From NCBI RefSeq assembly GCF_023008405.1, contig NZ_CP095376.1:8350501-8414500 (forward strand): a stretch of DNA of 64,000 nt. The letters run 5' to 3'. The translations under genes and the position numbers were made by a program. The notes under the pieces are model-generated. The model had not been told where the DNA came from. It saw only the letters and a program-made list of their open reading frames with translations, and did no database searches. Below, piece by piece: positions 1-64,000 of the stretch. Positions within the stretch are counted from its first letter, which is position 1. Each line of letters opens with the position of its first letter. The DNA is from Amycolatopsis sp. FBCC-B4732. GTDB lineage: Bacteria; Actinomycetota; Actinomycetes; Mycobacteriales; Pseudonocardiaceae.

Positions 1-1
1 G

Positions 2-964
2 TTCGCCGCGGTCGAGGGCGGGGCCGTCGAGGTGCGCATCGACCAGGGCAAGCTGCAGGGCGCGCTCAAGGACCCCCTGGCGAGCACCGAAACCGACGGC
101 AAGGACGCGCAGATCGTCTTCACCGGCGACCAGCCCGCCGTCGAACCCTCCGAGGACGCCCGGAAGATCAACTGGGAGAAGACCTTCCTGCCGCTCATCG
201 ACGTGCTCAAGAAGACCGACGGGCGGGACCTCCCGGTCGTCTACAGCGGGTCGAAGCCCGGCGTGACCACCGACGCCGCCAGCGCGCTCGGCATCAAGGA
301 GGTCATCGGCGAGTTCACCACCGGCGGCCTCGCCGGCCCGGCCGCGACGAACAACCGGACGCTCGCCGACCGCGTCTCCGGCACTATCGTCAAGCCCGGC
401 GAGACGTTCAGCCTCGGCGGCCGCTCCGGCCCGCGCACCGCGGACGCCGGCTACGTGCCCGCGCCGGTCAACGAGGACGGCACCGGCGCCACCGTCGTCG
501 GCGGCGGTGTCTCGCAGCTGGCGTCCACTTTGTACAACGCGGGCTACCTCGCCGGCCTGACCGACGCCGGGCACCTCGAGCACGACCAGTACCTCGACCG
601 CTACCCCGCCGGCCGCGACGCCAAGGCCGTCAACGCCGACGGCAGCGCCGTCGAACTCAAGCTGACCAACGACGCGCCGACCGGCATCGCCATCCAGGCC
701 GTCGTTTCCGGCGACTCGGTGACCGTCCGGATCTGGGGCACCCGGCACTACCGCGTCGAAGGCCAGACCGGCGCCCAGACGCCCGGCGCGCCGCCGCCCG
801 TCCAGTTCGGCGCCGGCGGGACGGCGCCGTGCCTGCCCTCGGTCGGCACGCCCGGCTTCAGCGTCACCGACACGCGCGTGCTCTACGACGCCGCCAGCGG
901 AGCCGAAGTCCGCCGGACGTCGCACACGGCGACCTACGGTCCGCGCCCGACCATCCTCTGTTGA
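2..964 (+). CDS. VanW family protein, C-terminal part (5' end outside window)
   Basis: The reading frame is open from base 2, so the gene begins upstream of the window; a GTG at 32 is only an internal codon. The visible 320 residues carry the VanW signature: a PGETFSLGGRSGPRT block followed by GGGVSQLASTLYNAGY. Many VanW proteins have Cys where this one has Ser (GGGVSQ), a variant I recall as common in actinobacteria. VanW proteins are cell-envelope proteins first noticed in vancomycin-resistance clusters; their reaction is unknown. The C-terminal tail is Pro/Gly-rich and probably extracellular. It ends 4 bases from a convergent gene, so no room is left for a long terminator. Confidence 0.85.
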   Translation, partial: FAAVEGGAVEVRIDQGKLQGALKDPLASTETDGKDAQIVFTGDQPAVEPSEDARKINWEKTFLPLIDVLKKTDGRDLPVVYSGSKPGVTTDAASALGIKEVIGEFTTGGLAGPAATNNRTLADRVSGTIVKPGETFSLGGRSGPRTADAGYVPAPVNEDGTGATVVGGGVSQLASTLYNAGYLAGLTDAGHLEHDQYLDRYPAGRDAKAVNADGSAVELKLTNDAPTGIAIQAVVSGDSVTVRIWGTRHYRVEGQTGAQTPGAPPPVQFGAGGTAPCLPSVGTPGFSVTDTRVLYDAASGAEVRRTSHTATYGPRPTILC

Positions 965-968
965 GTTG

Positions 969-1676
969 TCAGCGAAGGACCATGCACCCCGCCTCCTCGA
1001 AGTCGCGCAGCCAGGCCGGCTCCCGGAAGTGCTTGTTCCACCGCAGATCCAGCTTGTCCAGTTTGGACAAACGCGCCACCGACGCGGGCAGCGTCGTCAG
1101 CGCGTTCTCCCGCAGGTCGAGCTGGCGCAGCTCGCCCAGCGAGCCGATCGACGACGGCAGCGACGTCAACCGGTTGCCCCGCAGGTGCAGCTCCCGCAAC
1201 GCGCCGAGCGCGCCGATCGACTCCGGCAACGCCGTCAACTCGTTGCGGTAGAGACGGAGTTCGCGCAGGGACGCGAACCCCGAGAGGTCGGCGGGCAGCG
1301 ACGTGAGCCGGTTGTCCGTGCACCCCAGGTACCGCAAGCGGCCCAGGCGGCACCACGCCGCCGGGAACGCCGTGAGCCGGTTGTCGCTGACGTACAGGTA
1401 TTCGGTGAGCCCGGCCAGCTCACCCAGCTCGTCGGGCAACGCGTCGAACCGGTTGTGCGCCAGATCGAGCGTGTGCACCGACTTCAACGCCGAAATCCCC
1501 GGTGGCAGCGAGGAAATCCGGTTCGCCGCCAGGTTGAGCACCGTCAGCCCGGTCTGCGACCACAGCGACGCGGGCACCTCCGTGAGCGCGTTCCGGTACA
1601 GGTCGAGCCGGGTCAACCCCGGCGGCAGCGAAGGCACCGACGTCAGCTCCTGGCCGCTCAGATCGAGTGCCGTCAC
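969..1676 (-). CDS. Leucine-rich repeat protein
   Basis: This 235-residue protein consists almost wholly of about ten leucine-rich repeats of about 23 residues with the pattern LxxLxLxxNxLtxLPxxigxL, ending in a capping segment (WNKHFREPAWLRD). It has no signal peptide or membrane segment, so it is probably cytosolic and binds another protein. The start is the GTG at 1676, which overlaps the stop of the upstream regulator gene as GTGA, so the two are translationally coupled. The frame stays open further upstream, but that part is an out-of-frame shadow of the regulator. The partner is unknown; the coupling suggests a role with the regulator or the adjacent exporter. Confidence 0.85.
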   Translation of the reverse strand: MTALDLSGQELTSVPSLPPGLTRLDLYRNALTEVPASLWSQTGLTVLNLAANRISSLPPGISALKSVHTLDLAHNRFDALPDELGELAGLTEYLYVSDNRLTAFPAAWCRLGRLRYLGCTDNRLTSLPADLSGFASLRELRLYRNELTALPESIGALGALRELHLRGNRLTSLPSSIGSLGELRQLDLRENALTTLPASVARLSKLDKLDLRWNKHFREPAWLRDFEEAGCMVLR

Positions 1677-2512
1677 GACGACCGCCTGGTCGACGGCAAC
1701 AGCGCCCACGTCGCCGCGTCGTCCGGAGTGGACACCTGGATCCGCAGCCCCGGCGCCTCGGACACCGCCAGCTCGGTCAGCCGCAGGTTCAGCCGCCCGG
1801 CCCGCGGGTGGTCCATCCGCCGCAGCCGCGCCCGCGGTTCGGCCACCTCGTGGCGCGCCCACAGCTCGACGAACTCCGGGCTCAGCGCGGAAAGCCGGCG
1901 GATGTCCTCCTCCCAGGACGGATCGCCGACGTGCCTGCCGTACTCGGCGCGCATCCGCGCGACCATGTGCGGCACCTCCTCGTCGTAGTTCAGCAGGAAC
2001 CGCCGCGCGTTGGGCTCGGTCACGCAGCACCACAGCAGGTTCTTGTGCAGGCACGGCATGCTGTGCCACTCCCAGAACATCTCCTCCTGCGCGGCGTTCG
2101 ACTCCAGGACGTCGAACCGGCCGTTGACCACCGTGGCGGGCAACGGATCCAGCGCGCGCAGCACCTCGCGCACCGCCTCCGGCACCACCTCGGCCGGCGT
2201 CGGGAGCCGCGACGGGGTCAGCTCCGCCAGCCGGTACAGGTGCTCCCGCTCGGGGTGGTCCAGCCGCAGGGTGCGCGCCACCGCGTCGAGCACCTGCGAG
2301 CTCGCGTTGATCGGCCGCCCCTGTTCGAGCCACGTGTACCAGGTGACGCCGACACCGGCGAGCAGCGCCACCTCCTCGCGGCGCAACCCGCTGAGCCGGC
2401 GGCGCGGGCCGGGCGCGAGGCCGACCTCCGCCGGGCCGATCCGCGCCCGGCACGCCTTGAGGAACTGACCGAGTTCCTCTCGGCGGTTCGCGTGGACCTG
2501 GGTCTGGGTCAT
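1673..2512 (-). CDS. XRE-family regulator with MmyB-like ligand-binding domain
   Basis: A 279-residue transcription factor. Residues about 10-85 form an XRE helix-turn-helix (RRLSGLRREEVALLAGVG, then WYTWLEQGRP), and the rest matches the MmyB-like ligand-binding domain (FDVLESNAA; PNARRFLLNYDEEV) that in related proteins binds fatty-acid-like ligands. Such genes commonly sit divergent from the transporter or oxidoreductase they control, as here: an MFS exporter starts 121 bases away on the other strand. It is the first gene of a two-gene unit, with the leucine-rich-repeat gene overlapping its stop by 4 bases. The ATG at 2512 gives the family-typical N-terminus; no strong ribosome-binding site is visible. 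Confidence 0.92.
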   Translation of the reverse strand: MTQTQVHANRREELGQFLKACRARIGPAEVGLAPGPRRRLSGLRREEVALLAGVGVTWYTWLEQGRPINASSQVLDAVARTLRLDHPEREHLYRLAELTPSRLPTPAEVVPEAVREVLRALDPLPATVVNGRFDVLESNAAQEEMFWEWHSMPCLHKNLLWCCVTEPNARRFLLNYDEEVPHMVARMRAEYGRHVGDPSWEEDIRRLSALSPEFVELWARHEVAEPRARLRRMDHPRAGRLNLRLTELAVSEAPGLRIQVSTPDDAATWALLPSTRRSS

Positions 2513-2633
2513 GCGGACATGGTGCCGGAGGGGTACGACAGTTTTGGCAGACTCAGCGGCGAAGCAGGTACTCCCAGCACCAGCACCACCAGGCTCTCTC
2601 CGAGGTCAGCCGCCGAAAAGCAGGCTCGGAGCC
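2513..2633. promoter_or_regulatory. Divergent intergenic region between MmyB-type regulator and MFS exporter
   Basis: These 121 bases separate the starts of the regulator (minus strand) and the exporter (plus strand) and must hold both promoters and probably the regulator's operator. A CTCGGAG stretch at about 2625-2631 is the likely ribosome-binding site of the exporter. I could not pick out a convincing palindromic operator. Confidence 0.5.
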
Positions 2634-4013
2634 ATGACTCTGACCACCCCTGCCCCGGCCGTGGACCGGGAAGCCCGGCCCGACCGGCGGCCGTGGTTCA
2701 TGCTGGCCGTCCTGCTGCTCGGCCAGTTCATGGCGCTGCTCGACGTCACCGTCGTGAACGTCGCCATGACCGACATCCGCACCGACCTCGGCGCGTCCGG
2801 CGCCGCCCTGCAGCTCGTCGTTTCCGGCTACACCGTGGGCTACGCGATGCTGCTGATCACCGGCGCCCGGCTCGGCGAGCTGTTCGGCAGGCGCCGCCTC
2901 TTCGTCACCGGCACGATCGCCTTCACGGTCTGCTCCGCGCTCTGCGGCCTGGCGCCGGGCGAAGCGGTCCTCATCGTCGCGCGGATCGCGCAGGGCGCCG
3001 GCGCCGCGCTGATGATGCCGCAGGTCATCAGCCTCATCCAGGCGCGGTTCACCGGCGCCGCCCGGGCCAAGGCGCTCAGCGCGTACACCGCGGTCATTTC
3101 GGTCGCCTTCGTGGCCGGTCAGGTGCTCGGCGGCGTCCTCGTCGGCGCGGACCTGTTCGGTGCGGGCTGGCGGCCGATCTTCCTGGTGAACGTCCCGATC
3201 GGCGTGGTCGTGGCGGTGTTCGCGGTCAAGCTGGTGCCCGGCGGCGGTGCGAAGACGGGACGGCGGCTCGACCTCGCCGGCCTCGCGATCGCCGTACCCG
3301 CCGTGGTGCTCGTCGTGCTGCCGCTGGTGCTCGGGCACGAAACCGGCTGGCCCGCCTGGACGTACGCCTCGATCGCCGCGGGTCTCCTGCTGGCCGTGCT
3401 GTTCGTGGTCGTGGAACGCCGGGTGCGCGACCCGCTCGTCGACCTCGCCGTGCTCGAGATCCGCGGCGTCGCGCCGGGTCTGGCCACGCTCGCGGCCGGC
3501 GTCGCGTCCTACGGCGGGTTCCTCTTCTGCGTGTCGCTGCACCTGCAGTCGGGCCTCGGCAAGACGGCGATGGCCGCCGGCCTGGCGATGGCGCCCGGCG
3601 GGATCGTCTTCGGCCTCTGCGGGTTCTTCTGGAACCGGCTGCCCCAGCGCGTGCACACCTGGCTGACCCCGTGCGGTTACGTGGGATCCGCCATCGCCTA
3701 TGCGCTGCTCGCGGTGGGCCGGGACGGCGGGACGCTGTTCTTCGCGGCCCTGCTGCTGTTCGGCCTCTCGATGGGGCCCGCGTTCGGCTCCCTGATGGTG
3801 AACGCGCTGACGCACGTCCCGCTCGAGCGCGCGGCGGACGTCAGCGGCCTGCTGACCACCACGCTGCAGCTGGGCCAGGTCGTCGGTGTGGCGACGTTCG
3901 GCAGCGTGTTCCTGACGCTGGCCGCGACGTCGTCCGCGACCGCCCTCACCACGGCGATGACCTGCGCCGCCGTGCTGCTGCTCGGCGGCGCAGGCCTGGC
4001 GCTCAGGCGGTAG
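2634..4013 (+). CDS. MFS drug exporter, DHA2 (EmrB/QacA) type
   Basis: A 459-residue integral membrane protein with 12-14 hydrophobic segments. The first helix has the DHA2 signature LLDVTVVNVA, then GARLGELFGRRR (motif A-like loop) and ARIAQGAGAALMMP (motif C region). Members export drugs, dyes or antibiotics by proton antiport. The ATG at 2634 is chosen over an upstream in-frame ATG at 2511 because it follows a GGAG-like site and puts the first helix about 30 residues in. It is divergent from the MmyB-type regulator, which probably controls it. Its stop overlaps the convergent GlsB-like gene by 11 bases. The substrate cannot be told from sequence. Confidence 0.92.
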   Translation: MTLTTPAPAVDREARPDRRPWFMLAVLLLGQFMALLDVTVVNVAMTDIRTDLGASGAALQLVVSGYTVGYAMLLITGARLGELFGRRRLFVTGTIAFTVCSALCGLAPGEAVLIVARIAQGAGAALMMPQVISLIQARFTGAARAKALSAYTAVISVAFVAGQVLGGVLVGADLFGAGWRPIFLVNVPIGVVVAVFAVKLVPGGGAKTGRRLDLAGLAIAVPAVVLVVLPLVLGHETGWPAWTYASIAAGLLLAVLFVVVERRVRDPLVDLAVLEIRGVAPGLATLAAGVASYGGFLFCVSLHLQSGLGKTAMAAGLAMAPGGIVFGLCGFFWNRLPQRVHTWLTPCGYVGSAIAYALLAVGRDGGTLFFAALLLFGLSMGPAFGSLMVNALTHVPLERAADVSGLLTTTLQLGQVVGVATFGSVFLTLAATSSATALTTAMTCAAVLLLGGAGLALRR

Positions 4014-4296
4014 TGCGGCTGCCGCCCTTGACCTTGGCGTAGATCGCCGAAGCCGCGATGACGCCGACGACGGCGGCCACGATCTGGAAGATGTGCCGGA
4101 TCCAGTCGATGCCGGACGTGTCCCGCACGCCGAACACCCCCGCCAGCCAGTTGCCGATGAACGCGGCCACGATGCCGACGACGATGGTCAGCCAGATCGG
4201 GATCTTCTGGTCGCCCGGCGCGAACAAGCGCCCGAGCACGCCCAGGATCAGGCCCACGATGATGGTCGAGATGATGCCCCAAAGTCCGCCGAGCAC
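4003..4296 (-). CDS. GlsB/YeaQ/YmgE family stress membrane protein
   Basis: A 97-residue protein with three hydrophobic helices and the family core IIVGLILGVLGRLFAPG followed by IPIWLTIVVGIVAAFIGN. These small 'transglycosylase-associated' membrane proteins are linked to general, acid and envelope stress; the molecular function is unknown. The GTG at 4296 is chosen because GAGGAGG lies six bases upstream, although the frame is open to 4329. A paralogue follows at 4444-4719, also on the minus strand and upstream of this gene, but a terminator hairpin lies between them. Confidence 0.88.
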   Translation of the reverse strand: MLGGLWGIISTIIVGLILGVLGRLFAPGDQKIPIWLTIVVGIVAAFIGNWLAGVFGVRDTSGIDWIRHIFQIVAAVVGVIAASAIYAKVKGGSRTTA

Positions 4297-4387
4297 AGGT
4301 GCCTCCTCGGGTAGCGCAATAAGCGCCACCGTCGCACCGATCCGGATGGATCGCCCGCGCAGACCCCCGATGGAGTGAGCGCAAAAA

Positions 4388-4429
4388 GATCCGGCCCGGT
4401 TCGCCCCCGACGGCGAACCGGGCCGGATC
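4388..4429 (-). terminator. Intrinsic terminator after second GlsB-like gene
   Basis: A perfect 18-bp inverted repeat (4388-4405 with 4412-4429) with a 6-base loop. Read on the minus strand it is followed by CTTTTTGC, a classic rho-independent terminator for the gene at 4444-4719. Confidence 0.9.
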
Positions 4430-4443
4430 GGCCTGGGAAGGGG

Positions 4444-4719
4444 TTACCTGGTCACGCCTCGGCGGCCGTACATCCCGGCGGCGATGCTCACCCCGACGGC
4501 GGCGAGGACGACCTGCGTCAGGATCTCCAGCCAGTCGATGCCGTTGGTGTCGGCGTACCCGAGACCGCGCGCGATGGCCGTGCCGATGAAGGCGGCGACG
4601 ATGCCGATCACGATGGTCAGCCAGATCGGGATGCTCTGCTTGCCGGGCGCGACCAAGCGGCCGAGAACACCGATGATCAGCCCGACGATGAGTGCGCTGA
4701 CGATGCCGGCAACAGTCAT
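4444..4719 (-). CDS. GlsB/YeaQ/YmgE family stress membrane protein (paralogue)
   Basis: A 91-residue paralogue of the neighbour at 4003-4296, sharing the pattern LIVGLIIGVLGRLVAPG, IPIWLTIVIGIVAAFIG and a C-terminal hydrophobic helix. Three membrane helices are expected. GAGAGGAG precedes the start; the ATG at 4719 (spacing 6) is preferred to the adjacent GTG at 4722. It has its own strong terminator, so the two paralogues are probably separate transcription units despite sharing a strand. The role is inferred only as a membrane stress protein. Confidence 0.88.
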   Translation of the reverse strand: MTVAGIVSALIVGLIIGVLGRLVAPGKQSIPIWLTIVIGIVAAFIGTAIARGLGYADTNGIDWLEILTQVVLAAVGVSIAAGMYGRRGVTR

Positions 4720-4809
4720 CACTTGCTCCTCTCAAGGATCCGCGAACCCGGCCACTCGGGTCCGTCGGACTCGGTGAGCGGAATGCCCCCATCGAGTGGC
4801 TCCGAAACG

Positions 4810-4846
4810 CGAAAAGGGCCCTCCTCACGCGAGGAGAGCCCTTTTC
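4810..4846 (-). terminator. Terminator of fadE5
   Basis: An inverted repeat of about 16 bp with one mismatch (4810-4826 with 4831-4846, loop ACGC) starts eight bases past the fadE5 stop. The arms contain AAAA/TTTT, so transcript release could work in either direction. Confidence 0.8.
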
Positions 4847-4854
4847 GTGACCTG

Positions 4855-6690
4855 TCAGAAGGAAGCTTCGTCCAGCTCCATCAGCGCGTTGTCGGCGGCT
4901 TCGACGATGGCGCGGCGGGCCGTGAGCTCCGGCAGCACCTGCTTCGAGAAGAACGACGCCACGGCGATCTTGCCCTCGTAGAACGGGACGTCCTTGGCGG
5001 ACGCGCCCGCGTCGAGCTTGCCGATCGCGACCTCGGCGTGCTTGAGCAGCTGCCAGCCGATGAGCAGGTCGCCGACCGACATCAGCAGGCGGACCGTGTG
5101 CTGGCCGACCTTGTTGATGTTCTGCGGGTCTTCCTGCGACGACGTCAGGTAGCCGATCAGCGAGCCCAGCATGCCCTGGGTGTCCTCGAGGGCCTGCTTG
5201 AGCAGCCCGCGCTCGTTCTTGAGCCGGCCGTTGCCCGCCTCGGACTCGATGAACTTGGTGATCTCGCCGGCGACGAAGGCCAGCGACTGGCCCTTGTCGC
5301 GGACGATCTTGCGGAAGAAGAAGTCCAGCGACTGGATCGCCGTGGTGCCCTCGTAGAGCGAGTCGATCTTGGCGTCGCGGATGTACTGCTCGATCGGGTA
5401 ATCCTGCAGGAAGCCGGACCCGCCCAGGGTCTGCAGCGACTGCACGAGCTGCTCGGTGGCGCGCTCGGAGCCGACGCCCTTGACGATCGGCAGCAGCAGG
5501 TCGTTCACGCCGTGCGCGACCTTCTGGTCACCCTCGCCGGTCCACAGCTGGTCCTGGAACGACGCCGTGTACAGGTACACCGCGCGCAGGCCCTCGGCGT
5601 ACGCCTTCTGCAGCATCAGCGAGCGGCGGACGTCCGGGTGGTGCGTGATGGTGACGCGCGGCGCGGCCTTGTTGAGCATGTTCGGCAGGTCGGCGCCCTG
5701 GACGCGCTCCTTGGCGTACTCGAGCGCGTTGAGGTAACCGGTCGAGAGCGTCGCGATGGCCTTCGTGCCGACCATCATGCGGGCGTACTCGATGACCTGG
5801 AACATCTGCGCGATGCCGTCGTGGACCTCGCCGAGCAGCCAGCCCTTGGCCGGGGTGCCGTGCTGGCCGAAGGTCAGCTCGCAGGTCGTCGAGGCCTTGA
5901 TGCCCATCTTGTGCTCGACGTTCGTGACGTAGGCGCCGTTGCGCTCGCCCAGCTCACCGGTCTTCGAGTCGAAGTGGAACTTCGGCACGAGGAACAGCGA
6001 CAGGCCCTTGGTGCCCGGCTTGGTCTCGATGCCGGGACCCTCGGGGCGCGCCAGCACGAGGTGCATGATGTTTTCGCTCATGTCGTGCTCGGCGGAGGTG
6101 ATGAACCGCTTCACGCCGTCGATGTGCCAGGAGCCGTCCTCCTGCTGGGTGGCCTTGGTGCGGCCCGCGCCGACGTCGGAGCCGGCGTCCGGCTCGGTCA
6201 GCACCATCGTCGCGCCCCAGGCGCGGTCGATCATCAGCTGCGCCCAGTGCTTCTGCTCTTCGGTGCCGTTCTTGTCGACGATCATCGCGAAGTTCGGGCC
6301 CGCCATGTACATGAACAGCGGGGCGTTCGCGCCGAGGATCAGCTCGGAGGCGGCCCACTGCACCGTCGGGGGCAGACCGAAGCCGCCGAGGTCGTTGGTC
6401 AGGCCGAGGCGCCACCACTCGCCCTCGATCAGCTGCTGGTAGCTCTTCTTGAACGACTCCGGGATCTTCACGCTGAACGTCTTCGGGTCGTACACCGGCG
6501 GGTTGCGGTCCGCGTCGGCGAACGACTCGGCGAGCGGGCCGGTGGCGAGCTTGTTCAGCTCGGCCAGCACACCGCGCGCGGTCTCTTCGTCGGACTCGGC
6601 GAGCACGCCCTTGCCCAGGCGCTCCTGCACGCCGAGTACCTCGAAGAGGTTGAACTCCAGGTCTCGGACGTTGCTCTTGTAGTGGCCCAT
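4855..6690 (-). CDS. fadE5: Acyl-CoA dehydrogenase, FadE5-type
   Basis: A 611-residue flavoenzyme that introduces the alpha-beta double bond into acyl-CoA in beta-oxidation, passing electrons to ETF. The N-terminus [19 protein letters not shown], the flavin-binding [19 protein letters not shown] block, [13 protein letters not shown] and the C-terminal LMELDEASF match my memory of M. tuberculosis FadE5 (Rv0244c) nearly end to end. The catalytic base is probably Glu447 in [10 protein letters not shown], the same number as in FadE5. FadE5 is a broad-range enzyme for medium- to long-chain acyl-CoA. It stands alone with its own terminator; two TTAC-N6-GTAA palindromes lie just upstream of the start. 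The EtfD-like protein encoded at 28025-30238 is its expected electron-transfer partner. Confidence 0.95.
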
Positions 6691-6737
6691 GTCGTCACTC
6701 CAATGTGTTCGGCTCCCCGGCCGGGCACATACTCGCC

Positions 6738-6775
6738 TTACTCGCCGGTAACTTCAGGATATTACCTGCGGGTAA
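6738..6775. promoter_or_regulatory. Two TTAC-N6-GTAA operator-like palindromes before fadE5
   Basis: TTACTCGCCGGTAA (6738-6751) and TTACCTGCGGGTAA (6762-6775) lie 48-85 bases upstream of the fadE5 start, with centres 24 bases apart. The spacing of a little over two helical turns puts them on nearly the same face, typical for two TetR-family dimers. The same motif occurs at 11240-11253 and 30297-30310. Confidence 0.7.
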
Positions 6776-6848
6776 CTGGAGCAAGCAGATCCGCACTACC
6801 GAGTACCGGAAATCCCCCCAAAAGTGGCGTTTTCCCTGGGGAACGGCG

Positions 6849-7634
6849 TCAGCGGTGCCCCGGGATCGCCGTTGTGTCGGCCGTCACCGGGACGTGGCCG
6901 TCCTCGGTCCGGGCGATGAGGATCCCGCCGCGGAACGCGATGGTCACCGCGTGTGTCCGGTCCCGTGCGGACAGCTTGCGCAGGATGCTCTTCACGTGCG
7001 TCCGGACGGTCTCCACGGAGAGGAACAGCAGCTTCGCGATCGCCGAGTTCTCGAGACCTTCGGCGACCAGCTGGAGCACCTGGTATTCGCGCCTGGACAG
7101 CGGCATCGCGCCGCGCCCGGCCGCCGGGCTGTCGTGGGCGAGGTCGCCCTTCGGCACGGTCGCCCGCTTCGGCCGGGCGGTCAGCGCGGCCAGCGCCGGG
7201 TCGATGTACCGGCGTTCGGTGTGGGCGCGCCGGATCGCTTCGGCGAGCCGCCGTGAATCGATCGACCGGGGCACGATCGCGTGCGCGCCCGCGGCGATCG
7301 CGGCCGCCAGGTACTGCTGGGTGCGATTCGCGTCACGGATGAGCGTGACGAGGATCAGCGCCGGGTCGCCGGCGTTGAGCAGCTTGGTCAGGTGGCAGTT
7401 CGGGTCGAGCGCCGAATCGAGCACGACGACGTCCGGTTTGACCTGTTCGCACAGTTGCAACGCAGCGTGGTGGCTGGCCGCCTGCCCGGCCCAGTGCAGC
7501 CCCTGGCTGCGGTGGACGAGGGCGGCGAGGCCGTCCCGGTAGATCGGGACGGGATCGACGACCGCCACGCCGAGACTGCGCCCGCCGGGTCCGATCGGCC
7601 CCGTGGGCCTGCGGGTGGGCTCGATGCTGTGCAT
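6849..7634 (-). CDS. NarL/FixJ (LuxR-type) response regulator
   Basis: A 261-residue protein with an N-terminal receiver domain (about 22-140) and a C-terminal LuxR helix-turn-helix (about 185-250; PLSRREYQVLQLVAEGLENS, VETVRTHVKSILRKL). The likely phosphorylation site is Asp73 in VVVLDSAL, with acidic Asp27 in AVVDP. The usual receiver Lys is not visible (VPRS where KD is expected), so phosphorylation may be atypical. The ATG at 7634 has GGAGG six bases upstream. No sensor kinase gene is adjacent, so it is an orphan regulator; targets are unknown. Confidence 0.88.
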   Translation of the reverse strand: MHSIEPTRRPTGPIGPGGRSLGVAVVDPVPIYRDGLAALVHRSQGLHWAGQAASHHAALQLCEQVKPDVVVLDSALDPNCHLTKLLNAGDPALILVTLIRDANRTQQYLAAAIAAGAHAIVPRSIDSRRLAEAIRRAHTERRYIDPALAALTARPKRATVPKGDLAHDSPAAGRGAMPLSRREYQVLQLVAEGLENSAIAKLLFLSVETVRTHVKSILRKLSARDRTHAVTIAFRGGILIARTEDGHVPVTADTTAIPGHR

Positions 7635-7898
7635 CGCGGGCCTCCGTCTCCTGCGCTGTCGCTCCTGGGACGCCTCCCGGCATCGTCCGGTCCCCCCTGC
7701 CGGGACCGGGCCAAAAGTGACTCCTCCTGCTTGGTACGAGTCGCGATTGCGCAGCTCATGACGCCAATTCCCCCTCATGGCCCAACCGGCAGGTCACAGC
7801 AAACTCTCGGTAGAAAACGGTGCGACCGAGCTCGTGCGGTGGTTCTCCGGAGGACCCGACGGGGGTGTCGTTGCTACTGAGGGTGGCCCGCACGTCGT
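7635..7898. other. 264-base intergenic stretch before the response regulator
   Basis: It separates two minus-strand genes and should hold the response-regulator promoter. It is less GC-rich in places (around 7770-7830). I see no gene, repeat or clear operator in it. Confidence 0.5.
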
Positions 7899-8477
7899 TC
7901 AACGATTTCGACGATCCCGGGATGCGGTCCGCAGCCGCCCGAACTCCTCCCCGAGCCCGGCGGGCGTCCAGTGCGCGTTGAGCCCGCTCGGGTTGGGCAG
8001 CACCCATACGTGGGTGTCCCCGATCCGGTGTTCCTGCGGCCCCACGCGAGCCTTCGGGAAGCCGAACGCGGTCCGGTAGGCGGTGATCCCGACGACGGCG
8101 AGCCACTCCGGCCGGTACTTCAGCACCTTGGCTGCGAGGAGCTGGCCGCCTTCACGTAGTTCGTCGTTGGTGAGTTCGTCGGCGCGGGCGGTGGTCCTCG
8201 CGACGACGTTGGTGATGCCGAGGCGGAGACCGAGGAGCTGCTCCTGTTCGCTGGGTTTGTAGAGGCGCGGGGTGAAGCCGCCGGCGTGGAGGGCGGGCCA
8301 GAAGCGGTTGCCGGGGCGGGCGAAGTGCTGCTTGAGCACGCCGGAGTAGAGGCCGGGGTTGATGCCGCAGAAGAGGACGTCGAGGCCGGGGGCGATGACG
8401 TCGGGGATGGTGGTGTCCTGGGCGGCGGCGAGTTGGTCCTTGGTGGGTCGGGTGCTCACGTAGCCAGTTTCGGGCAC
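7899..8477 (-). CDS. mug: G/U mismatch-specific DNA glycosylase Mug
   Basis: A 192-residue base-excision repair enzyme of the Mug/TDG family, which removes uracil or thymine mispaired with guanine. Motif 1 is LFCGINPGLYSGV (the Asn polarises the attacking water), followed by HFARPGNRFWPAL, and motif 2 is LPNPSGLNAHW, which inserts into the helix. The GTG at 8477 or the GTG at 8459 could be the start; neither has a clear ribosome-binding site and the conserved fold begins later. The 3' end abuts the long upstream region of the response regulator. Confidence 0.92.
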   Translation of the reverse strand: MPETGYVSTRPTKDQLAAAQDTTIPDVIAPGLDVLFCGINPGLYSGVLKQHFARPGNRFWPALHAGGFTPRLYKPSEQEQLLGLRLGITNVVARTTARADELTNDELREGGQLLAAKVLKYRPEWLAVVGITAYRTAFGFPKARVGPQEHRIGDTHVWVLPNPSGLNAHWTPAGLGEEFGRLRTASRDRRNR

Positions 8478-8486
8478 GGTTGGGTT

Positions 8487-9070
8487 ATGGGGCTCACCGC
8501 GGACGGGTGTTCCGTCGATCTCTACCTGGTGCTGCCGCCTCAGGCGGACCGGGCCGGGTCACGCACCCGCTGCTGGAACTCGGCCATCCCGTGGTCGCCG
8601 TGGACGACTCGCCGGCGATGCTCGGGCACGTCCGCACCAAGACGGTGTGCGCGCGGATCGGCGACCTGGACCTCGGGCGGTCGTTCGATGCGGTGGTGCT
8701 GGGCAGTCATTTGATCGACGCTCCGCGCGAGGCGGACAGGCGCGCGATGCTCGTCGCGGCCCGGCGGCACCTCGCTCCCGCCGGGCGGCTGATCGTCGAA
8801 TGGCATCCGCCGGGGTGGTTCGACACCGTCGCGTCCGGTCAGAGCGGGGTGATCGGCGAGGTGACGGTCGAGCTGGCCGACGTGGTCCGCGATGGCGATG
8901 TTCTGGCGGCGACGGTCCGGTATTCGGCGCGGGGACAACGGTGGGAGCAAGAGTTCACCTGCTGCCGGTTTTCGCTCGACGCGGCCTTGACCTCGGCCGA
9001 TCTCGTCTTCGATAGCTGGCTCACTGCTGACCGGACTTGGTTCGCCGCGCGGGCTCGCCACCGGGGGTAG
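8487..9070 (+). pseudogene. Class I SAM-dependent methyltransferase, broken by deletion and frameshift
   Basis: An ATG at 8487 opens with MGLTADGCSVDLYLVLPP, the usual N-terminus of a family of small actinobacterial methyltransferases. About 16 codons later the homology jumps to GRVTHPLLELGHPVVAVDDS in another frame (frame of 8480), skipping the stretch that should hold motif I (LDLGCGTG) of the SAM pocket. The rest (SPAML, LIVEWHPPGWF) continues to the stop at 9070. The join lies near 8535-8565. No single frame gives an intact protein, so I read this as a deletion of roughly 70-80 bases plus a frame change. An assembly error cannot be excluded. Confidence 0.7.
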
Positions 9071-9136
9071 CGGATCACGCACAGACCTGCGTACCCTGTG
9101 TGATCTCCCGCACAGCGTCGTACCGAGGAGGATTTC

Positions 9137-9313
9137 GTGCAGCTTCCGCTCATCCTCGGACTGGTCGCGCTCGTCCTGGCCGTGGCCGCGCTCGTCGTCG
9201 TCCTCGAGGATCGCCGAGCCGCCAAACGAGCCGCACTCCAGCGGAAAGCCCGGCTAACGCGTCTGGGCGAAGTGGATCCGCTCGCGCCGAGCCGGCTGCA
9301 CGCTGATCGTTGA
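9137..9313 (+). CDS. Small single-pass membrane protein (58 residues)
   Basis: A GTG at 9137 with GAGGAG seven bases upstream opens a 58-residue frame: a hydrophobic helix (LILGLVALVLAVAALVVVL) followed by a basic cytoplasmic tail (EDRRAAKRAALQRKARL). No family is recognised. Its last 60 bases overlap the end of the convergent VanZ-like gene, which lowers confidence, but the ribosome-binding site and the N-out/basic-in layout are convincing. Confidence 0.5.
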   Translation: MQLPLILGLVALVLAVAALVVVLEDRRAAKRAALQRKARLTRLGEVDPLAPSRLHADR

Positions 9314-9898
9314 ACGCCTGCCGCGCAGCAGCGTGAGCAAGAGCGCTCCGAAGACCCAGCCGATGCCGGCGCCGAACGCGTTGTTCATGAGGTCGTCGAC
9401 GTCGAAGATGCGGTAGACGTGCGGCGCCGTGCCGAAGTTCGCCGTGACCTGCGTGATCTCGATGAGCAGTGAGGCCGCGAAGCCGATCAGGGTCGTGCCG
9501 ATCAGACCGCGGCGCCACAGGATCCGGGCGAACACCCCCAGCGGCACGAACAGCAGCACGTTCAGGCACGCCTGCTGGAACGTCTGCGTCGTGAACCACT
9601 GCGACAGCGGCTCCCCGTGCTTCAGCAGCTCCGTGTGGATGTCAGTGATCCACTGGAACGGGTGCAGCTGCACCGTCTGCGCCAGCCGGCGGGTGCCGGG
9701 GCCGGGCAGCGGGAGGAAGACGACCGCCAGAGTCATGCACGTGTAGAACAGCACCGCCGCGGTCGTGGCGATGCCGCGCAGGCGCAGGCCGCCGTAGCGG
9801 GCGAGCTGGGTGAGCAGCTGCGGCACCAGCACCACGGTCCACAGCGCCAAGAAGCCGATGAAGCCGTACTGCAGGGCCGTGACCTGTGCGTTCGTCAT
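9254..9898 (-). CDS. VanZ-like membrane protein
   Basis: A 214-residue polytopic protein with about five hydrophobic segments and the VanZ core: NVLLFVPLGVFARIL, then IEITQVTANFGTAPHVYRIFDVDDLMNNAFGAGIG, where acidic residues follow a membrane helix. VanZ confers low-level teicoplanin resistance in enterococci; chromosomal members in actinobacteria are uncharacterised envelope proteins. The ATG at 9898 is chosen over an open extension to 10144, which is compositionally a shadow. It diverges from the dehydrogenase at 10122. Confidence 0.85.
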   Translation of the reverse strand: MTNAQVTALQYGFIGFLALWTVVLVPQLLTQLARYGGLRLRGIATTAAVLFYTCMTLAVVFLPLPGPGTRRLAQTVQLHPFQWITDIHTELLKHGEPLSQWFTTQTFQQACLNVLLFVPLGVFARILWRRGLIGTTLIGFAASLLIEITQVTANFGTAPHVYRIFDVDDLMNNAFGAGIGWVFGALLLTLLRGRRSTISVQPARRERIHFAQTR

Positions 9899-10121
9899 GC
9901 CGTCGACGTTATGGATCTTGACCCTCGCGGCGCTTCGGTCGAAGAGCCGGACGGCCCGGACCGCCATCGGCCACTTGGCCGACCCCGTTACGGGCCGATC
10001 GGCCGGGTGTCGGACGTGGCCGAAGTCATTCAGGGATAACCGGATGCGTCTTGCGCCGACCCGGGAATGCCAACGACGCTTCGCACGTCGGAGTGTTGTG
10101 CGGGCAACGAAAGGAACGCTC

Positions 10122-11201
10122 ATGGCACCGATCCGGGTCGGCATCGTCGGGCTCAGCGCGAACGGCGGCTGGGCCGCGACCGCGCACGTGCCCGCGCTGG
10201 CCGCGGTCGAGGGCTACGAGCTGCGCGCGCTCAGCGGGAGCAGCGCCGAGTCGGCGCGGGTGGCCGGGGAGAAGTACGGCGTGCCGCTGACCTTCGGCGA
10301 CGCCGGGGAACTCGCCCGGCACCCGGAGGTCGACCTGGTCGTCGTGGCGGTGAAGGTGTCCGAGCACCGGGCGCTCATCGAGCCCGCGCTGGCCGCGGGC
10401 AAGCAGGTGCTGAGCGAGTGGCCGCTGGGCGTCGGCCTGGCCGAAACGCGGGCGCTCGCCGAAGCCGCGAAGACCGGGCAGACCGCCGTCGGTCTGCAGG
10501 GGCGGTCCGCGCCGGCGTTGCGCTACCTGCGTGACCTCATCAAGGACGGCTACGTCGGCCGCGTGCTTTCGACGTCGCTGATCGCTTCGGGCGCGAACTG
10601 GGGGCCGAGCGTCCGCGCCGGGCGGGACTACCAGCTGCACCCCGAGGGTGGGGCCACCATGCTGACCATCCCGTTCGCGCACACCGTCGACGCGCTCGAC
10701 ATGGTGCTCGGCGGCTTCACCGAGCTGTCCGCGACGATGGCGACCGTCCGGTCGCGCGTGCGCGACGAGGTCACCGGCGACTCGGTCGCGATGACCGCGC
10801 CGGACCAGATCGCCGTCACCGGGGTGCTGGCCGGCGGCGCGGTCGCGTCGCTGCACCTGCGCGGCGGGACGTCACCCGTCACGGACTTCCACTGGGAGGT
10901 CAACGGCACCGAGGGCACGCTGGTCGTCGAGGCCGCCGACCCGCTCTTCTGGATCGCGAAGCTGACGCTGCGGGGCAGCCGGACGGGCACGCTGGAGAAG
11001 CTGACCGTGCCGGCGCGCTACGAGCTCCCGCAGCTGGCCGGGCGCAGCGCCGAGCCGTCGTACAACGTCGCGCACGCTTACGCGCGGCACCTCAAGGGCG
11101 ACCTGCCGGACTTCGCGCACGCCGTGCGCGTGCACCGGGTGCTCGACGCCGTCCAGCGGTCCGCCGACACCGGGACGCGGATTCACCCGGACGCAGAGTA
11201 A
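10122..11201 (+). CDS. Gfo/Idh/MocA family dehydrogenase
   Basis: A 359-residue NAD(P)-dependent oxidoreductase. The Rossmann domain begins VGIVGLSANGGWAATAHVPAL, a modified GxGxxG, and contains KVSEHRALIEPALAAGKQVLSEWPLG, the family's EKP-like motif with SEW in place of EKP. The C-terminal alpha/beta domain follows (HPEGGATMLTIPFAHTVDAL). Members oxidise or reduce sugars and cyclitols; in fungi similar forms are galactose-1-dehydrogenase-like. The ATG at 10122 follows AAAGGA at good spacing. No neighbouring sugar genes indicate the substrate. Confidence 0.88.
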   Translation: MAPIRVGIVGLSANGGWAATAHVPALAAVEGYELRALSGSSAESARVAGEKYGVPLTFGDAGELARHPEVDLVVVAVKVSEHRALIEPALAAGKQVLSEWPLGVGLAETRALAEAAKTGQTAVGLQGRSAPALRYLRDLIKDGYVGRVLSTSLIASGANWGPSVRAGRDYQLHPEGGATMLTIPFAHTVDALDMVLGGFTELSATMATVRSRVRDEVTGDSVAMTAPDQIAVTGVLAGGAVASLHLRGGTSPVTDFHWEVNGTEGTLVVEAADPLFWIAKLTLRGSRTGTLEKLTVPARYELPQLAGRSAEPSYNVAHAYARHLKGDLPDFAHAVRVHRVLDAVQRSADTGTRIHPDAE

Positions 11202-11239
11202 CTGTTACCGGCGGTTGTAGCTTTTCCGCCGGGCTCAAC

Positions 11240-11253
11240 TTACTCTCGGGTAA
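11240..11253. promoter_or_regulatory. TTAC-N6-GTAA palindrome on the start codon of a hydrolase gene
   Basis: TTACTCTCGGGTAA ends exactly at the A of the hydrolase ATG. A bound repressor would cover the start of transcription or translation. It is the same motif as the pair before fadE5 and the one before the EtfD-like gene. A shorter perfect palindrome GTAACTGTTAC lies just upstream at about 11198-11208. Confidence 0.65.
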
Positions 11254-12032
11254 TGGACGACGTTGTCTACGACCGTGAGGGCCGGGGCGAGCCGCTGGTC
11301 CTGATCCACGGCATCGGCCACCGCCGTCAGGCCTGGGCGCCGGTGGTCCCGCTGCTCACGCCGCACCGTGACGTCATCGCCGTCGACCTGCCCGGCTTCG
11401 GCGAATCGCCCGAGCCGTCCGGCGGTTACGGCGTCGAACCCGCGCTGGTCATGTTCAAGGAGCTCTTCACCGAGCTGGGTCTCGACCGGCCGCACGTCGC
11501 CGGCAACTCGCTCGGCGGGCTGCTGTCGCTGGCGCTCGGCCAGGCCGGGCTCGTCCGCAGCGTCACGGCGTTGTCGCCGGCCGGGCTGTGGAACCGGCGT
11601 CAGAAGGTGTACGCGATCGCCACGCTCAAAGCGCACCGCGCGCTCGCCCAACGCACCCCGCCGCACGTCGTGCGCCGCATCGCCGCGACGGCCGCCGGGC
11701 GCAAGGCGCTGACCGGGATGATCGTCGGGAAGCCGGCGCTGCTGACCCCGGACGCCGTCGTCGAGGACGCCCACGCGCTCGCGTCCGCGCCCGGCTTCGA
11801 GCCCACCGCCGCCGAGTCTCGCGGGGACTTCCGCTTCACCGGCCCGGTCACCGGCGTCCCGGTGACGATCGCGTGGGCCGCGCACGACCGGATCCTCGCC
11901 CGCCCCCGCGTCGCCGACCTGCGGAAGGTCGCTCCGAACGGGACGTTCCGGTTGCTGCCCGGCTGCGGGCACGTGCCGATGAACGACGACCCGGCACTCG
12001 TCGCGAGGGTGCTGCTCGACGGAAGCCGTTAG
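11253..12032 (+). CDS. Alpha/beta hydrolase
   Basis: A 259-residue alpha/beta-hydrolase. It shows the oxyanion HG (LVLIHGIGHRRQAW), the nucleophile elbow GNSLGG with catalytic Ser, Asp in AWAAHDRIL and His in GCGHVPMNDDP. No signal peptide, so cytosolic. It could be an esterase, lipase or epoxide-type hydrolase. The start codon abuts the TTAC-N6-GTAA palindrome found at fadE5 and the EtfD-like gene, suggesting action on lipid or acyl substrates, but that is inference. No ribosome-binding site is visible, so the mRNA may be nearly leaderless. Confidence 0.9.
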   Translation: MDDVVYDREGRGEPLVLIHGIGHRRQAWAPVVPLLTPHRDVIAVDLPGFGESPEPSGGYGVEPALVMFKELFTELGLDRPHVAGNSLGGLLSLALGQAGLVRSVTALSPAGLWNRRQKVYAIATLKAHRALAQRTPPHVVRRIAATAAGRKALTGMIVGKPALLTPDAVVEDAHALASAPGFEPTAAESRGDFRFTGPVTGVPVTIAWAAHDRILARPRVADLRKVAPNGTFRLLPGCGHVPMNDDPALVARVLLDGSR

Positions 12033-12148
12033 GTGACATTCGCTTTACGTCCGTCTTTTGACCCTGGTAGCTGACTCTTCCGCGAGGCAGAATCCTCCGC
12101 CGTGCGCCCGTTCGGGGACCCTGGGCGCGAATCGGAGGAAGAACACTC

Positions 12149-13840
12149 ATGAGGCTTTCAACCCGGCTCGCGGTGTTCGCCGCGGCCGCGCTGGCGACGA
12201 CGGCGGTGACCACCGCACCCGCGTCCGCGGGCCAGCGCCCGGACCCCACCACCGACGTCCGGATCATCGGGTTCAACGACCTGCACGGCAACCTCGAGCC
12301 GCCGTCCGGCTCCAGCGGCCGGGTCGTGCAGTCGGACGGGACCACAGTGGACGCCGGTGGCGCCGCTTACCTGGCCACGCACGTGAAGCAGCTCCGCGCG
12401 CAGGTGCGCAACTCGTTCGTCGTGTCCGCCGGGGACAACATCGGCGCGTCGCCGGTGGTCTCGGCGCTGTTCCACGACGAGCCGACCGTCGACTTCCTCG
12501 ACATGCTGGGCGTCGACGCGTCCGTCGTCGGCAACCACGAGTTCGACGAAGGCTACAAGGAACTGCAGCGCATGCAGTTCGGCGGCTGCCACCCGACCGA
12601 CGGGTGCCAGTTCGAGAAGACCTTCAAGGGTGCGAAGTTCCCGTTCCTCGGGTCCAATGTGTACTTCACCAACGGCCTGCCCGCGCTGTTGCCGTTCACC
12701 GTCAAGTTCGAGGGCGGCGTGCCGGTCGGCGTCATCGGGGCCACGCTGAAGGACCTGCCGTCCGTCGTCACGCCGGAGGCGATCAAGGGCCTGAAGTTCG
12801 GCGACGAGGTCGAGGCGATCAACCGCACCTCGAACCTGCTCGACTTCTTCGGCGTCAAGGCCCAGGTCGTGCTCATGCACCAGGGTGACGGCACCGAGGT
12901 CGAGGGCCCGAACGACTGCAAGCTGCGCCCCGGCCCGGCCGCCGCGATCGCGGCCGCGGTGACGCCGAAGGTCGACGCGTTCTTCACCGGGCACAGCCAC
13001 CAGCAGTACAACTGCGTGATCAACGACCCGGCGGGCCAGCCGCGGCCGGTCATCCAGGGCTCGTCCTTCGGCCGCCTGCTTTCGGTGGTGGACCTGAAGA
13101 TCAGCACCAAGACGCGGGACGTCGTGCGGTCGCAGACCAAGGCGTTCAACGAGATCGTCACCCGCACGGTCACCCCGGACCCGGCCGTCGCGGCGCTGGT
13201 CGCCGACGCCAAGACGAAGTCGGGCCCGATCGCGAACAAGCAGGTCGGCACCATCACCGCGGACCTGCCGGCGGCGGGCAACGCGGCCGGTGAGTCCCCG
13301 CTCGGCGACGTCATCGCCGACGCGCAGCTCGCGGGCACGCAGTCGAACAACGCCGTCATCGCGATCACCAACCCGGGCGGCATCCGCGCCGACCTGACCT
13401 ACAAGTCGTCCCCGAACAACGAGGGCGACGGCGTGGTGACCTACGGCGAGGCGTTCACCGTCCAGCCGTTCGCGAACATCATGCAGACGATCACGCTGAC
13501 CGGCGCGAACCTGAAGAACGTGCTGGAACAGCAGTGGCAGGGCACGACCACGCGCATCCTGCAGATCTCGAGCTCGGTGCACTACAGCTACTCGGCGTCC
13601 GCGCCGCAGGGCTCGCGGGTTTCGAACATCACCGTGAACGGCACGCCGGTCGACCCGGCGGCGACGTTCCGCGTGTCGGTGAACAACTTCCTCGCCGCCG
13701 GCGGGGACGGGTTCGCCGAGTTCACCAAGGGCACGAACCTGGCCGGCGGACCGGTGGACCTGGACGCGCTGATCGCGTACCTGGGCGCCCACCCGAACCT
13801 GGCCCCGCCCGCGGCGGACCGGATCACCCAGCTGCCGTAG
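12149..13840 (+). CDS. Secreted 5'-nucleotidase / bifunctional metallophosphatase
   Basis: A 563-residue exported enzyme. A signal peptide (about residues 1-30, ending PASAG) precedes a calcineurin-like metal-binding domain with motifs GFNDLHGNLEP, SAGDNIGASP, VGNHEFDEG and FFTGHSHQQYN, which bind the two-metal centre. The C-terminal 5'-nucleotidase domain (about 360-563) includes NPGGIRADL, YGEAFTVQPF and the NNFLAAGGDGFAEF substrate-binding region. It hydrolyses extracellular nucleotides or nucleotide sugars to nucleosides for phosphate scavenging. No membrane anchor is seen at the C-terminus. GGAGGAAG precedes the ATG. Confidence 0.94.
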   Translation: MRLSTRLAVFAAAALATTAVTTAPASAGQRPDPTTDVRIIGFNDLHGNLEPPSGSSGRVVQSDGTTVDAGGAAYLATHVKQLRAQVRNSFVVSAGDNIGASPVVSALFHDEPTVDFLDMLGVDASVVGNHEFDEGYKELQRMQFGGCHPTDGCQFEKTFKGAKFPFLGSNVYFTNGLPALLPFTVKFEGGVPVGVIGATLKDLPSVVTPEAIKGLKFGDEVEAINRTSNLLDFFGVKAQVVLMHQGDGTEVEGPNDCKLRPGPAAAIAAAVTPKVDAFFTGHSHQQYNCVINDPAGQPRPVIQGSSFGRLLSVVDLKISTKTRDVVRSQTKAFNEIVTRTVTPDPAVAALVADAKTKSGPIANKQVGTITADLPAAGNAAGESPLGDVIADAQLAGTQSNNAVIAITNPGGIRADLTYKSSPNNEGDGVVTYGEAFTVQPFANIMQTITLTGANLKNVLEQQWQGTTTRILQISSSVHYSYSASAPQGSRVSNITVNGTPVDPAATFRVSVNNFLAAGGDGFAEFTKGTNLAGGPVDLDALIAYLGAHPNLAPPAADRITQLP

Positions 13841-13877
13841 TCCGGTTCTTCCAAGACTCCGGGTCGACAATGGACCC

Positions 13878-14204
13878 ATGACGACTTGGGAAGACGTCGT
13901 CCGCCTGGCCTCGGCACTGCCCGAGGTCGAGGCGGCGACCTGGTACCGCACGCCCGCGCTGAAGGTGGCGGGCAAGGGGTTCGCGCGGCTGCGCACCGAG
14001 GCCGAGGGCGGCCTGGTCGTGATGTGCGGACTCGACGAGAAGGCCGCGTTGCTGGATTCCGGCGACGCGGCCTTCTTCACGACCCCGCACTACGACGGCT
14101 CCGGTTCGATCATCGTCGACCTCGAGCGGGTCGACGTCGATCAGCTGCGTGAGCTGCTCGAAGAAGCGTGGCGGCGGAAGGCACCGCGCCGGCTGCTCAC
14201 TTGA
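13878..14204 (+). CDS. MmcQ/YjbR family protein
   Basis: A 108-residue single-domain protein of the MmcQ/YjbR type (CyaY-like fold), with the family pattern ALPEVEAATWYRTPALKVAGKGFARL and a C-terminal helix LRELLEEAWRRKAP. Members are called DNA-binding on thin evidence; function is unknown. A -10-like GACAAT lies six bases before the ATG, so the mRNA is probably leaderless. The 3' end overlaps the convergent acetyltransferase by 8 bases. Confidence 0.88.
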   Translation: MTTWEDVVRLASALPEVEAATWYRTPALKVAGKGFARLRTEAEGGLVVMCGLDEKAALLDSGDAAFFTTPHYDGSGSIIVDLERVDVDQLRELLEEAWRRKAPRRLLT

Positions 14205-14727
14205 GTTCGCCGCGCAGCATGCTCATCAGGATCATGTCGTGCCGGGTGCCGTCGGCGGCGACGAACGCTTCGCGGTGGCGGCCGTCTTCGCTGAAGCCGA
14301 CCTTGCGGTAGACGTGGCGCGCGCGTTCGTTCTCCGCGACCACCCAGAGCGTGATCATGTGCAGCCGCATGTGGTTGAAGCCGTAGCGGCACATCAGGCG
14401 CAGCGCCTCGGTGCCGTAGCCGCCGTTGCGGTACTCGGCGTCACCTATGTAGATGTCCAGCTCGGCGTTGCCGACCTCGGGCACGGCGTCCCGGAGGTCG
14501 ACGATGCCGATCAGCTTGCCGTCGGCCTCGATGCCGAGCACGACGAGTTCGTAGTTGTTGACCGGGCGTTCCGCCGCGTGCTTGCGGAGCTGCGCGAGCG
14601 ACCGCGGGTAGCCGGTGTTCATCCACCGGCCGACCTCGGGGTCGCTGCCCCACGGATGGATCCGGTCGGCGTCTTCCGGCTCGAGCGCGCGCAGCCGGAC
14701 CAGGTCACCTTCGAGCATGTCGTTCAT
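14197..14727 (-). CDS. GNAT acetyltransferase (RimJ/RimL-like)
   Basis: A 176-residue GNAT enzyme. It starts LEGDLVRLRALEPEDADRIH, typical of RimJ/RimL-like N-acetyltransferases, and contains the acetyl-CoA loop GDAEYRNGGYGTEALRLM (motif A) and NERARHVYRKVGFSEDGRHR (motif B). It acetylates an amine, possibly a protein N-terminus or an antibiotic; the substrate is unknown. The ATG at 14727 is chosen because homology begins there, though the frame is open to 14826. Confidence 0.88.
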   Translation of the reverse strand: MNDMLEGDLVRLRALEPEDADRIHPWGSDPEVGRWMNTGYPRSLAQLRKHAAERPVNNYELVVLGIEADGKLIGIVDLRDAVPEVGNAELDIYIGDAEYRNGGYGTEALRLMCRYGFNHMRLHMITLWVVAENERARHVYRKVGFSEDGRHREAFVAADGTRHDMILMSMLRGELK

Positions 14728-14813
14728 GGTGCCGGAACCGGCGGCGGGGTTCGCGCGATTTTCGGGTGACCCCGGATCTGCGCGCCGGGTACCCCGATGG
14801 TGGGATATGGCGC

Positions 14814-15464
14814 ATGTCGACCGCATGGCCGTTGCGCCAGGACCCGGAAGCGCCGGTGATCATCGCACTGGCACTGGTCAACGACCCGGACGCGCTGGGG
14901 TTCGTCGTCCTGGACGACGAGGACGACTTCTTCATCAGCGACGGCACCGAGCTGTCCGATGACGTCGTCGTCAACCGCGAGAGCTTCGGCAAGATGTCGC
15001 TGCGCGAAGCCGTCGAACTGCTGCCGCAGCTGGGCGCGCTCGCGGAGGTGCCGATGGGCATGGCCGCCGACTGGGACCCCGAGCGCCGCACGTGGCTGCT
15101 GTCGTCGGTGACCGGTTCCGACGACGAGGACGAGGACATCCGGTTGCTGGCCGAGCGCCGCGCGGCCTGGAAGTTCGAAGGCTCGCCGGACGACGAAGCC
15201 CAGATCAGCAGCGGCCTGACCGAGATCCCGACCGGTCCGCAGCAGCCGGCGCGCGCGGTCCGCCAGGTCGTCCGCGAGCAGGACGGCACGTGGCTGTTCG
15301 TCGGCTTCGAGGTCCCGGAGGCGGAAGACTTCGAGGTCGAAGGCCTGGAGCTGGAGCACGTCGCGAACCTGTACCCGGACGTCCGGACGGTGCTGAAGGC
15401 CGCGCCCGGCCAGGTCTACGACCGCGCCACGCCGGACAGCGAGTGGGAGCTCGTCGAAGGCTGA
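14814..15464 (+). CDS. Conserved hypothetical acidic protein
   Basis: A 216-residue acidic, soluble protein with no signal peptide or membrane helix. Two similar halves may be present, each mixing hydrophobic strands with acidic turns (LGFVVLDDEDDFFISDGTEL; WLFVGFEVPEAEDFEVEGLE). I recognise no catalytic motif. Its composition is normal for the window, so it is likely a lineage-specific native gene. The start at 14814 gives MSTAWPLRQDP and is less certain than the frame. Confidence 0.75.
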   Translation: MSTAWPLRQDPEAPVIIALALVNDPDALGFVVLDDEDDFFISDGTELSDDVVVNRESFGKMSLREAVELLPQLGALAEVPMGMAADWDPERRTWLLSSVTGSDDEDEDIRLLAERRAAWKFEGSPDDEAQISSGLTEIPTGPQQPARAVRQVVREQDGTWLFVGFEVPEAEDFEVEGLELEHVANLYPDVRTVLKAAPGQVYDRATPDSEWELVEG

Positions 15465-15564
15465 GAAAAAAGTCCGGCGCGGTTGTCCAGGCGACGTCCG
15501 CGCCGTTCGTCCTTACAGTGAGAGCCGGCGATCGGCGCCGGTCAGGACTCTGTGAGGAGCAGTC

Positions 15565-15915
15565 ATGCCCCAGTACGCCGCGATCATCTACGCCTCCGAC
15601 GTCGACCCGACCAAGCCCGAGTCCGCGGACATGATGAAGGACTACAACGAGTTCCACGAGGGCGCCCAAGCCGTCATCCGCGGCGGCGCGGCGCTGTACC
15701 CGACGGCCACCGCGACGACGGTCCGCGTCACCGGCGGCAAGGGCGGCGACATCGTCACGAGCGACGGCCCGTACGCGGAGACGAAGGAAGCCCTGACCGG
15801 CTTCTACCTGCTCGAATGCGCCGACCTCGACGAGGCCGTGAAGCGCGCGGCGCAGATCCCGGGCGCGTGGGACGGCGCCATCGAAGTCCGGCCGGTCGTC
15901 GACTTCGGCCAGTGA
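15565..15915 (+). CDS. YciI/DGPF-domain protein
   Basis: A 116-residue protein of the YCII-related (DGPF) family with the signature SDGPYAETKEALTGFYLLEC. DGPF proteins are encoded beside ECF42-type sigma factors and are thought to serve as partners or targets. That is the case here: its stop overlaps the sigma start as GTGA. GAGGAG precedes the ATG. The reaction, if any, is unknown. Confidence 0.9.
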   Translation: MPQYAAIIYASDVDPTKPESADMMKDYNEFHEGAQAVIRGGAALYPTATATTVRVTGGKGGDIVTSDGPYAETKEALTGFYLLECADLDEAVKRAAQIPGAWDGAIEVRPVVDFGQ

Positions 15916-17138
15916 CCGGCGCCGGGGACGCGGTCGCGCGGCTGGTCCGGGACGAGGGCACCCGGGTACTGGCCACGCTGGTCCGCGTCACCGGCAGCGT
16001 CGACCTGGCCGAAGACGCGGTGCAGGACGCCGTCGTGCGCGCCCTCGAGACGTGGCCGCGCGACGGCGTCCCGGCCAACCCCCGCGGCTGGCTCCTGGTG
16101 GCGGCCCGCCGCCGCGCGGTCGACGTCGTCCGCCGCGAAGCGAAGCGCCTCGGGAAGGAGGCGGACGCGATGCCTGCTTTCGACCCGTACCCCGACCCGC
16201 TCTCGGTCCGCGACGACCTGCTGCGGCTGGTGTTCACGTGCTGCCACCCGGCGTTGTCGCTGGACGCCCAGGTGGCGCTGGCGCTGCGGACCCTCGGCGG
16301 GCTGTCGACCGCGGAGGTGGCCCGCGGGCTGCTGGTCCCCGAAGCGACGATGGCGAAGCGCCTGACGCGCGCGAAGCAGAAGATCGCCACCGCCCGGATC
16401 CCGTACCGGGTGCCGTCTCCCGCGGAGTTGCCCCTGCGCCTTTCCGGCGTCGCGGCGACGGTGTACTTGATCTTCAACGAGGGTTACACAGGCCGCGTTT
16501 CACTGCTCGACGAAGCCGTCCGGCTGGCGCGCCTGCTGGCTTCCCTGATGCCGGACGAGCCGACGGCGCTGGGGCTGCTGGCCCTGGTACTGCTGCAGGA
16601 CGCCCGCCGCCCGGCCCGGTTTTCGTCGGGGACGCCGGTGCTGCTGGCCGACCAGGACCGTTCGGCGTGGAACTTCGAGCTGATCAAGGAGGGCGTCGAG
16701 CTGGTGGGCACCGGCCTCCGCCGCACGCCGTCGGCGCCCAACCCGTACGTGGTCCAGGCAGCGATCGCGGCCTGCCACGACCTGTCCCGCTCGTACGCGG
16801 AGACGAACTGGAACGCGGTGATTTCCTGGTACGACGTGTTGCTGTCGGTCCAGGACACCCCGGTGGTGAAGTTGAACCGCGCGGCGGCGGTGGCGGAACG
16901 GGACGGACCGTCGGTGGCACTGGCTTTGGTGGACGGGCTGCCGGATTTGGCGGATTACCCGTGGTGGCACGCTTCGCGCGCGGAGTTGTTGCACCGCATG
17001 GGTTCGCCGTCGGCCGTTGCTGCTTGGGAGCGGGCGGTGGAAACGGGATTGCCCGACGCGCACGCGGCTCAATTGCGAAGCCGGATAGAAAGCGAAAACC
17101 CCGGACAAAACGTCCGGGGTTTCGGTGAGAGCGGATGA
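15912..17138 (+). CDS. ECF sigma factor with C-terminal TPR-like extension (ECF42-like)
   Basis: A 408-residue sigma factor. Region 2 (about 5-75, EDAVQDAVVRALETWPRDG) and region 4 (about 105-165, LSTAEVARGLLVPEATMAKR) are typical ECF domains, followed by a long alpha-helical C-terminal extension with conserved FNEGYTG, DQDRSAWN and PNPYVVQAAIAACH. This layout and the upstream DGPF gene fit group ECF42, which has no classical anti-sigma factor and uses the extension for control. GTG at 15912 overlaps the YciI stop, so the pair is coupled. The last codons contain the hairpin that ends the opposite tRNA transcript. Confidence 0.92.
   Translation: MTGAGDAVARLVRDEGTRVLATLVRVTGSVDLAEDAVQDAVVRALETWPRDGVPANPRGWLLVAARRRAVDVVRREAKRLGKEADAMPAFDPYPDPLSVRDDLLRLVFTCCHPALSLDAQVALALRTLGGLSTAEVARGLLVPEATMAKRLTRAKQKIATARIPYRVPSPAELPLRLSGVAATVYLIFNEGYTGRVSLLDEAVRLARLLASLMPDEPTALGLLALVLLQDARRPARFSSGTPVLLADQDRSAWNFELIKEGVELVGTGLRRTPSAPNPYVVQAAIAACHDLSRSYAETNWNAVISWYDVLLSVQDTPVVKLNRAAAVAERDGPSVALALVDGLPDLADYPWWHASRAELLHRMGSPSAVAAWERAVETGLPDAHAAQLRSRIESENPGQNVRGFGESG
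17096..17122 (-). terminator. Terminator of tRNA-Gly inside the sigma gene 3' end
   Basis: A perfect 11-bp inverted repeat (17096-17106 with 17112-17122, loop AAAAC). On the minus strand it is followed by TTTTCGCTTT, a good intrinsic terminator eight bases past the tRNA-Gly gene. It lies within the last 14 codons of the plus-strand sigma gene and encodes part of its tail. Confidence 0.75.
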
Positions 17139-17200
17139 CGGGAATCGAACCCGCGTATTCAGCTTGGGAAGCTGATGTTCTACCATTGAACTACATCCGC
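17130..17200 (-). tRNA. tRNA-Gly(CCC)
   Basis: The minus strand folds into a complete cloverleaf: a perfect 7-bp acceptor stem (GCGGATG with CATCCGC), D-arm GTTC-AATGGTA-GAAC, anticodon stem TCAGC/GCTGA with loop TTCCCAA (anticodon CCC), and T-arm GCGGG-TTCGATT-CCCGT. The discriminator base is U, as usual for tRNA-Gly. CCA is not encoded. It reads GGG codons. Confidence 0.95.
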
Positions 17201-17309
17201 AGTGCGTCGCCAGCATACACGGCGGCGTGATCCCCTTGTCCAGACCCCTCCTCCTTGACGTCGGCGCCGCAAGTGACAACACTTGTTGTCGACCTCGGAG
17301 GTGAGCGGC

Positions 17310-18503
17310 GTGGAGGATCCCGAACTGTTCCGCCAGGGTGGGTTCCGGCTCGCGTCGCGGCTGTTCGTCGGTGGCGATATCCGCGGGGACGAGCGGCAGG
17401 TGGCTCGGCTGCGGGAGTTCGCGCAGGTGCAGGACCGGCTCGCGGACGACGTCGTCGCCTGGATGGCTCGGCAGCCGAAGGGGCAGGGGCGGCGGCTCTT
17501 CGAGGACGCGCTCCGCGACAGGGTCGAGGCGCCCGGGCCGCTCAAGGACTTCTTCGACCAGGTGAACGCCAAGCCGTACTGGGTCGATGACGAACGGGTC
17601 GAGCGTGGGGCGCGGGCCATCACGCGGGCCGGGTTGCTGGGGCTCTTCCCGCTCGGGGACATGTCGCTGATGGGCGGTTACCTCGCCTCTCGCGCGACGA
17701 AAGCGCTGGTCGGGACCGGAGAAATCGAGTACCGGGCCACGCGGCGGCTCGTCGAGACCGCGGCCTGGTGGATCGACGTCACCACGCCCGGGGCGCTCAA
17801 GCACGGTGAGCCGGGGTACGCCGCCGCGCTGCGGATCCGCGTTGTGCACGCCCACGTGCGCGCCGCCATGAACGGGCGGGACGACTGGGACTACGCCGCT
17901 TGGGATCGGCCCGTCAACCAGGTGCAGACCGCCGGGACGCTGCTGCTCTTCTCGCTCGTCTACGTCTTCGGCACGCAGCTGCTCGGTCTTCGCTACTCCG
18001 CTCGCGAGCGCGGCGACATCCTGCACCTCTGGCGGTACATCGGGTGGCTCATGGGCGTCGACGACGAGCTGCTGCCGACCTCCGAAGAGGACGCCTGGCG
18101 CCTGTTGTGGCTGCTCGCCGCCACCGAGTTCATCCCGGACGACGACTCCAAGCGGCTCGCCAAGGCGCTCGTCGAGGCCAACGCCGCCGTCGGTGAGGGG
18201 CGCGGGGCCGTCGGGAAGGTCCTGTCGCACGTCTCCGTCGCCGTGCACTCCTCGATCAGCCGGCTCGTGCTCGGGAAGACCAACGCCGACTTCCTCGAGC
18301 TCCCGAACGATCCCGTCGCGCAGGCCGCGATCGTCGCCGTGGCCGGGGTCAACTTCGCCGCCGAGACCGTGCGGCGGCTCATCCCGGGTGCCACCGCGCT
18401 GCAGGAGCGGATCGGGTGTGCCGGGCGCCGCGGGTACGTGAAGCGGCTCGAGAAGATCTTCGCGCCCGATACCTCCTACGCGCAGCACATGCGGGTGGCC
18501 TGA
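17310..18503 (+). CDS. Oxygenase MpaB family / latex-clearing-protein-like (DUF2236)
   Basis: A 397-residue protein of the MpaB/Lcp family of b-type haem oxygenases. Family features are [18 protein letters not shown], the [19 protein letters not shown] segment and the putative haem-ligand His in [11 protein letters not shown]. Lcp cleaves rubber; most actinobacterial relatives act on unknown substrates. No twin-arginine signal is visible, unlike secreted Lcp, so it is probably cytosolic. GGAGG eight bases upstream supports the GTG at 17310 over GTG 17301 or TTG 17283. Confidence 0.85.
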
Positions 18504-18541
18504 GCAGGCTTTCGGGGGTCCGGGTGGCAGAGCCCCCGGCT

Positions 18542-18556
18542 CGGGGCGGAGCCCCG
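18542..18556 (+). terminator. Weak hairpin between MpaB-like gene and dcd
   Basis: CGGGGC-GGA-GCCCCG forms a 6-bp stem without a T-tract, next to a second GGGG/CCCC repeat at about 18514-18537. It could slow or end transcription of the upstream gene. Confidence 0.35.
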
Positions 18557-18588
18557 GATGTCACAGCCCACCGGATAGGCTGCCGGGC

Positions 18589-19170
18589 GTGCTGCTCAGT
18601 GACCGTGACCTCCGCAAAGAGCTCGACGCCGGCCGGCTCGGCATCGACCCCTTCGACGCCGGCATGGTCCAGCCGTCGAGCATCGACGTCCGGCTCGACC
18701 GGTTCTTCCGCGTCTTCGACAACAGCAAGTACACCCACATCGACCCGCAGCTGCAGCAGGACGAGCTGACGTCGCTGGTGGAGAAGGAAGGCGACGAGCC
18801 CTTCGTGCTGCACCCGGGCGAGTTCGTCCTCGGCTCGACCTACGAGCTCGTCACGCTGGCCGACGACCTGGCCGGCCGCCTCGAGGGCAAGTCCTCGCTC
18901 GGCCGGCTCGGGCTGCTCACGCACTCGACCGCCGGGTTCATCGACCCCGGCTTCTCCGGGCACATCACGCTCGAGCTGTCGAACGTGGCGAACCTGCCGA
19001 TCACGCTCTGGCCGGGCATGAAGATCGGCCAGCTCTGCATCTTCCGCCTGTCCAGCGCGGCCGAGCACCCGTACGGCTCCACCGAAGCCGGGTCCCGCTA
19101 CCAGGGGCAGCGCGGCCCGACCCCGAGCCGGGCGTACAAGAACTTCCACCGCGTCGACACCTGGCGCTAG
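18589..19170 (+). CDS. dcd: dCTP deaminase
   Basis: A 193-residue enzyme that deaminates dCTP for dTTP synthesis. It shows [18 protein letters not shown], the substrate-binding [18 protein letters not shown] and [15 protein letters not shown], with the C-terminal [15 protein letters not shown] that closes the trimer active site. Actinobacterial forms such as M. tuberculosis Dcd (Rv0321) are bifunctional and also hydrolyse dUTP, so this one may go straight to dUMP. TAGGCT seven bases before the GTG indicates a leaderless mRNA. It overlaps the convergent monooxygenase by 4 bases. Confidence 0.95.
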
Positions 19171-20360
19171 ACCGCGATCTTCTCGGCCCAGTCGATGCGG
19201 TGGTCCCACATGAAGGCGTTCGGGTCCTCGTCGAACGGCTTCGAGAACGCCCGCTTGATGAAGAAGTCGCGCACCACGCGGCCGACCGGGCCGATCACCT
19301 TGTCGTCGCCGTTGCGCTTGCCGGCCGCGACTACCGCTTCGACGCGCTCGCGCCGCAGGCCCTCGTAGGTGGCGAGGGCCTGCGAGACGTCCGGCACGTC
19401 CCGGAGGCATTTGCCCAGCGTGACGGCGTCTTCGATGGCCATCGACGCGCCCTGGCCCGCCGCCGGTGAGGTCGCGTGCGCCGCGTCGCCGATGATCACC
19501 ATGCGGCCGCGGTGCCAGACCGGGACCGACGGGAAGTCGTACGTCGGCCACGCGGGGTAGATCTCCCGCGTGGCGCGGATGATCCCGGTGGCCGGCGTCC
19601 GGTCGCGGGACACCAGGTGCAGGAGCTCGGCGCGCAGCTTCTCGCCGGCGAGCGCGGCCAGCTCGGACGCGGTCGGCTCGGTCTTGCGGGCCGGGTTGGC
19701 GAACCACCAGACGCGGCCGTCCGGGCTGACGACGTGGCAGAAGAACACGCGCTTGCCGAACACCATGTTCAGCACCCCGGGCTCGTCCGGCAGGGACAGG
19801 CCTTCGGCGAACCCGCCGGTGTTGAGCAGCGGGACGTACCGCGGCGACGGCGCGGCCGGGTCGATGATCGTGCGGACCCGCGAGCGGAGGCCGTCGGCGC
19901 CGATCAGGAGGTCGCCTTCCGCGTGCGAGCCGTCGGAGAAGTCGGCTCTGACGTGCGATTCCGCCTGACCCGCGCCGATCAGCCGCTTGCCGTACTCGGC
20001 GTGGATGCCGCGCCGGGCGGCCTCGTCGCGCAGGGCGACGTAGAGCTCGGAACGCAGGACGGTCTGGCTCACCGTGCCGTCCGAAAGCGTGCCGCCGAGC
20101 GGGAATTCGGCGAGCCGGGTGCCGTCGCCGAGCCCGATCGACATCCGCGGCGAGTCGAAGCCGGTGCGCCGGACGACGTCCTTCAAGCCGAGCGGGAGCA
20201 GCGCGTCCAGGCCGTTCACCGCCAGGGTCAGGAACGCGCCGACGCCCTCCGCGCCCCGGTCGTACGCCTCGAACAGCAGCGGCTCGTGCCCGGCTTCGTG
20301 CAGCGCGATGGCCGTGATCGTGCCCGCGATGCCGCCCCCGATGATCAGTGCCCGTGTCAT
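19167..20360 (-). CDS. FAD-dependent monooxygenase (PHBH/TetX-like)
   Basis: A 397-residue group A flavoprotein monooxygenase. The N-terminal dinucleotide fold [19 protein letters not shown] binds [16 protein letters not shown] is the DG motif, and [20 protein letters not shown] is the GD motif. It should hydroxylate an aromatic or hydrophobic compound using NAD(P)H; TetX-like drug inactivation is possible. The ATG at 20360 is preceded by GAGGGGA. It diverges from a MarR regulator across 73 bases, so that regulator very probably controls it. Confidence 0.9.
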
Positions 20361-20380
20361 CTCGTTCGTCCCCTCGAATC

Positions 20381-20413
20381 TCTTAGAAACTAATTCGTTC
20401 TGTCGAACTAAAG
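20381..20413. promoter_or_regulatory. Likely MarR operator between monooxygenase and marR genes
   Basis: An AT-rich, imperfectly palindromic stretch (TTAG, CTAATTCG, GTTC-TGTC-GAAC, CTAA) stands out against the GC-rich background in the 73-base divergent gap. MarR proteins typically bind such 16-20 bp inverted repeats and repress both genes. Confidence 0.6.
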
Positions 20414-20433
20414 AGTGCGCTAGGCTGACGGCC

Positions 20434-20904
20434 GTGTCAAGCGAGCGTGCGCACCTGGTCGAGAAAGTCCTGCTCAGGTCGCGGGAGCTGTCGACCGAGA
20501 CGGTCATGTTCCACACGGCGATCTCCGAGACCCGCGGGCTGTCGGCGGTGGAGAGCAAGGTCCTCGACTACCTCGCGCGGTTCGGGCCGCAGACGCCGAA
20601 GGAGCTCGCGCGCCTGTCCGGGCTCGCGCCCGCGTCCGTGACGGCGATGGTCGACCGGCTGGAGCGCAAGGGCATCGTCGACCGCCGCCCGCACCCCGAC
20701 GACCGCCGCCGGGTGCTGATCGCGCTGGACGAGCAGGCCATCGCGAGCGGCGTGCACCTGTGGGACCACCTGGTCAAGGGCATGTACGAGCTCTGCGACC
20801 GCTACACCGACGACGAACTCCGGACCGTCATCGGCTTCGTCGAGGCGGCGACGACCCTCACCCACGAGTCGACGGCGAAGCTGACGGAATCCACGAACGA
20901 GTGA
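20434..20904 (+). CDS. MarR family transcriptional regulator
   Basis: A 156-residue winged-helix regulator. The recognition region is PKELARLSGLAPASVTAMVD and the wing RLERKGIVDRRPHPDDRRRV, both classic MarR. Members usually repress a neighbouring efflux or degradation gene and release DNA on binding a phenolic compound. It diverges from the FAD monooxygenase. TAGGCT lies seven bases before the GTG, so the message is likely leaderless. The frame is open far upstream, but only from the start used here does homology begin. Confidence 0.92.
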   Translation: MSSERAHLVEKVLLRSRELSTETVMFHTAISETRGLSAVESKVLDYLARFGPQTPKELARLSGLAPASVTAMVDRLERKGIVDRRPHPDDRRRVLIALDEQAIASGVHLWDHLVKGMYELCDRYTDDELRTVIGFVEAATTLTHESTAKLTESTNE

Positions 20905-20973
20905 GTTTGAAGGCGTAAACCCGGCGTCCGTGCCAGGCTCCCAAGGTCGTCTCGACCCCGGAGGTGGCGAGGA

Positions 20974-23900
20974 GTGCCGTTGCCCGAACGACCGCTTCGC
21001 CTGGTTGTGGTGCTGGCACTGGTCTTCCTGGCCGCGGCCGTCGTGCCGTCGGCGAGCGCGACCACCGCCCCGCCGTTCGCGGTGGGCTACGACGCCCTCG
21101 TGTACGGCGACTTCCTGTACGCGGGCAACGGCGTCCTGCGCTGCCCCGTCGCCGCCGACCACGCGCCGACGTCCGGTCCGGTCGCCACCCCCGCGGCGTG
21201 CGCGAACACCGCGGACCGCAAGGACACCCTGCCCAACGACGACTTCTTCCTGCAGTGGGCCGACATCGACGCCGACCCGGGCACCTTCGACTCGGCCAGT
21301 GCGTCGGTGAGCATCCCGCCGGGCGCCAAGATCGCCTTCGCCCGCCTGAACTGGGCGGGCAGCACGACGTGCAAGAGCGCGGTGTCCCCGCCCGGTACGC
21401 CCGCGAAGCAGAACGTCCGCCTTTCCGTCGGCAGCGCGAAACCCGTCGACCTCGCGCCTTCGGGGTACGCCGAAGACGCGGGCCACTACTCGGCCCACGC
21501 CGACGTGACCGACCGGTTCGCGAGCGCCCCGACCGGGACCGCACTCGACCTGACGGTCGGGAACGTCTGGGCCGCCAAGGGTTTCGACTGCGTCGGCGGG
21601 TGGTCGATGGCCCTCGTCTACGCCTACCCCGAGCGCAACGCGGACTACGCGCCGAACAAGCGCAAGGTCGTCGTCTACGACGGGCACGTCCAGCAGACGG
21701 CGGGCGCCCCGGCCACGGAGACGACGATCACCGGCTTCCGCGCCGCGGCCGCCGACGCCCACCTCGGCGTCACCGCCTACGACGGCGACTGGGGTGCCTC
21801 CGGCGACCAGTTCCTCGTCGACGGCACCCCGGCCGCCGAGCCCGCGACCGGCGGGACGTCCAACTTCTTCGTCTCCAACGCCGACAACGCCGCCGCCCCG
21901 GCCGCGAAGAACAACTTCAGCGTGGACGCGAAGGCGTTCAACGTCGACCGCATCCCCGCCGGCGCGACCAGCGCGAAGCTCGGCTTCGTCACCAGCGGCG
22001 ACGCCTACCTCGCGCAGAACCTCGCGTTTTCGGTGCCGGTACCCGAACTCCAGCTCGCCCTGCGCGCGACCCAGCCCAAGGTGCACGCCGGCGAGCCGGT
22101 GACGTTCGCCGTCGCCGTGACCAACCCGGGCAGCGTCCCGGCGACCGGCGTGCAGGTGGCCGACGAAGCCGTTCCCGCCTGCGCGAAGCCGCTCGGCACG
22201 CTCGCCCCGGGACAAACGGTCAGCTACGCCTGCACCGGAACCGCCCCGCCCGACGACTTCACGAATGCCGCCAAGGCGACCGGCACGAGCGCGCTCGGCG
22301 ACGCCCTCGACGGCGTCGCCGCCGCCCCCGTCGACGTCCTGCACCCGGCCCTCGGCCTCACGAAGACGGCCGACCGGCCCGCCTACCGCGCCGGCGACAC
22401 CGCGACGTTCACGGTCAAGGCCGTGAACACCGGCGACACCGGGTTGAGCGGCCTCCAGGTCACCGACCCGAAGACGCCGTCGTGCGCGCAGCCGCCGCCG
22501 GGCGCGCCGCTGCTGGGCACGCTCGTGCCCGGCTCGCTCGCGCCCGGCGAGAGCCGCACGTGGCAGTGCACGGCGAAGGCCCCGATCGCCGACGGCGTCA
22601 CCACCGCGACCGCCACGGCCACCGACGAGCTCGGCAAGCCGGTCACGGCCACCGCCGACGCACCCGCGCCGACGATCGCGCCCGCCGTCGAGCTCACCAA
22701 AACCGCGAACCCGCCGGTGGTCCACGCCGGCGACCCCGTGACCTGGACGGTCACCGCGCACAACACCGGCGACAGCCCGCTGGCGCCGGTCACCGTCACC
22801 GACGACACGACGACGTCGTGTTCGCGCACCTTGGCCGGCCTGCCCGCAGGCGCGACGCAGACGTACACCTGCACGGCGAACCCGTCCCGCACGACGACGT
22901 CCCACGCGACCGCCACCGGCACCGACCTCAGTGGACAGCCGGTGACCGCCACCGCGTCGGCCACCGTCACGGTGATCACCCCCGCGCTGACGCTCACGAA
23001 GGACGCCACCCCGGCCGTCGCCCGCGCCGGTGACCCGGTGACCTTCTCGATCACCGTGGCCAACGCCGGTGACGCGCCGCTGACCGACGTCGCCGTCACC
23101 GACGACCGGACCCCGGCCTGCGCCAAGGCGATCGGTGCGCTGCCACCGCAGGGCGAGCAGACGTACACGTGCACCGCGCCCGCCCCGGCCGACGACTTCA
23201 CCAACACGGCCACCGCGACCGGCAAGGACCAGCTCGGCGGCACGGTGAAGGTCACCGACGACGCCGTCGTCGACGTCATCCACCCCGCCGTCACGCTCAC
23301 CGCGCGGGCCGCGCCCGCGCAGGTCCGCGAAGGCGGCACCGTGACCTGGACGATCACCGCCACCAACACCGGCGACGTGCCGCTCACCGGCGTCGCGGTC
23401 GCGGACGACCAGGTCGCCGCCTGCGCGAAGCCGCTCGGCACGCTGCAGCCGAAGGCGACGCAGACGTACGCGTGCACGACCGTCGCGGGCACCGCCGGCT
23501 TCACGAACAAGCCGGTGGTGACCGGCACCGATCCGACCGCCCGGCCGGTCACGGCCACCGCCGAAGCCGCGTTCACCGTGCAGCACCCCGCCGTCGCGAT
23601 CACCGCCGACGTCACCGGTGGCCCGTTCCGCGAGGGCGACACCGTGCCGTTCCGGATCACCGTGCGCAACACCGGCGACGTGCCGCTGACCGGCCTCCAC
23701 GTCACGGACGCGCAGGCCGCGCGGACCACCGGCTGCACCCAGGCGATCGACGGCGCGCTCGAGCCCGGCGCCACCCGCGAGTTCGGCTGCACCGCCCCGG
23801 CTCCGGCCGACGACGTCACCCGCACCGTGCGGGTGAGCGCCACCCCACCGGCCGGCCCGGACGTCACCGCCGCCGCCGTCGCCGCCGTGGACGTGATCCA

Positions 23901-25404
23901 CCCGGCCGTCGCGATCACGAGGTCCGCCGAGCCGACGCTGGTCCGCCACGGCGATACCGTGACGTCGACGATCACCGTCACGAACACCGGTGACAGCCCG
24001 CTGCGGGAAGTTTCGGTGGCCGACCAGCTCGCCCCGGACTGCACCAAGTCCTGGGAACGGCTGGAGCCACAGGCGAAGCAGACTTACAGCTGCACCGAGA
24101 TCGCCGGCGACGCCGATTTCGCCGCCACCGCGAAGGTGACCGCCACCGACGCCACGAACCGTCCGGTGACCGCCACCGCCGGGGTCCCGGTCGAGGTCAT
24201 CCACCCCGCGGTCACGATCACGAACGACGCGGCGCCCGCGCAGGTCCGGCAAGGCGACACCGTGACGTTCACCCTCGTCGTCGCGAACACCGGTGACGTG
24301 CCACTGGCCGACGTGTCCGTTGTGGACAGTCGCACTCCGGCGTGCGCTCACTCCATCGGCACCCTCCTCCCCGGCGCCACCCAGCGCCACTCCTGCAAGG
24401 TAGCCGCCGGCACCGACAATTTCGTGAGCTCCGCCACCGCGACCGGCACCGATCCGACGAACCGCCAGGTCAGCGCCACCGACGACGCGGCGTACACCGT
24501 GCTGCACCCCGGGCTCGCGCTCACCCAGGACATCCACGGCGGCCCCTTCCGCGCGGGCGACCCCGTGCCGTCGACGATCACCGTCACCAACACCGGCGAC
24601 GGGCCGCTCACCGCCGTCAAGGTCGACGCGTCCTGCGCGAAGACGTTCGACAAGCTGGAAGCCGGTGCCGCGCAGAAGTTCGACTGCACGACGACCGCCC
24701 CGGCCGACGACGTCGTCACCACCGCGAAGGCCACCGCCAACGCCCCCGTCGGCCCGCCGGTGACCGCGGCGGACAGCGACGAGGTCGACGTCATCCACCC
24801 GGCCCTGAAGCTGACGAAGGACGCGAAGCCCGAGAAGGTGCGTGCCGGCGACGAGGTCACGTTCACCGTCGTCGTGCGCAACACCGGCGACGTCGCGCTG
24901 ACCGGCGTGTCCGTTGTGGACGATCAGCCGTGCGCCAGGGAGTTCGACGGTCTCCCGGCCGGCGCGACGCAGACGTACACCTGCACCCGGAAAGCACCGG
25001 CCGACGATTTCACCGCTCCCGCGAACGTCACCGGAACAGATCCGACCGGTCGCTCCGTGCAATCGAGGGCCGAAGCGGAAGTCGACGTCGTCCACCCCGA
25101 AATCGCGGTGATGAAGGACGCGACGCCGTACGAAGTCCGGGAAGGCGACACCGTCACGTTTTCCGTCCTGGTCAAGAACACCGGTGACGTGCCGCTGACG
25201 GCCGTCACTGTCGTCGACGACCACACGCCGTCGTGCGCGCACACCGCGCCGGAGCTGGCCGTGGACGCCGAAATCACCTACACCTGCACGGTGGTCGCGG
25301 GCAAGCAGGGCTTCACCGGAAAGGCGACCGCGACCGGGCAGGACCCGACCGGACGCCCGGTGTCGGCGTTCGGCGACGCGACCTTCGTCGTGCGCGGCGG
25401 CTGA
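20974..25404 (+). CDS. Large secreted protein with eleven DUF11-like repeats
   Basis: A 1,476-residue exported protein. A signal peptide (about 8-30, ending ASATTAP) is followed by a beta-rich N-terminal domain (about 35-350; TFDSASASVSIPPGAKIAFA, WSMALVYAYPE) found at the head of actinobacterial DUF11 proteins, then eleven beta-sandwich repeats of about 100 residues. Each repeat reads roughly xLxLTxxAxPxxVRxGDxVTFTIxVxNTGD with a Cys pair about 18 residues apart. It ends abruptly at FVVRGG with no LPxTG, membrane helix or basic tail. It is probably a surface or matrix adhesin-like protein. GTG 20974 or TTG 20980 (GAGGAG at better spacing) could start it. Confidence 0.88.
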   Translation: MPLPERPLRLVVVLALVFLAAAVVPSASATTAPPFAVGYDALVYGDFLYAGNGVLRCPVAADHAPTSGPVATPAACANTADRKDTLPNDDFFLQWADIDADPGTFDSASASVSIPPGAKIAFARLNWAGSTTCKSAVSPPGTPAKQNVRLSVGSAKPVDLAPSGYAEDAGHYSAHADVTDRFASAPTGTALDLTVGNVWAAKGFDCVGGWSMALVYAYPERNADYAPNKRKVVVYDGHVQQTAGAPATETTITGFRAAAADAHLGVTAYDGDWGASGDQFLVDGTPAAEPATGGTSNFFVSNADNAAAPAAKNNFSVDAKAFNVDRIPAGATSAKLGFVTSGDAYLAQNLAFSVPVPELQLALRATQPKVHAGEPVTFAVAVTNPGSVPATGVQVADEAVPACAKPLGTLAPGQTVSYACTGTAPPDDFTNAAKATGTSALGDALDGVAAAPVDVLHPALGLTKTADRPAYRAGDTATFTVKAVNTGDTGLSGLQVTDPKTPSCAQPPPGAPLLGTLVPGSLAPGESRTWQCTAKAPIADGVTTATATATDELGKPVTATADAPAPTIAPAVELTKTANPPVVHAGDPVTWTVTAHNTGDSPLAPVTVTDDTTTSCSRTLAGLPAGATQTYTCTANPSRTTTSHATATGTDLSGQPVTATASATVTVITPALTLTKDATPAVARAGDPVTFSITVANAGDAPLTDVAVTDDRTPACAKAIGALPPQGEQTYTCTAPAPADDFTNTATATGKDQLGGTVKVTDDAVVDVIHPAVTLTARAAPAQVREGGTVTWTITATNTGDVPLTGVAVADDQVAACAKPLGTLQPKATQTYACTTVAGTAGFTNKPVVTGTDPTARPVTATAEAAFTVQHPAVAITADVTGGPFREGDTVPFRITVRNTGDVPLTGLHVTDAQAARTTGCTQAIDGALEPGATREFGCTAPAPADDVTRTVRVSATPPAGPDVTAAAVAAVDVIHPAVAITRSAEPTLVRHGDTVTSTITVTNTGDSPLREVSVADQLAPDCTKSWERLEPQAKQTYSCTEIAGDADFAATAKVTATDATNRPVTATAGVPVEVIHPAVTITNDAAPAQVRQGDTVTFTLVVANTGDVPLADVSVVDSRTPACAHSIGTLLPGATQRHSCKVAAGTDNFVSSATATGTDPTNRQVSATDDAAYTVLHPGLALTQDIHGGPFRAGDPVPSTITVTNTGDGPLTAVKVDASCAKTFDKLEAGAAQKFDCTTTAPADDVVTTAKATANAPVGPPVTAADSDEVDVIHPALKLTKDAKPEKVRAGDEVTFTVVVRNTGDVALTGVSVVDDQPCAREFDGLPAGATQTYTCTRKAPADDFTAPANVTGTDPTGRSVQSRAEAEVDVVHPEIAVMKDATPYEVREGDTVTFSVLVKNTGDVPLTAVTVVDDHTPSCAHTAPELAVDAEITYTCTVVAGKQGFTGKATATGQDPTGRPVSAFGDATFVVRGG
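22036..25392 (+). repeat. Eleven tandem DUF11-like coding repeats
   Basis: Eleven tandem units of about 300 bases encode the beta-sandwich repeats of the secreted protein. Junctions often read GACGTCATCCACCC (DVIHP), and the core AACACCGGCGACGTGCC (NTGDVP) recurs. Repeats diverge enough that they look old rather than freshly duplicated. Units 6 and 9 share an alternative opening (GGPFREGD / GGPFRAGD). Confidence 0.85.
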
Positions 25405-25532
25405 ATGGAGTAACGCGGCAGCGTCCGATTGCCGCGAAATTCCGACCCGTCGGCGACGAGTGCGCTCGAAGAAATGTGATCAGTGCGTTAGCAGGTTCTC
25501 GCCGTAATCGTCCCGTGATACGTTCCTGCGCC

Positions 25533-26252
25533 GTGTCCCCCCTTGGTGAACGTGCTCGCGTGGTGATGGTGTCACTCAGTGTGCTGCTCGGCGTTTTTTC
25601 CGCCGCGACCGGCACTTGGATGGCGACCGCGGAAGGAAACACCGCCGAGCTCGGCGCCGCGGCGCTGGTGCTGCCGAACGCGCCCGCCGGGTCCGGTGGC
25701 GGCAGCGGCACCGATCTCGCCGGCGGCCAGTCCCGGCCGAGCAAGCCCGCCGAGCCCACGTCCGCCGCCCCGGCTCCGACGACGTCCAGCGCGGCGCCCA
25801 CGCCGACCGAGACCTCCGCGCCCGCGCAGCCGACGACGTCGGAGGCCCCGCCGCCGACCACCAAGGCCGCGGCCAAAGTCGCGTCGACCGTCGCCGGCCA
25901 GGTCCTCGCGCTGGTCAACGACGAGCGCGCGAAGGCGGGCTGCGAAGCGCTGACCGAGGAATCGCACCTGACCAAGGCCGCGCAGGATTACAGCGACCAG
26001 ATGTCGTCAGGCGACTTCTTCTCGCACACCAGCCCCGACGGCACGACGTTCGACCAGCGCATCAAGGTCGCCGGCTACGCGAAACCCGGTGCGGAGAACA
26101 TCGCGAAGGGGCAGACGTCCGCGGCGCAGGTCATGGACGCCTGGATGAACTCCGAGGGCCACCGCGCGAACATCCTGAACTGCAGCCTCAAGAAGCTCGG
26201 CGTCGGGTTCACCAAGGCCGGCAACTACTGGGTCCAGGACTTCGGGTACTGA
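25533..26252 (+). CDS. CAP-domain (SCP-like) extracellular protein
   Basis: A 239-residue protein with one N-terminal hydrophobic segment (about 12-32), a Pro/Thr/Ser-rich linker (about 60-112) and a C-terminal CAP domain (about 115-238). The CAP motifs are LVNDERAKAGCEAL, HTSPDGTTFDQRI, GAENIAKGQ and MNSEGHRANILN with the conserved His/Glu cavity. Bacterial CAP proteins are secreted or cell-wall proteins of mostly unknown function, often with spores or walls. TACGTT eight bases before GTG 25533 suggests a leaderless mRNA. It may act with the DUF11 protein just upstream. Confidence 0.88.
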   Translation: MSPLGERARVVMVSLSVLLGVFSAATGTWMATAEGNTAELGAAALVLPNAPAGSGGGSGTDLAGGQSRPSKPAEPTSAAPAPTTSSAAPTPTETSAPAQPTTSEAPPPTTKAAAKVASTVAGQVLALVNDERAKAGCEALTEESHLTKAAQDYSDQMSSGDFFSHTSPDGTTFDQRIKVAGYAKPGAENIAKGQTSAAQVMDAWMNSEGHRANILNCSLKKLGVGFTKAGNYWVQDFGY

Positions 26253-26253
26253 G

Positions 26254-27261
26254 CTACTGGTTCGGGGCGTTCCACCGCTCCGCGATGTCGCCGTAGCGCG
26301 CCAGCACCGTCGCGCGCAGGTCGGGATCACTCCGCGGCACCGGCTCGATGAACACCTCGGTCACGTCGTTGAACGACTCGGTCAGCTCACTCGCGAGCCG
26401 GACGCACGCGCGTTCGAGGTCGCCGGCGCTCAGGGAGTCGTCGAAGTCGACGCGGGTGCAGACCAGGACCTGGTCGGTGCCCATCAGCATAGTCTGCAGG
26501 TCCACCACGGCCTCGATCTCCGGCGCGGCCGAGAGGTGGTCGCGGACGCCGCGGACGATCTCCGGGTTGGCCTGGCGGCCGATGAGCAGGCCGCGGTTCG
26601 TCCGCCCGAGCAGGTAGGCGACGAACGCGAGCAGCACGCCGATCACGATCGACGCGACGCCGTCCCAGACCTCCGACCCGGTGAGCTGGTGCAGCCCGAT
26701 GCCGGCGAACGCGACCAGCAGGCCGATCAGCGCGGCGGAGTCCTCGAACAGGACGGTCTTCGGGGTCGGGTCGTCGATCAGGCGGAGGTACGCCCAGAAC
26801 GACCGGTTCTCGGCCTTGGACTCCCGCACGGTCTGGCGCACCGCCTGCACCCACGACGTGCCTTCGAGCAGGAACGCCACCGCCAGCACGATGTAGCTGA
26901 GGATCGACGTGCTCTGCGGCTCGCCGTGGCCGAACAGCGTCGAGACGCCCTCGTAGAGCGCGAACATCGAGCCCGACGCGAAGATCGACACCGCCGCGAG
27001 CAGCGACCAGAAGTAGCGCTCCTTGCCGTAGCCGAAGGGGTGCACGCGGTCGGCCGGGCGGTCGGAACGTTTCAACGCGGTCAGCAGCAGGACTTCGGTG
27101 AAGGTGTCGGCCACCGAGTGGGCCGCTTCGGAGAGCATCGCGCCCGAACCGGTGATGATGCCGGCGATCAGCTTCATGATGGCGATCGCCAGGTTCACCC
27201 CGCCGGCGAGCAGGACGGTCAGGGTGCTTTCGCCACCAGGGCTCGCGGATTCCTCACTCAC
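26254..27261 (-). CDS. Cation diffusion facilitator (CDF) metal exporter
   Basis: A 335-residue CDF transporter with six membrane helices. The metal site is marked by SEAAHSVAD in helix 2 and FEDSAALIG (ED in place of HD) in helix 5, followed by a cytosolic metal-sensing domain (about 210-310). CDF proteins export Zn, Mn, Fe or Co by proton antiport. The DxxxD/HxxxD pattern differs from ZitB-type zinc exporters, so the metal is not certain. It is tail to tail with the CAP gene, one base apart. Confidence 0.9.
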   Translation of the reverse strand: MSEESASPGGESTLTVLLAGGVNLAIAIMKLIAGIITGSGAMLSEAAHSVADTFTEVLLLTALKRSDRPADRVHPFGYGKERYFWSLLAAVSIFASGSMFALYEGVSTLFGHGEPQSTSILSYIVLAVAFLLEGTSWVQAVRQTVRESKAENRSFWAYLRLIDDPTPKTVLFEDSAALIGLLVAFAGIGLHQLTGSEVWDGVASIVIGVLLAFVAYLLGRTNRGLLIGRQANPEIVRGVRDHLSAAPEIEAVVDLQTMLMGTDQVLVCTRVDFDDSLSAGDLERACVRLASELTESFNDVTEVFIEPVPRSDPDLRATVLARYGDIAERWNAPNQ

Positions 27262-27277
27262 CCGGTGAGCGTAATGC

Positions 27278-27724
27278 TCAGAGGCTGCGCAAGCCGTGCA
27301 GAACGCGCTCCATCAGCGCGACCGCCGGGCGGCCTTCGGCGTTGACCCGGTTGTCGTGGATGGTGACCAGGCCCTGCTCGGCCATGTCGTCCAGCAGCAC
27401 GCGGACGACGCCGAGCGGCACGCTCAGCGTGGCCGCGACCTCGGCGACCGAGCGCGGGCGGGAGCAGAGGGTGCGGACCGAGCGGAACTCGCCGGTCAGC
27501 CGGGCGCCGTTCCAGTGGGCGCCGGCCCGCGTCGAGACGAGCGCTTCGATCGCCAGGTGCCGGCGCGACTGCGTGCGGCCGCGGGTCAGGACGTACGGGC
27601 GCACGAGGGTCCGCTGGGCGGGCACGGGATCTTGAGCGCCGGCGCCGGGGAACCGGACGTCCATGTCGTCGATGTAGGTGCGGAGAGCGTGTCGCCCGGT
27701 CGTGGTGCTCCGGTCCTCGCTCAT
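27278..27724 (-). CDS. DUF742 protein (CvnC-like), orphan
   Basis: A 148-residue DUF742 protein: a disordered N-terminus, then RPYVLTRGRTQ (the family signature), a winged-helix-like core (RSVAEVAATLSVPLGVVRVL) and DDMAEQGLVTIHDN. In actinomycetes DUF742 (CvnC) is normally encoded in a four-gene conservon with a sensor kinase (CvnA), roadblock protein (CvnB) and small GTPase (CvnD). None of these is adjacent here, so it stands alone. It probably modulates a Ras-like switch encoded elsewhere. Confidence 0.85.
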   Translation of the reverse strand: MSEDRSTTTGRHALRTYIDDMDVRFPGAGAQDPVPAQRTLVRPYVLTRGRTQSRRHLAIEALVSTRAGAHWNGARLTGEFRSVRTLCSRPRSVAEVAATLSVPLGVVRVLLDDMAEQGLVTIHDNRVNAEGRPAVALMERVLHGLRSL

Positions 27725-27975
27725 ACCTGGCCGCCCCCTGTTTCCGTGATCGTCGAATGGAAGCCTTCGCTGGCAACGGCGGCGGCGAAGGAAACGTCAG
27801 GATACGCCCGCTGTCCAGGGTTCAGGCCTTCGTTTGTCTTCCACCTGATGGGCCATTTCGGTGATTTTCATGAACAACTTTCAAGAAAACGATTGCTGCA
27901 CCCGAAATCCCAGCTAGTGGACTTGTGACAACGCGTAGTGCGGTGGCTACTTCAATGCGAATAACGCAATGTGAA
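27725..27975. other. 251-base intergenic stretch upstream of the DUF742 gene
   Basis: Unusually AT-rich for the window around 27850-27960, with a TTTTCATGAACAACTTTCAA stretch. It should hold the DUF742 promoter on the minus strand. I find no gene in it. Confidence 0.5.
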
Positions 27976-28010
27976 ACGGCCCCGGCCAGGAACTTCCTGA
28001 CCGGGGCCGT
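27976..28010 (-). terminator. Terminator of the EtfD-like gene
   Basis: A 15-bp inverted repeat with one mismatch (27976-27990 with 27996-28010, loop AACTT) lies 15 bases past the stop of the minus-strand gene. A short TTT follows on that strand. Confidence 0.8.
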
Positions 28011-28024
28011 GAACGATTAGCGCG

Positions 28025-30238
28025 TCACTCTTCTGCGAGCGAAGGCGCTCCAGTCGGTAACGGCTTCGGCGCCGGCGTGCGCTTGACCGACTCCAGCAGC
28101 ATCTGCGCGACGTCGACGATCTCGACCTTTTCGCTCGCGCTGCCGTCGCTCTGGCGGGCGGTCAGGCCGTCGTTCAGCATCACCTTGCAGAACGGGCAGC
28201 CGGTCGCGATCTTCGACGGCGCGGTGCCGAGCGCCTCGTCGACGCGCTCGACGTTGATCCGCTTGCCGATCTTCTCTTCCATCCACATCCGGGCGCCGCC
28301 CGCGCCGCAGCACATCGACTTGTCGCCGTGCCGCGGCATCTCGCGCAGCCGCGCGCCGGTCGCGCCGACGAGCTCGCGCGGCGCCTCGTACACCTTGTTG
28401 TGGCGGCCGAGGTAGCACGGGTCGTGGTAGGTGACGTCCTCGGCGACCGGCGCCACCGGCACCAGCTGCTTCTCGCGGACCAGGCGGTTCAGCAGCTGCG
28501 TGTGGTGCACGACGTCGAACTGGCCGCCCAGCTCCGGGTACTCGTTGGCGAGGGTGTTGAAACAGTGCGCACAGGTCACGACGACCTTGCGCGCCTTGCG
28601 CTCACGTCCCTCGAACACCGAGTTCAGGACCTCGACGTTCTGCTGCGCCAGCATCTGGAACAGGAACTCGTTGCCCGCGCGGCGGGCCGGGTCGCCGGTG
28701 CACGACTCCTCCGAGCCCAGCACCTTGTACTTGACGTCGGCCATGTGCAGCAGCTCGGCGACCGCCCGCGTCGTCTTCTTCGCGCGGTCCTCGAACGCGC
28801 CGGCGCAGCCGACCCAGAACAGGTACTCCGCGTCGCCCATGTCGCCGTCGAACACCGGCACCTCGAAGTCCAGGTCCTCGGTCCAGGCCAGCCGGTCCTT
28901 GGCGTTCTGGCCCCACGGGTTGCCCTTGTTCTCCAGGTTCTTGAACATGCCGTTCAGCTCGCTGGGGAACGACGACTCGATCATGACCTGGTAGCGGCGC
29001 ATGTCGACGATGTGGTCGACGTGCTCGATGTCGACCGGGCACTGCTCGACGCACGCGCCGCAGCTGGTGCAGGACCAGAGGACGTCGGGGTCGATGACGC
29101 CGCCGTCGTCGCCGATCAGGGCCTTCTGCGACTCGGCGATCGCGAGGACGTCGATCCCGGCGTACATGTTGTCACCGGACAACCCGACCTCGTCGCCCGC
29201 CATGTCGCGCTTGCCGCCGGCCATCAGGTACGGCGCCTTCGCGTAGGCGTGGTCACGCAGCTGAGTGATCAGCAGCTTCGGCGACAGCGGCTTGCCGGTG
29301 TTCCACGCGGGGCACTGCTCCTGGCAGCGGCCGCACTCGGTGCACGTCGAGAAGTCCAGCCAGCCCTTCCAGCTGAAGTCCTCGATCTTGCCGACGCCGA
29401 AGGTGTCCTCGTCCGGGTCGGCTTCCTCGAGGTCGAGGACCTTGCCGCCGCTCATCATCGGCTTGAGCGCGCCGAGTGCGACACCGCCGTCGGCCTCGCG
29501 CTTGAAGTAGATGTTGAAGAACGCGCTGAAGCGGTGCCAGGCGATGCCCATGGTCATCGTCCGCGCGACCACGATCAGCCAGACCGTGGCGCTCATCAGC
29601 TTGACGAACGCGAACACCGTGACCAGGTTCGGGCTGGCCGGCAGCAGTTCGCCGATCGGGTTCGAGACGAAGGCGGCCCAGGTCGGCGTCTCGTGCGCGC
29701 CGAGCGCGGCCTTCGCGGCGCGGACGCCGATGATGCCGATGCCCTCGATCAGGACGACGGCCTCGATGAAGTAGGCCCACTTGAAGTTGGAGCCCTGGAA
29801 GCGCGACTGGCGGTCGGCGCGGCGCGGGTGGTTGCGCTGGCGGATCGCCATCAGCACCAGGATGCCGACGATCGTCCCGACCCCGAGCAGCTCCATGAGC
29901 AGCTGGAACGGCGGGAAGTCGTCGAGGATCGGCCAGCCCCAGGTGGGCACGAAGACCTCGCCGTACGCCTCGAACAGCGCCAGTGAGCCGAGCAGGAAGC
30001 CCCACATCACGAGCCAGTGCGCCGGCCCGACGCTGCGCTTGCGGTTCATCCGCGTGTGCGCGGCGAACTCCTTGATCAGCGTCTTCATGCGGCCCGCGAA
30101 GGGGCCGTTGCGCGTCGAGTCGGGCTGCCCGAGACGGATGATGCGCACGAAGCGCGCGATCGTCGCGGCGAACATTCCCCAGGCGACGACGCCGAGCAGG
30201 ACCGAGATCCCGCCGAGCGTCAGTTGCAGAGCGCCCAT
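28025..30238 (-). CDS. etfD: Membrane Fe-S oxidoreductase, EtfD-like (heterodisulfide-reductase type)
   Basis: A 737-residue membrane protein. Five or six N-terminal helices (about 1-260) precede two 4Fe-4S sites (CTECGRCQEQCP and CTSCGACVEQCP) and two CCG domains (VGCAGAF, CTGDPARR, CAHCFNTL; DPCYLGRHN, MCCGAGGARMW, GCPFC). The layout matches M. tuberculosis Rv0338c, which as I recall was named EtfD and passes electrons from acyl-CoA dehydrogenases via ETF to menaquinone. It should therefore serve FadE5 (encoded at 4855-6690). The ATG at 30238 starts the first helix at once. A TTAC-N6-GTAA palindrome lies about 60 bases upstream. Confidence 0.92.
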   Translation of the reverse strand: MGALQLTLGGISVLLGVVAWGMFAATIARFVRIIRLGQPDSTRNGPFAGRMKTLIKEFAAHTRMNRKRSVGPAHWLVMWGFLLGSLALFEAYGEVFVPTWGWPILDDFPPFQLLMELLGVGTIVGILVLMAIRQRNHPRRADRQSRFQGSNFKWAYFIEAVVLIEGIGIIGVRAAKAALGAHETPTWAAFVSNPIGELLPASPNLVTVFAFVKLMSATVWLIVVARTMTMGIAWHRFSAFFNIYFKREADGGVALGALKPMMSGGKVLDLEEADPDEDTFGVGKIEDFSWKGWLDFSTCTECGRCQEQCPAWNTGKPLSPKLLITQLRDHAYAKAPYLMAGGKRDMAGDEVGLSGDNMYAGIDVLAIAESQKALIGDDGGVIDPDVLWSCTSCGACVEQCPVDIEHVDHIVDMRRYQVMIESSFPSELNGMFKNLENKGNPWGQNAKDRLAWTEDLDFEVPVFDGDMGDAEYLFWVGCAGAFEDRAKKTTRAVAELLHMADVKYKVLGSEESCTGDPARRAGNEFLFQMLAQQNVEVLNSVFEGRERKARKVVVTCAHCFNTLANEYPELGGQFDVVHHTQLLNRLVREKQLVPVAPVAEDVTYHDPCYLGRHNKVYEAPRELVGATGARLREMPRHGDKSMCCGAGGARMWMEEKIGKRINVERVDEALGTAPSKIATGCPFCKVMLNDGLTARQSDGSASEKVEIVDVAQMLLESVKRTPAPKPLPTGAPSLAEE

Positions 30239-30296
30239 CGTTCGGGTGCCTTTCGTCCGGTTCAAAACTGTGGTGGTGCCGGGAGACTAACCTTCC

Positions 30297-30310
30297 TTAC
30301 TGATGAGTAA
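30297..30310. promoter_or_regulatory. TTAC-N6-GTAA palindrome before the EtfD-like gene
   Basis: TTACTGATGAGTAA is nearly perfectly symmetric (TTACT-N4-AGTAA) and lies 59 bases upstream of the EtfD-like start. It shares its half-sites with the pair before fadE5 and the one at the hydrolase start. It also lies about 85 bases upstream of the divergent SMR gene. Confidence 0.7.
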
Positions 30311-30364
30311 CCCGTTGAGTGGGCCTAAGTCCCACCGATGTGGTGTACGTCGCTCTTTGTTTTG

Positions 30365-30376
30365 GGACGATCGTTC
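30365..30376. promoter_or_regulatory. Palindrome before the SMR-TetR operon
   Basis: GGACGATCGTTC is a 12-base palindrome with one mismatched pair, placed just before a TAGTTT -10 element (30380-30385) that lies seven bases upstream of the SMR start. It is the best candidate operator for the TetR regulator of this operon. Confidence 0.5.
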
Positions 30377-30392
30377 AGGTAGTTTTCACCCT

Positions 30393-30722
30393 ATGGGTGC
30401 GTACCTCCTCCTCGCTTTGGCGATCGCCGCCGAGGTCTCCGCGACGGTCTCGCTGAAGCTCTCCGAGGGCTTCTCGAAGCTCGGGCCGTCGATCGTCGTG
30501 GTGATCGGGTACGCCATCGCGTTCGTCGCCCTGTCGTACGTCCTCAAGCTGGGGCTGCCGATCGGCGTCGCCTACGCGATCTGGGCCGCGGCGGGCGTCG
30601 CGCTGGTCGCGATCGTCGGCGTCGTGTTCCTCAAGGAGACCGTCAACGCGACCATGGTCGCCGGGCTGGCGCTGGTCATCGGCGGTGTGGTGCTGATCGA
30701 ACTCGGGAGTGCATCGACGTGA
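30393..30722 (+). CDS. Small multidrug resistance (SMR) exporter
   Basis: A 109-residue four-helix exporter of the EmrE/QacE family. Glu14 in AIAAEVSATVSLK is the essential proton/substrate residue at exactly the EmrE position, and GLPIGVAYAIWAAAGVAL is the conserved loop and helix. It exports quaternary ammonium compounds or other cations as an antiparallel dimer. TAGTTT lies seven bases before the ATG, so the mRNA is probably leaderless. It is coupled by a GTGA overlap to the TetR gene that probably represses it. Confidence 0.93.
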   Translation: MGAYLLLALAIAAEVSATVSLKLSEGFSKLGPSIVVVIGYAIAFVALSYVLKLGLPIGVAYAIWAAAGVALVAIVGVVFLKETVNATMVAGLALVIGGVVLIELGSAST

Positions 30723-31279
30723 AACTGCAGGTCGACGGCCGCAAGGCGCGGGGGGACAAGCGGCGCGCGGCGATCATCGCGGCCACGCTGCGGATCATCG
30801 AGCGCGACGGCGTCGCGGGCGTGACCCACCGGACCGTCGCGGCCGAGGCCGGCGTGCCGACGACGTCCACGACCTACCACTTCACCTCGCTCGACGACCT
30901 GCTGATCGCGACCCTCATCTCGTGCGCCCGCGACATGGCGACCGAGGTCTACTGGATGATCGACCGGGCCCGGTCACGCGGTTCGCGGGGCGCCGAGGAG
31001 GTCGCGGGCCTGCTGGCCGAGGCGCTGGGGCCGCGGCGCGGGCGCACGATGGCCGAGTACGAGCTGTACCTCCTGGCCGCGCGGAAGCCGGAGCTGCGCC
31101 CGGCCGCCCGGCGCTGGCTCGACGTGCTGACGTCGATGGTCCGCCACGACGACGAAGTGGCGTTCCGGGTGTTCCTCGCGGGCATCGACGGGCTGCTGAT
31201 CCAGGGGCTCATCGACGACGAGCCGCCGTCCGCGGACGAGCTGCGTCCCGTCGTGGACTACCTGCTGAAACCACGTTGA
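30719..31279 (+). CDS. TetR family transcriptional regulator
   Basis: A 186-residue TetR protein. The N-terminal helix-turn-helix (AAIIAATLRIIERDGVAGVT, then VAAEAGVPTTSTTYHFTSL) is followed by a helical ligand-binding domain. The GTG at 30719 overlaps the stop of the SMR exporter gene. An exporter and its repressor in one operon give negative feedback, with the drug as inducer. The palindrome at 30365-30376 is the likely operator. Confidence 0.92.
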   Translation: MKLQVDGRKARGDKRRAAIIAATLRIIERDGVAGVTHRTVAAEAGVPTTSTTYHFTSLDDLLIATLISCARDMATEVYWMIDRARSRGSRGAEEVAGLLAEALGPRRGRTMAEYELYLLAARKPELRPAARRWLDVLTSMVRHDDEVAFRVFLAGIDGLLIQGLIDDEPPSADELRPVVDYLLKPR

Positions 31280-31300
31280 CGCCGGTCTTAGTTTCGGATC

Positions 31301-31735
31301 ATGCGGATCTTCGGTGAGTACGAGCTGGACGACGACCGGGCGCGGCTGGACCTCGACGTGGTGTGGAAGTTCCTCTCCACCGAGGCCTACTGGGGCCGCT
31401 GGCGCACGCGCGCGCAGGTCGAGGCCGCCGTCGCCGGCTCGTGGCGGATCGTCGCCGCCTACCGCGGCGGCGAGCAGGTCGGCTTCGCGCGCGCCTTCTC
31501 CGACGGCGTCGGGTCGGCGTACCTGGCCGACGTGTTCGTCGTCGACTCCGCGCGCGGCACCGGGCTCGGCAAGGAGCTCGTCCGGGAGATGATCGACAAC
31601 GGGCCCGGCGCCGGGTTCCGCTGGATGCTGCACACCGCCGACGCGCACGGGCTGTACCGCCAGTTCGGCTTCGGCGAGCACACCAAGGGCCGTTACCTGG
31701 AACGCGAAGGCGTCAACCAGGAAGCCCTGCGCTGA
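31301..31735 (+). CDS. GNAT acetyltransferase
   Basis: A 144-residue single-domain GNAT. The acetyl-CoA loop is VVDSARGTGLGKELVREMI and the C-terminal strand has GLYRQFGFGEHTKGRYLER. The substrate is unknown; short forms like this often act on small amines. TAGTTT six bases before the ATG suggests a leaderless mRNA. It follows the SMR-tetR operon by 21 bases but probably has its own promoter. Confidence 0.88.
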   Translation: MRIFGEYELDDDRARLDLDVVWKFLSTEAYWGRWRTRAQVEAAVAGSWRIVAAYRGGEQVGFARAFSDGVGSAYLADVFVVDSARGTGLGKELVREMIDNGPGAGFRWMLHTADAHGLYRQFGFGEHTKGRYLEREGVNQEALR

Positions 31736-31765
31736 TCCGGCGCCGGTCTTCCCCGGCGCCGGATC
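31734..31765. terminator. Bidirectional terminator between convergent genes
   Basis: A perfect 13-bp stem (31734-31746 with 31753-31765, loop TCTTCC) begins inside the stop codon of the acetyltransferase gene. It serves the plus-strand gene and the convergent YbhB-like gene. Confidence 0.8.
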
Positions 31766-31777
31766 AGACCGTGGAAC

Positions 31778-32311
31778 TCAGCCCTTGTTCTCGTACACCG
31801 GCGTGAGCACGGCGCGCGCCAGCGTGTGGCCGAACATGTTAAAGCCCAGGAATGCCGGTGTCGCGTCCTCCGGCACCTCGAGTTTGTCGACGTCCAGCGC
31901 GTGCACGGCGAAGTAGTACCGGTGCGGGCCGTGCCCGGGCGGGGGCGCGGCGCCGAGGAACTGCTTGACCCCGCCGTCGCCCTTCAGCGTCACCGCGCCT
32001 TCGGGGAGGCCGGAGCCGTCGCCCGCGCCGGAGGCCAGCTCCGTCACCGAAGCCGGGACGTTGAACACGGCCCAGTGCCAGAAACCGCTGCCGGTGGGGG
32101 CGTCCGGGTCGTAGCAGGTGATCGCGAAGCTCTTCGTCTCGGCCGGGAAGCCCTCCCACGCCAGCTGCGGCGAACGGTCCTCGCCGCCGGCGCCGAAGAT
32201 GCCGGACAAGTGGGGCGTGGCCAGGGTTTCACCGTCGGCGACGTCGGTGCTCGTGAGGGTGAACGACGGCACGTCGGGCAGGGATTCGTACGGGCCGGGT
32301 GCTTGCGGCAT
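31778..32311 (-). CDS. YbhB/YbcL family Raf-kinase-inhibitor-like protein
   Basis: A 177-residue PEBP-fold protein. Family motifs are [20 protein letters not shown], the ligand-site [20 protein letters not shown] and [19 protein letters not shown]. No signal peptide. Bacterial YbhB/YbcL proteins bind small anions or phospholipid head groups, and their role is unclear. GGAGGAT precedes the ATG. Confidence 0.92.
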
Positions 32312-32484
32312 GGATCCTCCTGATCACGGAACTGGAGTCTTGCGCCAGGTTAGGCCCCCGGGACGGCCCCCGCGTGTCAGGGACGGATCTCAGGGTCATT
32401 CGGGGGGTTACCCCCATGTACTCGATCCCGCCCCGGCCATAACGTTCCTCACGCAGGGGAAACAACACTGAGGGGATCACGACC

Positions 32485-33255
32485 ATGGCGCGCCCGCTCT
32501 TGGCTCTGGGTGGCATCGTCCTGATCGGCGTGGGGCTGGCGACCGCGTTCGGCTGGGGCTGGGGATCGGATTTCGAGAACAGCAAGACGCTCTCGGAGAC
32601 GATCCGCAGCGTGAAGCTGGAAGGCGACTCGGGATCCGTGAAGATCCGCACCGGTTCGGGGCCGTCCACCGTGCACCAGTCGGTCAACTACCACTGGCGG
32701 AGCAAGCCGGGCGACACGTTCTACCGCGTCGACGGCGACCAGCTCGTGCTCACCGACTGCGGGAACAACTGCTCGGTCGACTTCGAGGTCGTCGTGCCGG
32801 AAGGCGTGCCGGTCAGCGGAAAGCTGGACTCCGGCGGGCTGGACGTCCGCGGGGTGGCCAGTGTGGACGTTCAGGCCGATTCGGGGCACGCCAAGGTCGA
32901 AGACGTACCGGGGCTGGTGAAGCTGCGGCTGGAAAGCGGCGGGATCGACCTGGAACACGTCGGTGAGGTCCAGGTGCACGCCAGTTCCGGCAGCATCGAG
33001 GGCAAGGGCGTGCGCGGCCCGGTCGACGTGACGTCCGAAAGCGGCAGCGTCGAGTTTTCGCTCGACCAGGCGAACAACGTGAAGGTGAAGGCCGACAGCG
33101 GGAGCGTCGACGTCACCGTGCCGGGTGGGCCGTACCGCGTCGTCGGCGACAGCGACAGCGGGCACCGCGACATCGACGTGCCGACCGACGGCTCCGCGCC
33201 GCACACGCTCGACCTCACGACCGACAGCGGCAGCGTCACGGTCCGCGCGGCCTGA
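32485..33255 (+). CDS. DUF4097 family beta-repeat membrane-anchored protein
   Basis: A 256-residue protein with one N-terminal hydrophobic helix (about 5-27) and a long run of short beta repeats such as VKLEGDSGSVKIRTGSG, LDSGGLDVRGVASVDVQADS and SESGSVEF. This is the DUF4097 pattern, a right-handed beta-helix-like fold found in putative adhesins and in proteins near stress regulators. The protein is probably anchored outside the cell. A Cys pair (LTDCGNNCSV) may form a disulphide. The function is unknown. Confidence 0.85.
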   Translation: MARPLLALGGIVLIGVGLATAFGWGWGSDFENSKTLSETIRSVKLEGDSGSVKIRTGSGPSTVHQSVNYHWRSKPGDTFYRVDGDQLVLTDCGNNCSVDFEVVVPEGVPVSGKLDSGGLDVRGVASVDVQADSGHAKVEDVPGLVKLRLESGGIDLEHVGEVQVHASSGSIEGKGVRGPVDVTSESGSVEFSLDQANNVKVKADSGSVDVTVPGGPYRVVGDSDSGHRDIDVPTDGSAPHTLDLTTDSGSVTVRAA

Positions 33256-33284
33256 CTTTTCCTTACTACGGGGGACTTTTTCCG

Positions 33285-33518
33285 ATGGGCAAGATCGAAC
33301 GGCGCGTGCTGGCTGCCGCGCTGCTGGGCGCGGTGGCGATGTTCGGGGTCGTCGGCTTCGCGCGTGGTGGGTCCGCGGTGACTCCGGCGCAGGGGGTGCC
33401 GGTCACCGCGGATTCCCACTATCGAGTGACTTCCTGGGTGGGTACGCCCGCGGAAGTCGTTGTGCGGCAAGGAAACTCCGATTTCTTCTTCTCTTCCTGG
33501 ACCTCGCGCCGCTCCTGA
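33285..33518 (+). CDS. Small hypothetical exported protein (77 residues), possibly a remnant
   Basis: An ATG at 33285 with a G-rich site upstream opens a 77-residue frame: a basic start (GKIERR), a hydrophobic helix (VLAAALLGAVAMFGVVGF) and a short exported part (PVTADSHYRVTSWVGTPAEV). The last 20 residues (NSDFFFSSWTSRRS) run through an odd, T-rich stretch and look unlike a natural C-terminus. It may be a truncated gene. It lies directly after the DUF4097 gene. Confidence 0.4.
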   Translation: MGKIERRVLAAALLGAVAMFGVVGFARGGSAVTPAQGVPVTADSHYRVTSWVGTPAEVVVRQGNSDFFFSSWTSRRS

Positions 33519-33586
33519 TCCTGTCGGGGGTCGCTGTTAGGAATGGGGTGCGCCGAAGGACGGCGTGCAGGGGGAGGGATTCCAGC

Positions 33587-35059
33587 ATGGATCTGCGCCG
33601 GTTCGCCGCGGTCGCCGCGGCGGTCGTGGTCATGGCGGCGGTGCCGTCCGTCGCCGAAGCTTCGGGCCTGTCTTGGCGGCCGTGCGCCACCCAGCAGGAG
33701 CCGGCGGCGGAGTGCGCGGCGGTCGACGTCCCGATCGACCGCGCGAGACCGGAGCTGGGGACGGCGCGGCTCGCGCTGGCCCGGCTGCCCGCGCTGGACC
33801 CGGTCCACCGGATCGGCTCGCTGCTGGTGAACCCGGGCGGGCCGGGCGGTTCCGGCGTCGGGTTCGTGCAGTTCGGCGGGCTCGCCTCGCCGGAGCTCGC
33901 CCGGCTGCGGCAGCGGTTCGACGTCGTGGGCTTCGATCCGCGCGGAGACTGGTTCAGCACACCGCGCATCACGTGCGGGCCGACGTTGTGGGAGCCGGCG
34001 CTCGACCGGTTCCCGGCGTCCCGGCCGGCGTTCGACGCGCTGGTGGCGCACAACCGCGAGGCGGGCGAAGACTGCCTGGCCCGCACCGGGCCGCTGCTCG
34101 CGAACGCGGACACGCAGAGCGCGGCCGAGGACATCGAGACGATCCGCGCCGCACTGGGCGAGTCGAAGATCTCGTGGCTGGGCCTGTCCTACGGCACCGA
34201 ACTGGGCGCGGTCTACGCGTCGAAGCACCCCGGCCGGGTGCGCACGATGGTGCTCGACGGCGCCGTCGACCACGCCCGGCCGTTGCGCCAGGCGATCCTC
34301 GAGGAAGCCGCGGCGACCGAAGACGCGCTGGTCCGGTTCGCGGACTGGTGCCGCGGTTCGGCCGAGTGCGACTTGCGGGGACGTGACGTCCTCCAGTTCT
34401 ACGACGACGTCGTGGCCCGTGCGGCGCACGGCGCGGTGTGGGCGAGCGACCTGGGCCGCTCGGCGACGGCCGACGAAATCTCGGCCGGTGTCTACAACCA
34501 CCTCTACCTCCGGGACGAATGGCCGGCGCTGGGCAAGGCGCTGGCCGCCGCCGGCGGGGAGTTCCCCGACGCCAAGGGGCTGACCGAGCGGAACCAGTTC
34601 CTTTCCCCGATCTACGGGGCTTACCGGGCGATCGGCTGCCACGACTTCCCGTCGCCGTTCACCGGGCCGGTGGACATGGCCGCGATGGCCGGGTTGCTCC
34701 GCGTCGTGGCCCCGCACAGCTGGCGGTACTCCGAATACTGGGACTTCACGAGCGGCTGCACCGGCTGGCCGGTCCCGGCGAAGAACCCGCCGCAGCCCCA
34801 CCCGGTGCACGGCGCCCCGCCCATCCTGGTGGTCGGCGGCGCCCACGACCCGGCCACGCCGCTGTCCTGGGCCCGCGGCCTGGCGGCGAGCATCGACGGC
34901 TCGGCCCTGCTCACCCGCACCGACGACGGTCACACGGGCCTGTTCAACTCGGCCTGCGCCCGCGTGGTCGAGGTGGAGTACCTGGTGAGCGGGCTCACAC
35001 CCGGTTCTCACCGACTCTGCGGCCGAACCCGGGAACAAGAACCGGCACCGGCTCGTTAG
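33587..35059 (+). CDS. Secreted alpha/beta hydrolase, tripeptidyl-aminopeptidase (SlpD/SlpE) type
   Basis: A 490-residue exported peptidase-like hydrolase. A signal peptide (about 1-25) precedes LVNPGGPGGSGVGFVQFG (oxyanion region), the nucleophile elbow GLSYGTELGAVYA, and a C-terminal TAP-like domain with Asp in GGAHDPATPL and His in DDGHTGLFN. Six or more Cys fit an extracellular protein. Streptomyces relatives remove tripeptides from secreted proteins. A GGGGGAGGG ribosome-binding site supports ATG 33587. Confidence 0.92.
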   Translation: MDLRRFAAVAAAVVVMAAVPSVAEASGLSWRPCATQQEPAAECAAVDVPIDRARPELGTARLALARLPALDPVHRIGSLLVNPGGPGGSGVGFVQFGGLASPELARLRQRFDVVGFDPRGDWFSTPRITCGPTLWEPALDRFPASRPAFDALVAHNREAGEDCLARTGPLLANADTQSAAEDIETIRAALGESKISWLGLSYGTELGAVYASKHPGRVRTMVLDGAVDHARPLRQAILEEAAATEDALVRFADWCRGSAECDLRGRDVLQFYDDVVARAAHGAVWASDLGRSATADEISAGVYNHLYLRDEWPALGKALAAAGGEFPDAKGLTERNQFLSPIYGAYRAIGCHDFPSPFTGPVDMAAMAGLLRVVAPHSWRYSEYWDFTSGCTGWPVPAKNPPQPHPVHGAPPILVVGGAHDPATPLSWARGLAASIDGSALLTRTDDGHTGLFNSACARVVEVEYLVSGLTPGSHRLCGRTREQEPAPAR

Positions 35060-35072
35060 GCTGGGTACGAAG

Positions 35073-35093
35073 GTTGAGCGCACTCGACTCAAG
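35073..35093. promoter_or_regulatory. HspR operator (HAIR) before dnaK
   Basis: GTTGAGC-N7-ACTCAAG differs by two bases from the known HAIR consensus CTTGAGT-N7-ACTCAAG bound by HspR. It lies just upstream of a promoter-like pair, so HspR with DnaK as co-repressor can block transcription of the operon that encodes both. Confidence 0.92.
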
Positions 35094-35099
35094 TCCGGC

Positions 35100-35127
35100 T
35101 TGACGGGGCCCGCGAAGACCAGACTAA
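35100..35127 (+). promoter_or_regulatory. dnaK operon promoter
   Basis: TTGACG (35100-35105) and GACTAA (35122-35127) are separated by 16 bases and resemble -35 and -10 boxes of the main vegetative sigma factor. The dnaK ATG follows after a leader of about 70 bases with a strong AGGAGGAAA site. Confidence 0.7.
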
Positions 35128-35205
35128 ACTTGCCACGTACCCGCTCAAGGCGGGGACGAACGTGCAGGTCACGAACATAGCAGGCTTACACAGGAGGAAA
35201 GCACC

Positions 35206-37070
<1,865 letters not shown>

Positions 37071-37074
<4 letters not shown>

Positions 37075-37778
37075 CCCACAGCTACGACGAATCCGAGAGC
37101 CAGGGCCGAGGCCCCGAGGAGCCGGTGGTCGTGCGGGATCGGCGTCGGGTGGACCCCCAGACCGGGCAGGTCCGCCCGCCCGGTCCGGCCCACGCCGCGC
37201 CGGAGCCGGACGAGGCGCCCGTGGAACACGCGGGTCCCTCGCTCGGCGAGTCCATTGTGGACGACTCGGTGTCGGTGGTCTCCGACGTGGAGAAGGAGCT
37301 GTCCGAGCGCACCGCCGACCTCCAGCGCCTGCAGGCGGAGTACGCCAACTACCGCAAGCGGGTCGAGCGCGACCGCGAGGCGGTCGTCCTCGGCGCGAAG
37401 GCGACCGTGGTGAACGACCTGCTGCCGCTGCTCGACGACCTCGAGCGGGCCGAGCAGCACGGTGACCTCACCGGCGCGTTCAAGGCGGTCGGCGACAAGC
37501 TGATCAGCGGCCTGCAGCGCGCGGGGCTCGAGTCGTTCGGCAACGAGGGCGAGCCCTTCGACCCGAGCGTGCACGAAGCCGTGCAGCACAACACCTCGCC
37601 GGACGTGGCGGGCCCGACGGTCACCGTGGTCATGCGCCGCGGTTACCGCTTCGGGGACCGCGTACTGCGGGCGGCGCTGGTCGGCGTGACCGACCACGAG
37701 CCCGGCGCGGCCCCGGTGGACCCGCCCGTCGGTGGCGAGCTGCCACTCGGCGGCGGAGTCGATGAACAGCAGCAGTAA
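37071..37778 (+). CDS. grpE: Nucleotide exchange factor GrpE
   Basis: A 235-residue co-chaperone that releases ADP from DnaK. A disordered N-terminus (about 1-70) precedes the long dimerisation helix ([20 protein letters not shown]), then the beta domain [20 protein letters not shown] and [20 protein letters not shown]. It has a longer than usual Gly/Gln C-terminal tail (GGGVDEQQQ). GTG 37071 overlaps the dnaK stop. Confidence 0.97.
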
Positions 37779-37814
37779 GACGTATCCGGTTCAAGTGGGA
37801 GGAGGAGACGCCCG

Positions 37815-38987
37815 ATGAGTGCACGGGAATGGATCGGTAAGGACTTCTACCGTGAACTGGGCGTCTCTTCCGACGCCACCTCGGACGAGATCAAGAAGGC
37901 CTACCGGAAGCTGGCTAAGGAGAACCACCCGGACGCGAACGCCGGCAACGCCGACGCGGAGCAGAAGTTCAAGGCGGTCTCCGAGGCGTACGGCGTGCTC
38001 TCCGACGCGAGCAAGCGCAAGGAGTACGACGAAGCGCGGCGGCTGTTCGGCAGCGGGGGCGGGTTCAACTTCCCCGGCGGTGGCGGCGGCACCGGCAGCT
38101 TCGACGTCGGGGACATCTTCGGCCAGGCCGGCGCCAACCAGCAGGGTGGCTTCGGCGGCCTCGGGGACATCCTCGGCGGGCTGTTCGGCCGCGGCCGCGG
38201 GCCGGCGGGCGCGACGGCGAACCGGCCGCAGCGCGGTGCCGACGTCGAGACGGACGTCCGGATCGACTTCACCGAGGCGGTCAAGGGCGCGACCCTGCCG
38301 CTGCGGCTGTCGAGCCCGGCGACCTGTTCGACGTGCAGCGGCAACGGTGCGAAGCCGGGCACGTCGCCGCGGACCTGCCCGACCTGTTCCGGTTCGGGGC
38401 TGGTCAGCCGCAGCCAGGGTGCCTTCGCGTTCTCGGAGCCGTGCCGCGACTGCCGCGGCCGCGGGACGATCATCGACGACCCGTGCCCCGAGTGCGGCGG
38501 CGAAGGCGTCAGCACGCGGACCCGCACGCTGACCGTCCGGATCCCGCCGGGCGTCGACGACGACCAGCGGATCCGGCTGGCCGGTCAGGGCGAGCCGGGC
38601 CGGGGCGGCGCGCAGGCGGGCGACCTGTACGTCCGGGTGCACGTGGCTCCGCACAAGCTGTTCGGGCGCAAGGCGCTCGACCTGACGGTCACCGTGCCGG
38701 TCGACTTCACCGAACTGGTGCTCGGCACCACGATCACGGTGCCGACGCTCGAAGGCAAGGTCTCGCTCAAGGTGCCGCCGGGCACCGCGAGCGGCCGGGT
38801 GCTGCGCGTGCGCGGCAAGGGCATCGCCAAGCGCGACGGTGCGCAAGGTGACCTGCTCGTCACCCTCCAGGCGGCGATTCCCGCCAAACTGGACGACAAG
38901 GCGCGCGAAGCACTGCAGGCGTACGCCGAGTCGATGGCCGGGCACGACCCCCGGCCCGAGATCACTGAGCTGCTCGAAGGCAGGTGA
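37815..38987 (+). CDS. dnaJ: Co-chaperone DnaJ (Hsp40)
   Basis: A 390-residue type I DnaJ. The J domain has the essential HPD at residues 38-40, followed by a long Gly/Phe region (about 75-140), four zinc-binding CxxCxGxG-type repeats (CSTCSGNG, CPTCSGSG, CRDCRGRG, CPECGGEG) and the C-terminal substrate-binding domains. It delivers clients to DnaK and triggers its ATPase. GGAGGAG precedes the ATG, 36 bases after grpE. The stop overlaps hspR. Confidence 0.98.
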   Translation: MSAREWIGKDFYRELGVSSDATSDEIKKAYRKLAKENHPDANAGNADAEQKFKAVSEAYGVLSDASKRKEYDEARRLFGSGGGFNFPGGGGGTGSFDVGDIFGQAGANQQGGFGGLGDILGGLFGRGRGPAGATANRPQRGADVETDVRIDFTEAVKGATLPLRLSSPATCSTCSGNGAKPGTSPRTCPTCSGSGLVSRSQGAFAFSEPCRDCRGRGTIIDDPCPECGGEGVSTRTRTLTVRIPPGVDDDQRIRLAGQGEPGRGGAQAGDLYVRVHVAPHKLFGRKALDLTVTVPVDFTELVLGTTITVPTLEGKVSLKVPPGTASGRVLRVRGKGIAKRDGAQGDLLVTLQAAIPAKLDDKAREALQAYAESMAGHDPRPEITELLEGR

Positions 38988-39418
38988 GTGGGATGTTCGG
39001 CGGGATCCCGCAGGAAGGCGACGAAGAGACCCCGGTGTTCGTCATCTCGGTGGCGGCCCAGCTCGCCGGGATGCACGCGCAGACGTTGCGCACCTACGAC
39101 CGGCAGGGCCTGGTGTCACCGGGCCGCACCTCCGGTGGCGGGCGGCGCTACTCGATGCGGGACATCGCGCTGCTGCGCGAGGTCCAGCGCCTGTCGCAGG
39201 AGGACGGCGTCAACCTGGCCGGCATCAAGCGCATCATCGAGCTGGAGAACCAGGTCGACGCGCTGCGGGCCCGGATCACCGAGCTGACCGAGGAACTGGC
39301 CGCGGCGTACGTGGCCGGCGAACAGGCCGCGGCGGCCGCGCACGCGTCCTACCGCCGGGACCTCGTGCCGCTCAACCAGCAGACCGCCATGGTGGTCTGG
39401 CGTCCCAAGCGCCGCTGA
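38984..39418 (+). CDS. hspR: Heat-shock repressor HspR (MerR family)
   Basis: A 144-residue MerR-type regulator: the helix-turn-helix VISVAAQLAGMHAQTLRTYD, wing RTSGGGRRYSMRDIALLREV, then a coiled coil (about 85-115). It binds HAIR sites to repress dnaK and clpB; both sites are seen in this window. GTG 38984 overlaps the dnaJ stop; an in-frame ATG at 38993 is an alternative. Its position as last gene of the operon gives autoregulation. Confidence 0.96.
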   Translation: MSGMFGGIPQEGDEETPVFVISVAAQLAGMHAQTLRTYDRQGLVSPGRTSGGGRRYSMRDIALLREVQRLSQEDGVNLAGIKRIIELENQVDALRARITELTEELAAAYVAGEQAAAAAHASYRRDLVPLNQQTAMVVWRPKRR

Positions 39419-39430
39419 GCACGTGAACCG

Positions 39431-39464
39431 CGAAGGCCTCCCCGGGTGACCGGGGAGGCCTTCG
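39431..39464. terminator. Bidirectional terminator between hspR and ABC-F gene
   Basis: A perfect 15-bp stem (39431-39445 with 39450-39464) with loop GTGA sits between the convergent ends of hspR and the ABC-F gene and can serve both. Confidence 0.85.
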
Positions 39465-39468
39465 TGCG

Positions 39469-41040
39469 TCAGAGCTCCAGCCGCGGCCAGGCCGCGAGGT
39501 CGGCCAGCATCCGGCGGTCGTGCGTCGCGACGACCACCGCGGCCGGGGTCTTCAGCAAGGCCTCGGTCAGCTCCTCGACGAGCACCGCCGACAGGTGGTT
39601 GGTCGGCTCGTCGAAGACGAGCACGTCCGGCCGTCCGGCCAGCCGCAGGGCGAGGTCGAGCCGGCGTTGCTGACCCTGCGACATCCGCCCGACCGGGGTG
39701 CGCAGCGCTTCGGCGTCGAGCAGTCCCATCGCCGAAACCGGGACGCCCGCTCGCTCGAACAGCGCGCGAGCGGTGAGCTCTTCAGGCCACGCCGGGACTT
39801 CCTGGCCGATCAGGGCCACTTTCGCGCGGGCCAGGTGCCGGACCGAACCCGTTGTCGGCGTGAGCTTTCCGGCGAGCGCGGACAGCAGCGTCGACTTGCC
39901 CGCACCGTTCTCGCCGGTGACCAGCAGCCGGTCGCCGCGGTCGAGTGACAGCGTCACCGGGCCGGTGAGCCGTCCGGCGACGCCGACGTCGTCCAGGCGG
40001 ACGAGCGCCTGAGCGCCGGAGCCGAGATCCGGCCACCGCAACGACAACGGCGGTTCGGGCACGGTGACGCGGTGCGCTTCGAGCGCGGCCCGTTCCCGGT
40101 TGAGGGCCTGGACGACGCCGGGCGCGCGGCTCTGCCGCTGGTGCCGTCCGGTGCCCTTGTCCGGGCGCCAGCCGGTGCTGAGCCGGTCGCGGGCCTGCGC
40201 CACCGCGGCGGTGAGCTGCCGATGGGCGTCCTGCTGCTCCTCGTGGTCCTGCACCCACCGCTCCCGGTCGCGGCGGCGCCCGTCCCGCCAGGCGTCGTAA
40301 CCCCCGGCGTACCGGCGCGGACGGCCGTCCTGGCTGGGGCTGAGGTCGAGGAACTCGGTCGCGACGTCGGCCAGCAGCGCCCGGTCGTGGCTGACCAGCG
40401 CGACCCCGCCGTCGTGCCCGCGCAGGCGGGCGGTGAGGAACGCGAGGCCGGCGGCGTCGAGGTGGTTGCCGGGCTCGTCGAGCAGCAGGAAGTCGTACCG
40501 CGCGCCGAGCAGGCAGGCCAGCCGCACGCGGTAGCGCTGCCCCACCGAAAGCGTGCTCAGCGCCCGGCCGCGGTCGGCACAGGCGTCGAGCGCTTCGAGC
40601 GCGACGTCGACGCGGCGCTCGGCGTCCCACGCGTCGAGGCGCGTGGCCGCGTCGAGCGCGACAGCGTAGCGATCTTCGGCGCCTTCGGCCGACTTCGCGA
40701 GATCTTCAGTGGCGGTATCGAGGGCGCTCAGGGCGGCGTGGACGTCCCGCAACGCCGCGGTGGTCAGCGTCCCGACGGTCTCGCCGGACCGGAACGGCAG
40801 CGCCTGCCGCGCGATCCCGACGGTGCCGGTCCGGTGCACGACCCCGTGATCGGGCGCGCGAAGGCCGGCGAGGACGTGCAGCAACGTGGTTTTGCCACGC
40901 CCGTTCTCGCCGACGACGGCCAGCCGCGACCGGGCGGAAACGGTGACGCTGACGTCGTGCAGCACCCGGCGCGAGCCGAGCGTGACGCCGACGCCTTCCG
41001 CGCGCAGGTGGACGGGCTGGGAGGAAAGAGGGGAAGACAA
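39469..41040 (-). CDS. ARE-type ABC-F ribosomal protection protein
   Basis: A 523-residue protein with two ATPase domains and no membrane helices, the ABC-F layout. Domain 1 has Walker [10 protein letters not shown] and Walker [13 protein letters not shown]; domain 2 has GENGAGKST and [12 protein letters not shown]. Signature 1 is the unusual [12 protein letters not shown], while signature 2 is [19 protein letters not shown] proteins enter the ribosomal E site and push out macrolides, lincosamides or similar drugs. The start is TTG 41040, preceded by GGAG. Upstream is a leader peptide and hairpins suited to drug-induced expression. Confidence 0.88.
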
Positions 41041-41134
41041 GGGTGGCTCCGCGGCTCAGGAGGGAGCCGGGCAGCGCGGAAGCGGCCGCCCGGCAAGGAC
41101 CGGAACGGCGGGCAGAAAAGGGGGTGCACCGCCG
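41041..41134 (-). promoter_or_regulatory. Leader hairpins (attenuator) before the ABC-F gene
   Basis: Three stems can form on the minus strand: (0) ACCGCCG-CTGA-CGGCGGT (41145-41128) with the leader-peptide stop in the loop; (1) GCCGGGC/GCCCGGC (41094-41088 with 41072-41066); (2) GGCTCC/GGAGCC (41068-41063 with 41050-41045). Stems 1 and 2 share 41066-41068 and exclude each other. Stem 2 buries the GGAG ribosome-binding site of the ABC-F gene. This is the design of a translation-coupled attenuator. Confidence 0.6.
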
Positions 41135-41179
41135 TCAGCGGCGGTTCCGCAACCTCATGAAGACGGGACAGGAGTACAT
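41135..41179 (-). CDS. Leader peptide (MYSCPVFMRLRNRR) of the ABC-F gene
   Basis: A 14-codon frame that begins seven bases past a TAGCCT -10 box, so it is probably leaderless. Its product ends in an Arg-rich RLRNRR tail. Drug-stalled ribosomes on such peptides commonly induce ABC-F and methylase genes. Its stop codon sits in the loop of a hairpin. Confidence 0.6.
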   Translation of the reverse strand: MYSCPVFMRLRNRR

Positions 41180-41186
41180 GATCGCG

Positions 41187-41216
41187 AGGCTAACCCGCGC
41201 GGAGGGGGACGGCCAA
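41187..41216 (-). promoter_or_regulatory. Promoter of the ABC-F leader
   Basis: On the minus strand TTGGCC (41216-41211) and TAGCCT (41192-41187) are 18 bases apart; the start point should fall at or next to the leader ATG. An AT-rich GGTTATTCG lies just upstream, as expected for a WhiB7-type activator, though that is inference. Confidence 0.55.
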
Positions 41217-41328
41217 GCGAATAACCGACCGGACGGCGAGGGCCGGCCCGCGCGAGCGCGGGAGCGGCCGACCGGCGCGCGGCAGCCGCGGGCAGCCCCT
41301 CCCGGGTGCCCGCGGCTTCGTGTCGCGG

Positions 41329-41868
41329 TCAAGCCTTGAAGTTCAGCAGCTGCTTCACCTCTGCCGTCCGCGACTCGATCACCCGGCGGGCCAGGTCGCG
41401 GGCCTCGGCGTTCACGCCGCCGGAAGTTCCGTTCTCCGACTGGGCCAGCTCCACCGCGCCTTGCTGCTGGCCGGTCAGCACGTCGAGGAACTTGCGGGTG
41501 AACTCCTGGTCCGGCGCCGACTTCAGCGCTCCCACCAGGTCCGGGGCCGTCATCTTCATGCCGCCGTGGCCCGCGTGGGCTTGGGGGTTCGCGTCCATCG
41601 TCTCGGGCTCGTTCCAGGCTCGGAGCCAGCCCTTCACCTGGTCGACCTCGGTCCGCTGCGTCACCTCGATCGCCGCCGCCAGTTCCTTCAGCGGGGCCGG
41701 AACCGCGCGGCCCGCGGCGAGGTGGGCGATCTCGATCCCCTGCTCGTTCTGCGGGATCAGCATCTGCAGGAACATCACGTCGGCCGCGTTGTGGGACGGG
41801 GCGGCCGGCGTCGCGCCGCTGCTGCATCCGGTCAGCAGCAGCGCGACGACGGCCAGGACCAGCCTCAC
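41329..41868 (-). CDS. DUF305 lipoprotein
   Basis: A 179-residue exported protein. A lipobox (LVLAVVALLLTGCSSG) marks Cys at about residue 15 for lipidation. The DUF305 domain has ADVMFLQMLIPQNEQGIEIA, MKMTAPDLVGAL and FLDVLTGQQQGAVELAQ; the family is usually His/Met-rich and linked to copper, and AHAGHGGMKM is such a stretch. GTG 41868 overlaps the LPMO stop as GTGA. As LPMO is a copper enzyme, a role in copper supply is tempting but unproven. Confidence 0.88.
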   Translation of the reverse strand: MRLVLAVVALLLTGCSSGATPAAPSHNAADVMFLQMLIPQNEQGIEIAHLAAGRAVPAPLKELAAAIEVTQRTEVDQVKGWLRAWNEPETMDANPQAHAGHGGMKMTAPDLVGALKSAPDQEFTRKFLDVLTGQQQGAVELAQSENGTSGGVNAEARDLARRVIESRTAEVKQLLNFKA

Positions 41869-42623
41869 TGGCGCTGCCAGAGGGCCGGGGTGTTCGGCGG
41901 CTCCCAGCCCGCGATCGCCGTGTGCGGCTGGAGGCAGCGGTAGCTCGCGCCGTTGTACGTCACGACGTCGCCCGCCTTGTACGCCGTGCCCGCCGACCAG
42001 GTGCCGGTCGACGGCGGGGTCGTCGTCGGGGGCGGGGTCGTGGTGGGCGGCGGGGTCGTGGTCGGGGGCGGCGTGGTGGTGGGCGGCGGAGTGGTGCCCC
42101 CGCCGCCGACCTGCAGGTCGACGCAGCTGTAGAACGCGTTGGCCGTGTCCGAGATGTTCCAGATGGCCAGCACCTTGATCCGGCCCGAGTACCCGGCCAG
42201 GTTCACCGTGTGCGACAGCGTCGGCGGCGGCTGCTGGTTGTTGCCGTTGAAGACCGCGACGCGCGTGTTGCCGACGTAGTACTCGTAGTTCGTCGTCGAG
42301 TGGCGGGCGGTGAACACCCAGTTGAACGTCACCGTGCTGCCGACGGACTTCGCGGGCCACGCCTTCGATTCGTCGTTCAGCTGGGCGAACTGGGACAGCC
42401 CGCCGTTGCAGCTGCGCAGCCCCTTCGGGCCTTCGACGCTCTGCGGTTCGTAGACGATCTCGCCGCAGTTCGAGACCTTCCCGGCCGCGCAGTTGGCCTG
42501 CCGGCTGGGCGGGTCGGAGATGTACCCGTGGGCACTCGCGGTGGCCGCGGGGAGGACGACGACCAGCACCGGCGCCAGCAGGGCACCGGCCGCGGCCGCG
42601 AAGAGCTTTCGTTTCCAGGTCAT
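41865..42623 (-). CDS. Lytic polysaccharide monooxygenase (AA10) with CBM5/12
   Basis: A 252-residue secreted copper enzyme that cleaves crystalline chitin oxidatively. The signal peptide (1-31, ending TASA) exposes His32 (HGYISDPPSRQ), the first ligand of the histidine brace; the second is probably in FTARHSTTNYEYY, and NAFYSCVDLQV is a conserved AA10 strand. A repeated PPPTTT linker joins a CBM5/12 chitin-binding domain (WSAGTAYKAGDVVTYNGASY). The ATG at 42623 has GAGGAG upstream. A perfect DasR-type site lies 68-79 bases before it. The DUF305 gene is coupled downstream. Confidence 0.95.
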   Translation of the reverse strand: MTWKRKLFAAAAGALLAPVLVVVLPAATASAHGYISDPPSRQANCAAGKVSNCGEIVYEPQSVEGPKGLRSCNGGLSQFAQLNDESKAWPAKSVGSTVTFNWVFTARHSTTNYEYYVGNTRVAVFNGNNQQPPPTLSHTVNLAGYSGRIKVLAIWNISDTANAFYSCVDLQVGGGGTTPPPTTTPPPTTTPPPTTTPPPTTTPPSTGTWSAGTAYKAGDVVTYNGASYRCLQPHTAIAGWEPPNTPALWQRQ

Positions 42624-42639
42624 TTCGGCTCCTCGAGGG

Positions 42640-42655
42640 GGAACAGCTCTGTTCC
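42640..42655. promoter_or_regulatory. Palindrome in the LPMO leader
   Basis: GGAACAG-CT-CTGTTCC is a perfect 7-bp inverted repeat just upstream of the LPMO ribosome-binding site. It could be a second operator or a 5'-UTR hairpin. Confidence 0.4.
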
Positions 42656-42690
42656 GGAGGGAGGACGAACGAGCACATCCGGGGAAGATG

Positions 42691-42702
42691 TGGTCTAGAC
42701 CA
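42691..42702. promoter_or_regulatory. DasR-responsive element (dre) before the LPMO gene
   Basis: TGGTCTAGACCA is a perfect palindrome equal to the core of the known dre consensus ACTGGTCTAGACCAGT. DasR is the GntR-family repressor that controls chitin and N-acetylglucosamine use in actinomycetes and releases DNA on binding GlcN-6-P. Its place before a chitin LPMO fits. Confidence 0.85.
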
Positions 42703-42768
42703 TAAGTCGATTCGGGCACAACGGTCAACGAACTACCGCCGTTCGACGATTTCGCTGCTCCGCTCGGC

Positions 42769-43485
42769 TCAGTGCGAAGGTCGGGACGGCTGCTGCAGGT
42801 GTTCGCCGAAGAAAGACGTCACTCGGCGCCAGGCGTCTTCCGACGCTTCGTGGTGGTAGGTGAACCCGATCACCTTGAGCAGCAGGTTCAGCGGCAGGGC
42901 GACGTCGATCTTGTTCGCGAACCCGTGGCTCGCGCCCGGGTACTCCTTGACGTCGTGCGGGATCTCGCGCTCGGTGAGCGCCGTCTCGAGCTTCGCCGCC
43001 GCGCCGCGCAGCGAGAAGTCCTTCTTGCCGAAGCTGGCGACGACCGGGCAGGCGTCGTCGAGCACCGACAGGTTCTTCGGTAGCTGCCCGTAGTACGGCG
43101 CCGACGCCTCGAACCCGCGGGCCGCCGCGACGAGGGCGAAGCCGCCGCCCATGCAGAAGCCGGCGATGCCGATCCGGCCCGTGCAGTCCGGGCGGGCGGC
43201 GAGCAGCGCGCGGGACGCCTCGATGTCGTCGAAGCTGCGCCCCCGGTTGGCGAACATGTCCGAAAACACCCGGCGCACGCAGCGGCGCATGCCCCCGCGC
43301 GAGTACAGGTCCGGGCTGAGCGCCAAGAAGCCCTCGGCGGCGAAGCGGTCGGTGATGTTCTTCGTGTCCTGGCTCAGCCCGAAAGCGTCGTGGACGAGCA
43401 CCACACCGGGGTGCGGCCCTTCGCCGGCGGGTTCCGCCAGGTAGCCGCCGATGGTGCCGTCCGAAACCGGAATCGTCATCTCCAT
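42769..43485 (-). CDS. Dienelactone hydrolase family protein
   Basis: A 238-residue alpha/beta-hydrolase of the dienelactone type. The nucleophile is Cys in GIAGFCMGGGFALV, and His is in GASHGFANKID; the Asp is probably in FGKKDFSLRG. The N-terminal VLVHDAFGLSQDTKNITDRF is the usual oxyanion region. The family hydrolyses dienelactone or other lactones and esters. It is cytosolic. No aromatic-degradation genes are adjacent, so the substrate is unknown. Confidence 0.9.
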   Translation of the reverse strand: MEMTIPVSDGTIGGYLAEPAGEGPHPGVVLVHDAFGLSQDTKNITDRFAAEGFLALSPDLYSRGGMRRCVRRVFSDMFANRGRSFDDIEASRALLAARPDCTGRIGIAGFCMGGGFALVAAARGFEASAPYYGQLPKNLSVLDDACPVVASFGKKDFSLRGAAAKLETALTEREIPHDVKEYPGASHGFANKIDVALPLNLLLKVIGFTYHHEASEDAWRRVTSFFGEHLQQPSRPSH

Positions 43486-43504
43486 ATCGGCGACGATAGC
43501 GCGT

Positions 43505-44680
43505 TCAATCCAGGGTGAACGGGTCGTACGAAATCCGTTCCAGGTCGATCCCCTTGGCGAGCAGCTTCGCGATGGTGGATTGGATCATCGGCGGCGAACC
43601 GGAAACGAGGACGTCGTGGTTCTTCCACGAGCCCCGCTGCGTCACGGCGTGCGCGAGCGTGCCGCGGTCGCCGCCGGCCACCGCGCCTTCCTCGGTGACC
43701 GGCGTGACCGTCAGCCATTTGGACGTCGCGGCCAGCCGGCGCAAATCGTCCAATGCGTACAAATCTTCCGGTCTTCGGCCGCCGAAGAACAGGTGTACCG
43801 GCGGATTACGCTTCCAGCGCGCGAGGTCGTCGATGATCGCCATCAGCGGCGTGATGCCGGTGCCGCCGCCGATCAGCAGCAGGCGCCGCTTGGTGGTGGT
43901 CGGCCGCACGTCGAGCGCGCCCATCGACGGCCCGAGGCGCCAGACGTCACCCGGCCGGGTGTGGTTGACGATGCTGCCGCTGACCCAGCCGCCGGGCACC
44001 GCGCGCACGTGGAACGTGAGCTGCCCGTCGCCGCGCGGCGCGTTCGCCGGGGACAGGTACCGCCAGAACCGGGGCCGCTGCGGCACTTCGACGCTGACGT
44101 ACCCGCCGGCGCGGTACGGCAGCAGCCCCTCGGTGTGCACCTTCACCAGCGCGACGTCGCGGGCGAGTTTCCGGTGCTCCAGCACGGTCGCCGACCACGC
44201 CGCCGGCCCGGTCTCCGCCTGCGCCGCCTCGCGCATGGTCTTGGCGATGAGCCCGTACGCCGAGGTCCACGCCGATTCGACCTCGTGCGTCCACTTCTCC
44301 TTGAGGAACCGCTTGAGCGCCGCGATCAGCGCCACGCCGACGGCGTCGTAGTGGCGGGAGACGACGGCGAACTTGCGGTGGTCGCGGCCCAGCTGGCCGA
44401 GGAAGGTGACCAGCTCGTCGGGCCGGTCGACCATCTGCACGACGTACACGAGCGCGCGCAGCAGCCTGCTCCGCTGGGTCGACATGGTGACCGGGAACAG
44501 GTCGCGGCAATCGGGGGCGATCACGAACAACGCGCCGTAGAAGTACTGCGCCAGTTCGTCGGCTCTCGGCTCGACGGCCGCAAAACTTTCACGAATCAAT
44601 CGTGCCAGTTCGCGACCTTCCACAGCCGAAACAGGAAGTGTCTCGGGCAGCGTGGAGATCTTCACGGATTCAGCATTCAT
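43505..44680 (-). CDS. Flavohaemoglobin-like protein 1 (globin + ferredoxin reductase)
   Basis: A 391-residue fusion of a globin (about 20-150) and an FAD/NAD(P) reductase (about 155-391). Tyr48 (FYGALF) fits the B10 position, His110 (SRHYDAVG) the proximal haem ligand; RYLSPANAP is the FAD-binding RxYS-like motif and GGGTGITPLMAIIDDL binds NAD(P). Typical flavohaemoglobins oxidise NO to nitrate. The M. tuberculosis neighbour of clpB, Rv0385, is an atypical type II form, and these two may belong there. A close paralogue of equal length lies upstream. Confidence 0.9.
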   Translation of the reverse strand: MNAESVKISTLPETLPVSAVEGRELARLIRESFAAVEPRADELAQYFYGALFVIAPDCRDLFPVTMSTQRSRLLRALVYVVQMVDRPDELVTFLGQLGRDHRKFAVVSRHYDAVGVALIAALKRFLKEKWTHEVESAWTSAYGLIAKTMREAAQAETGPAAWSATVLEHRKLARDVALVKVHTEGLLPYRAGGYVSVEVPQRPRFWRYLSPANAPRGDGQLTFHVRAVPGGWVSGSIVNHTRPGDVWRLGPSMGALDVRPTTTKRRLLLIGGGTGITPLMAIIDDLARWKRNPPVHLFFGGRRPEDLYALDDLRRLAATSKWLTVTPVTEEGAVAGGDRGTLAHAVTQRGSWKNHDVLVSGSPPMIQSTIAKLLAKGIDLERISYDPFTLD

Positions 44681-44881
44681 CGGGAACGGTAATCTCCAGT
44701 CGTGCACAGGTAAAAGCGCCGTCCATGCGGCGTCGCTGTCGCGGTGCCGCCCCCGAGGGTTTCCGACTGTAGGCGCATTCCCGTGCAGATGCGCGTGATT
44801 CCGCGTGGTCCCGCTCGATCGGAGCAATTTGGACACACCGGGTCAACCCGATCTGGCACTGCGTAAAAACGATCAGTTCAC

Positions 44882-44896
44882 GGTGAAATGTTCACC
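44882..44896. promoter_or_regulatory. Perfect palindrome between the two flavohaemoglobin genes
   Basis: GGTGAA-ATG-TTCACC is a perfect 6-bp inverted repeat about 200 bases upstream of flavohaemoglobin 1 and 35 bases past the end of flavohaemoglobin 2. It may be an operator or a weak terminator stem. Confidence 0.4.
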
Positions 44897-44930
44897 GGAC
44901 AGGAGTATTGCCTTTCCGGTGTTACGGGAA

Positions 44931-46106
44931 TCAGTCGATCGTGAACGGATCGTATTGGATCTGGTCCAGTGCGCTGCCCGCCACGAGCATGCGCGAGACC
45001 GTCGCGCGGATCATCGCCGGCGAGCCGGACACGAGGATGTCGTGGCCGGGCCAGGCGCCGTAGCGCGTGACGGCCTCGGCCAGCGTGCCCTGCTCGAACC
45101 CGGGGACGTCGCCGCCGCGCTCCACCACCGGCGAGATGGTGAGCCACGGGTTGATGGCCGCGAGCGCGCGCAGCTCTTCGAGGTCGTAGAGGTCCTCACG
45201 GGACGGTCCGCCGTAGAAGAGGTGCGTCTTCGGGTTCTCACCCCACAGCGCGAGGTGGTCGAGGATCGAGCGCAGCGGCGCCACGCCGGTGCCGCCGGCG
45301 ATCATCAGCACGCCTCGTGACGCTTCGCGGTCGACCGTCAGCCGGCCGAGTGGCGGGCCGAGCCGCCAGACGTCGCCGGGCTGGGTGTGGCTGACGATGG
45401 CGCGGGAGACCCAGCCGCCGTCGACCGCGCGGACGTGGAACTCGATGCCGCCGTCCTCGCGCGGCGCGTTCGCCGGCGAAAGGTAGCGCCACAGCCGCGG
45501 CCGCTGCGGCACTTCGACGCTCATGTACTGGCCGGGGTGGTAGGGCACCGGCTGCTCCGGCCGCAGCCGGACGAGGGCGAGGTCCCAGGTCAGCCGCCGG
45601 TGCTCGACCACGGTGGCGTGCCACGACGGCGGGTTCTGGTCGGCCGCGGCGGCGTCCTGCATGGCCCGCGCGGCGATCGTGAAGGCCTCGGCCCACGCGC
45701 GTTCGACCTCCGGCGTCCACTCCCGGCCGAGGTGGTTCTTGAGCGACGCGAGCAGGGCCGTCCCGACTGCTTCGTAGTGCCGCGGCACCACGCCGAACTT
45801 GCGGTGATCGCGCCCGAGCTGGCGCAGGAACGGCGCCAGGTCGTCGGGCCGGTCCACCATCTGCACGATGTGCACCAGCGCGCGGACCAGCCGGCCGCGC
45901 TGGATCTCCATGTTGATCGGGAAGAAGTCGCGCGTGGTGGGGGCCAGGGTGAACAGCATCCCGTAAAAGAACTGGGAGATGTCCGCGATGTACGGCTCGG
46001 ACTTCGCCCAGCTGTCCCGGATGAGCTTGACCATCGCGGCGACGGCGGCGGGGGCTTCACGCGGGGCCGAAGACCTGGGGAGCGGGCTGACCGAGTCGGC
46101 GGTCAT
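44931..46106 (-). CDS. Flavohaemoglobin-like protein 2 (globin + ferredoxin reductase)
   Basis: A 391-residue paralogue of the gene at 43505-44680, with the same domains and even the same numbering: Tyr48 (FFYGMLF) and His110 (PRHYEAVG), then WRYLSPANAP and GGTGVAPLRSILDHL. About half of the residues look identical, so the duplication is old. Both end in SYDPFTLD / QYDPFTID. It should bind haem and FAD and take electrons from NAD(P)H, or D-lactate if truly type II. It has a separate promoter; a MarR regulator diverges 245 bases away. Confidence 0.9.
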   Translation of the reverse strand: MTADSVSPLPRSSAPREAPAAVAAMVKLIRDSWAKSEPYIADISQFFYGMLFTLAPTTRDFFPINMEIQRGRLVRALVHIVQMVDRPDDLAPFLRQLGRDHRKFGVVPRHYEAVGTALLASLKNHLGREWTPEVERAWAEAFTIAARAMQDAAAADQNPPSWHATVVEHRRLTWDLALVRLRPEQPVPYHPGQYMSVEVPQRPRLWRYLSPANAPREDGGIEFHVRAVDGGWVSRAIVSHTQPGDVWRLGPPLGRLTVDREASRGVLMIAGGTGVAPLRSILDHLALWGENPKTHLFYGGPSREDLYDLEELRALAAINPWLTISPVVERGGDVPGFEQGTLAEAVTRYGAWPGHDILVSGSPAMIRATVSRMLVAGSALDQIQYDPFTID

Positions 46107-46351
46107 GAGGGGTTGTTCACGGGTCGGGGACCGCCTCCTGGGTCCATCGCCACTGCAGCCACCTCGTCACTCGAACGCGCCGCGCGCGCGGCCCGTCCGC
46201 AGGGTAGCCGCCGGGCGGCCTTTTGCCCGCATTGTTGCTCCGACCGGGTGTATTTCCGCCGGTGGGAGCGTGGGCGACCTCACCGACCGGATGGTTGCCC
46301 TGAGCAAGCGTCCGGCAATAAACTTGTATTGCACAACTAAGGGAGGTTCCG

Positions 46352-46837
46352 ATGGGCTTCGACGACACCGACGACGACGTCCGGGTCGAGCTCATGCGTG
46401 AGCTGAAGACGGCTTCCCAGCTCCAGCACGCCTGGATCATGCAGGCCTGGCAGAGCGAGCCGGGACTGCACCCGGCGGCCGCGATGCTGCTCTCCGACCT
46501 GGCGAAGAACGGCGAGGCCCGGCCGTCCGAGCTGGCGAAACGCCGTTTCGTCGACCTCTCCGTGGTGAGCAGGCAGATCGCCCAGCTCTCCGCCGCCGGG
46601 CTGGTCGACCGCCGTCCCGCGCCCGAGGACGGCCGCGCGTCGCTGGTCAGCGTGTCGGAAAAGGGGCGGGCCGAGCTCGCCCGCTGGCGCGCCAACTACC
46701 TCGAGTTCATGGAGAAGGCGCTCGGCGGCTGGGACGACGAGCGCGTCACCGAGCTCACCGAACGGCTCGCGGGGATGAACGAGGACCTCCGCCGCGCGCT
46801 CGGCAGCGCGGCCTGCGGGGCCGGCTCGACCAGGTGA
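46352..46837 (+). CDS. MarR family transcriptional regulator
   Basis: A 161-residue winged-helix regulator: PSELAKRRFVDLSVVSRQIA (recognition) and AAGLVDRRPAPEDGRASLVS (wing). A strong GGGAGG precedes the ATG. The AT-rich upstream stretch (around 46315-46335, CTTGTATTGCACAACTAAG) is a likely autoregulatory operator. It lies between flavohaemoglobin 2 (divergent) and an MFS exporter (downstream, same strand), either of which it may control. Confidence 0.9.
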   Translation: MGFDDTDDDVRVELMRELKTASQLQHAWIMQAWQSEPGLHPAAAMLLSDLAKNGEARPSELAKRRFVDLSVVSRQIAQLSAAGLVDRRPAPEDGRASLVSVSEKGRAELARWRANYLEFMEKALGGWDDERVTELTERLAGMNEDLRRALGSAACGAGSTR

Positions 46838-46938
46838 CGCGGGGCCGCCGCGGGGATACCCGCAGTGGCCTTTTCGCCCACCGTACTGTCTCCGTTCGGG
46901 CCTGACTTCGCGGTGTTCGGCCGGGTTAACTTCGGTAG

Positions 46939-48126
46939 GTGACGCGTAGCCGGGTCGCACTGCTGTGCGCGTTGGGGATCGACAACTTCGGCTCTGGTCT
47001 GTTCCTCCCGTTGGCGCTGGTCTACGTGACCCAGGTGGTCGGGGTGCCGCTCGCCGTGGCGGGCACCGCCGTCACCCTCGGCACCATCGGCGGCCTGGTC
47101 GTGCCGCCGCTCGCCGGCCGGCTCGTCGACCGCGTCGGGCCGCGCACCGTGGTGATCGGCGCCCAGCTGCTGCAGGCCGCCGGGACCGGCGCGTACCTCA
47201 TCGCCGACGGCCCGGGGCCGGTGGTGGTCGCGGCCGTGCTGCTCGCGACCGGTCAGCAGCTGTTCTACAGCTCCCTGTTCGTGCTCATCGCCGACGTCGC
47301 GGGCGACGTCCAGAAGGATCGGCCGTTCGCCGAGGTGGGGATGGTGCGGGCCGGCTGCTTCGGCCTCGGCGGGCTCGTCGCGGGCGCGCTGCTGACGTGG
47401 GCCGGCACGTCCGGGTACCGGGTCGCGCTCGCCTTGGACGCGCTGACGTTCTTCGCGGCGGCGTTGGTCCTGGTCTTCTTCGTCCGGCTGGCGCGCCCGG
47501 TCGCGCGGCCCGCCGAGCAGCCGGTCCGGGTGCTCCGGAACCGGCCCTACCTCGCGTTGATCCTGTTCAGCGGCCTCTTCGGGCTTTCGCTCGACTTCTT
47601 CCTGATCGGCATGCCGGTGTTCGTGCTCGACCGGCTGCACGGCCCGGTCTGGCTGCCCGGCGCGATCCTCGCCCTGCTGACCGTGCTGACCAGCGTCGGC
47701 GGCACGATCGCGCTGCGGCTCACCGCGCGGCTGACGCGGCTCGCCGCGATGCGCGCGGGTTCGGCGTTGTTCGCCGCGTGGTGCCTGGTCAGCCTCGGCG
47801 TCCTGCTGGTCCCCGACGGCTGGCAGGTCGTCTACCTGCTGGCGTCGACGCTCGTGTTCGCCGCCGGCGACCTGGTCTTCGGGCCGCGGTCGGGGGCGCT
47901 GGCCGAGGCCGCGGCACCTCCGGTCGCCCGCGGGCGTTATCTCGCTGCGTACCAGTACGCGTTCGCCGTGGCGCAGGTGATCGCACCGGTCGTGGTCGCG
48001 TTGTTTTCGGTGGCCGACTGGTTACCCTGGGTGCTGGTCGGGACGTGCGCCGGGCTCGCCGTGGCCGGGCTCGGGACACTGGGATCACGGCTGCCGGCAA
48101 GCGCCGTGGCACCAGGTCAGAGTTGA
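46939..48126 (+). CDS. MFS transporter
   Basis: A 395-residue 12-helix major facilitator, with the motif A-like GRLVDRVGPRTVVIG between helices 2 and 3 and a second-half core SGLFGLSLDFFLIGMPVFV. The start is GTG 46939, with TAACTT six bases upstream (probably leaderless). The MarR gene is just before it and may regulate it. The substrate is unknown. Its stop codon lies inside the HAIR operator of clpB. Confidence 0.88.
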   Translation: MTRSRVALLCALGIDNFGSGLFLPLALVYVTQVVGVPLAVAGTAVTLGTIGGLVVPPLAGRLVDRVGPRTVVIGAQLLQAAGTGAYLIADGPGPVVVAAVLLATGQQLFYSSLFVLIADVAGDVQKDRPFAEVGMVRAGCFGLGGLVAGALLTWAGTSGYRVALALDALTFFAAALVLVFFVRLARPVARPAEQPVRVLRNRPYLALILFSGLFGLSLDFFLIGMPVFVLDRLHGPVWLPGAILALLTVLTSVGGTIALRLTARLTRLAAMRAGSALFAAWCLVSLGVLLVPDGWQVVYLLASTLVFAAGDLVFGPRSGALAEAAAPPVARGRYLAAYQYAFAVAQVIAPVVVALFSVADWLPWVLVGTCAGLAVAGLGTLGSRLPASAVAPGQS

Positions 48127-48142
48127 GCGGAACAGACTCAAG
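48122..48142. promoter_or_regulatory. HspR operator (HAIR) before clpB
   Basis: GTTGAGC-N7-ACTCAAG has exactly the same half-sites as the dnaK operator at 35073-35093. It lies 81-101 bases before clpB and overlaps the stop codon of the upstream MFS gene. ClpB is a known HspR target in actinobacteria. Confidence 0.92.
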
Positions 48143-48222
48143 TTTTCGTGCGTTAAGGGTAGTGACAGGTCATGGTCAGGCCTGTCACCAGGACTTTCGA
48201 GTTATCGAGCATGAGGTGAGGG

Positions 48223-50817
<2,595 letters not shown>

Positions 50818-50825
50818 AACCTCGT

Positions 50826-50861
50826 GAGTGGTCAGGGCGGTTCCAACCGCCCTGACCACTC
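50826..50861. terminator. clpB terminator
   Basis: A perfect 15-bp stem (50826-50840 with 50847-50861) with loop TTCCAA begins eight bases after the clpB stop codon. Confidence 0.85.
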
Positions 50862-50983
50862 TCGAAAGCGGGCGTCCACTGTAGAGATTTGTCGACTCGG
50901 TGCGGGGATTTGATCCGAATGGGCCCGGCGACACGGGTACCGGCCATCAGCTCTTCGGCCTAGCAGGCGATACCCTGCACGTC

Positions 50984-51745
50984 GTGGGTATTCCGGCGTG
51001 GATCTGGTTCGTCATCGCGGCCGTCGCCCTGGTGGCCGGCCTCGGGCTGCTCGCGGCCGACCGGGCGAAGGAGGGCTCGCGCAACCGCGAGCGCATGCGC
51101 TGGGCGCAGTTGCGCGGCTGGCAGTTCGTCGAGGAGGACGAGCGGCTGCCGCAGCAGTGGGCAGGCGGCGCCATCGGCTACTTCGGCGCGGACGCCGCCG
51201 TGAACGTCGTCGCGGGGTCGACCTTCACCTCCGACGGCCGCCGGCCCGTGTTCATCTTCGACATCGAGTCCGAGGGGCAGATCCCGGCCGTCGTCGTCGC
51301 CGTGCGCTGCAACAAGAAGCACCGGATCCCGATCGAGATGTGGCTGTCCAGCGTGCCCTTCCAGCGCGCCGACATGCCCGAGATGCTCGGCCCGATCGGC
51401 TCCCGCTACGCCTTCGCGGACGACGCCGACGGTGCCCGCGCGGTGATCACCCAGGAGCTCGTCGACGCCGCGGACCAGCTCGGCGGCGACGTCGGCGTGG
51501 CCTGGCTCGAGGCCGAGTGGGTGCTCGCGAGCGTCGTCCCGACCGCCGGGCCCTCGCGGCTCGAGCGGCTGCTGCGCGACCTCGGCGAGATCGCGGACAT
51601 CGTCGACCCGTTCGACGAGGACTACGACGCGGGCCGCCACCAGGCGAGCGCGCCCATCCCGACCCCGGGCTCGACCCCGCCCGCCACCCCGGCCGCCGGG
51701 ACGCCGGTCCAGCAGCCGCCCGCGGAGCCGACGCAGCAGGACTAG
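50984..51745 (+). CDS. Conserved membrane-anchored protein (Rv0383c-like by position)
   Basis: A 253-residue protein with one N-terminal membrane helix (about 4-25; WIWFVIAAVALVAGLGLLAA), a soluble alpha/beta domain (WQFVEEDERLPQQWAGG; VFIFDIESEGQIPAVVVAVR) and a Pro-rich tail. The domain is likely outside or cytosolic depending on topology; function unknown. In M. tuberculosis a gene of similar kind (Rv0383c) lies between clpB and pyrE, as here. TACCCT seven bases before GTG 50984 indicates a leaderless mRNA. Confidence 0.8.
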   Translation: MGIPAWIWFVIAAVALVAGLGLLAADRAKEGSRNRERMRWAQLRGWQFVEEDERLPQQWAGGAIGYFGADAAVNVVAGSTFTSDGRRPVFIFDIESEGQIPAVVVAVRCNKKHRIPIEMWLSSVPFQRADMPEMLGPIGSRYAFADDADGARAVITQELVDAADQLGGDVGVAWLEAEWVLASVVPTAGPSRLERLLRDLGEIADIVDPFDEDYDAGRHQASAPIPTPGSTPPATPAAGTPVQQPPAEPTQQD

Positions 51746-52569
51746 GGGTTCAGCGGGCGGTCGAACAGGCTGCCCGAGAACGACGGGGTGAGGGTCCCGC
51801 GCACGGTGGCCGCCCCGCCCTGGACGTGGACCACGCGGTCGACGCCGAGGTCGCCGCTGATCGAGCCGGCCGAAAGGTCGTGCGACACCTTCACCAGGCC
51901 GCCGGCCGGGCCGAGCTGACCGCCCACCTCGTGCTGCTGGCCGAGGTCGAGGTCGCCGGCGAACTGCCCGCTCGCGTGCTGCTCCGACGACGTGCCGACG
52001 GCGCCGAGCCGGCCGAGGTCGACGGCCTGCCCGGACGAGCGGCGCACGGCGAGCCCGCCGGTGAGGTCGCCGGCGAACCGCCCGGTGGGGCGCAGCCCGG
52101 TGTCGACCTGCTCGGCGTGCTCGCTCAGCACGTCGACGCCGTTGCCCAGCAGGACGCCGTGGTGCGCGCTGTCGCTCGCGCCGAGCCGGGCGGGCGCGGT
52201 CGAGCCGGCCAGGCGCTGCTCGTCGCCGGCGGTCACGACGGCCTGGCCGAGCCCGACGTCCTGGCGGCCGGCCCGGCTCGCGAAGGCACCGGACGAACCG
52301 GCGCCCGCGGCCTCCCCGACGTCGGCGAGGAACCGGGCTTCGCCGACCCGCTTGCCGAAGACGTCGCGGCGGCCCGCGGTGAGGCCGTCGCCGTCGAGCT
52401 GCCCGGCGTGCTGGTGGTCGACGGGCAACGAGATGCCGTTCAGCGGCAGGGTGACGTCGGTGGGGCTCGCCAACGCGGCGGCGGGGGCCGCGAAGAGCAG
52501 TGCGACGGGCGCCGCACCGGCGGCGACTTTGGGCAGGTAGCCGCTTTTCCGCTTGCTGTGCTTACCCAT
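51742..52569 (-). CDS. Secreted hypothetical protein, low-complexity Gly/Ser-rich
   Basis: A 275-residue protein beginning MGKHSKRKSGYLPKVAAGAA, with a signal peptide ending at about residue 38 (AAALASP). The mature part is hydrophilic, with repeating short blocks (SPTDVTLPLNGISLPVDHQH; LDLGQQHEVGGQLGPAGGLV) that suggest a beta-solenoid or disordered surface protein. No family is recognised. It converges on the upstream gene with a 4-base overlap and diverges from the SDR gene. Confidence 0.75.
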   Translation of the reverse strand: MGKHSKRKSGYLPKVAAGAAPVALLFAAPAAALASPTDVTLPLNGISLPVDHQHAGQLDGDGLTAGRRDVFGKRVGEARFLADVGEAAGAGSSGAFASRAGRQDVGLGQAVVTAGDEQRLAGSTAPARLGASDSAHHGVLLGNGVDVLSEHAEQVDTGLRPTGRFAGDLTGGLAVRRSSGQAVDLGRLGAVGTSSEQHASGQFAGDLDLGQQHEVGGQLGPAGGLVKVSHDLSAGSISGDLGVDRVVHVQGGAATVRGTLTPSFSGSLFDRPLNP

Positions 52570-52638
52570 GCGCCGGACCATACTTCCCCGTCGGCTCGAA
52601 CGCATGTCTGCCCGTGACCAGCGGGTATGTTCACCCAC

Positions 52639-53397
52639 ATGACCACCACCGCTCTCATAACCGGTGCCACGGCGGGCATCGGCGCGCAGTTCGCGCGCAC
52701 GCTCGCCGCCGAGAAGTACGACCTGGTCCTCGTCGCCCGCGACACCGCGCGGCTGGAGGCGTACGCCGCTGAGCTGCGGGAAAAGCACGGGGTCGCCGTC
52801 GAAGTGCTCGCCGCCGATCTGTCCGAAGTGGACGGACGGGCCGCGGTCGAGGAGCGGCTCGCCGCCGGGCCGGTCGACCTGCTGGTGAACAACGCCGGGT
52901 TCGGCCTGAACGGCGACTTCTGGACCATCCCGCCGGACGCGCTGCAGCGCCAGCTCGACGTCAACGTCACCGCCGTGCTGCGGCTGACGCGGGCGGTGCT
53001 GCCCGGCATGATCGAGCGCGGCCGCGGGGAAATCATCCAGGTCAGCAGCGTCGCCGGGTTCTTCAGCGGCCGCGGTTCGACCTACACGGCCAGCAAGAAC
53101 TGGGTCACGTCGTTCACCGAAGGCATCGCCGCGTCGCTGCCCAAGGGCGTCCGGATGATGGCGCTCTGCCCGGGCTTCACGGCGACGGAGTTCCACGAGC
53201 GGGCGGGGATCGGCAAACCCGGCCCGAAAATCGCCTGGCTGGGTGTCGAACAGGTGGTCGGCGAGGCGCTCGCGGACCTGCGCCGCGGCAAGGTGATCTC
53301 GGTGCCGAGCCTGCAGTACAAGGCCGTCGTCGCGATCGGCGGCCTGTTGCCGCGCGCGGTGCTGCGCCGGATCAGCGGCGGTCGCGGCCGCACCTGA
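52639..53397 (+). CDS. Short-chain dehydrogenase/reductase
   Basis: A 252-residue classical SDR. The nucleotide fold is [19 protein letters not shown], the NNAG motif is LLVNNAGFG, and the catalytic residues are Ser in QVSSVAGFF and Tyr/Lys in YTASK. An Arg-Asp after strand 2 (VLVARDTAR) suggests NADPH preference. The substrate is unknown. TATGTT seven bases before ATG 52639 suggests a leaderless mRNA, so this start is preferred to ATG 52627. Confidence 0.92.
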
Positions 53398-53402
53398 GAC
53401 GT

Positions 53403-53447
53403 CACTTTCCCTAGGAAAGCTCCGACGGAGCTTTCCTAGGGAAAGTG
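53403..53447 (+). terminator. Strong palindromic terminator after the SDR gene
   Basis: A perfect 21-bp stem (53403-53423 with 53427-53447) with a 3-base loop. Each arm is itself palindromic (CTTTCC-CTA-GGAAAG), so the DNA could also form a cruciform. It lies six bases past the SDR stop. Confidence 0.85.
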
Positions 53448-53526
53448 CGCGGTAGGGCTGTCCCTACCCGCAAGACGGACGTTCGCACCAGGGTGGGTCG
53501 GGGGCTGCCTCACTAGCGTTTTTCCC

Positions 53527-54267
53527 ATGACGACTGAGGCGGTTCGGCTCGAGGCCGTGCGCAAGGAGTACGGCGGTGTGGTCGCGCTGGACGGGATCTC
53601 GATCTCCTTCCCGCGTGGCGGTTTCACGGCGGTGATGGGCCCGTCGGGTTCGGGCAAGAGCACGTTCCTGCACTGCGCGGCGGGCCTCGACCGGCCGACG
53701 TCGGGCCGCGTCGTGCTCGACGGCCAGGACCTCGACGGCAAGAGCGAGACCTTCCTGACGAAGCTCCGGCGCGACCGCGTCGGGTTCGTCTTCCAGGCGT
53801 TCAACCTGCTGCCGGCGCTGACCGTCGAGCAGAACGTCGTGCTGCCGCTGCAGCTGGCCGGGAAGCGCCCGGACAAGCGCCTGGTGGCGCGGATCCTCAC
53901 GCACGTCGGCCTCGACGGGCGCCGCAAGCACCTGCCCGGCCAGCTCTCCGGCGGCCAGGCGCAGCGGGTCGCGATCGCCCGCGCCCTGGTCACCGACCCC
54001 GCCGTGCTGTTCGCCGACGAACCGACCGGCGCGCTCGACACCCGCACCGCCGCCGACGTGCTCGGCCTGCTGCGCGAGTCCGTCCGGTCGTCCGGCCAGA
54101 CGGTGATCATGGTGACGCACGACCCCGTCGCCGCGTCCTACGCCGACGAGGTCGTGTTCCTGGCCGACGGCTCGATCGCCGGGCGGCTCGCGCGCCCGAC
54201 CGCGGAAGCCGTCGCGGAGCGGATGACTCACCTGGGTGCCTGGGACCGGCTGGCGGTGCGGGCCTGA
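53527..54267 (+). CDS. ABC transporter ATP-binding protein (MacB/LolD type)
   Basis: A 246-residue ATPase. Walker [11 protein letters not shown]-loop [13 protein letters not shown], signature [16 protein letters not shown] and Walker [13 protein letters not shown] are all intact. The EPTGALD form is typical of the MacB/LolD group that works with FtsX-like permeases by mechanotransmission. The next gene, overlapping by one base, is such a permease. TAGCGT seven bases before the ATG indicates a leaderless mRNA. Confidence 0.94.
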
Positions 54268-56714
54268 TGTTCTCCCTCGCGATGCGGACGCTGCGCCTGC
54301 GCAAGGGCGGCTTCCTGGCGACGTTCGTCGCCGTGTTCTTCGGCGCGCTGATCGTCTCGGCGTGCGGTGGCCTGATGGAGTCGGGCATCCGGTCCGAGAC
54401 GCCGGTGCAGCGCCTGGCCGCGGCGCCGATCGTCGTCGGCGGGCAGCAGACGCTGAAGCTGCCCAAGGACGACCCGGCGACCCTCGACCCCGAGGACAAG
54501 CACAAGTTCGAGAACGCGACCCTGCCCGAGCGCGTCCGCCTCGACGCCTCCCTGGCCGGCCGCCTGCGTGCGGTCCCCGGCGTCACGGACGTCGTCGGCG
54601 AGGTCAGCTTCCCGGCGCAGATCGGCAGCGCGAGCGCGTTCGGGCACGCCTGGGACTCCGCCGTGCTGACGCCGTACGCGCTCAGCGGTCAGCCGCCGCG
54701 GCCCGGTGAAGTGGTCGTCGACGCCGGGCTCGGGCTCGCTGTCGGGGACACGCTGCCCGTCGCGGCGCACGGGGTCGTCGGCCAGTACCGCGTGTCCGGC
54801 ATCGCCCGGGCACCGCAGGCCATGCGCGACTCCGCGGTGTTCTTCGCGCCGTCCGACGCTTCGAGGCTCTCGGGACACCCTGGAACCTTCGACACCATCG
54901 GCGTCTTCGGCGGTGACGTCGCCGCGGTGACGTCGGTGGTCGGTGACGCGGGGGTCGTGGCGACCGGCGCCGACCGCGGTGCCCTGGAGTTCCCCGAGGT
55001 GAACAAGAGCGGCGAGGACCTGATCGTGCTGGCCGCCGTCTCGGGCGGGCTGTCGGCGATGGTCATGGTGTTCGTCGTCGCGGGCACGCTCACGCTGTCG
55101 ACCCAGCAGCGCCAGCGCGAACTCGCGCTGCTGCGGGCGATCGGCACGACCCCGCGCCAGCTGCGGCGGATGGTGCTCGGCGAGGCGCTCGTCGTCGGCC
55201 TGCTCGCGGTCGCCGCCGCGGTCGTGCTCGGTCCGGTGCTCGGGCAGTGGCTGTTCGACCAGCTCGCCGCCAACCACGTCGTCCCCGACGTGCTGCGGTT
55301 CGAGCAGGGCTGGCTGCCGGCGACGGTCGCCGGGGGCGCATCGCTGCTGGCCGTCGTGGCCGCTTCCTTCGTGGCCGGGCGGCGGGCGTCGAAGGTGCGC
55401 CCGACCGAGGCGCTCGCCGAAGCCGCCGTCGAACGACGCTGGCTGACGCCGATCCGGCTGATCACCGCGCTCCTCTGCTTCGCCGGCGGGACGGCGCTGG
55501 CCATCGTCACGGTCGCCGTGATGACCGGCCCGGTCGCGGCCAGCACGGCGGGCCCGGCGGTGATGCTGTGGGCGTTCGGGCTCGCCGCGATCAGCCCGGG
55601 CGTGACGAAGCTGATGGCGTCGCTGCTGCGCTGGCCGGTGCAGGCGATCACCGGTGTCAACGGCCGGATCGCGCTGCTCAACACCCGGGTCGGCGCGGTG
55701 CGCGCGGCGGGCGCGGTCACCCCGATCATGCTCGCGGTCGGCATCGCGACCGCCAACATCTACCTGCAGACCACCCAGGAAGCCGTCTCGAACCAGGCGT
55801 ACACCGAGGACCTGCGCGCGGACGCGGTCGTCGGCGCGCCGGGCGGGCTCGACCCGGCGGTGCTGGGGCGGGTGCGCTCGACCCCGGGTGTCGCGGGCGC
55901 GTCGGAGTACGTGACGAGCGCGGTGTTCATCGAGAAGCCGTTCGAGTCGAACCAGGACGACGACGGCTGGCCCGCGCTCGGCGTCAGCGAGCTGACCGGG
56001 AACGCCGCCGAGGTGCCGGCGACGCTCGGCCGCCAGGTCGGCGACACGCTGTCGCTGCGCCTCGGCGACGGTGCCCGGGTGGACGTGCGGGTGGCCGCCG
56101 TCGTGAGCCAGCGCGCCGGGTTCGAGAAGCTCGTGCTGCCCGCCGGGCTGCTGGCGCCGCACACCACGCTCGGGCTCGCGCCCCAGCTGCTGGTCCGCGC
56201 CGCCGACGGCGTCGACACGGCGACGCTGACTGCACGCCTTCGCGAGGCGACGGCCGGGTTGCCGGTGTCCGTCGGGGACCGGGACGCGCTGATCGCGGCG
56301 CACGCGAAGGGCAACGAGGTCGGCGCCTGGGTCAACTACCTGCTCGTCGGGATGATCATCGCGTACACGGTGATTTCGGTGGTGAACACGCTGGTGATGG
56401 CCACGGCCAAGCGGCGCCGCGAGTTCGGGCTGCAGCGGCTGAGCGGGTTCACCCGAGGTCAGGTGCTGCGGATGGCGGGCGTCGAGGGCGGGCTGATCGC
56501 CACCATCGCCGTGCTGCTCGGCACGGCCACCGCGGCCGGCGCGATCGTGCCGTTCTGCCTCGTGGTGACCGGCTCGGTGCTGCCGACCGGACCGCTCGCG
56601 GTCTACCTGGTGGTGCTCGCGATCGCCGTCGTGCTCGCGCTCGTCGCGATCCTCGTCCCGGCCTGGGCGGCGACGCGCGGGCGTGCGGTCGACGCCACAT
56701 CGATCGGGGAGTGA
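54267..56714 (+). CDS. FtsX-like ABC permease
   Basis: A 815-residue membrane protein with the double FtsX layout: an N-terminal helix, a large extracellular loop, three helices (about 250-370), further helices (about 390-480), a second extracellular domain and three C-terminal helices (about 690-800). The VVAGTLTLSTQQRQRELALL and VVNTLVMATAKRRREFGLQR segments are the conserved FtsX loops. Its ATPase precedes it with TGATG overlap. Such pairs often export lipids or peptides or give antimicrobial-peptide resistance. No two-component genes are adjacent. Confidence 0.92.
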   Translation: MFSLAMRTLRLRKGGFLATFVAVFFGALIVSACGGLMESGIRSETPVQRLAAAPIVVGGQQTLKLPKDDPATLDPEDKHKFENATLPERVRLDASLAGRLRAVPGVTDVVGEVSFPAQIGSASAFGHAWDSAVLTPYALSGQPPRPGEVVVDAGLGLAVGDTLPVAAHGVVGQYRVSGIARAPQAMRDSAVFFAPSDASRLSGHPGTFDTIGVFGGDVAAVTSVVGDAGVVATGADRGALEFPEVNKSGEDLIVLAAVSGGLSAMVMVFVVAGTLTLSTQQRQRELALLRAIGTTPRQLRRMVLGEALVVGLLAVAAAVVLGPVLGQWLFDQLAANHVVPDVLRFEQGWLPATVAGGASLLAVVAASFVAGRRASKVRPTEALAEAAVERRWLTPIRLITALLCFAGGTALAIVTVAVMTGPVAASTAGPAVMLWAFGLAAISPGVTKLMASLLRWPVQAITGVNGRIALLNTRVGAVRAAGAVTPIMLAVGIATANIYLQTTQEAVSNQAYTEDLRADAVVGAPGGLDPAVLGRVRSTPGVAGASEYVTSAVFIEKPFESNQDDDGWPALGVSELTGNAAEVPATLGRQVGDTLSLRLGDGARVDVRVAAVVSQRAGFEKLVLPAGLLAPHTTLGLAPQLLVRAADGVDTATLTARLREATAGLPVSVGDRDALIAAHAKGNEVGAWVNYLLVGMIIAYTVISVVNTLVMATAKRRREFGLQRLSGFTRGQVLRMAGVEGGLIATIAVLLGTATAAGAIVPFCLVVTGSVLPTGPLAVYLVVLAIAVVLALVAILVPAWAATRGRAVDATSIGE

Positions 56715-56741
56715 GAACGGGCGTGTGTAAGACTCTCGGCC

Positions 56742-57305
56742 GTGGCGAACCCCGGGTTGGATCAAGCGGCGAAACTCGAACTGGCCAGGCTGGTCACCGA
56801 TCTTTCCGTGGTGCACGGAAAAGTGACCCTGGCGTCCGGCAAGGAAGCCGACTACTACATCGATCTCCGGCGGGCGACGCTGCACCACGCGGCCGCGCCG
56901 CTGATCGGCAAGCTCCTGCGCCAGCTGACGGCGGACTGGGACTACGTGGCGGCCGGCGGCCTGACCCTCGGCGCCGACCCGGTCGCGCTGGCGATGCTGC
57001 ACTCCGCGGCCACCGACGGCGTCGTGCTGGACGCGTTCGTGGTCCGGAAGTCCGTCAAGGAACACGGCATGCAGCGGCGCATCGAGGGCATGGAGGTCCG
57101 GGGCCAGCGCGTGCTGGCGGTCGAGGACACCTCCACGACCGGCGGCAGCGTGCTCGAAGCCGTCGCGGCCCTGCGTGAAGCGGGCGCGACCGTGATCGGC
57201 GTGGTGACGGTGGTCGACCGCGACACCGGCGCGCGCGAGGCCATCGAGAAGGAAGGCCTCGAGTACCGGTACATCCTCGGGCTCGACGACCTCGGCCTCG
57301 AGTGA
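56742..57305 (+). CDS. pyrE: Orotate phosphoribosyltransferase
   Basis: A 187-residue enzyme that makes OMP from orotate and PRPP in pyrimidine synthesis. The N-terminal TLASGKEADYYIDLRRATLH and the PRPP-binding loop VLAVEDTSTTGGSVLEAV are diagnostic, and FVVRKSVKEHGMQRRIEG is the flexible catalytic loop. The gene is isolated from other pyr genes but close to clpB, as I recall for M. tuberculosis (Rv0382c and Rv0384c). TAAGAC lies eight bases before the GTG. Confidence 0.95.
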   Translation: MANPGLDQAAKLELARLVTDLSVVHGKVTLASGKEADYYIDLRRATLHHAAAPLIGKLLRQLTADWDYVAAGGLTLGADPVALAMLHSAATDGVVLDAFVVRKSVKEHGMQRRIEGMEVRGQRVLAVEDTSTTGGSVLEAVAALREAGATVIGVVTVVDRDTGAREAIEKEGLEYRYILGLDDLGLE

Positions 57306-57308
57306 CCG

Positions 57309-57334
57309 ACCGGGGCCGCCGCGGCGGCCCCGGT
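57309..57334. terminator. Bidirectional terminator between pyrE and csbD-like gene
   Basis: A perfect 12-bp GC-rich stem (57309-57320 with 57323-57334) lies between two convergent genes, four bases past the pyrE stop. Confidence 0.8.
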
Positions 57335-57340
57335 TCCGGC

Positions 57341-57526
57341 TCACTTCTTGAACAGGTCCTTGGCGGCGTCCTTCACGTTCTCGACGGCGCCCTTGAGCCC
57401 GGCCTTCGCCTGGTCGGCCTGGCCCTCGGCCTGCAGCTGCTCGTTCCCGGTGGCGTCACCGGCCGCTTCTTTGGCCTTGCCGCCCAGTTCCTCGGCCTTG
57501 TTGCCGATCTTGTCGCCCAACGACAT
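57341..57526 (-). CDS. CsbD family stress protein
   Basis: A 61-residue, highly charged helical protein with the CsbD repeat pattern: DKIGNKAEELGGKAKEAAGD, then LQAEGQADQAKAGLKGAVEN. CsbD of Bacillus is a general-stress (SigB) protein of unknown mechanism. GGAGGAGG lies before ATG 57526. It is divergent from the ECF sigma/Asp23 cluster, also stress-linked, and the two may share control across 161 bases. Confidence 0.9.
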   Translation of the reverse strand: MSLGDKIGNKAEELGGKAKEAAGDATGNEQLQAEGQADQAKAGLKGAVENVKDAAKDLFKK

Positions 57527-57622
57527 CGGGCACCTCCTCCTGCGGTGGCACCCCGGCGGGGCGCCCTGTGCCGTGAAGACCACCGGGGCGCGTGATCGTC
57601 ACGGATTCGCCCCGGTGACCCA

Positions 57623-57647
57623 CGTCACCGACAATCGGTGCGTGACG
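57623..57647. promoter_or_regulatory. CGTCAC-N13-GTGACG repeat before the sigma gene
   Basis: Inverted half-sites CGTCAC and GTGACG lie 41-65 bases before the ECF sigma start, inside the longer block GACCCACGTCAC. The same 12 bases and half-sites recur at 59458-59487, before the second part of the Asp23 cluster. It could be an operator or include the -35 box of the ECF sigma factor. Confidence 0.5.
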
Positions 57648-57687
57648 TTTTCCGCTCGCCGGTGTCCTCCTCCCGAGAGGAGGTGCT

Positions 57688-58242
57688 GTGACGACCGCCG
57701 CCACACCGCTTGACGACGCGACCCTCGTCGGCCGCGCGCGAGATGGCGACGTGCGGGCGTACGAACAGCTCGTGCTGCGCTACCAGGGCCCGATGTTCCG
57801 GCTCGCCGTGAAGATGCTCGCGCACCGCGGGGACGCCGAAGACGTCGTGCAGGAGGTCTTCCTCAACGCCTGGCGCAAGCTCGGCCAGCTCGGCGAGGAC
57901 GCCGCGTTCGTCGGCTGGCTCTACCGGGCCACCACGAACCGCTGCCTCAACGCGATCCGCGCGCGCCGGCCCCAGGCCGACGTCGACCTGGACGCCGCCG
58001 AGTCGCCGCGGACCGATCTGCAGCCGGAGCGGGCCGCCCAGGTGAGCGGGCAGCTGGCGGCGTTGAACGCGGCGCTGGCGGAGCTGACGCCCGAACAGAG
58101 AGCATGCTGGCTGCTGCGCGAAGTGCACGGCCGGTCCTACGAAGAGATCGGCGAAGTCGTCGGCGCGAACGCGACCGCGGTCCGCGGCCGGATCGCGCGG
58201 GCCAGGGCCCAGCTGGCGGAGGTGATGAAGCCATGGCGATGA
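57688..58242 (+). CDS. ECF sigma factor of the Asp23 cluster
   Basis: A 184-residue ECF sigma factor. Region 2 (about 15-85; YQGPMFRLAVKMLAHRGDAE, EDVVQEVFLNAWRKL) and region 4 (about 125-180; LTPEQRACWLLREVHGRSY, IGEVVGANATAVRGRIARAR) are both complete. GAGAGGAGG precedes the GTG. Its end overlaps the next gene, which has a zinc-type anti-sigma motif, by 10 bases. It probably directs transcription of the whole Asp23 cluster. Confidence 0.93.
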   Translation: MTTAATPLDDATLVGRARDGDVRAYEQLVLRYQGPMFRLAVKMLAHRGDAEDVVQEVFLNAWRKLGQLGEDAAFVGWLYRATTNRCLNAIRARRPQADVDLDAAESPRTDLQPERAAQVSGQLAALNAALAELTPEQRACWLLREVHGRSYEEIGEVVGANATAVRGRIARARAQLAEVMKPWR

Positions 58243-58805
58243 CGGACTACGAGCTGCCCTGCGAACGCGACGTGGAGCAGGTGTGGGACCGGCTCGACGC
58301 GGTCGGCGCCGGGCTGGCCGACGAACACGAACTGACCTGCCCGCACTGCCGGGTCGCGCGCGAGAGCCTGCTGGCCCTGCGCGAAGCCACCACGGAGCTG
58401 GTGGCCGAGGACGACGTGCCGTCGCCGGACCTGTTCGGCCGGATCATGTCGGCCGTGCGAGCCGAGGTGCGGCGCGACCGGATGGTGCGGCTGCCGACCC
58501 CGGAACCCGGGTTCGTCGAGGTCAGCGAGCAGGCGGTGGCGGCGGTGCTGCGGTACGCGGCCGACACGGTCGACGGCGTCCGGGCGCGGCGCTGCCGCGT
58601 GCGCACCGGCGCCGATGGGGTGGTCGAAGTCGACCTCACCCTCGCGGTGAGTCTCCGGAACGCCACGGGCGGTGAAGCGTTGGCGAAGGTGCGGGAGCGG
58701 GTGACCGCGGCGGCCGCGGCCCGGGTGGGCCTGACGCTGGCGAAGCTCGACCTGCTCGTGGACGACATCTTCGAGGAAGACACGGTCGGGGAGCCAGGGG
58801 AATGA
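58233..58805 (+). CDS. Anti-sigma-type zinc motif fused to Asp23-like domain
   Basis: A 190-residue protein. The N-terminus (about 1-55) has DEHELTCPHCRVARESLLAL, whose H-x3-C-x2-C is the ZAS anti-sigma signature. The C-terminal half (about 95-180) follows the Asp23/Gls24 pattern: VSEQAVAAVLRYAADTVDGV, then a strand pair (DGVVEVDLTLAVSL) and KVRERVTAAAAARVGLTLAK. The ATG at 58233 overlaps the sigma gene by 10 bases, as for sigma/anti-sigma pairs. It has no membrane helix. I infer that it holds the sigma factor and senses the Asp23 assembly. Confidence 0.8.
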   Translation: MAMTDYELPCERDVEQVWDRLDAVGAGLADEHELTCPHCRVARESLLALREATTELVAEDDVPSPDLFGRIMSAVRAEVRRDRMVRLPTPEPGFVEVSEQAVAAVLRYAADTVDGVRARRCRVRTGADGVVEVDLTLAVSLRNATGGEALAKVRERVTAAAAARVGLTLAKLDLLVDDIFEEDTVGEPGE

Positions 58806-59164
58806 GCGTTGACTACGTGGTCGCCGATCCGGTGATCGCGAGCGTGGCGGCACGGGCGGCGATCGCCACGCCGGGGGTGGTGCGGCTCGAGCCGGGCCTG
58901 CGCGGCCTGGTGACGGCGTGGACGCGCGCGGCCCGCCAGCGCTGGAAGGGGCTCGACCCGGCGCCGGCGGACGGCGTCCGGGTCCGCACCGCGGACGGCC
59001 GGGTGACGGTCCACGTCGACCTGGTCACCGCGGGGGCGGACCAGGCGGCGGCGGTCGGCCGTGCGGTCCAGCGCTCGGTGACCCGGTTCGTCGCCGAGCA
59101 GACCGGTTTGGTCGTCGACGAAGTGTCGGTGTCCATCATGGACATCGAGCCGGCGCCCCGGTGA
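58802..59164 (+). CDS. Asp23/Gls24-like protein
   Basis: A 120-residue protein with the Asp23 core: VIASVAARAAIATPGVVRLE, DGRVTVHVDLVTAG, then AVGRAVQRSVTRFVAEQTGL and VDEVSVSIMDIEP. It lacks the conserved Gly-rich middle of full Asp23 but has a positively charged insert (ARQRWKG). Asp23 proteins polymerise at the membrane under envelope stress. The ATG overlaps the preceding stop as ATGA; its own stop overlaps the next GTG. Confidence 0.78.
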   Translation: MSVDYVVADPVIASVAARAAIATPGVVRLEPGLRGLVTAWTRAARQRWKGLDPAPADGVRVRTADGRVTVHVDLVTAGADQAAAVGRAVQRSVTRFVAEQTGLVVDEVSVSIMDIEPAPR

Positions 59165-59481
59165 CCGCGGACGAAGCCGTCGAGAAGATCGTCGGCGCGC
59201 TGAAGGAGATCGACGGCCTCCGCCCGGCGACGCCGGTTTCCCCCGGGACGACGTGGTTGCCGGTCGACTGGGAAGGCATGGCCGTCGACCTTTCGGCCGA
59301 CGTCGTCCAGATCCGCCTGATCGCGACCCGGCTGCCGATCCCCCCGCTGCTGGACCGCGCGGCGGAACTCGTGCGCCCGGTGCTGGCGGGGACGGAATGG
59401 GAAAAGGCGCGCCTGCGGCTGATCGTCACCGACCTCGACGGCGCCGCGTTCGCCGGAGACCCACGTCACACGAAAGGGTAA
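59161..59481 (+). CDS. Small protein, possible divergent Asp23-like
   Basis: A 106-residue soluble protein: ADEAVEKIVGALKEIDGLRP, GMAVDLSADVVQIRLIATRL, PIPPLLDRAAELVRPVLAGT and RLRLIVTDLDGAAF. The helix-strand-strand-helix-strand order matches the Asp23 fold, but the sequence is too divergent to call firmly. GTG 59161 overlaps the preceding stop. Its last codons hold the second CGTCAC/GTGACG repeat. Confidence 0.7.
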   Translation: MTADEAVEKIVGALKEIDGLRPATPVSPGTTWLPVDWEGMAVDLSADVVQIRLIATRLPIPPLLDRAAELVRPVLAGTEWEKARLRLIVTDLDGAAFAGDPRHTKG

Positions 59482-59487
59482 GTGACG
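59464..59487. promoter_or_regulatory. CGTCAC-N12-GTGACG repeat before the second Asp23 unit
   Basis: The same GACCCACGTCAC block and half-sites as at 57623-57647. It overlaps the stop of the preceding gene and lies 76-99 bases before the Asp23 gene at 59563, as expected for a second promoter or operator of the cluster. Confidence 0.5.
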
Positions 59488-59562
59488 ATCTCCCCTCCGC
59501 TGGGTCCTTACCTACGAACAAGGCGAAAAGCCTTGAGGCACCGGACATCCAGGGAGGACCCC

Positions 59563-60012
59563 ATGACCGCGACGGCCGAGAAGAACACGGTGGCCACCAC
59601 CGCCACCACCGAGAGCGCCCTCGTCACCAAGCAGGGCACCACCACCATCGCCGACACCGTCGTCCAGAAGATCGCCGGGCTCGCCGCCCGCGAGGTCACC
59701 GGCGTGTACGACCTCGGCGGCGGCGCGGCCCGCGCGCTGAGCGCCATCCGCGACCGCATCCCGGGCGCGTCCGCCAGTGTCGGCCAGGGCGTGACGGTCG
59801 AGGTCGGCGAAAAGCAGGCGGCGGTCGACCTGCAGCTCCTGGTCGAGTACGGCGTCGCGATCGCCGACCTCGCGCGGGCGGTGCGCCGCAACGTGATCAC
59901 CGCGATCGAGCAGATGACCGGGCTCGAGGTCGTCGAGGTGAACATCAACGTCAACGACGTCCACCTGCCCGGTGACGACGACGAGCCGGTCGCCTCGGAC
60001 CGGGTGCGCTGA
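59563..60012 (+). CDS. Asp23/Gls24 family envelope stress protein
   Basis: A 149-residue protein and the most typical Asp23 member here: TTTIADTVVQKIAGLAAREV, TGVYDLGGG, GVTVEVGEKQAAVDLQLLVE, YGVAIADLARAVRRNVITAI and EQMTGLEVVEVNINVNDV. In Staphylococcus Asp23 forms a membrane-proximal layer anchored by AmaP. GGGAGGA precedes the ATG. It starts the second unit of the cluster after an 81-base gap. Confidence 0.92.
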   Translation: MTATAEKNTVATTATTESALVTKQGTTTIADTVVQKIAGLAAREVTGVYDLGGGAARALSAIRDRIPGASASVGQGVTVEVGEKQAAVDLQLLVEYGVAIADLARAVRRNVITAIEQMTGLEVVEVNINVNDVHLPGDDDEPVASDRVR

Positions 60013-60014
60013 CG

Positions 60015-60197
60015 ATGAACGCGACGCTGCTCGGCCTGTTGTACGGACTGGCGCTGGGTTTCGCCGCCGCGTTCGGCGGCTTCGGCGCGTTCGTGGCGGT
60101 GTTCGTCCTCGGCGGGCTCGGCCTGCTGGCCGGGCGCTGGCTCGACGGCAAGCTCGACCTGTCCGCCCTCGTGGGCGCCGCGCGCGATCGGAGGTAG
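60015..60197 (+). CDS. Small membrane protein (DUF2273-like)
   Basis: A 60-residue protein with a hydrophobic segment of about 35 residues (LLGLLYGLALGFAAAFGGFG, then VAVFVLGGLGLLAG) and a charged tail (RWLDGKLDLSALV). Small DUF2273 membrane proteins accompany AmaP and Asp23 in Gram-positives, and the position fits. It starts 3 bases after the Asp23 stop. Confidence 0.8.
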   Translation: MNATLLGLLYGLALGFAAAFGGFGAFVAVFVLGGLGLLAGRWLDGKLDLSALVGAARDRR

Positions 60198-60200
60198 CTC

Positions 60201-60500
60201 GTGGAACGCGGAGTGACCACCGTGGCCCCGCGGGCGGTGCGGCGCATCGCCGCGCACGCCGCCCGCGAGGTGGACGGCGTCGGCGGCGACGTGACCGCCG
60301 AGGCCACTGTGGACGGAGAGTCGACCACTTTGGACATCCGGCTGCCCCTGGCGTACCCGGCCCCGATCACGGCTACGGCCGAGGCGGTCCGGGCGCACCT
60401 GCTCGGCCGGACGGCGGAACTGACCGGCCTGACCACGAGGCGCGTGGACATCACGGCCGAGCCGGCCCGGCACGAGCAGCCGAAGCGGCGGGTCCGGTGA
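60201..60500 (+). CDS. Asp23/Gls24-like protein
   Basis: A 99-residue Asp23-family protein: VAPRAVRRIAAHAAREVDGV, TTLDIRLPLAYPAPITATAE, AVRAHLLGRTAELTGLTTRR and VDITAEP. It is shorter than the member at 59563. GGAGG precedes GTG 60201, and its stop overlaps the next gene as GTGA. Confidence 0.85.
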   Translation: MERGVTTVAPRAVRRIAAHAAREVDGVGGDVTAEATVDGESTTLDIRLPLAYPAPITATAEAVRAHLLGRTAELTGLTTRRVDITAEPARHEQPKRRVR

Positions 60501-61021
60501 GGCGCCCGCGGCGGAGCGTGCCGGCGGTGCTGACGGCGCTGGTCGTGCTCGCGGCGTGCGCGCTGGTCGTGACGGCGCTGGTGCAGCGCCTGCTCGGCGA
60601 GCGGCCGGTGCTGTCGTTCGAGGCGATCGCCGGCCGGGTGCACGAAACGACGTGGAACGCACTGCCCGTGCTCGTCGGGGGCGGGGCAGCGGTTCTGGTC
60701 GGGTTCGTGCTCCTGGCGGCGGCGGTCCTGCGGGGGCGCCCGGTGGTCCTGGCGCTCTCGCCGGCCGCCGGGGTGGAGGCGGGCACGACCCGCCACGGCC
60801 TGCGGACGTCGCTGCGCGCGACGGCCGCGGGCGTGGACGGGGTGGCGACGGTCGCGCTGAAGCTGGGGCGGCGGAAGGTGAGGGTGAAGGTGCGGACGAA
60901 CCGGACGAACACGGAAGGCCTGGCCGCCGCGGTGGAGACAGCGGTCTCGCGGCGGTTGGAGCAGGTGGGCCTGGCGGAGCCGCCGAGGGTCCGGGTCCGG
61001 GTGCGAGGAGGAGCGCGATGA
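60497..61021 (+). CDS. DUF6286-type membrane protein with Asp23-like tail
   Basis: A 174-residue protein with two N-terminal helices (about 9-30 and 55-77; ALVVLAACALVVTALVQRLL, LVGGGAAVLVGFVLLAAAVL) and a soluble C-terminal domain of Asp23-like pattern (GLRTSLRATAAGVDGVATVA, RKVRVKVRTNRTNTEGLAAA, VETAVSRRLEQVGLAEPPRV). The DUF assignment is from memory. GTG overlaps the preceding stop, and its stop overlaps the next ATG. Confidence 0.78.
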   Translation: MRRPRRSVPAVLTALVVLAACALVVTALVQRLLGERPVLSFEAIAGRVHETTWNALPVLVGGGAAVLVGFVLLAAAVLRGRPVVLALSPAAGVEAGTTRHGLRTSLRATAAGVDGVATVALKLGRRKVRVKVRTNRTNTEGLAAAVETAVSRRLEQVGLAEPPRVRVRVRGGAR

Positions 61022-61575
61022 ACCGGCCCGCGGCCCTCAACCGCACCCTGCTCGCCCTCATCGGGCTCGTCCTCCTCGCCGCCGGCGGGTTCGCCGTCGC
61101 CACGTACTTCGGGCGCCTTCACCTCCTCGACCCCGCCGCGCCCCTCGTGCCCGGCGCCGCACCGCCGCCCACCTGGGTGTTCTGGGTCGCGATCGGCGTT
61201 GCCGTGCTGCTCGGCCTCCTCTGCCTCCGGTGGCTGGCCGCGCAGGCGTTCCGGCGGCCGAAGAGCGTCGCGTGGCGGAGTGAAACCGAGACCGGCGCCC
61301 TCGTGCTCGACTCCGGTACCGCCGCCGGCCCCGTCGCCGCCGACGTCGAGGAGTACGACGGCGTCCGGGCCGCCTCGGCCTGGCTCTCCGGGCCCCGCGA
61401 CGCTCCCGAGCTCGCCCTGGTCGTCACCACCGACCGGGACGCCGACGCCACCGCCATCCGGGAACGCATCACCGACCACGCCGTCCCGCGGCTCAAGCAG
61501 GCCCTCGAAGTCGAGGACCTGCCCGTGCGGCTGGAAATTCGGCTGACGGCGAAATCCGGGGCGCGGGCGCGCTGA
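61018..61575 (+). CDS. amaP: AmaP-like Asp23 membrane anchor
   Basis: A 185-residue protein with two helices (about 8-32 and 52-75) and a cytoplasmic domain with Asp23-like pattern (VLDSGTAAGPVAADVEEYDG, ALVVTTDRDADATAIRERIT, VPRLKQALEVEDLPVRLEIR). This matches AmaP, the anchor that recruits Asp23 to the membrane in Staphylococcus. The ATG overlaps the preceding stop as ATGA. It is the last gene of the cluster. Confidence 0.82.
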   Translation: MNRPAALNRTLLALIGLVLLAAGGFAVATYFGRLHLLDPAAPLVPGAAPPPTWVFWVAIGVAVLLGLLCLRWLAAQAFRRPKSVAWRSETETGALVLDSGTAAGPVAADVEEYDGVRAASAWLSGPRDAPELALVVTTDRDADATAIRERITDHAVPRLKQALEVEDLPVRLEIRLTAKSGARAR

Positions 61576-61596
61576 CCCGGGCGTACCGTCGGACGC

Positions 61597-61749
61597 ATGG
61601 AGGAGGACGACCCGCCGCCGCAGCCGGACTGGACCAGGCCCGATCGGGAGAAGCCGAACCAGTACCCGCGCGAGGAACCGGCCAAGTACCCCGCGAAGCG
61701 CCCGCCGGAATTCCCACCGGGCGTAACGCCTCCGTCACCGCCCAGGTGA
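61597..61749 (+). CDS. Small Pro-rich protein (50 residues)
   Basis: A 50-codon frame MEEDDPPPQPDWTRPDREKP that is Pro/Glu/Lys-rich with Tyr-Pro repeats (NQYPREEPAKYPAKRPPEFP). A TACCGT -10 box lies seven bases before the ATG, like other leaderless genes here. It has no recognised family and is probably disordered. It may end the Asp23 operon or be independent. Confidence 0.5.
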   Translation: MEEDDPPPQPDWTRPDREKPNQYPREEPAKYPAKRPPEFPPGVTPPSPPR

Positions 61750-61860
61750 ACGGGTTGCTCCGGTGGGTTAAACATCACACAGCGGGGCACTCTTCAGGGC
61801 GGCCGAACTCGATCAGCGGAGTAAAGTCGCTGGTAGGGGGTTCGGTGAAGGGGGCGGGTG

Positions 61861-62253
61861 ATGGCGAAGTTCCTGGCCGACGTGACGGTCGCGGTCCACC
61901 TGCTGGCGTTGGTGCTCATCGGTTTCGGCGGCTTCGTCGCCTGGCGGTGGCCGAAGCTCATCTTCGTCCACCTGCTCGGTGTGACCTGGGGCGTCCTGGT
62001 GAACGTCGCGCCGGTGCCGTGCCCGTTCACCGCGCTCGAGAACTACTTCCGCCACCAGCAGGGCCTCGGTGACCTGCCCGGCGGGTTCAACGCGTACTAC
62101 CTGTACGACACCGTCTTCCCGCGGGCCTGGCTGCCGGCGATCGGCATCGTCGCGGTCGCGGTGGTCGTCTACTCCTACGTCGGCGTCTACCACCGCTGGC
62201 GCGACCGCGAGCACGCCGGGGAAACCCACGCGCGCCCGGTCCACCTGGGCTGA
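61861..62253 (+). CDS. DUF2784 membrane protein
   Basis: A 130-residue protein with four hydrophobic helices and the DUF2784 pattern: AVHLLALVLIGFGGFVAWRW, HLLGVTWGVLVNVAPVPCPF, TALENYFRHQQ and WLPAIGIVAVAVVVYSYVGV. Function unknown. The ATG at 61861 has a G-rich site upstream. It precedes the SpoU methylase by 14 bases. Confidence 0.9.
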   Translation: MAKFLADVTVAVHLLALVLIGFGGFVAWRWPKLIFVHLLGVTWGVLVNVAPVPCPFTALENYFRHQQGLGDLPGGFNAYYLYDTVFPRAWLPAIGIVAVAVVVYSYVGVYHRWRDREHAGETHARPVHLG

Positions 62254-62267
62254 GCGACAATCTCGGG

Positions 62268-62924
62268 GTGACCACTTCCCCCGACGCCGGACCCACCGAG
62301 TGGGTGAGCCGCGAAGAGGTCGGCGTCGGCCCGTGGCCCGGCGACTGGCCCACCGACGAGTGCTACGACCCGGAACTGCTGCGTGAAGGCGACCGCCGCA
62401 ACGTCGTCGATGCCTACCGGTACTGGCGCTGCGAGGCGATCGTGTCCGATGTGGACCGGCGGCGGCACCCCTTCCACGTCGCCATCGAGAACTTCCAGCA
62501 CGACCACAACATCGGCACCGTCGTCCGCACGGCCAACGCGTTCGCCGCGGCCGAGGTGCACATCGTCGGACGGCGGCGCTGGAACCGGCGCGGCGCCATG
62601 GTGACCGACCGCTACCAGCACCTCCGCCACCACGACGAGGTCACCGGGCTCGTGACGTACGCCGCCGAGCGCGGCTTGGCCGTCGTCGCGGTGGACAACA
62701 CGCCGGGGTCGCAGCCCGTCGAGACGGCCGACATCCCGCGCGAGTGCGTGCTGCTCTTCGGCCAGGAAGGCCCCGGGCTGTCCGAGCCGGCGCAGGAAGC
62801 CGCGTCACTGGTCGTGTCGATCGCCCAGTTCGGCACCACCCGGTCGATCAACGCGGGCGTCGCGGCCGGGATCGTCATGCACGCCTGGGTCCGCCGGCAC
62901 GCCGACCTGAGCACGGCCTGGTAG
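62268..62924 (+). CDS. TrmH/SpoU family RNA methyltransferase
   Basis: A 218-residue SPOUT methylase. Motif 1 is FQHDHNIGTVVRTANAFA, motif 2 is ECVLLFGQEGPGLS and motif 3 is TTRSINAGVAAGIVMHAWV, the deep trefoil knot that binds SAM. It likely 2'-O-methylates tRNA or rRNA. In M. tuberculosis a SpoU-type gene (Rv0380c, from memory) lies near pyrE and clpB, as here. A GACAAT six bases before GTG 62268 suggests a leaderless mRNA. Confidence 0.93.
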   Translation: MTTSPDAGPTEWVSREEVGVGPWPGDWPTDECYDPELLREGDRRNVVDAYRYWRCEAIVSDVDRRRHPFHVAIENFQHDHNIGTVVRTANAFAAAEVHIVGRRRWNRRGAMVTDRYQHLRHHDEVTGLVTYAAERGLAVVAVDNTPGSQPVETADIPRECVLLFGQEGPGLSEPAQEAASLVVSIAQFGTTRSINAGVAAGIVMHAWVRRHADLSTAW

Positions 62925-63893
62925 CTACAGCCCCCAGCCCCAGCGCAGCTGCACGACGCCGGACGCGTTGTTCGTCGCGAGGCCACCGCCGCTCTGCCGG
63001 GTGATCGAATAGGTGTCGCCCGAGCGCAGGCCCGGCCAGTAGACGACGCCCAGCTGCCGCGCCCGCGCCAAGTCCGTGGTGGCGGCGAAGTACGCGGTGA
63101 AGGTGTTGCCGTCCTGGTGGCCCGCCGAGTAGTCGAGCCCGGTCGTCATCGGCGCGCCCGCCTCGTCGATCACCGTCCGGGACGAGTACGCGCCGAGCCG
63201 GTTGCTCAGGTTCGCCGTCCACGCCGAGCGCGTGGTGTCCGAGGCCCAGAAGCCGTAGAAGTGCAGCGACAGCAGCGTTCCGCTCAACGCGCTCGCCGCG
63301 CCGACCCCGGTGACGTTGTCGTTGTAGCCGGTGCCGCTGATCAGGACCCGGCCGCGGGGGACGGCCGAGTGCCGGGACAGCCACGTCGAGCAGAGCGAAA
63401 CCCAGGCGCTCAGGCTGTAGCCGAACGGCTCGTTCATCGGCTCGAAGTAGACGGCGCTGGTGCCGCCGTAGTCGGCGGTGACCCGGTCCCACATCGTGTT
63501 CCACGCGGTCACGTCGTCGACGAAACCGTCCTTGTTCGCTTCCCAGTAGCCGAAAACGACCTTCATGCCGTGCGCCAGCGCGGAATCGGCCGCTCCTTTG
63601 TACCGCGCCCACCAGTCCGAGTTGACGCTCTGCGGGTTGATCGGCAGCCGCACGGTGTTCGCGCCGAGCTGCTGCTGGAAGCCGGTGAGGATGCCGTCCG
63701 CCTTCGTGCGGACGGTGTCGTAGCTGTCGCCGGCGGTGAGGCCGGTCGGGATGACCCAGCCGTCGACGTAGTTGTCGCGGGCGTCCGCCCAGTTCACGCC
63801 GCGGAAGGCGTTCGTGGCGGCGGCCGCTTGGGGGACCGTGAGCATGGCGGCGGCGAGGATCGCGATCATGACGGCGTGCAGACGACGGGTCAT
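62925..63893 (-). CDS. Secreted glycoside hydrolase family 5-like (cellulase)
   Basis: A 322-residue exported hydrolase. A signal peptide (about 1-26) precedes a TIM-barrel with the GH5 order: VNWADARDNYVDGWVIP, ANTVRLPINPQ, acid/base Glu in YFEPMNEPFGYS, SLHFYGFW and nucleophile Glu in TVIDEAGAPM. It should cleave beta-1,4- or mixed-linkage glucans or mannans. No binding domain is attached. The ATG overlaps the stop of the upstream molybdopterin gene (ATGA), so the two may be coupled. Confidence 0.92.
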   Translation of the reverse strand: MTRRLHAVMIAILAAAMLTVPQAAAATNAFRGVNWADARDNYVDGWVIPTGLTAGDSYDTVRTKADGILTGFQQQLGANTVRLPINPQSVNSDWWARYKGAADSALAHGMKVVFGYWEANKDGFVDDVTAWNTMWDRVTADYGGTSAVYFEPMNEPFGYSLSAWVSLCSTWLSRHSAVPRGRVLISGTGYNDNVTGVGAASALSGTLLSLHFYGFWASDTTRSAWTANLSNRLGAYSSRTVIDEAGAPMTTGLDYSAGHQDGNTFTAYFAATTDLARARQLGVVYWPGLRSGDTYSITRQSGGGLATNNASGVVQLRWGWGL

Positions 63894-64000
63894 GCCGGCG
63901 CGACCTCCACCGGGATGCCGTTCAGCACCGACGTCCCGGACGGCACGTCCAGCAGCGTTTCGTCGGCGACCAGGTTGGAGTTGACGCCCGGATTCGCGCG
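63890..64000 (-). CDS. Molybdopterin oxidoreductase, C-terminal fragment (5' end outside window)
   Basis: The minus strand is open to the window edge, giving the last 36 residues: ANPGVNSNLVADETLLDVPS and GTSVLNGIPVEVAPA. This resembles the end of the molybdopterin-dinucleotide binding domain (pattern GVNxNxL...DPxSGxPxxNxxPVxV). With so little visible the call is tentative. The stop overlaps the GH5 start. Confidence 0.6.
   Translation of the reverse strand, partial: RANPGVNSNLVADETLLDVPSGTSVLNGIPVEVAPA

What the first reader, a model, noticed from the sequence alone, without database searches (positions are those of the whole stretch)
57688..61575. ECF sigma factor, zinc anti-sigma/Asp23 fusion and Asp23 proteins in one coupled cluster
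Nine genes in a row: an ECF sigma factor, a protein joining H-x3-C-x2-C (ZAS anti-sigma) to an Asp23-like domain, then Asp23-like proteins at 58802, 59563 and 60201, a divergent one at 59161, a small membrane protein and two membrane proteins with Asp23-like tails, the last AmaP-like. Nearly all overlap by 1-4 bases. If each non-sigma member carries the Asp23 fold, this looks like an envelope layer that feeds its own state back to its sigma factor through the fused anti-sigma motif. I know of no described circuit of this kind.
Basis: partly seen in the sequence, partly recalled or inferred. Interest (0 to 1): 0.8.

Follow-up and report, generated by a model that had tools for sequence, protein, structure and literature searches.

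The report
Sigma-factor brake fused to Asp23 domain
In soil actinomycetes, a stress-activated transcription switch is apparently held off by a zinc protein fused to an Asp23-like domain, and shared promoter-like sequences suggest the switch turns on Asp23 envelope-scaffold genes; Asp23 neighbours were already predicted to act as such brakes, so this looks like a testable new variant, not a new kind of system.

Summary
The nine genes are real. All 37 fetched relatives of the fusion protein (58233) lie next to an ECF sigma gene. CHCC is the type needed for redox release in RsrA (PMC4960319, passages). A motif, GTGACG-N16-GTC, precedes the sigma gene, the 59563 Asp23-AmaP operon and divergent csbD, and in relaxed form 6 of 7 Asp23 operons lacking a linked zas gene. 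Hold-out: 10 of 20 (sigma), 11 of 12 (aspB), backward control 0 and 0. Probably an autoregulated switch driving Asp23 scaffold operons. Asp23-family neighbours are already predicted anti-sigma factors (ECF286, ECF292; PMC8999054), mechanism unknown. What the Asp23 domain senses is untested; 59161 has no sequence link to Asp23; a genome-wide regulon did not replicate in four other genomes. New variant of a known kind.

The parts
57341..57583 (-). csbD (CsbD-like stress protein, 80 aa), divergent from the sigma gene; probable third target
   Evidence: PF05532 55.4 bits, cut-off 40; a csbD was recognised divergent from sig in 14 of 37 loci, 11 of those 14 with the relaxed motif upstream
57578..57602 (-). 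promoter-like motif GTGACG-N16-GTC for csbD
57615..57628 (.). conserved palindrome GTGA-N6-TCAC upstream of the sigma promoter-like site; role unknown
   Evidence: 35 of 37 loci with at most 1 mismatch within 160 nt of sig, 15 exact, against 0.076 per 160 nt elsewhere in the loci
57642..57666 (+). promoter-like motif GTGACG-N16-GTC for the sigma operon
   Evidence: strict 20 of 37, relaxed 33 of 37 loci; hold-out relaxed 10 of 20, backward control 0 of 20
57688..58242 (+). ECF sigma factor (sig), 184 aa
   Evidence: PF04542 56.7 bits and PF08281 48.9 bits
58233..58805 (+). ZAS-Asp23 fusion (zas), 190 aa, predicted anti-sigma: Cys10, His32, Cys36, Cys39; helices to residue 80; Asp23-like domain about residues 94-180
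58802..59164 (+). soluble Asp23 protein (aspA), 120 aa
   Evidence: PF03780 42.9 bits; profile match to the 59563 family 97.4%; in 33 of 37 loci
59161..59481 (+). small conserved protein of unknown family (unk), 106 aa
   Evidence: 0 of 30 aligned sequences match Pfam at E<=0.1; model with a-b-b-a-b topology; in 33 of 37 loci
59482..59506 (+). promoter-like motif GTGACG-N16-GTC for the Asp23-AmaP operon
   Evidence: strict 15 of 29, relaxed 21 of 29 loci; hold-out relaxed 11 of 12, backward control 0 of 12
59563..60012 (+). Asp23 (aspB), main Asp23 protein of the operon, 149 aa
   Evidence: PF03780 107.4 bits
60015..60197 (+). 60-aa hydrophobic protein (tm; DUF2273/GlsB-like, below cut-off)
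   Evidence: PF10031 11.6 bits, cut-off 25.4; in 24 of 37 loci
60201..60500 (+). Asp23-like protein (aspC), 99 aa
   Evidence: PF03780 27.5 bits, cut-off 28
60497..61021 (+). DUF6286 protein with hydrophobic N-terminal segments, 174 aa
   Evidence: PF19803 92.6 bits
61018..61575 (+). AmaP-like membrane anchor, 185 aa
   Evidence: NF033218 61.7 bits, cut-off 55

Best explanation
The locus is a self-regulated ECF sigma switch for an Asp23-AmaP envelope scaffold. The sigma factor (57688) is held inactive by the 58233 protein, whose N-terminal half is a CHCC-type zinc anti-sigma domain and whose C-terminal half is an Asp23-like domain. When the brake lets go, sigma transcribes from GTGACG-N16-GTC promoters: its own operon (sigma, brake, 58802, 59161), the adjacent Asp23-AmaP operon (59563-61575), the divergent csbD, and further Asp23 operons elsewhere on the chromosome. 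Most likely release is by oxidation or zinc loss at Cys10/His32/Cys36/Cys39, as in RsrA, with the Asp23 domain linking the brake to Asp23 partners (58802, 59563). Shown by sequence comparison: gene content and order, the CHCC residues, the Asp23-like domain, the shared motif including at Asp23 operons that lack a linked sigma gene. Inferred: sigma binding, zinc, redox sensitivity, that the motif is this sigma's promoter, and any role of the Asp23 domain. My odds: 58233 is the anti-sigma, about 0.9; sigma drives its own and the Asp23 operons, about 0.85; thiol/zinc input, about 0.5; Asp23 domain contacts other Asp23 proteins, about 0.45. The confidence given is for the circuit as a whole and is not exclusive of the first two rivals.
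For: All 37 fetched relatives of the fusion lie next to a sigma gene. CHCC in 37 of 37 loci, 120 of 120 listed homologues of 385 found, 21 of 22 loci of the second set, two of them duplicates, and 112 of 120 listed homologues of a Streptomyces-type protein. Asp23-like C-terminus by profile comparison, Pfam in 15 of 35 aligned sequences and an a-b-b-a-b model. Motif upstream of sigma: 33 of 37 relaxed, 20 of 37 strict; upstream of aspB: 21 of 29 relaxed, 15 of 29 strict; elsewhere in the loci 0.016 relaxed and 0.0035 strict per 150 nt of one strand. Hold-out with the pattern fixed: sigma 10 of 20 relaxed (9 strict), aspB 11 of 12 relaxed (4 strict), backward control 0 of 20 and 0 of 12. Asp23 operons with no zas in the fetched stretch keep the relaxed motif in 6 of 7 cases (4 strict), backward control none; in the four other genomes concerned the fusion gene lies megabases away. 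In one Streptomyces-type locus the divergent sigma and aspB promoters both carry it. RsrA needs the N-terminal zinc cysteine for oxidative dissociation (PMC4960319, passages read).
Against: No binding, zinc or expression data. The refined genome pattern (10 hits, 0 backward in the own genome) was drawn from sites of this same genome, so the 5 of 10 that fall on sigma, aspB and csbD genes are partly by construction; in four other genomes it gave 30 hits against 14 backward, and only the four sigma promoters were recognised. Ten of 20 hold-out sigma genes lack the motif, among them five divergent loci (L127, L129-L132) with no strong aspB in the stretch. Of 35 aligned fusions none matched a Pfam zinc anti-sigma family at E<=0.01; only Asp23 and DUF6286 appeared. 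Fold searches matched only the C-terminal domain, so the anti-sigma fold was not confirmed against a solved structure. The RsrA paper also cites a contrary report of oxidation-sensitive HHCC RslA, so CHCC is not a strict rule. Loci are related, so counts are not independent.
Confidence: 0.62

Rival explanations
1. Scaffold-state feedback: the Asp23 domain of the brake co-assembles with AmaP-anchored Asp23; when the layer is depleted or damaged the brake changes partner and frees sigma, which rebuilds the layer. The zinc site is structural.
For: The brake carries the same kind of domain as the proteins its sigma is predicted to make; S. aureus Asp23 forms filaments and is held at the membrane by AmaP (PMC6954212, passages read).
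Against: CHCC rather than HHCC is kept in 37 of 37 loci and 120 of 120 listed homologues, more than a purely structural site would seem to need. No interaction data.
Confidence: 0.3
2. Plain RsrA-type redox switch: the Asp23-like domain is only a dimerisation or localisation add-on and carries no signal.
For: CHCC type; soluble ZAS anti-sigma factors normally respond to oxidative stress (PMC8999054, passages).
Against: The motif-bearing genes recognised are sigma, Asp23 and csbD genes; no thiol-redox gene was recognised among the few own-genome hits, judged by eye. Listed homologues align over 79-100% and 73-100% of the query, so the second domain appears to be kept.
Confidence: 0.25
3. The GTGACG-N16-GTC motif is a binding site of another regulator, not this sigma's promoter; the cluster is co-regulated but not by its own sigma.
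For: Its first half resembles the nearby GTGA-N6-TCAC palindrome, and 10 of 20 hold-out sigma genes lack it.
Against: Two unlike half-sites at near-constant spacing, and similar distances to start codons (aspB 65-99 bases in the six unlinked operons; csbD 71-80 bases in 10 of 11), look like -35/-10 elements.
Confidence: 0.12
4. Ordinary Asp23 cluster with a sigma factor beside it by chance; no circuit.
For: Asp23 operons without a recognised sigma gene exist in the same genome.
Against: 37 of 37 adjacency across Amycolatopsis, Nocardia, Prauserella, Actinokineospora and Pseudonocardia, and again in two Streptomyces-type loci.
Confidence: 0.03

Closest known systems
ECF286 and ECF292 sigma groups (Casas-Pastor 2021, as reported in PMC8999054, passages read)
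   Same: ECF sigma next to a soluble Asp23-family protein predicted to be the anti-sigma; model sigmas from Streptomyces rimosus and Mycolicibacterium cosmeticum; listed under unknown mechanism
   Different: The passages read mention no fused ZAS domain, promoter motif or targets. The original paper is not held, so I cannot say whether this sigma belongs to either group.
RsrA-SigR of Streptomyces coelicolor (PMC4960319, passages read)
   Same: CHCC zinc ligands, soluble anti-sigma of an ECF sigma
   Different: RsrA is 105 residues; that it lacks an Asp23-like domain and that its targets are thiol-redox genes is recalled
ChrR-RpoE of Rhodobacter sphaeroides (PMC8999054 and PMC4960319, passages read)
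   Same: Soluble ZAS domain followed by a second, sensing domain
   Different: HHCC site and a cupin-like sensor instead of CHCC and Asp23
Asp23-AmaP system of Staphylococcus aureus (PMC6954212, passages read)
   Same: Asp23 protein with its AmaP membrane anchor in one operon
   Different: No fused ZAS protein is described in the passages read; regulation by SigB there is recalled
Second ECF/Asp23 locus of the same genome (L046, about 5.355 Mb)
   Same: ECF sigma plus soluble Asp23 protein plus an aspB-to-AmaP operon
   Different: Its 137-aa anti-sigma candidate matches Asp23 (28.5 bits, cut-off 28) but has no zinc motif, and its aspB lacks the promoter motif

Membership tests
ECF sigma factor | Sigma70 regions 2 and 4, short protein | tested here: met
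   PF04542 and PF08281 over cut-off, 184 aa
ZAS (zinc) anti-sigma | H-x3-C-x2-C near the N-terminus | tested here: met
   37 of 37 loci, 120 of 120 listed homologues
ZAS (zinc) anti-sigma, CHCC type | fourth, N-terminal zinc-ligand cysteine | tested here: met
   Cys10 invariant in 35 aligned sequences and present in 37 of 37 loci
ZAS (zinc) anti-sigma | four-helix anti-sigma fold | tested here: inconclusive
   Model has helices between residues 14 and 80, but no solved anti-sigma structure was listed; the other domain filled the list
ZAS (zinc) anti-sigma | gene next to an ECF sigma gene | tested here: met
   37 of 37
ZAS (zinc) anti-sigma | binds zinc and inhibits the sigma factor | not testable with these tools
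   needs purified proteins
Asp23 family (58233 C-terminus) | Pfam PF03780 match | tested here: inconclusive
   13.5 bits in the window protein, cut-off 28; 15 of 35 aligned sequences at E<=0.01; hhalign 85.5%
Asp23 family (58802, 59563) | Pfam PF03780 over cut-off | tested here: met
   42.9 and 107.4 bits
Asp23 family (60201) | Pfam PF03780 over cut-off | tested here: inconclusive
   27.5 bits, cut-off 28
Asp23 family (59161) | sequence relation to Asp23 | tested here: not met
   0 of 30 aligned sequences match Pfam at E<=0.1; hhalign 0.9%
AmaP | NF033218 over cut-off | tested here: met
   61.7 versus 55 bits
ECF286 / ECF292 | soluble Asp23-family protein encoded next to the sigma | tested here: met
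   zas directly after sig; its Asp23 assignment rests; aspA follows
ECF286 / ECF292 | membership by the group's sigma model | not testable with these tools
   group models not available; source paper not held

The most novel reading that the evidence does not exclude
The anti-sigma factor is itself a subunit of the Asp23 layer that its sigma factor builds, so the cell both gauges its own Asp23 scaffold and reads cytoplasmic thiol state through one protein: a two-input, product-feedback switch in which a CHCC redox lock sits on a scaffold subunit and governs several Asp23 operons in trans.
Probability: 0.25. Interest if true: 0.8.

Novelty: new variant of a known kind. Interest (0 to 1): 0.55.

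Why it matters
Two ECF groups with Asp23 neighbours are listed in print under 'unknown mechanism' (PMC8999054). This locus offers concrete handles: a CHCC zinc brake, a promoter-like motif, and predicted targets, including Asp23 operons far from the sigma gene. It would connect envelope scaffolding to redox sensing in actinomycetes and would give Asp23, whose molecular function is called unclear (PMC6954212), a regulatory role that can be tested.

Tried and rejected
Rejected: chance neighbourhood (37 of 37 adjacency); one single coupled operon (81-base gap with its own motif); Asp23 sequence membership of 59161.

Weak or negative: own-genome pattern searches were GTGACG-N14-GTGTC, 8 hits against 1 backward, of which two precede sig and a csbD; the refined pattern, 10 against 0, written after seeing sites of this genome, with five at sig, two aspB and two csbD genes, one before a BrkB-family gene and four that look intragenic by eye; and the one-base-longer spacer, 16 against 5, one of them at an Asp23 operon, the rest not examined. 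In four other genomes the refined pattern gave 30 hits against 14 backward (9 to 1, 7 to 5, 11 to 5, 3 to 3); only the four sigma promoters matched a known cluster gene. No convincing solved relative of the fusion or of Asp23 was found by sequence. No solved anti-sigma structure appeared; that absence is not evidence. No paper on a fused ZAS-Asp23 circuit was seen in the listings of ten searches (one search listed 20 of 150), in a library without most subscription papers.

Rows dropped: alignment of the fusion used 35 of 38 sequences, of 59161 30, of 59563 16 and of 58802 20, chosen by hand. The aspB hit in L136 looks unlike the others. In one search the miss in '6 of 7' is L178, a partial aspB match with a sigma-family ORF on the other strand; the sigma-linked aspB in L167 also lacked the pattern, and the other-sigma type (L046, L172-L177) had it in 2 of 7.


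Full report
Setting. The window lies in a 10.19 Mb single-contig genome whose closest named relatives for the fusion protein are Amycolatopsis species. Nine same-strand genes fill 57688-61575. Names used here: sig (57688), zas (58233), aspA (58802), unk (59161), aspB (59563), tm (60015), aspC (60201), duf6286 (60497), amap (61018).

The zinc site. All 37 zas relatives found in genome contigs carry Cys-x(16-21)-His-x3-Cys-x2-Cys, as do 120 of 120 listed homologues out of 385 found, 21 of 22 loci in the second set, two of them duplicates of the first, and 112 of 120 listed homologues of a Streptomyces-type protein out of 493 found (most of the eight misses have longer spacers or a shortened N-terminus, by eye). 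The RsrA paper (passages read) names Cys11, His37, Cys41 and Cys44 as the zinc ligands and reports that oxidative dissociation needs the N-terminal cysteine, while citing a contrary report for HHCC RslA.

Gene order elsewhere. Among the 37 loci, sig and zas are recognised in 37, aspA and unk in 33, an aspB-type gene in 30, and tm, aspC, duf6286 and amap in 24 each; contig ends cut some loci (in three loci the printed order zas-sig is an artefact of estimated starts, one search has sig first). Six Amycolatopsis loci have only sig-zas-aspA-unk in the fetched stretch. So there is a regulatory block and a separable scaffold block. In two Streptomyces-type loci the block sig-zas-aspA is divergent from aspB-tm-aspC; the genus comes from close homologues of the L113 protein. 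zas profile hits: 101 of 249 genomes of the family, own genome and partial matches included, and 15 of 16 other genomes of the genus as far as the list shows, which leaves out 128 genomes without a match; 26 of 296 across the phylum, many of them partial.

Promoter evidence. The window has GTGACG-N16-GTC before sig (57642-57666), before aspB (59482-59506) and on the other strand before csbD (57602-57578). A simple Markov model expects 2.6 such matches in 64 kb on both strands and five were found, so in the window alone the count is unremarkable; position and conservation carry the weight. Across the 37 loci the strict form is upstream of sig in 20 of 37 and of aspB in 15 of 29, the relaxed form in 33 of 37 and 21 of 29; elsewhere in those loci there were 21 strict and 92 relaxed hits in 444,548 bases on two strands, several of them csbD sites. 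csbD was recognised divergent from sig in 14 of 37 loci, 11 with the relaxed motif. With the pattern fixed, 20 further loci gave 10 of 20 for sig (9 strict) and 11 of 12 for aspB (4 strict), backward control 0 and 0. The ten sig misses include five divergent loci without a strong aspB in the stretch and one Streptomyces-type locus (L112) where both promoters instead show a CGTCAC-N15-[GT]TGTCC form by eye. The loci are related, so these counts are not independent events.

Action in trans. The own genome has two Asp23-AmaP operons with no sigma or zas gene recognised in 9 kb, at about 1.85 and 1.91 Mb, both with the relaxed motif (spacer one longer; GTGACA), and a second csbD with the strict motif. 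Of six other genus genomes searched, four have such an unlinked aspB operon with the strict motif (L168-L171), and in these the zas gene lies megabases away. One further partial aspB match (L178) lacks it: 6 of 7 in all. Against a wider regulon, a genome-wide count of the refined pattern in four other genomes was 30 against 14 backward and only the sigma promoters were recognised; in the own genome the refined pattern was written from known sites, so its hits there are partly circular.

How it probably works. zas sits on sig; oxidation or zinc loss at the CHCC site, or a change in its Asp23 partners, frees sig; sig then raises itself, its brake, aspA and unk, and the Asp23-AmaP scaffold and CsbD. 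Making the brake in the same operon as sigma gives a negative loop. All of this paragraph is inference; which of the two inputs matters is open.

Relation to what is known. A review (passages read) lists ECF286 and ECF292 as having soluble Asp23-family neighbours predicted to be anti-sigma factors, under unknown mechanism; the primary paper is not held. Public annotation names homologues either 'Asp23/Gls24 family envelope stress response protein' or 'anti-sigma factor family protein'. The idea of an Asp23-type anti-sigma is therefore in print; the CHCC fusion, the shared promoter motif and the unlinked targets were not seen in the ten listings searched. The same genome also has a ZAS-less sigma/Asp23 pair (L046), which fits the published description more plainly.

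Verdict. A conserved, probably functional circuit; a new variant of a known kind; the envelope-feedback reading is possible but not established.

Noticed in passing
window 57615-57628: Palindrome GTGA-N6-TCAC upstream of the sigma promoter-like site, at most 1 mismatch in 35 of 37 loci (15 exact), mostly 66-88 bases before sig; upstream of aspB 21 of 29 with 1 mismatch, none exact. Looks CRP/GlxR-like (recalled), so a second regulator may act here.
   Followed up: partly
L046 (own genome, about 5.355 Mb): Second ECF sigma with a 137-aa soluble Asp23 protein lacking the zinc motif, followed by an aspB-to-AmaP operon: a ZAS-less version of the same arrangement.
   Followed up: partly
L062 (own genome, about 4.667 Mb): The promoter-like motif lies about 65 bases before a BrkB/YihY-family membrane protein gene (PF03631, 119.9 bits); possible extra target, not replicated.
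   Followed up: partly
window 59519-59535: Inverted repeat CAAGGC-GAAAA-GCCTTG between the motif and the aspB start, also seen by eye in a few Amycolatopsis loci; role unknown.
   Followed up: no
L114, L115, L116: Protein with what look like two Asp23-like domains (by eye) encoded divergently from an aspB-to-AmaP operon with no sigma gene recognised in 11 kb.
   Followed up: no
L023, L024: Nocardia loci with a second aspC/amap-type copy (plus duf6286 in L023) downstream of the main operon.
   Followed up: no
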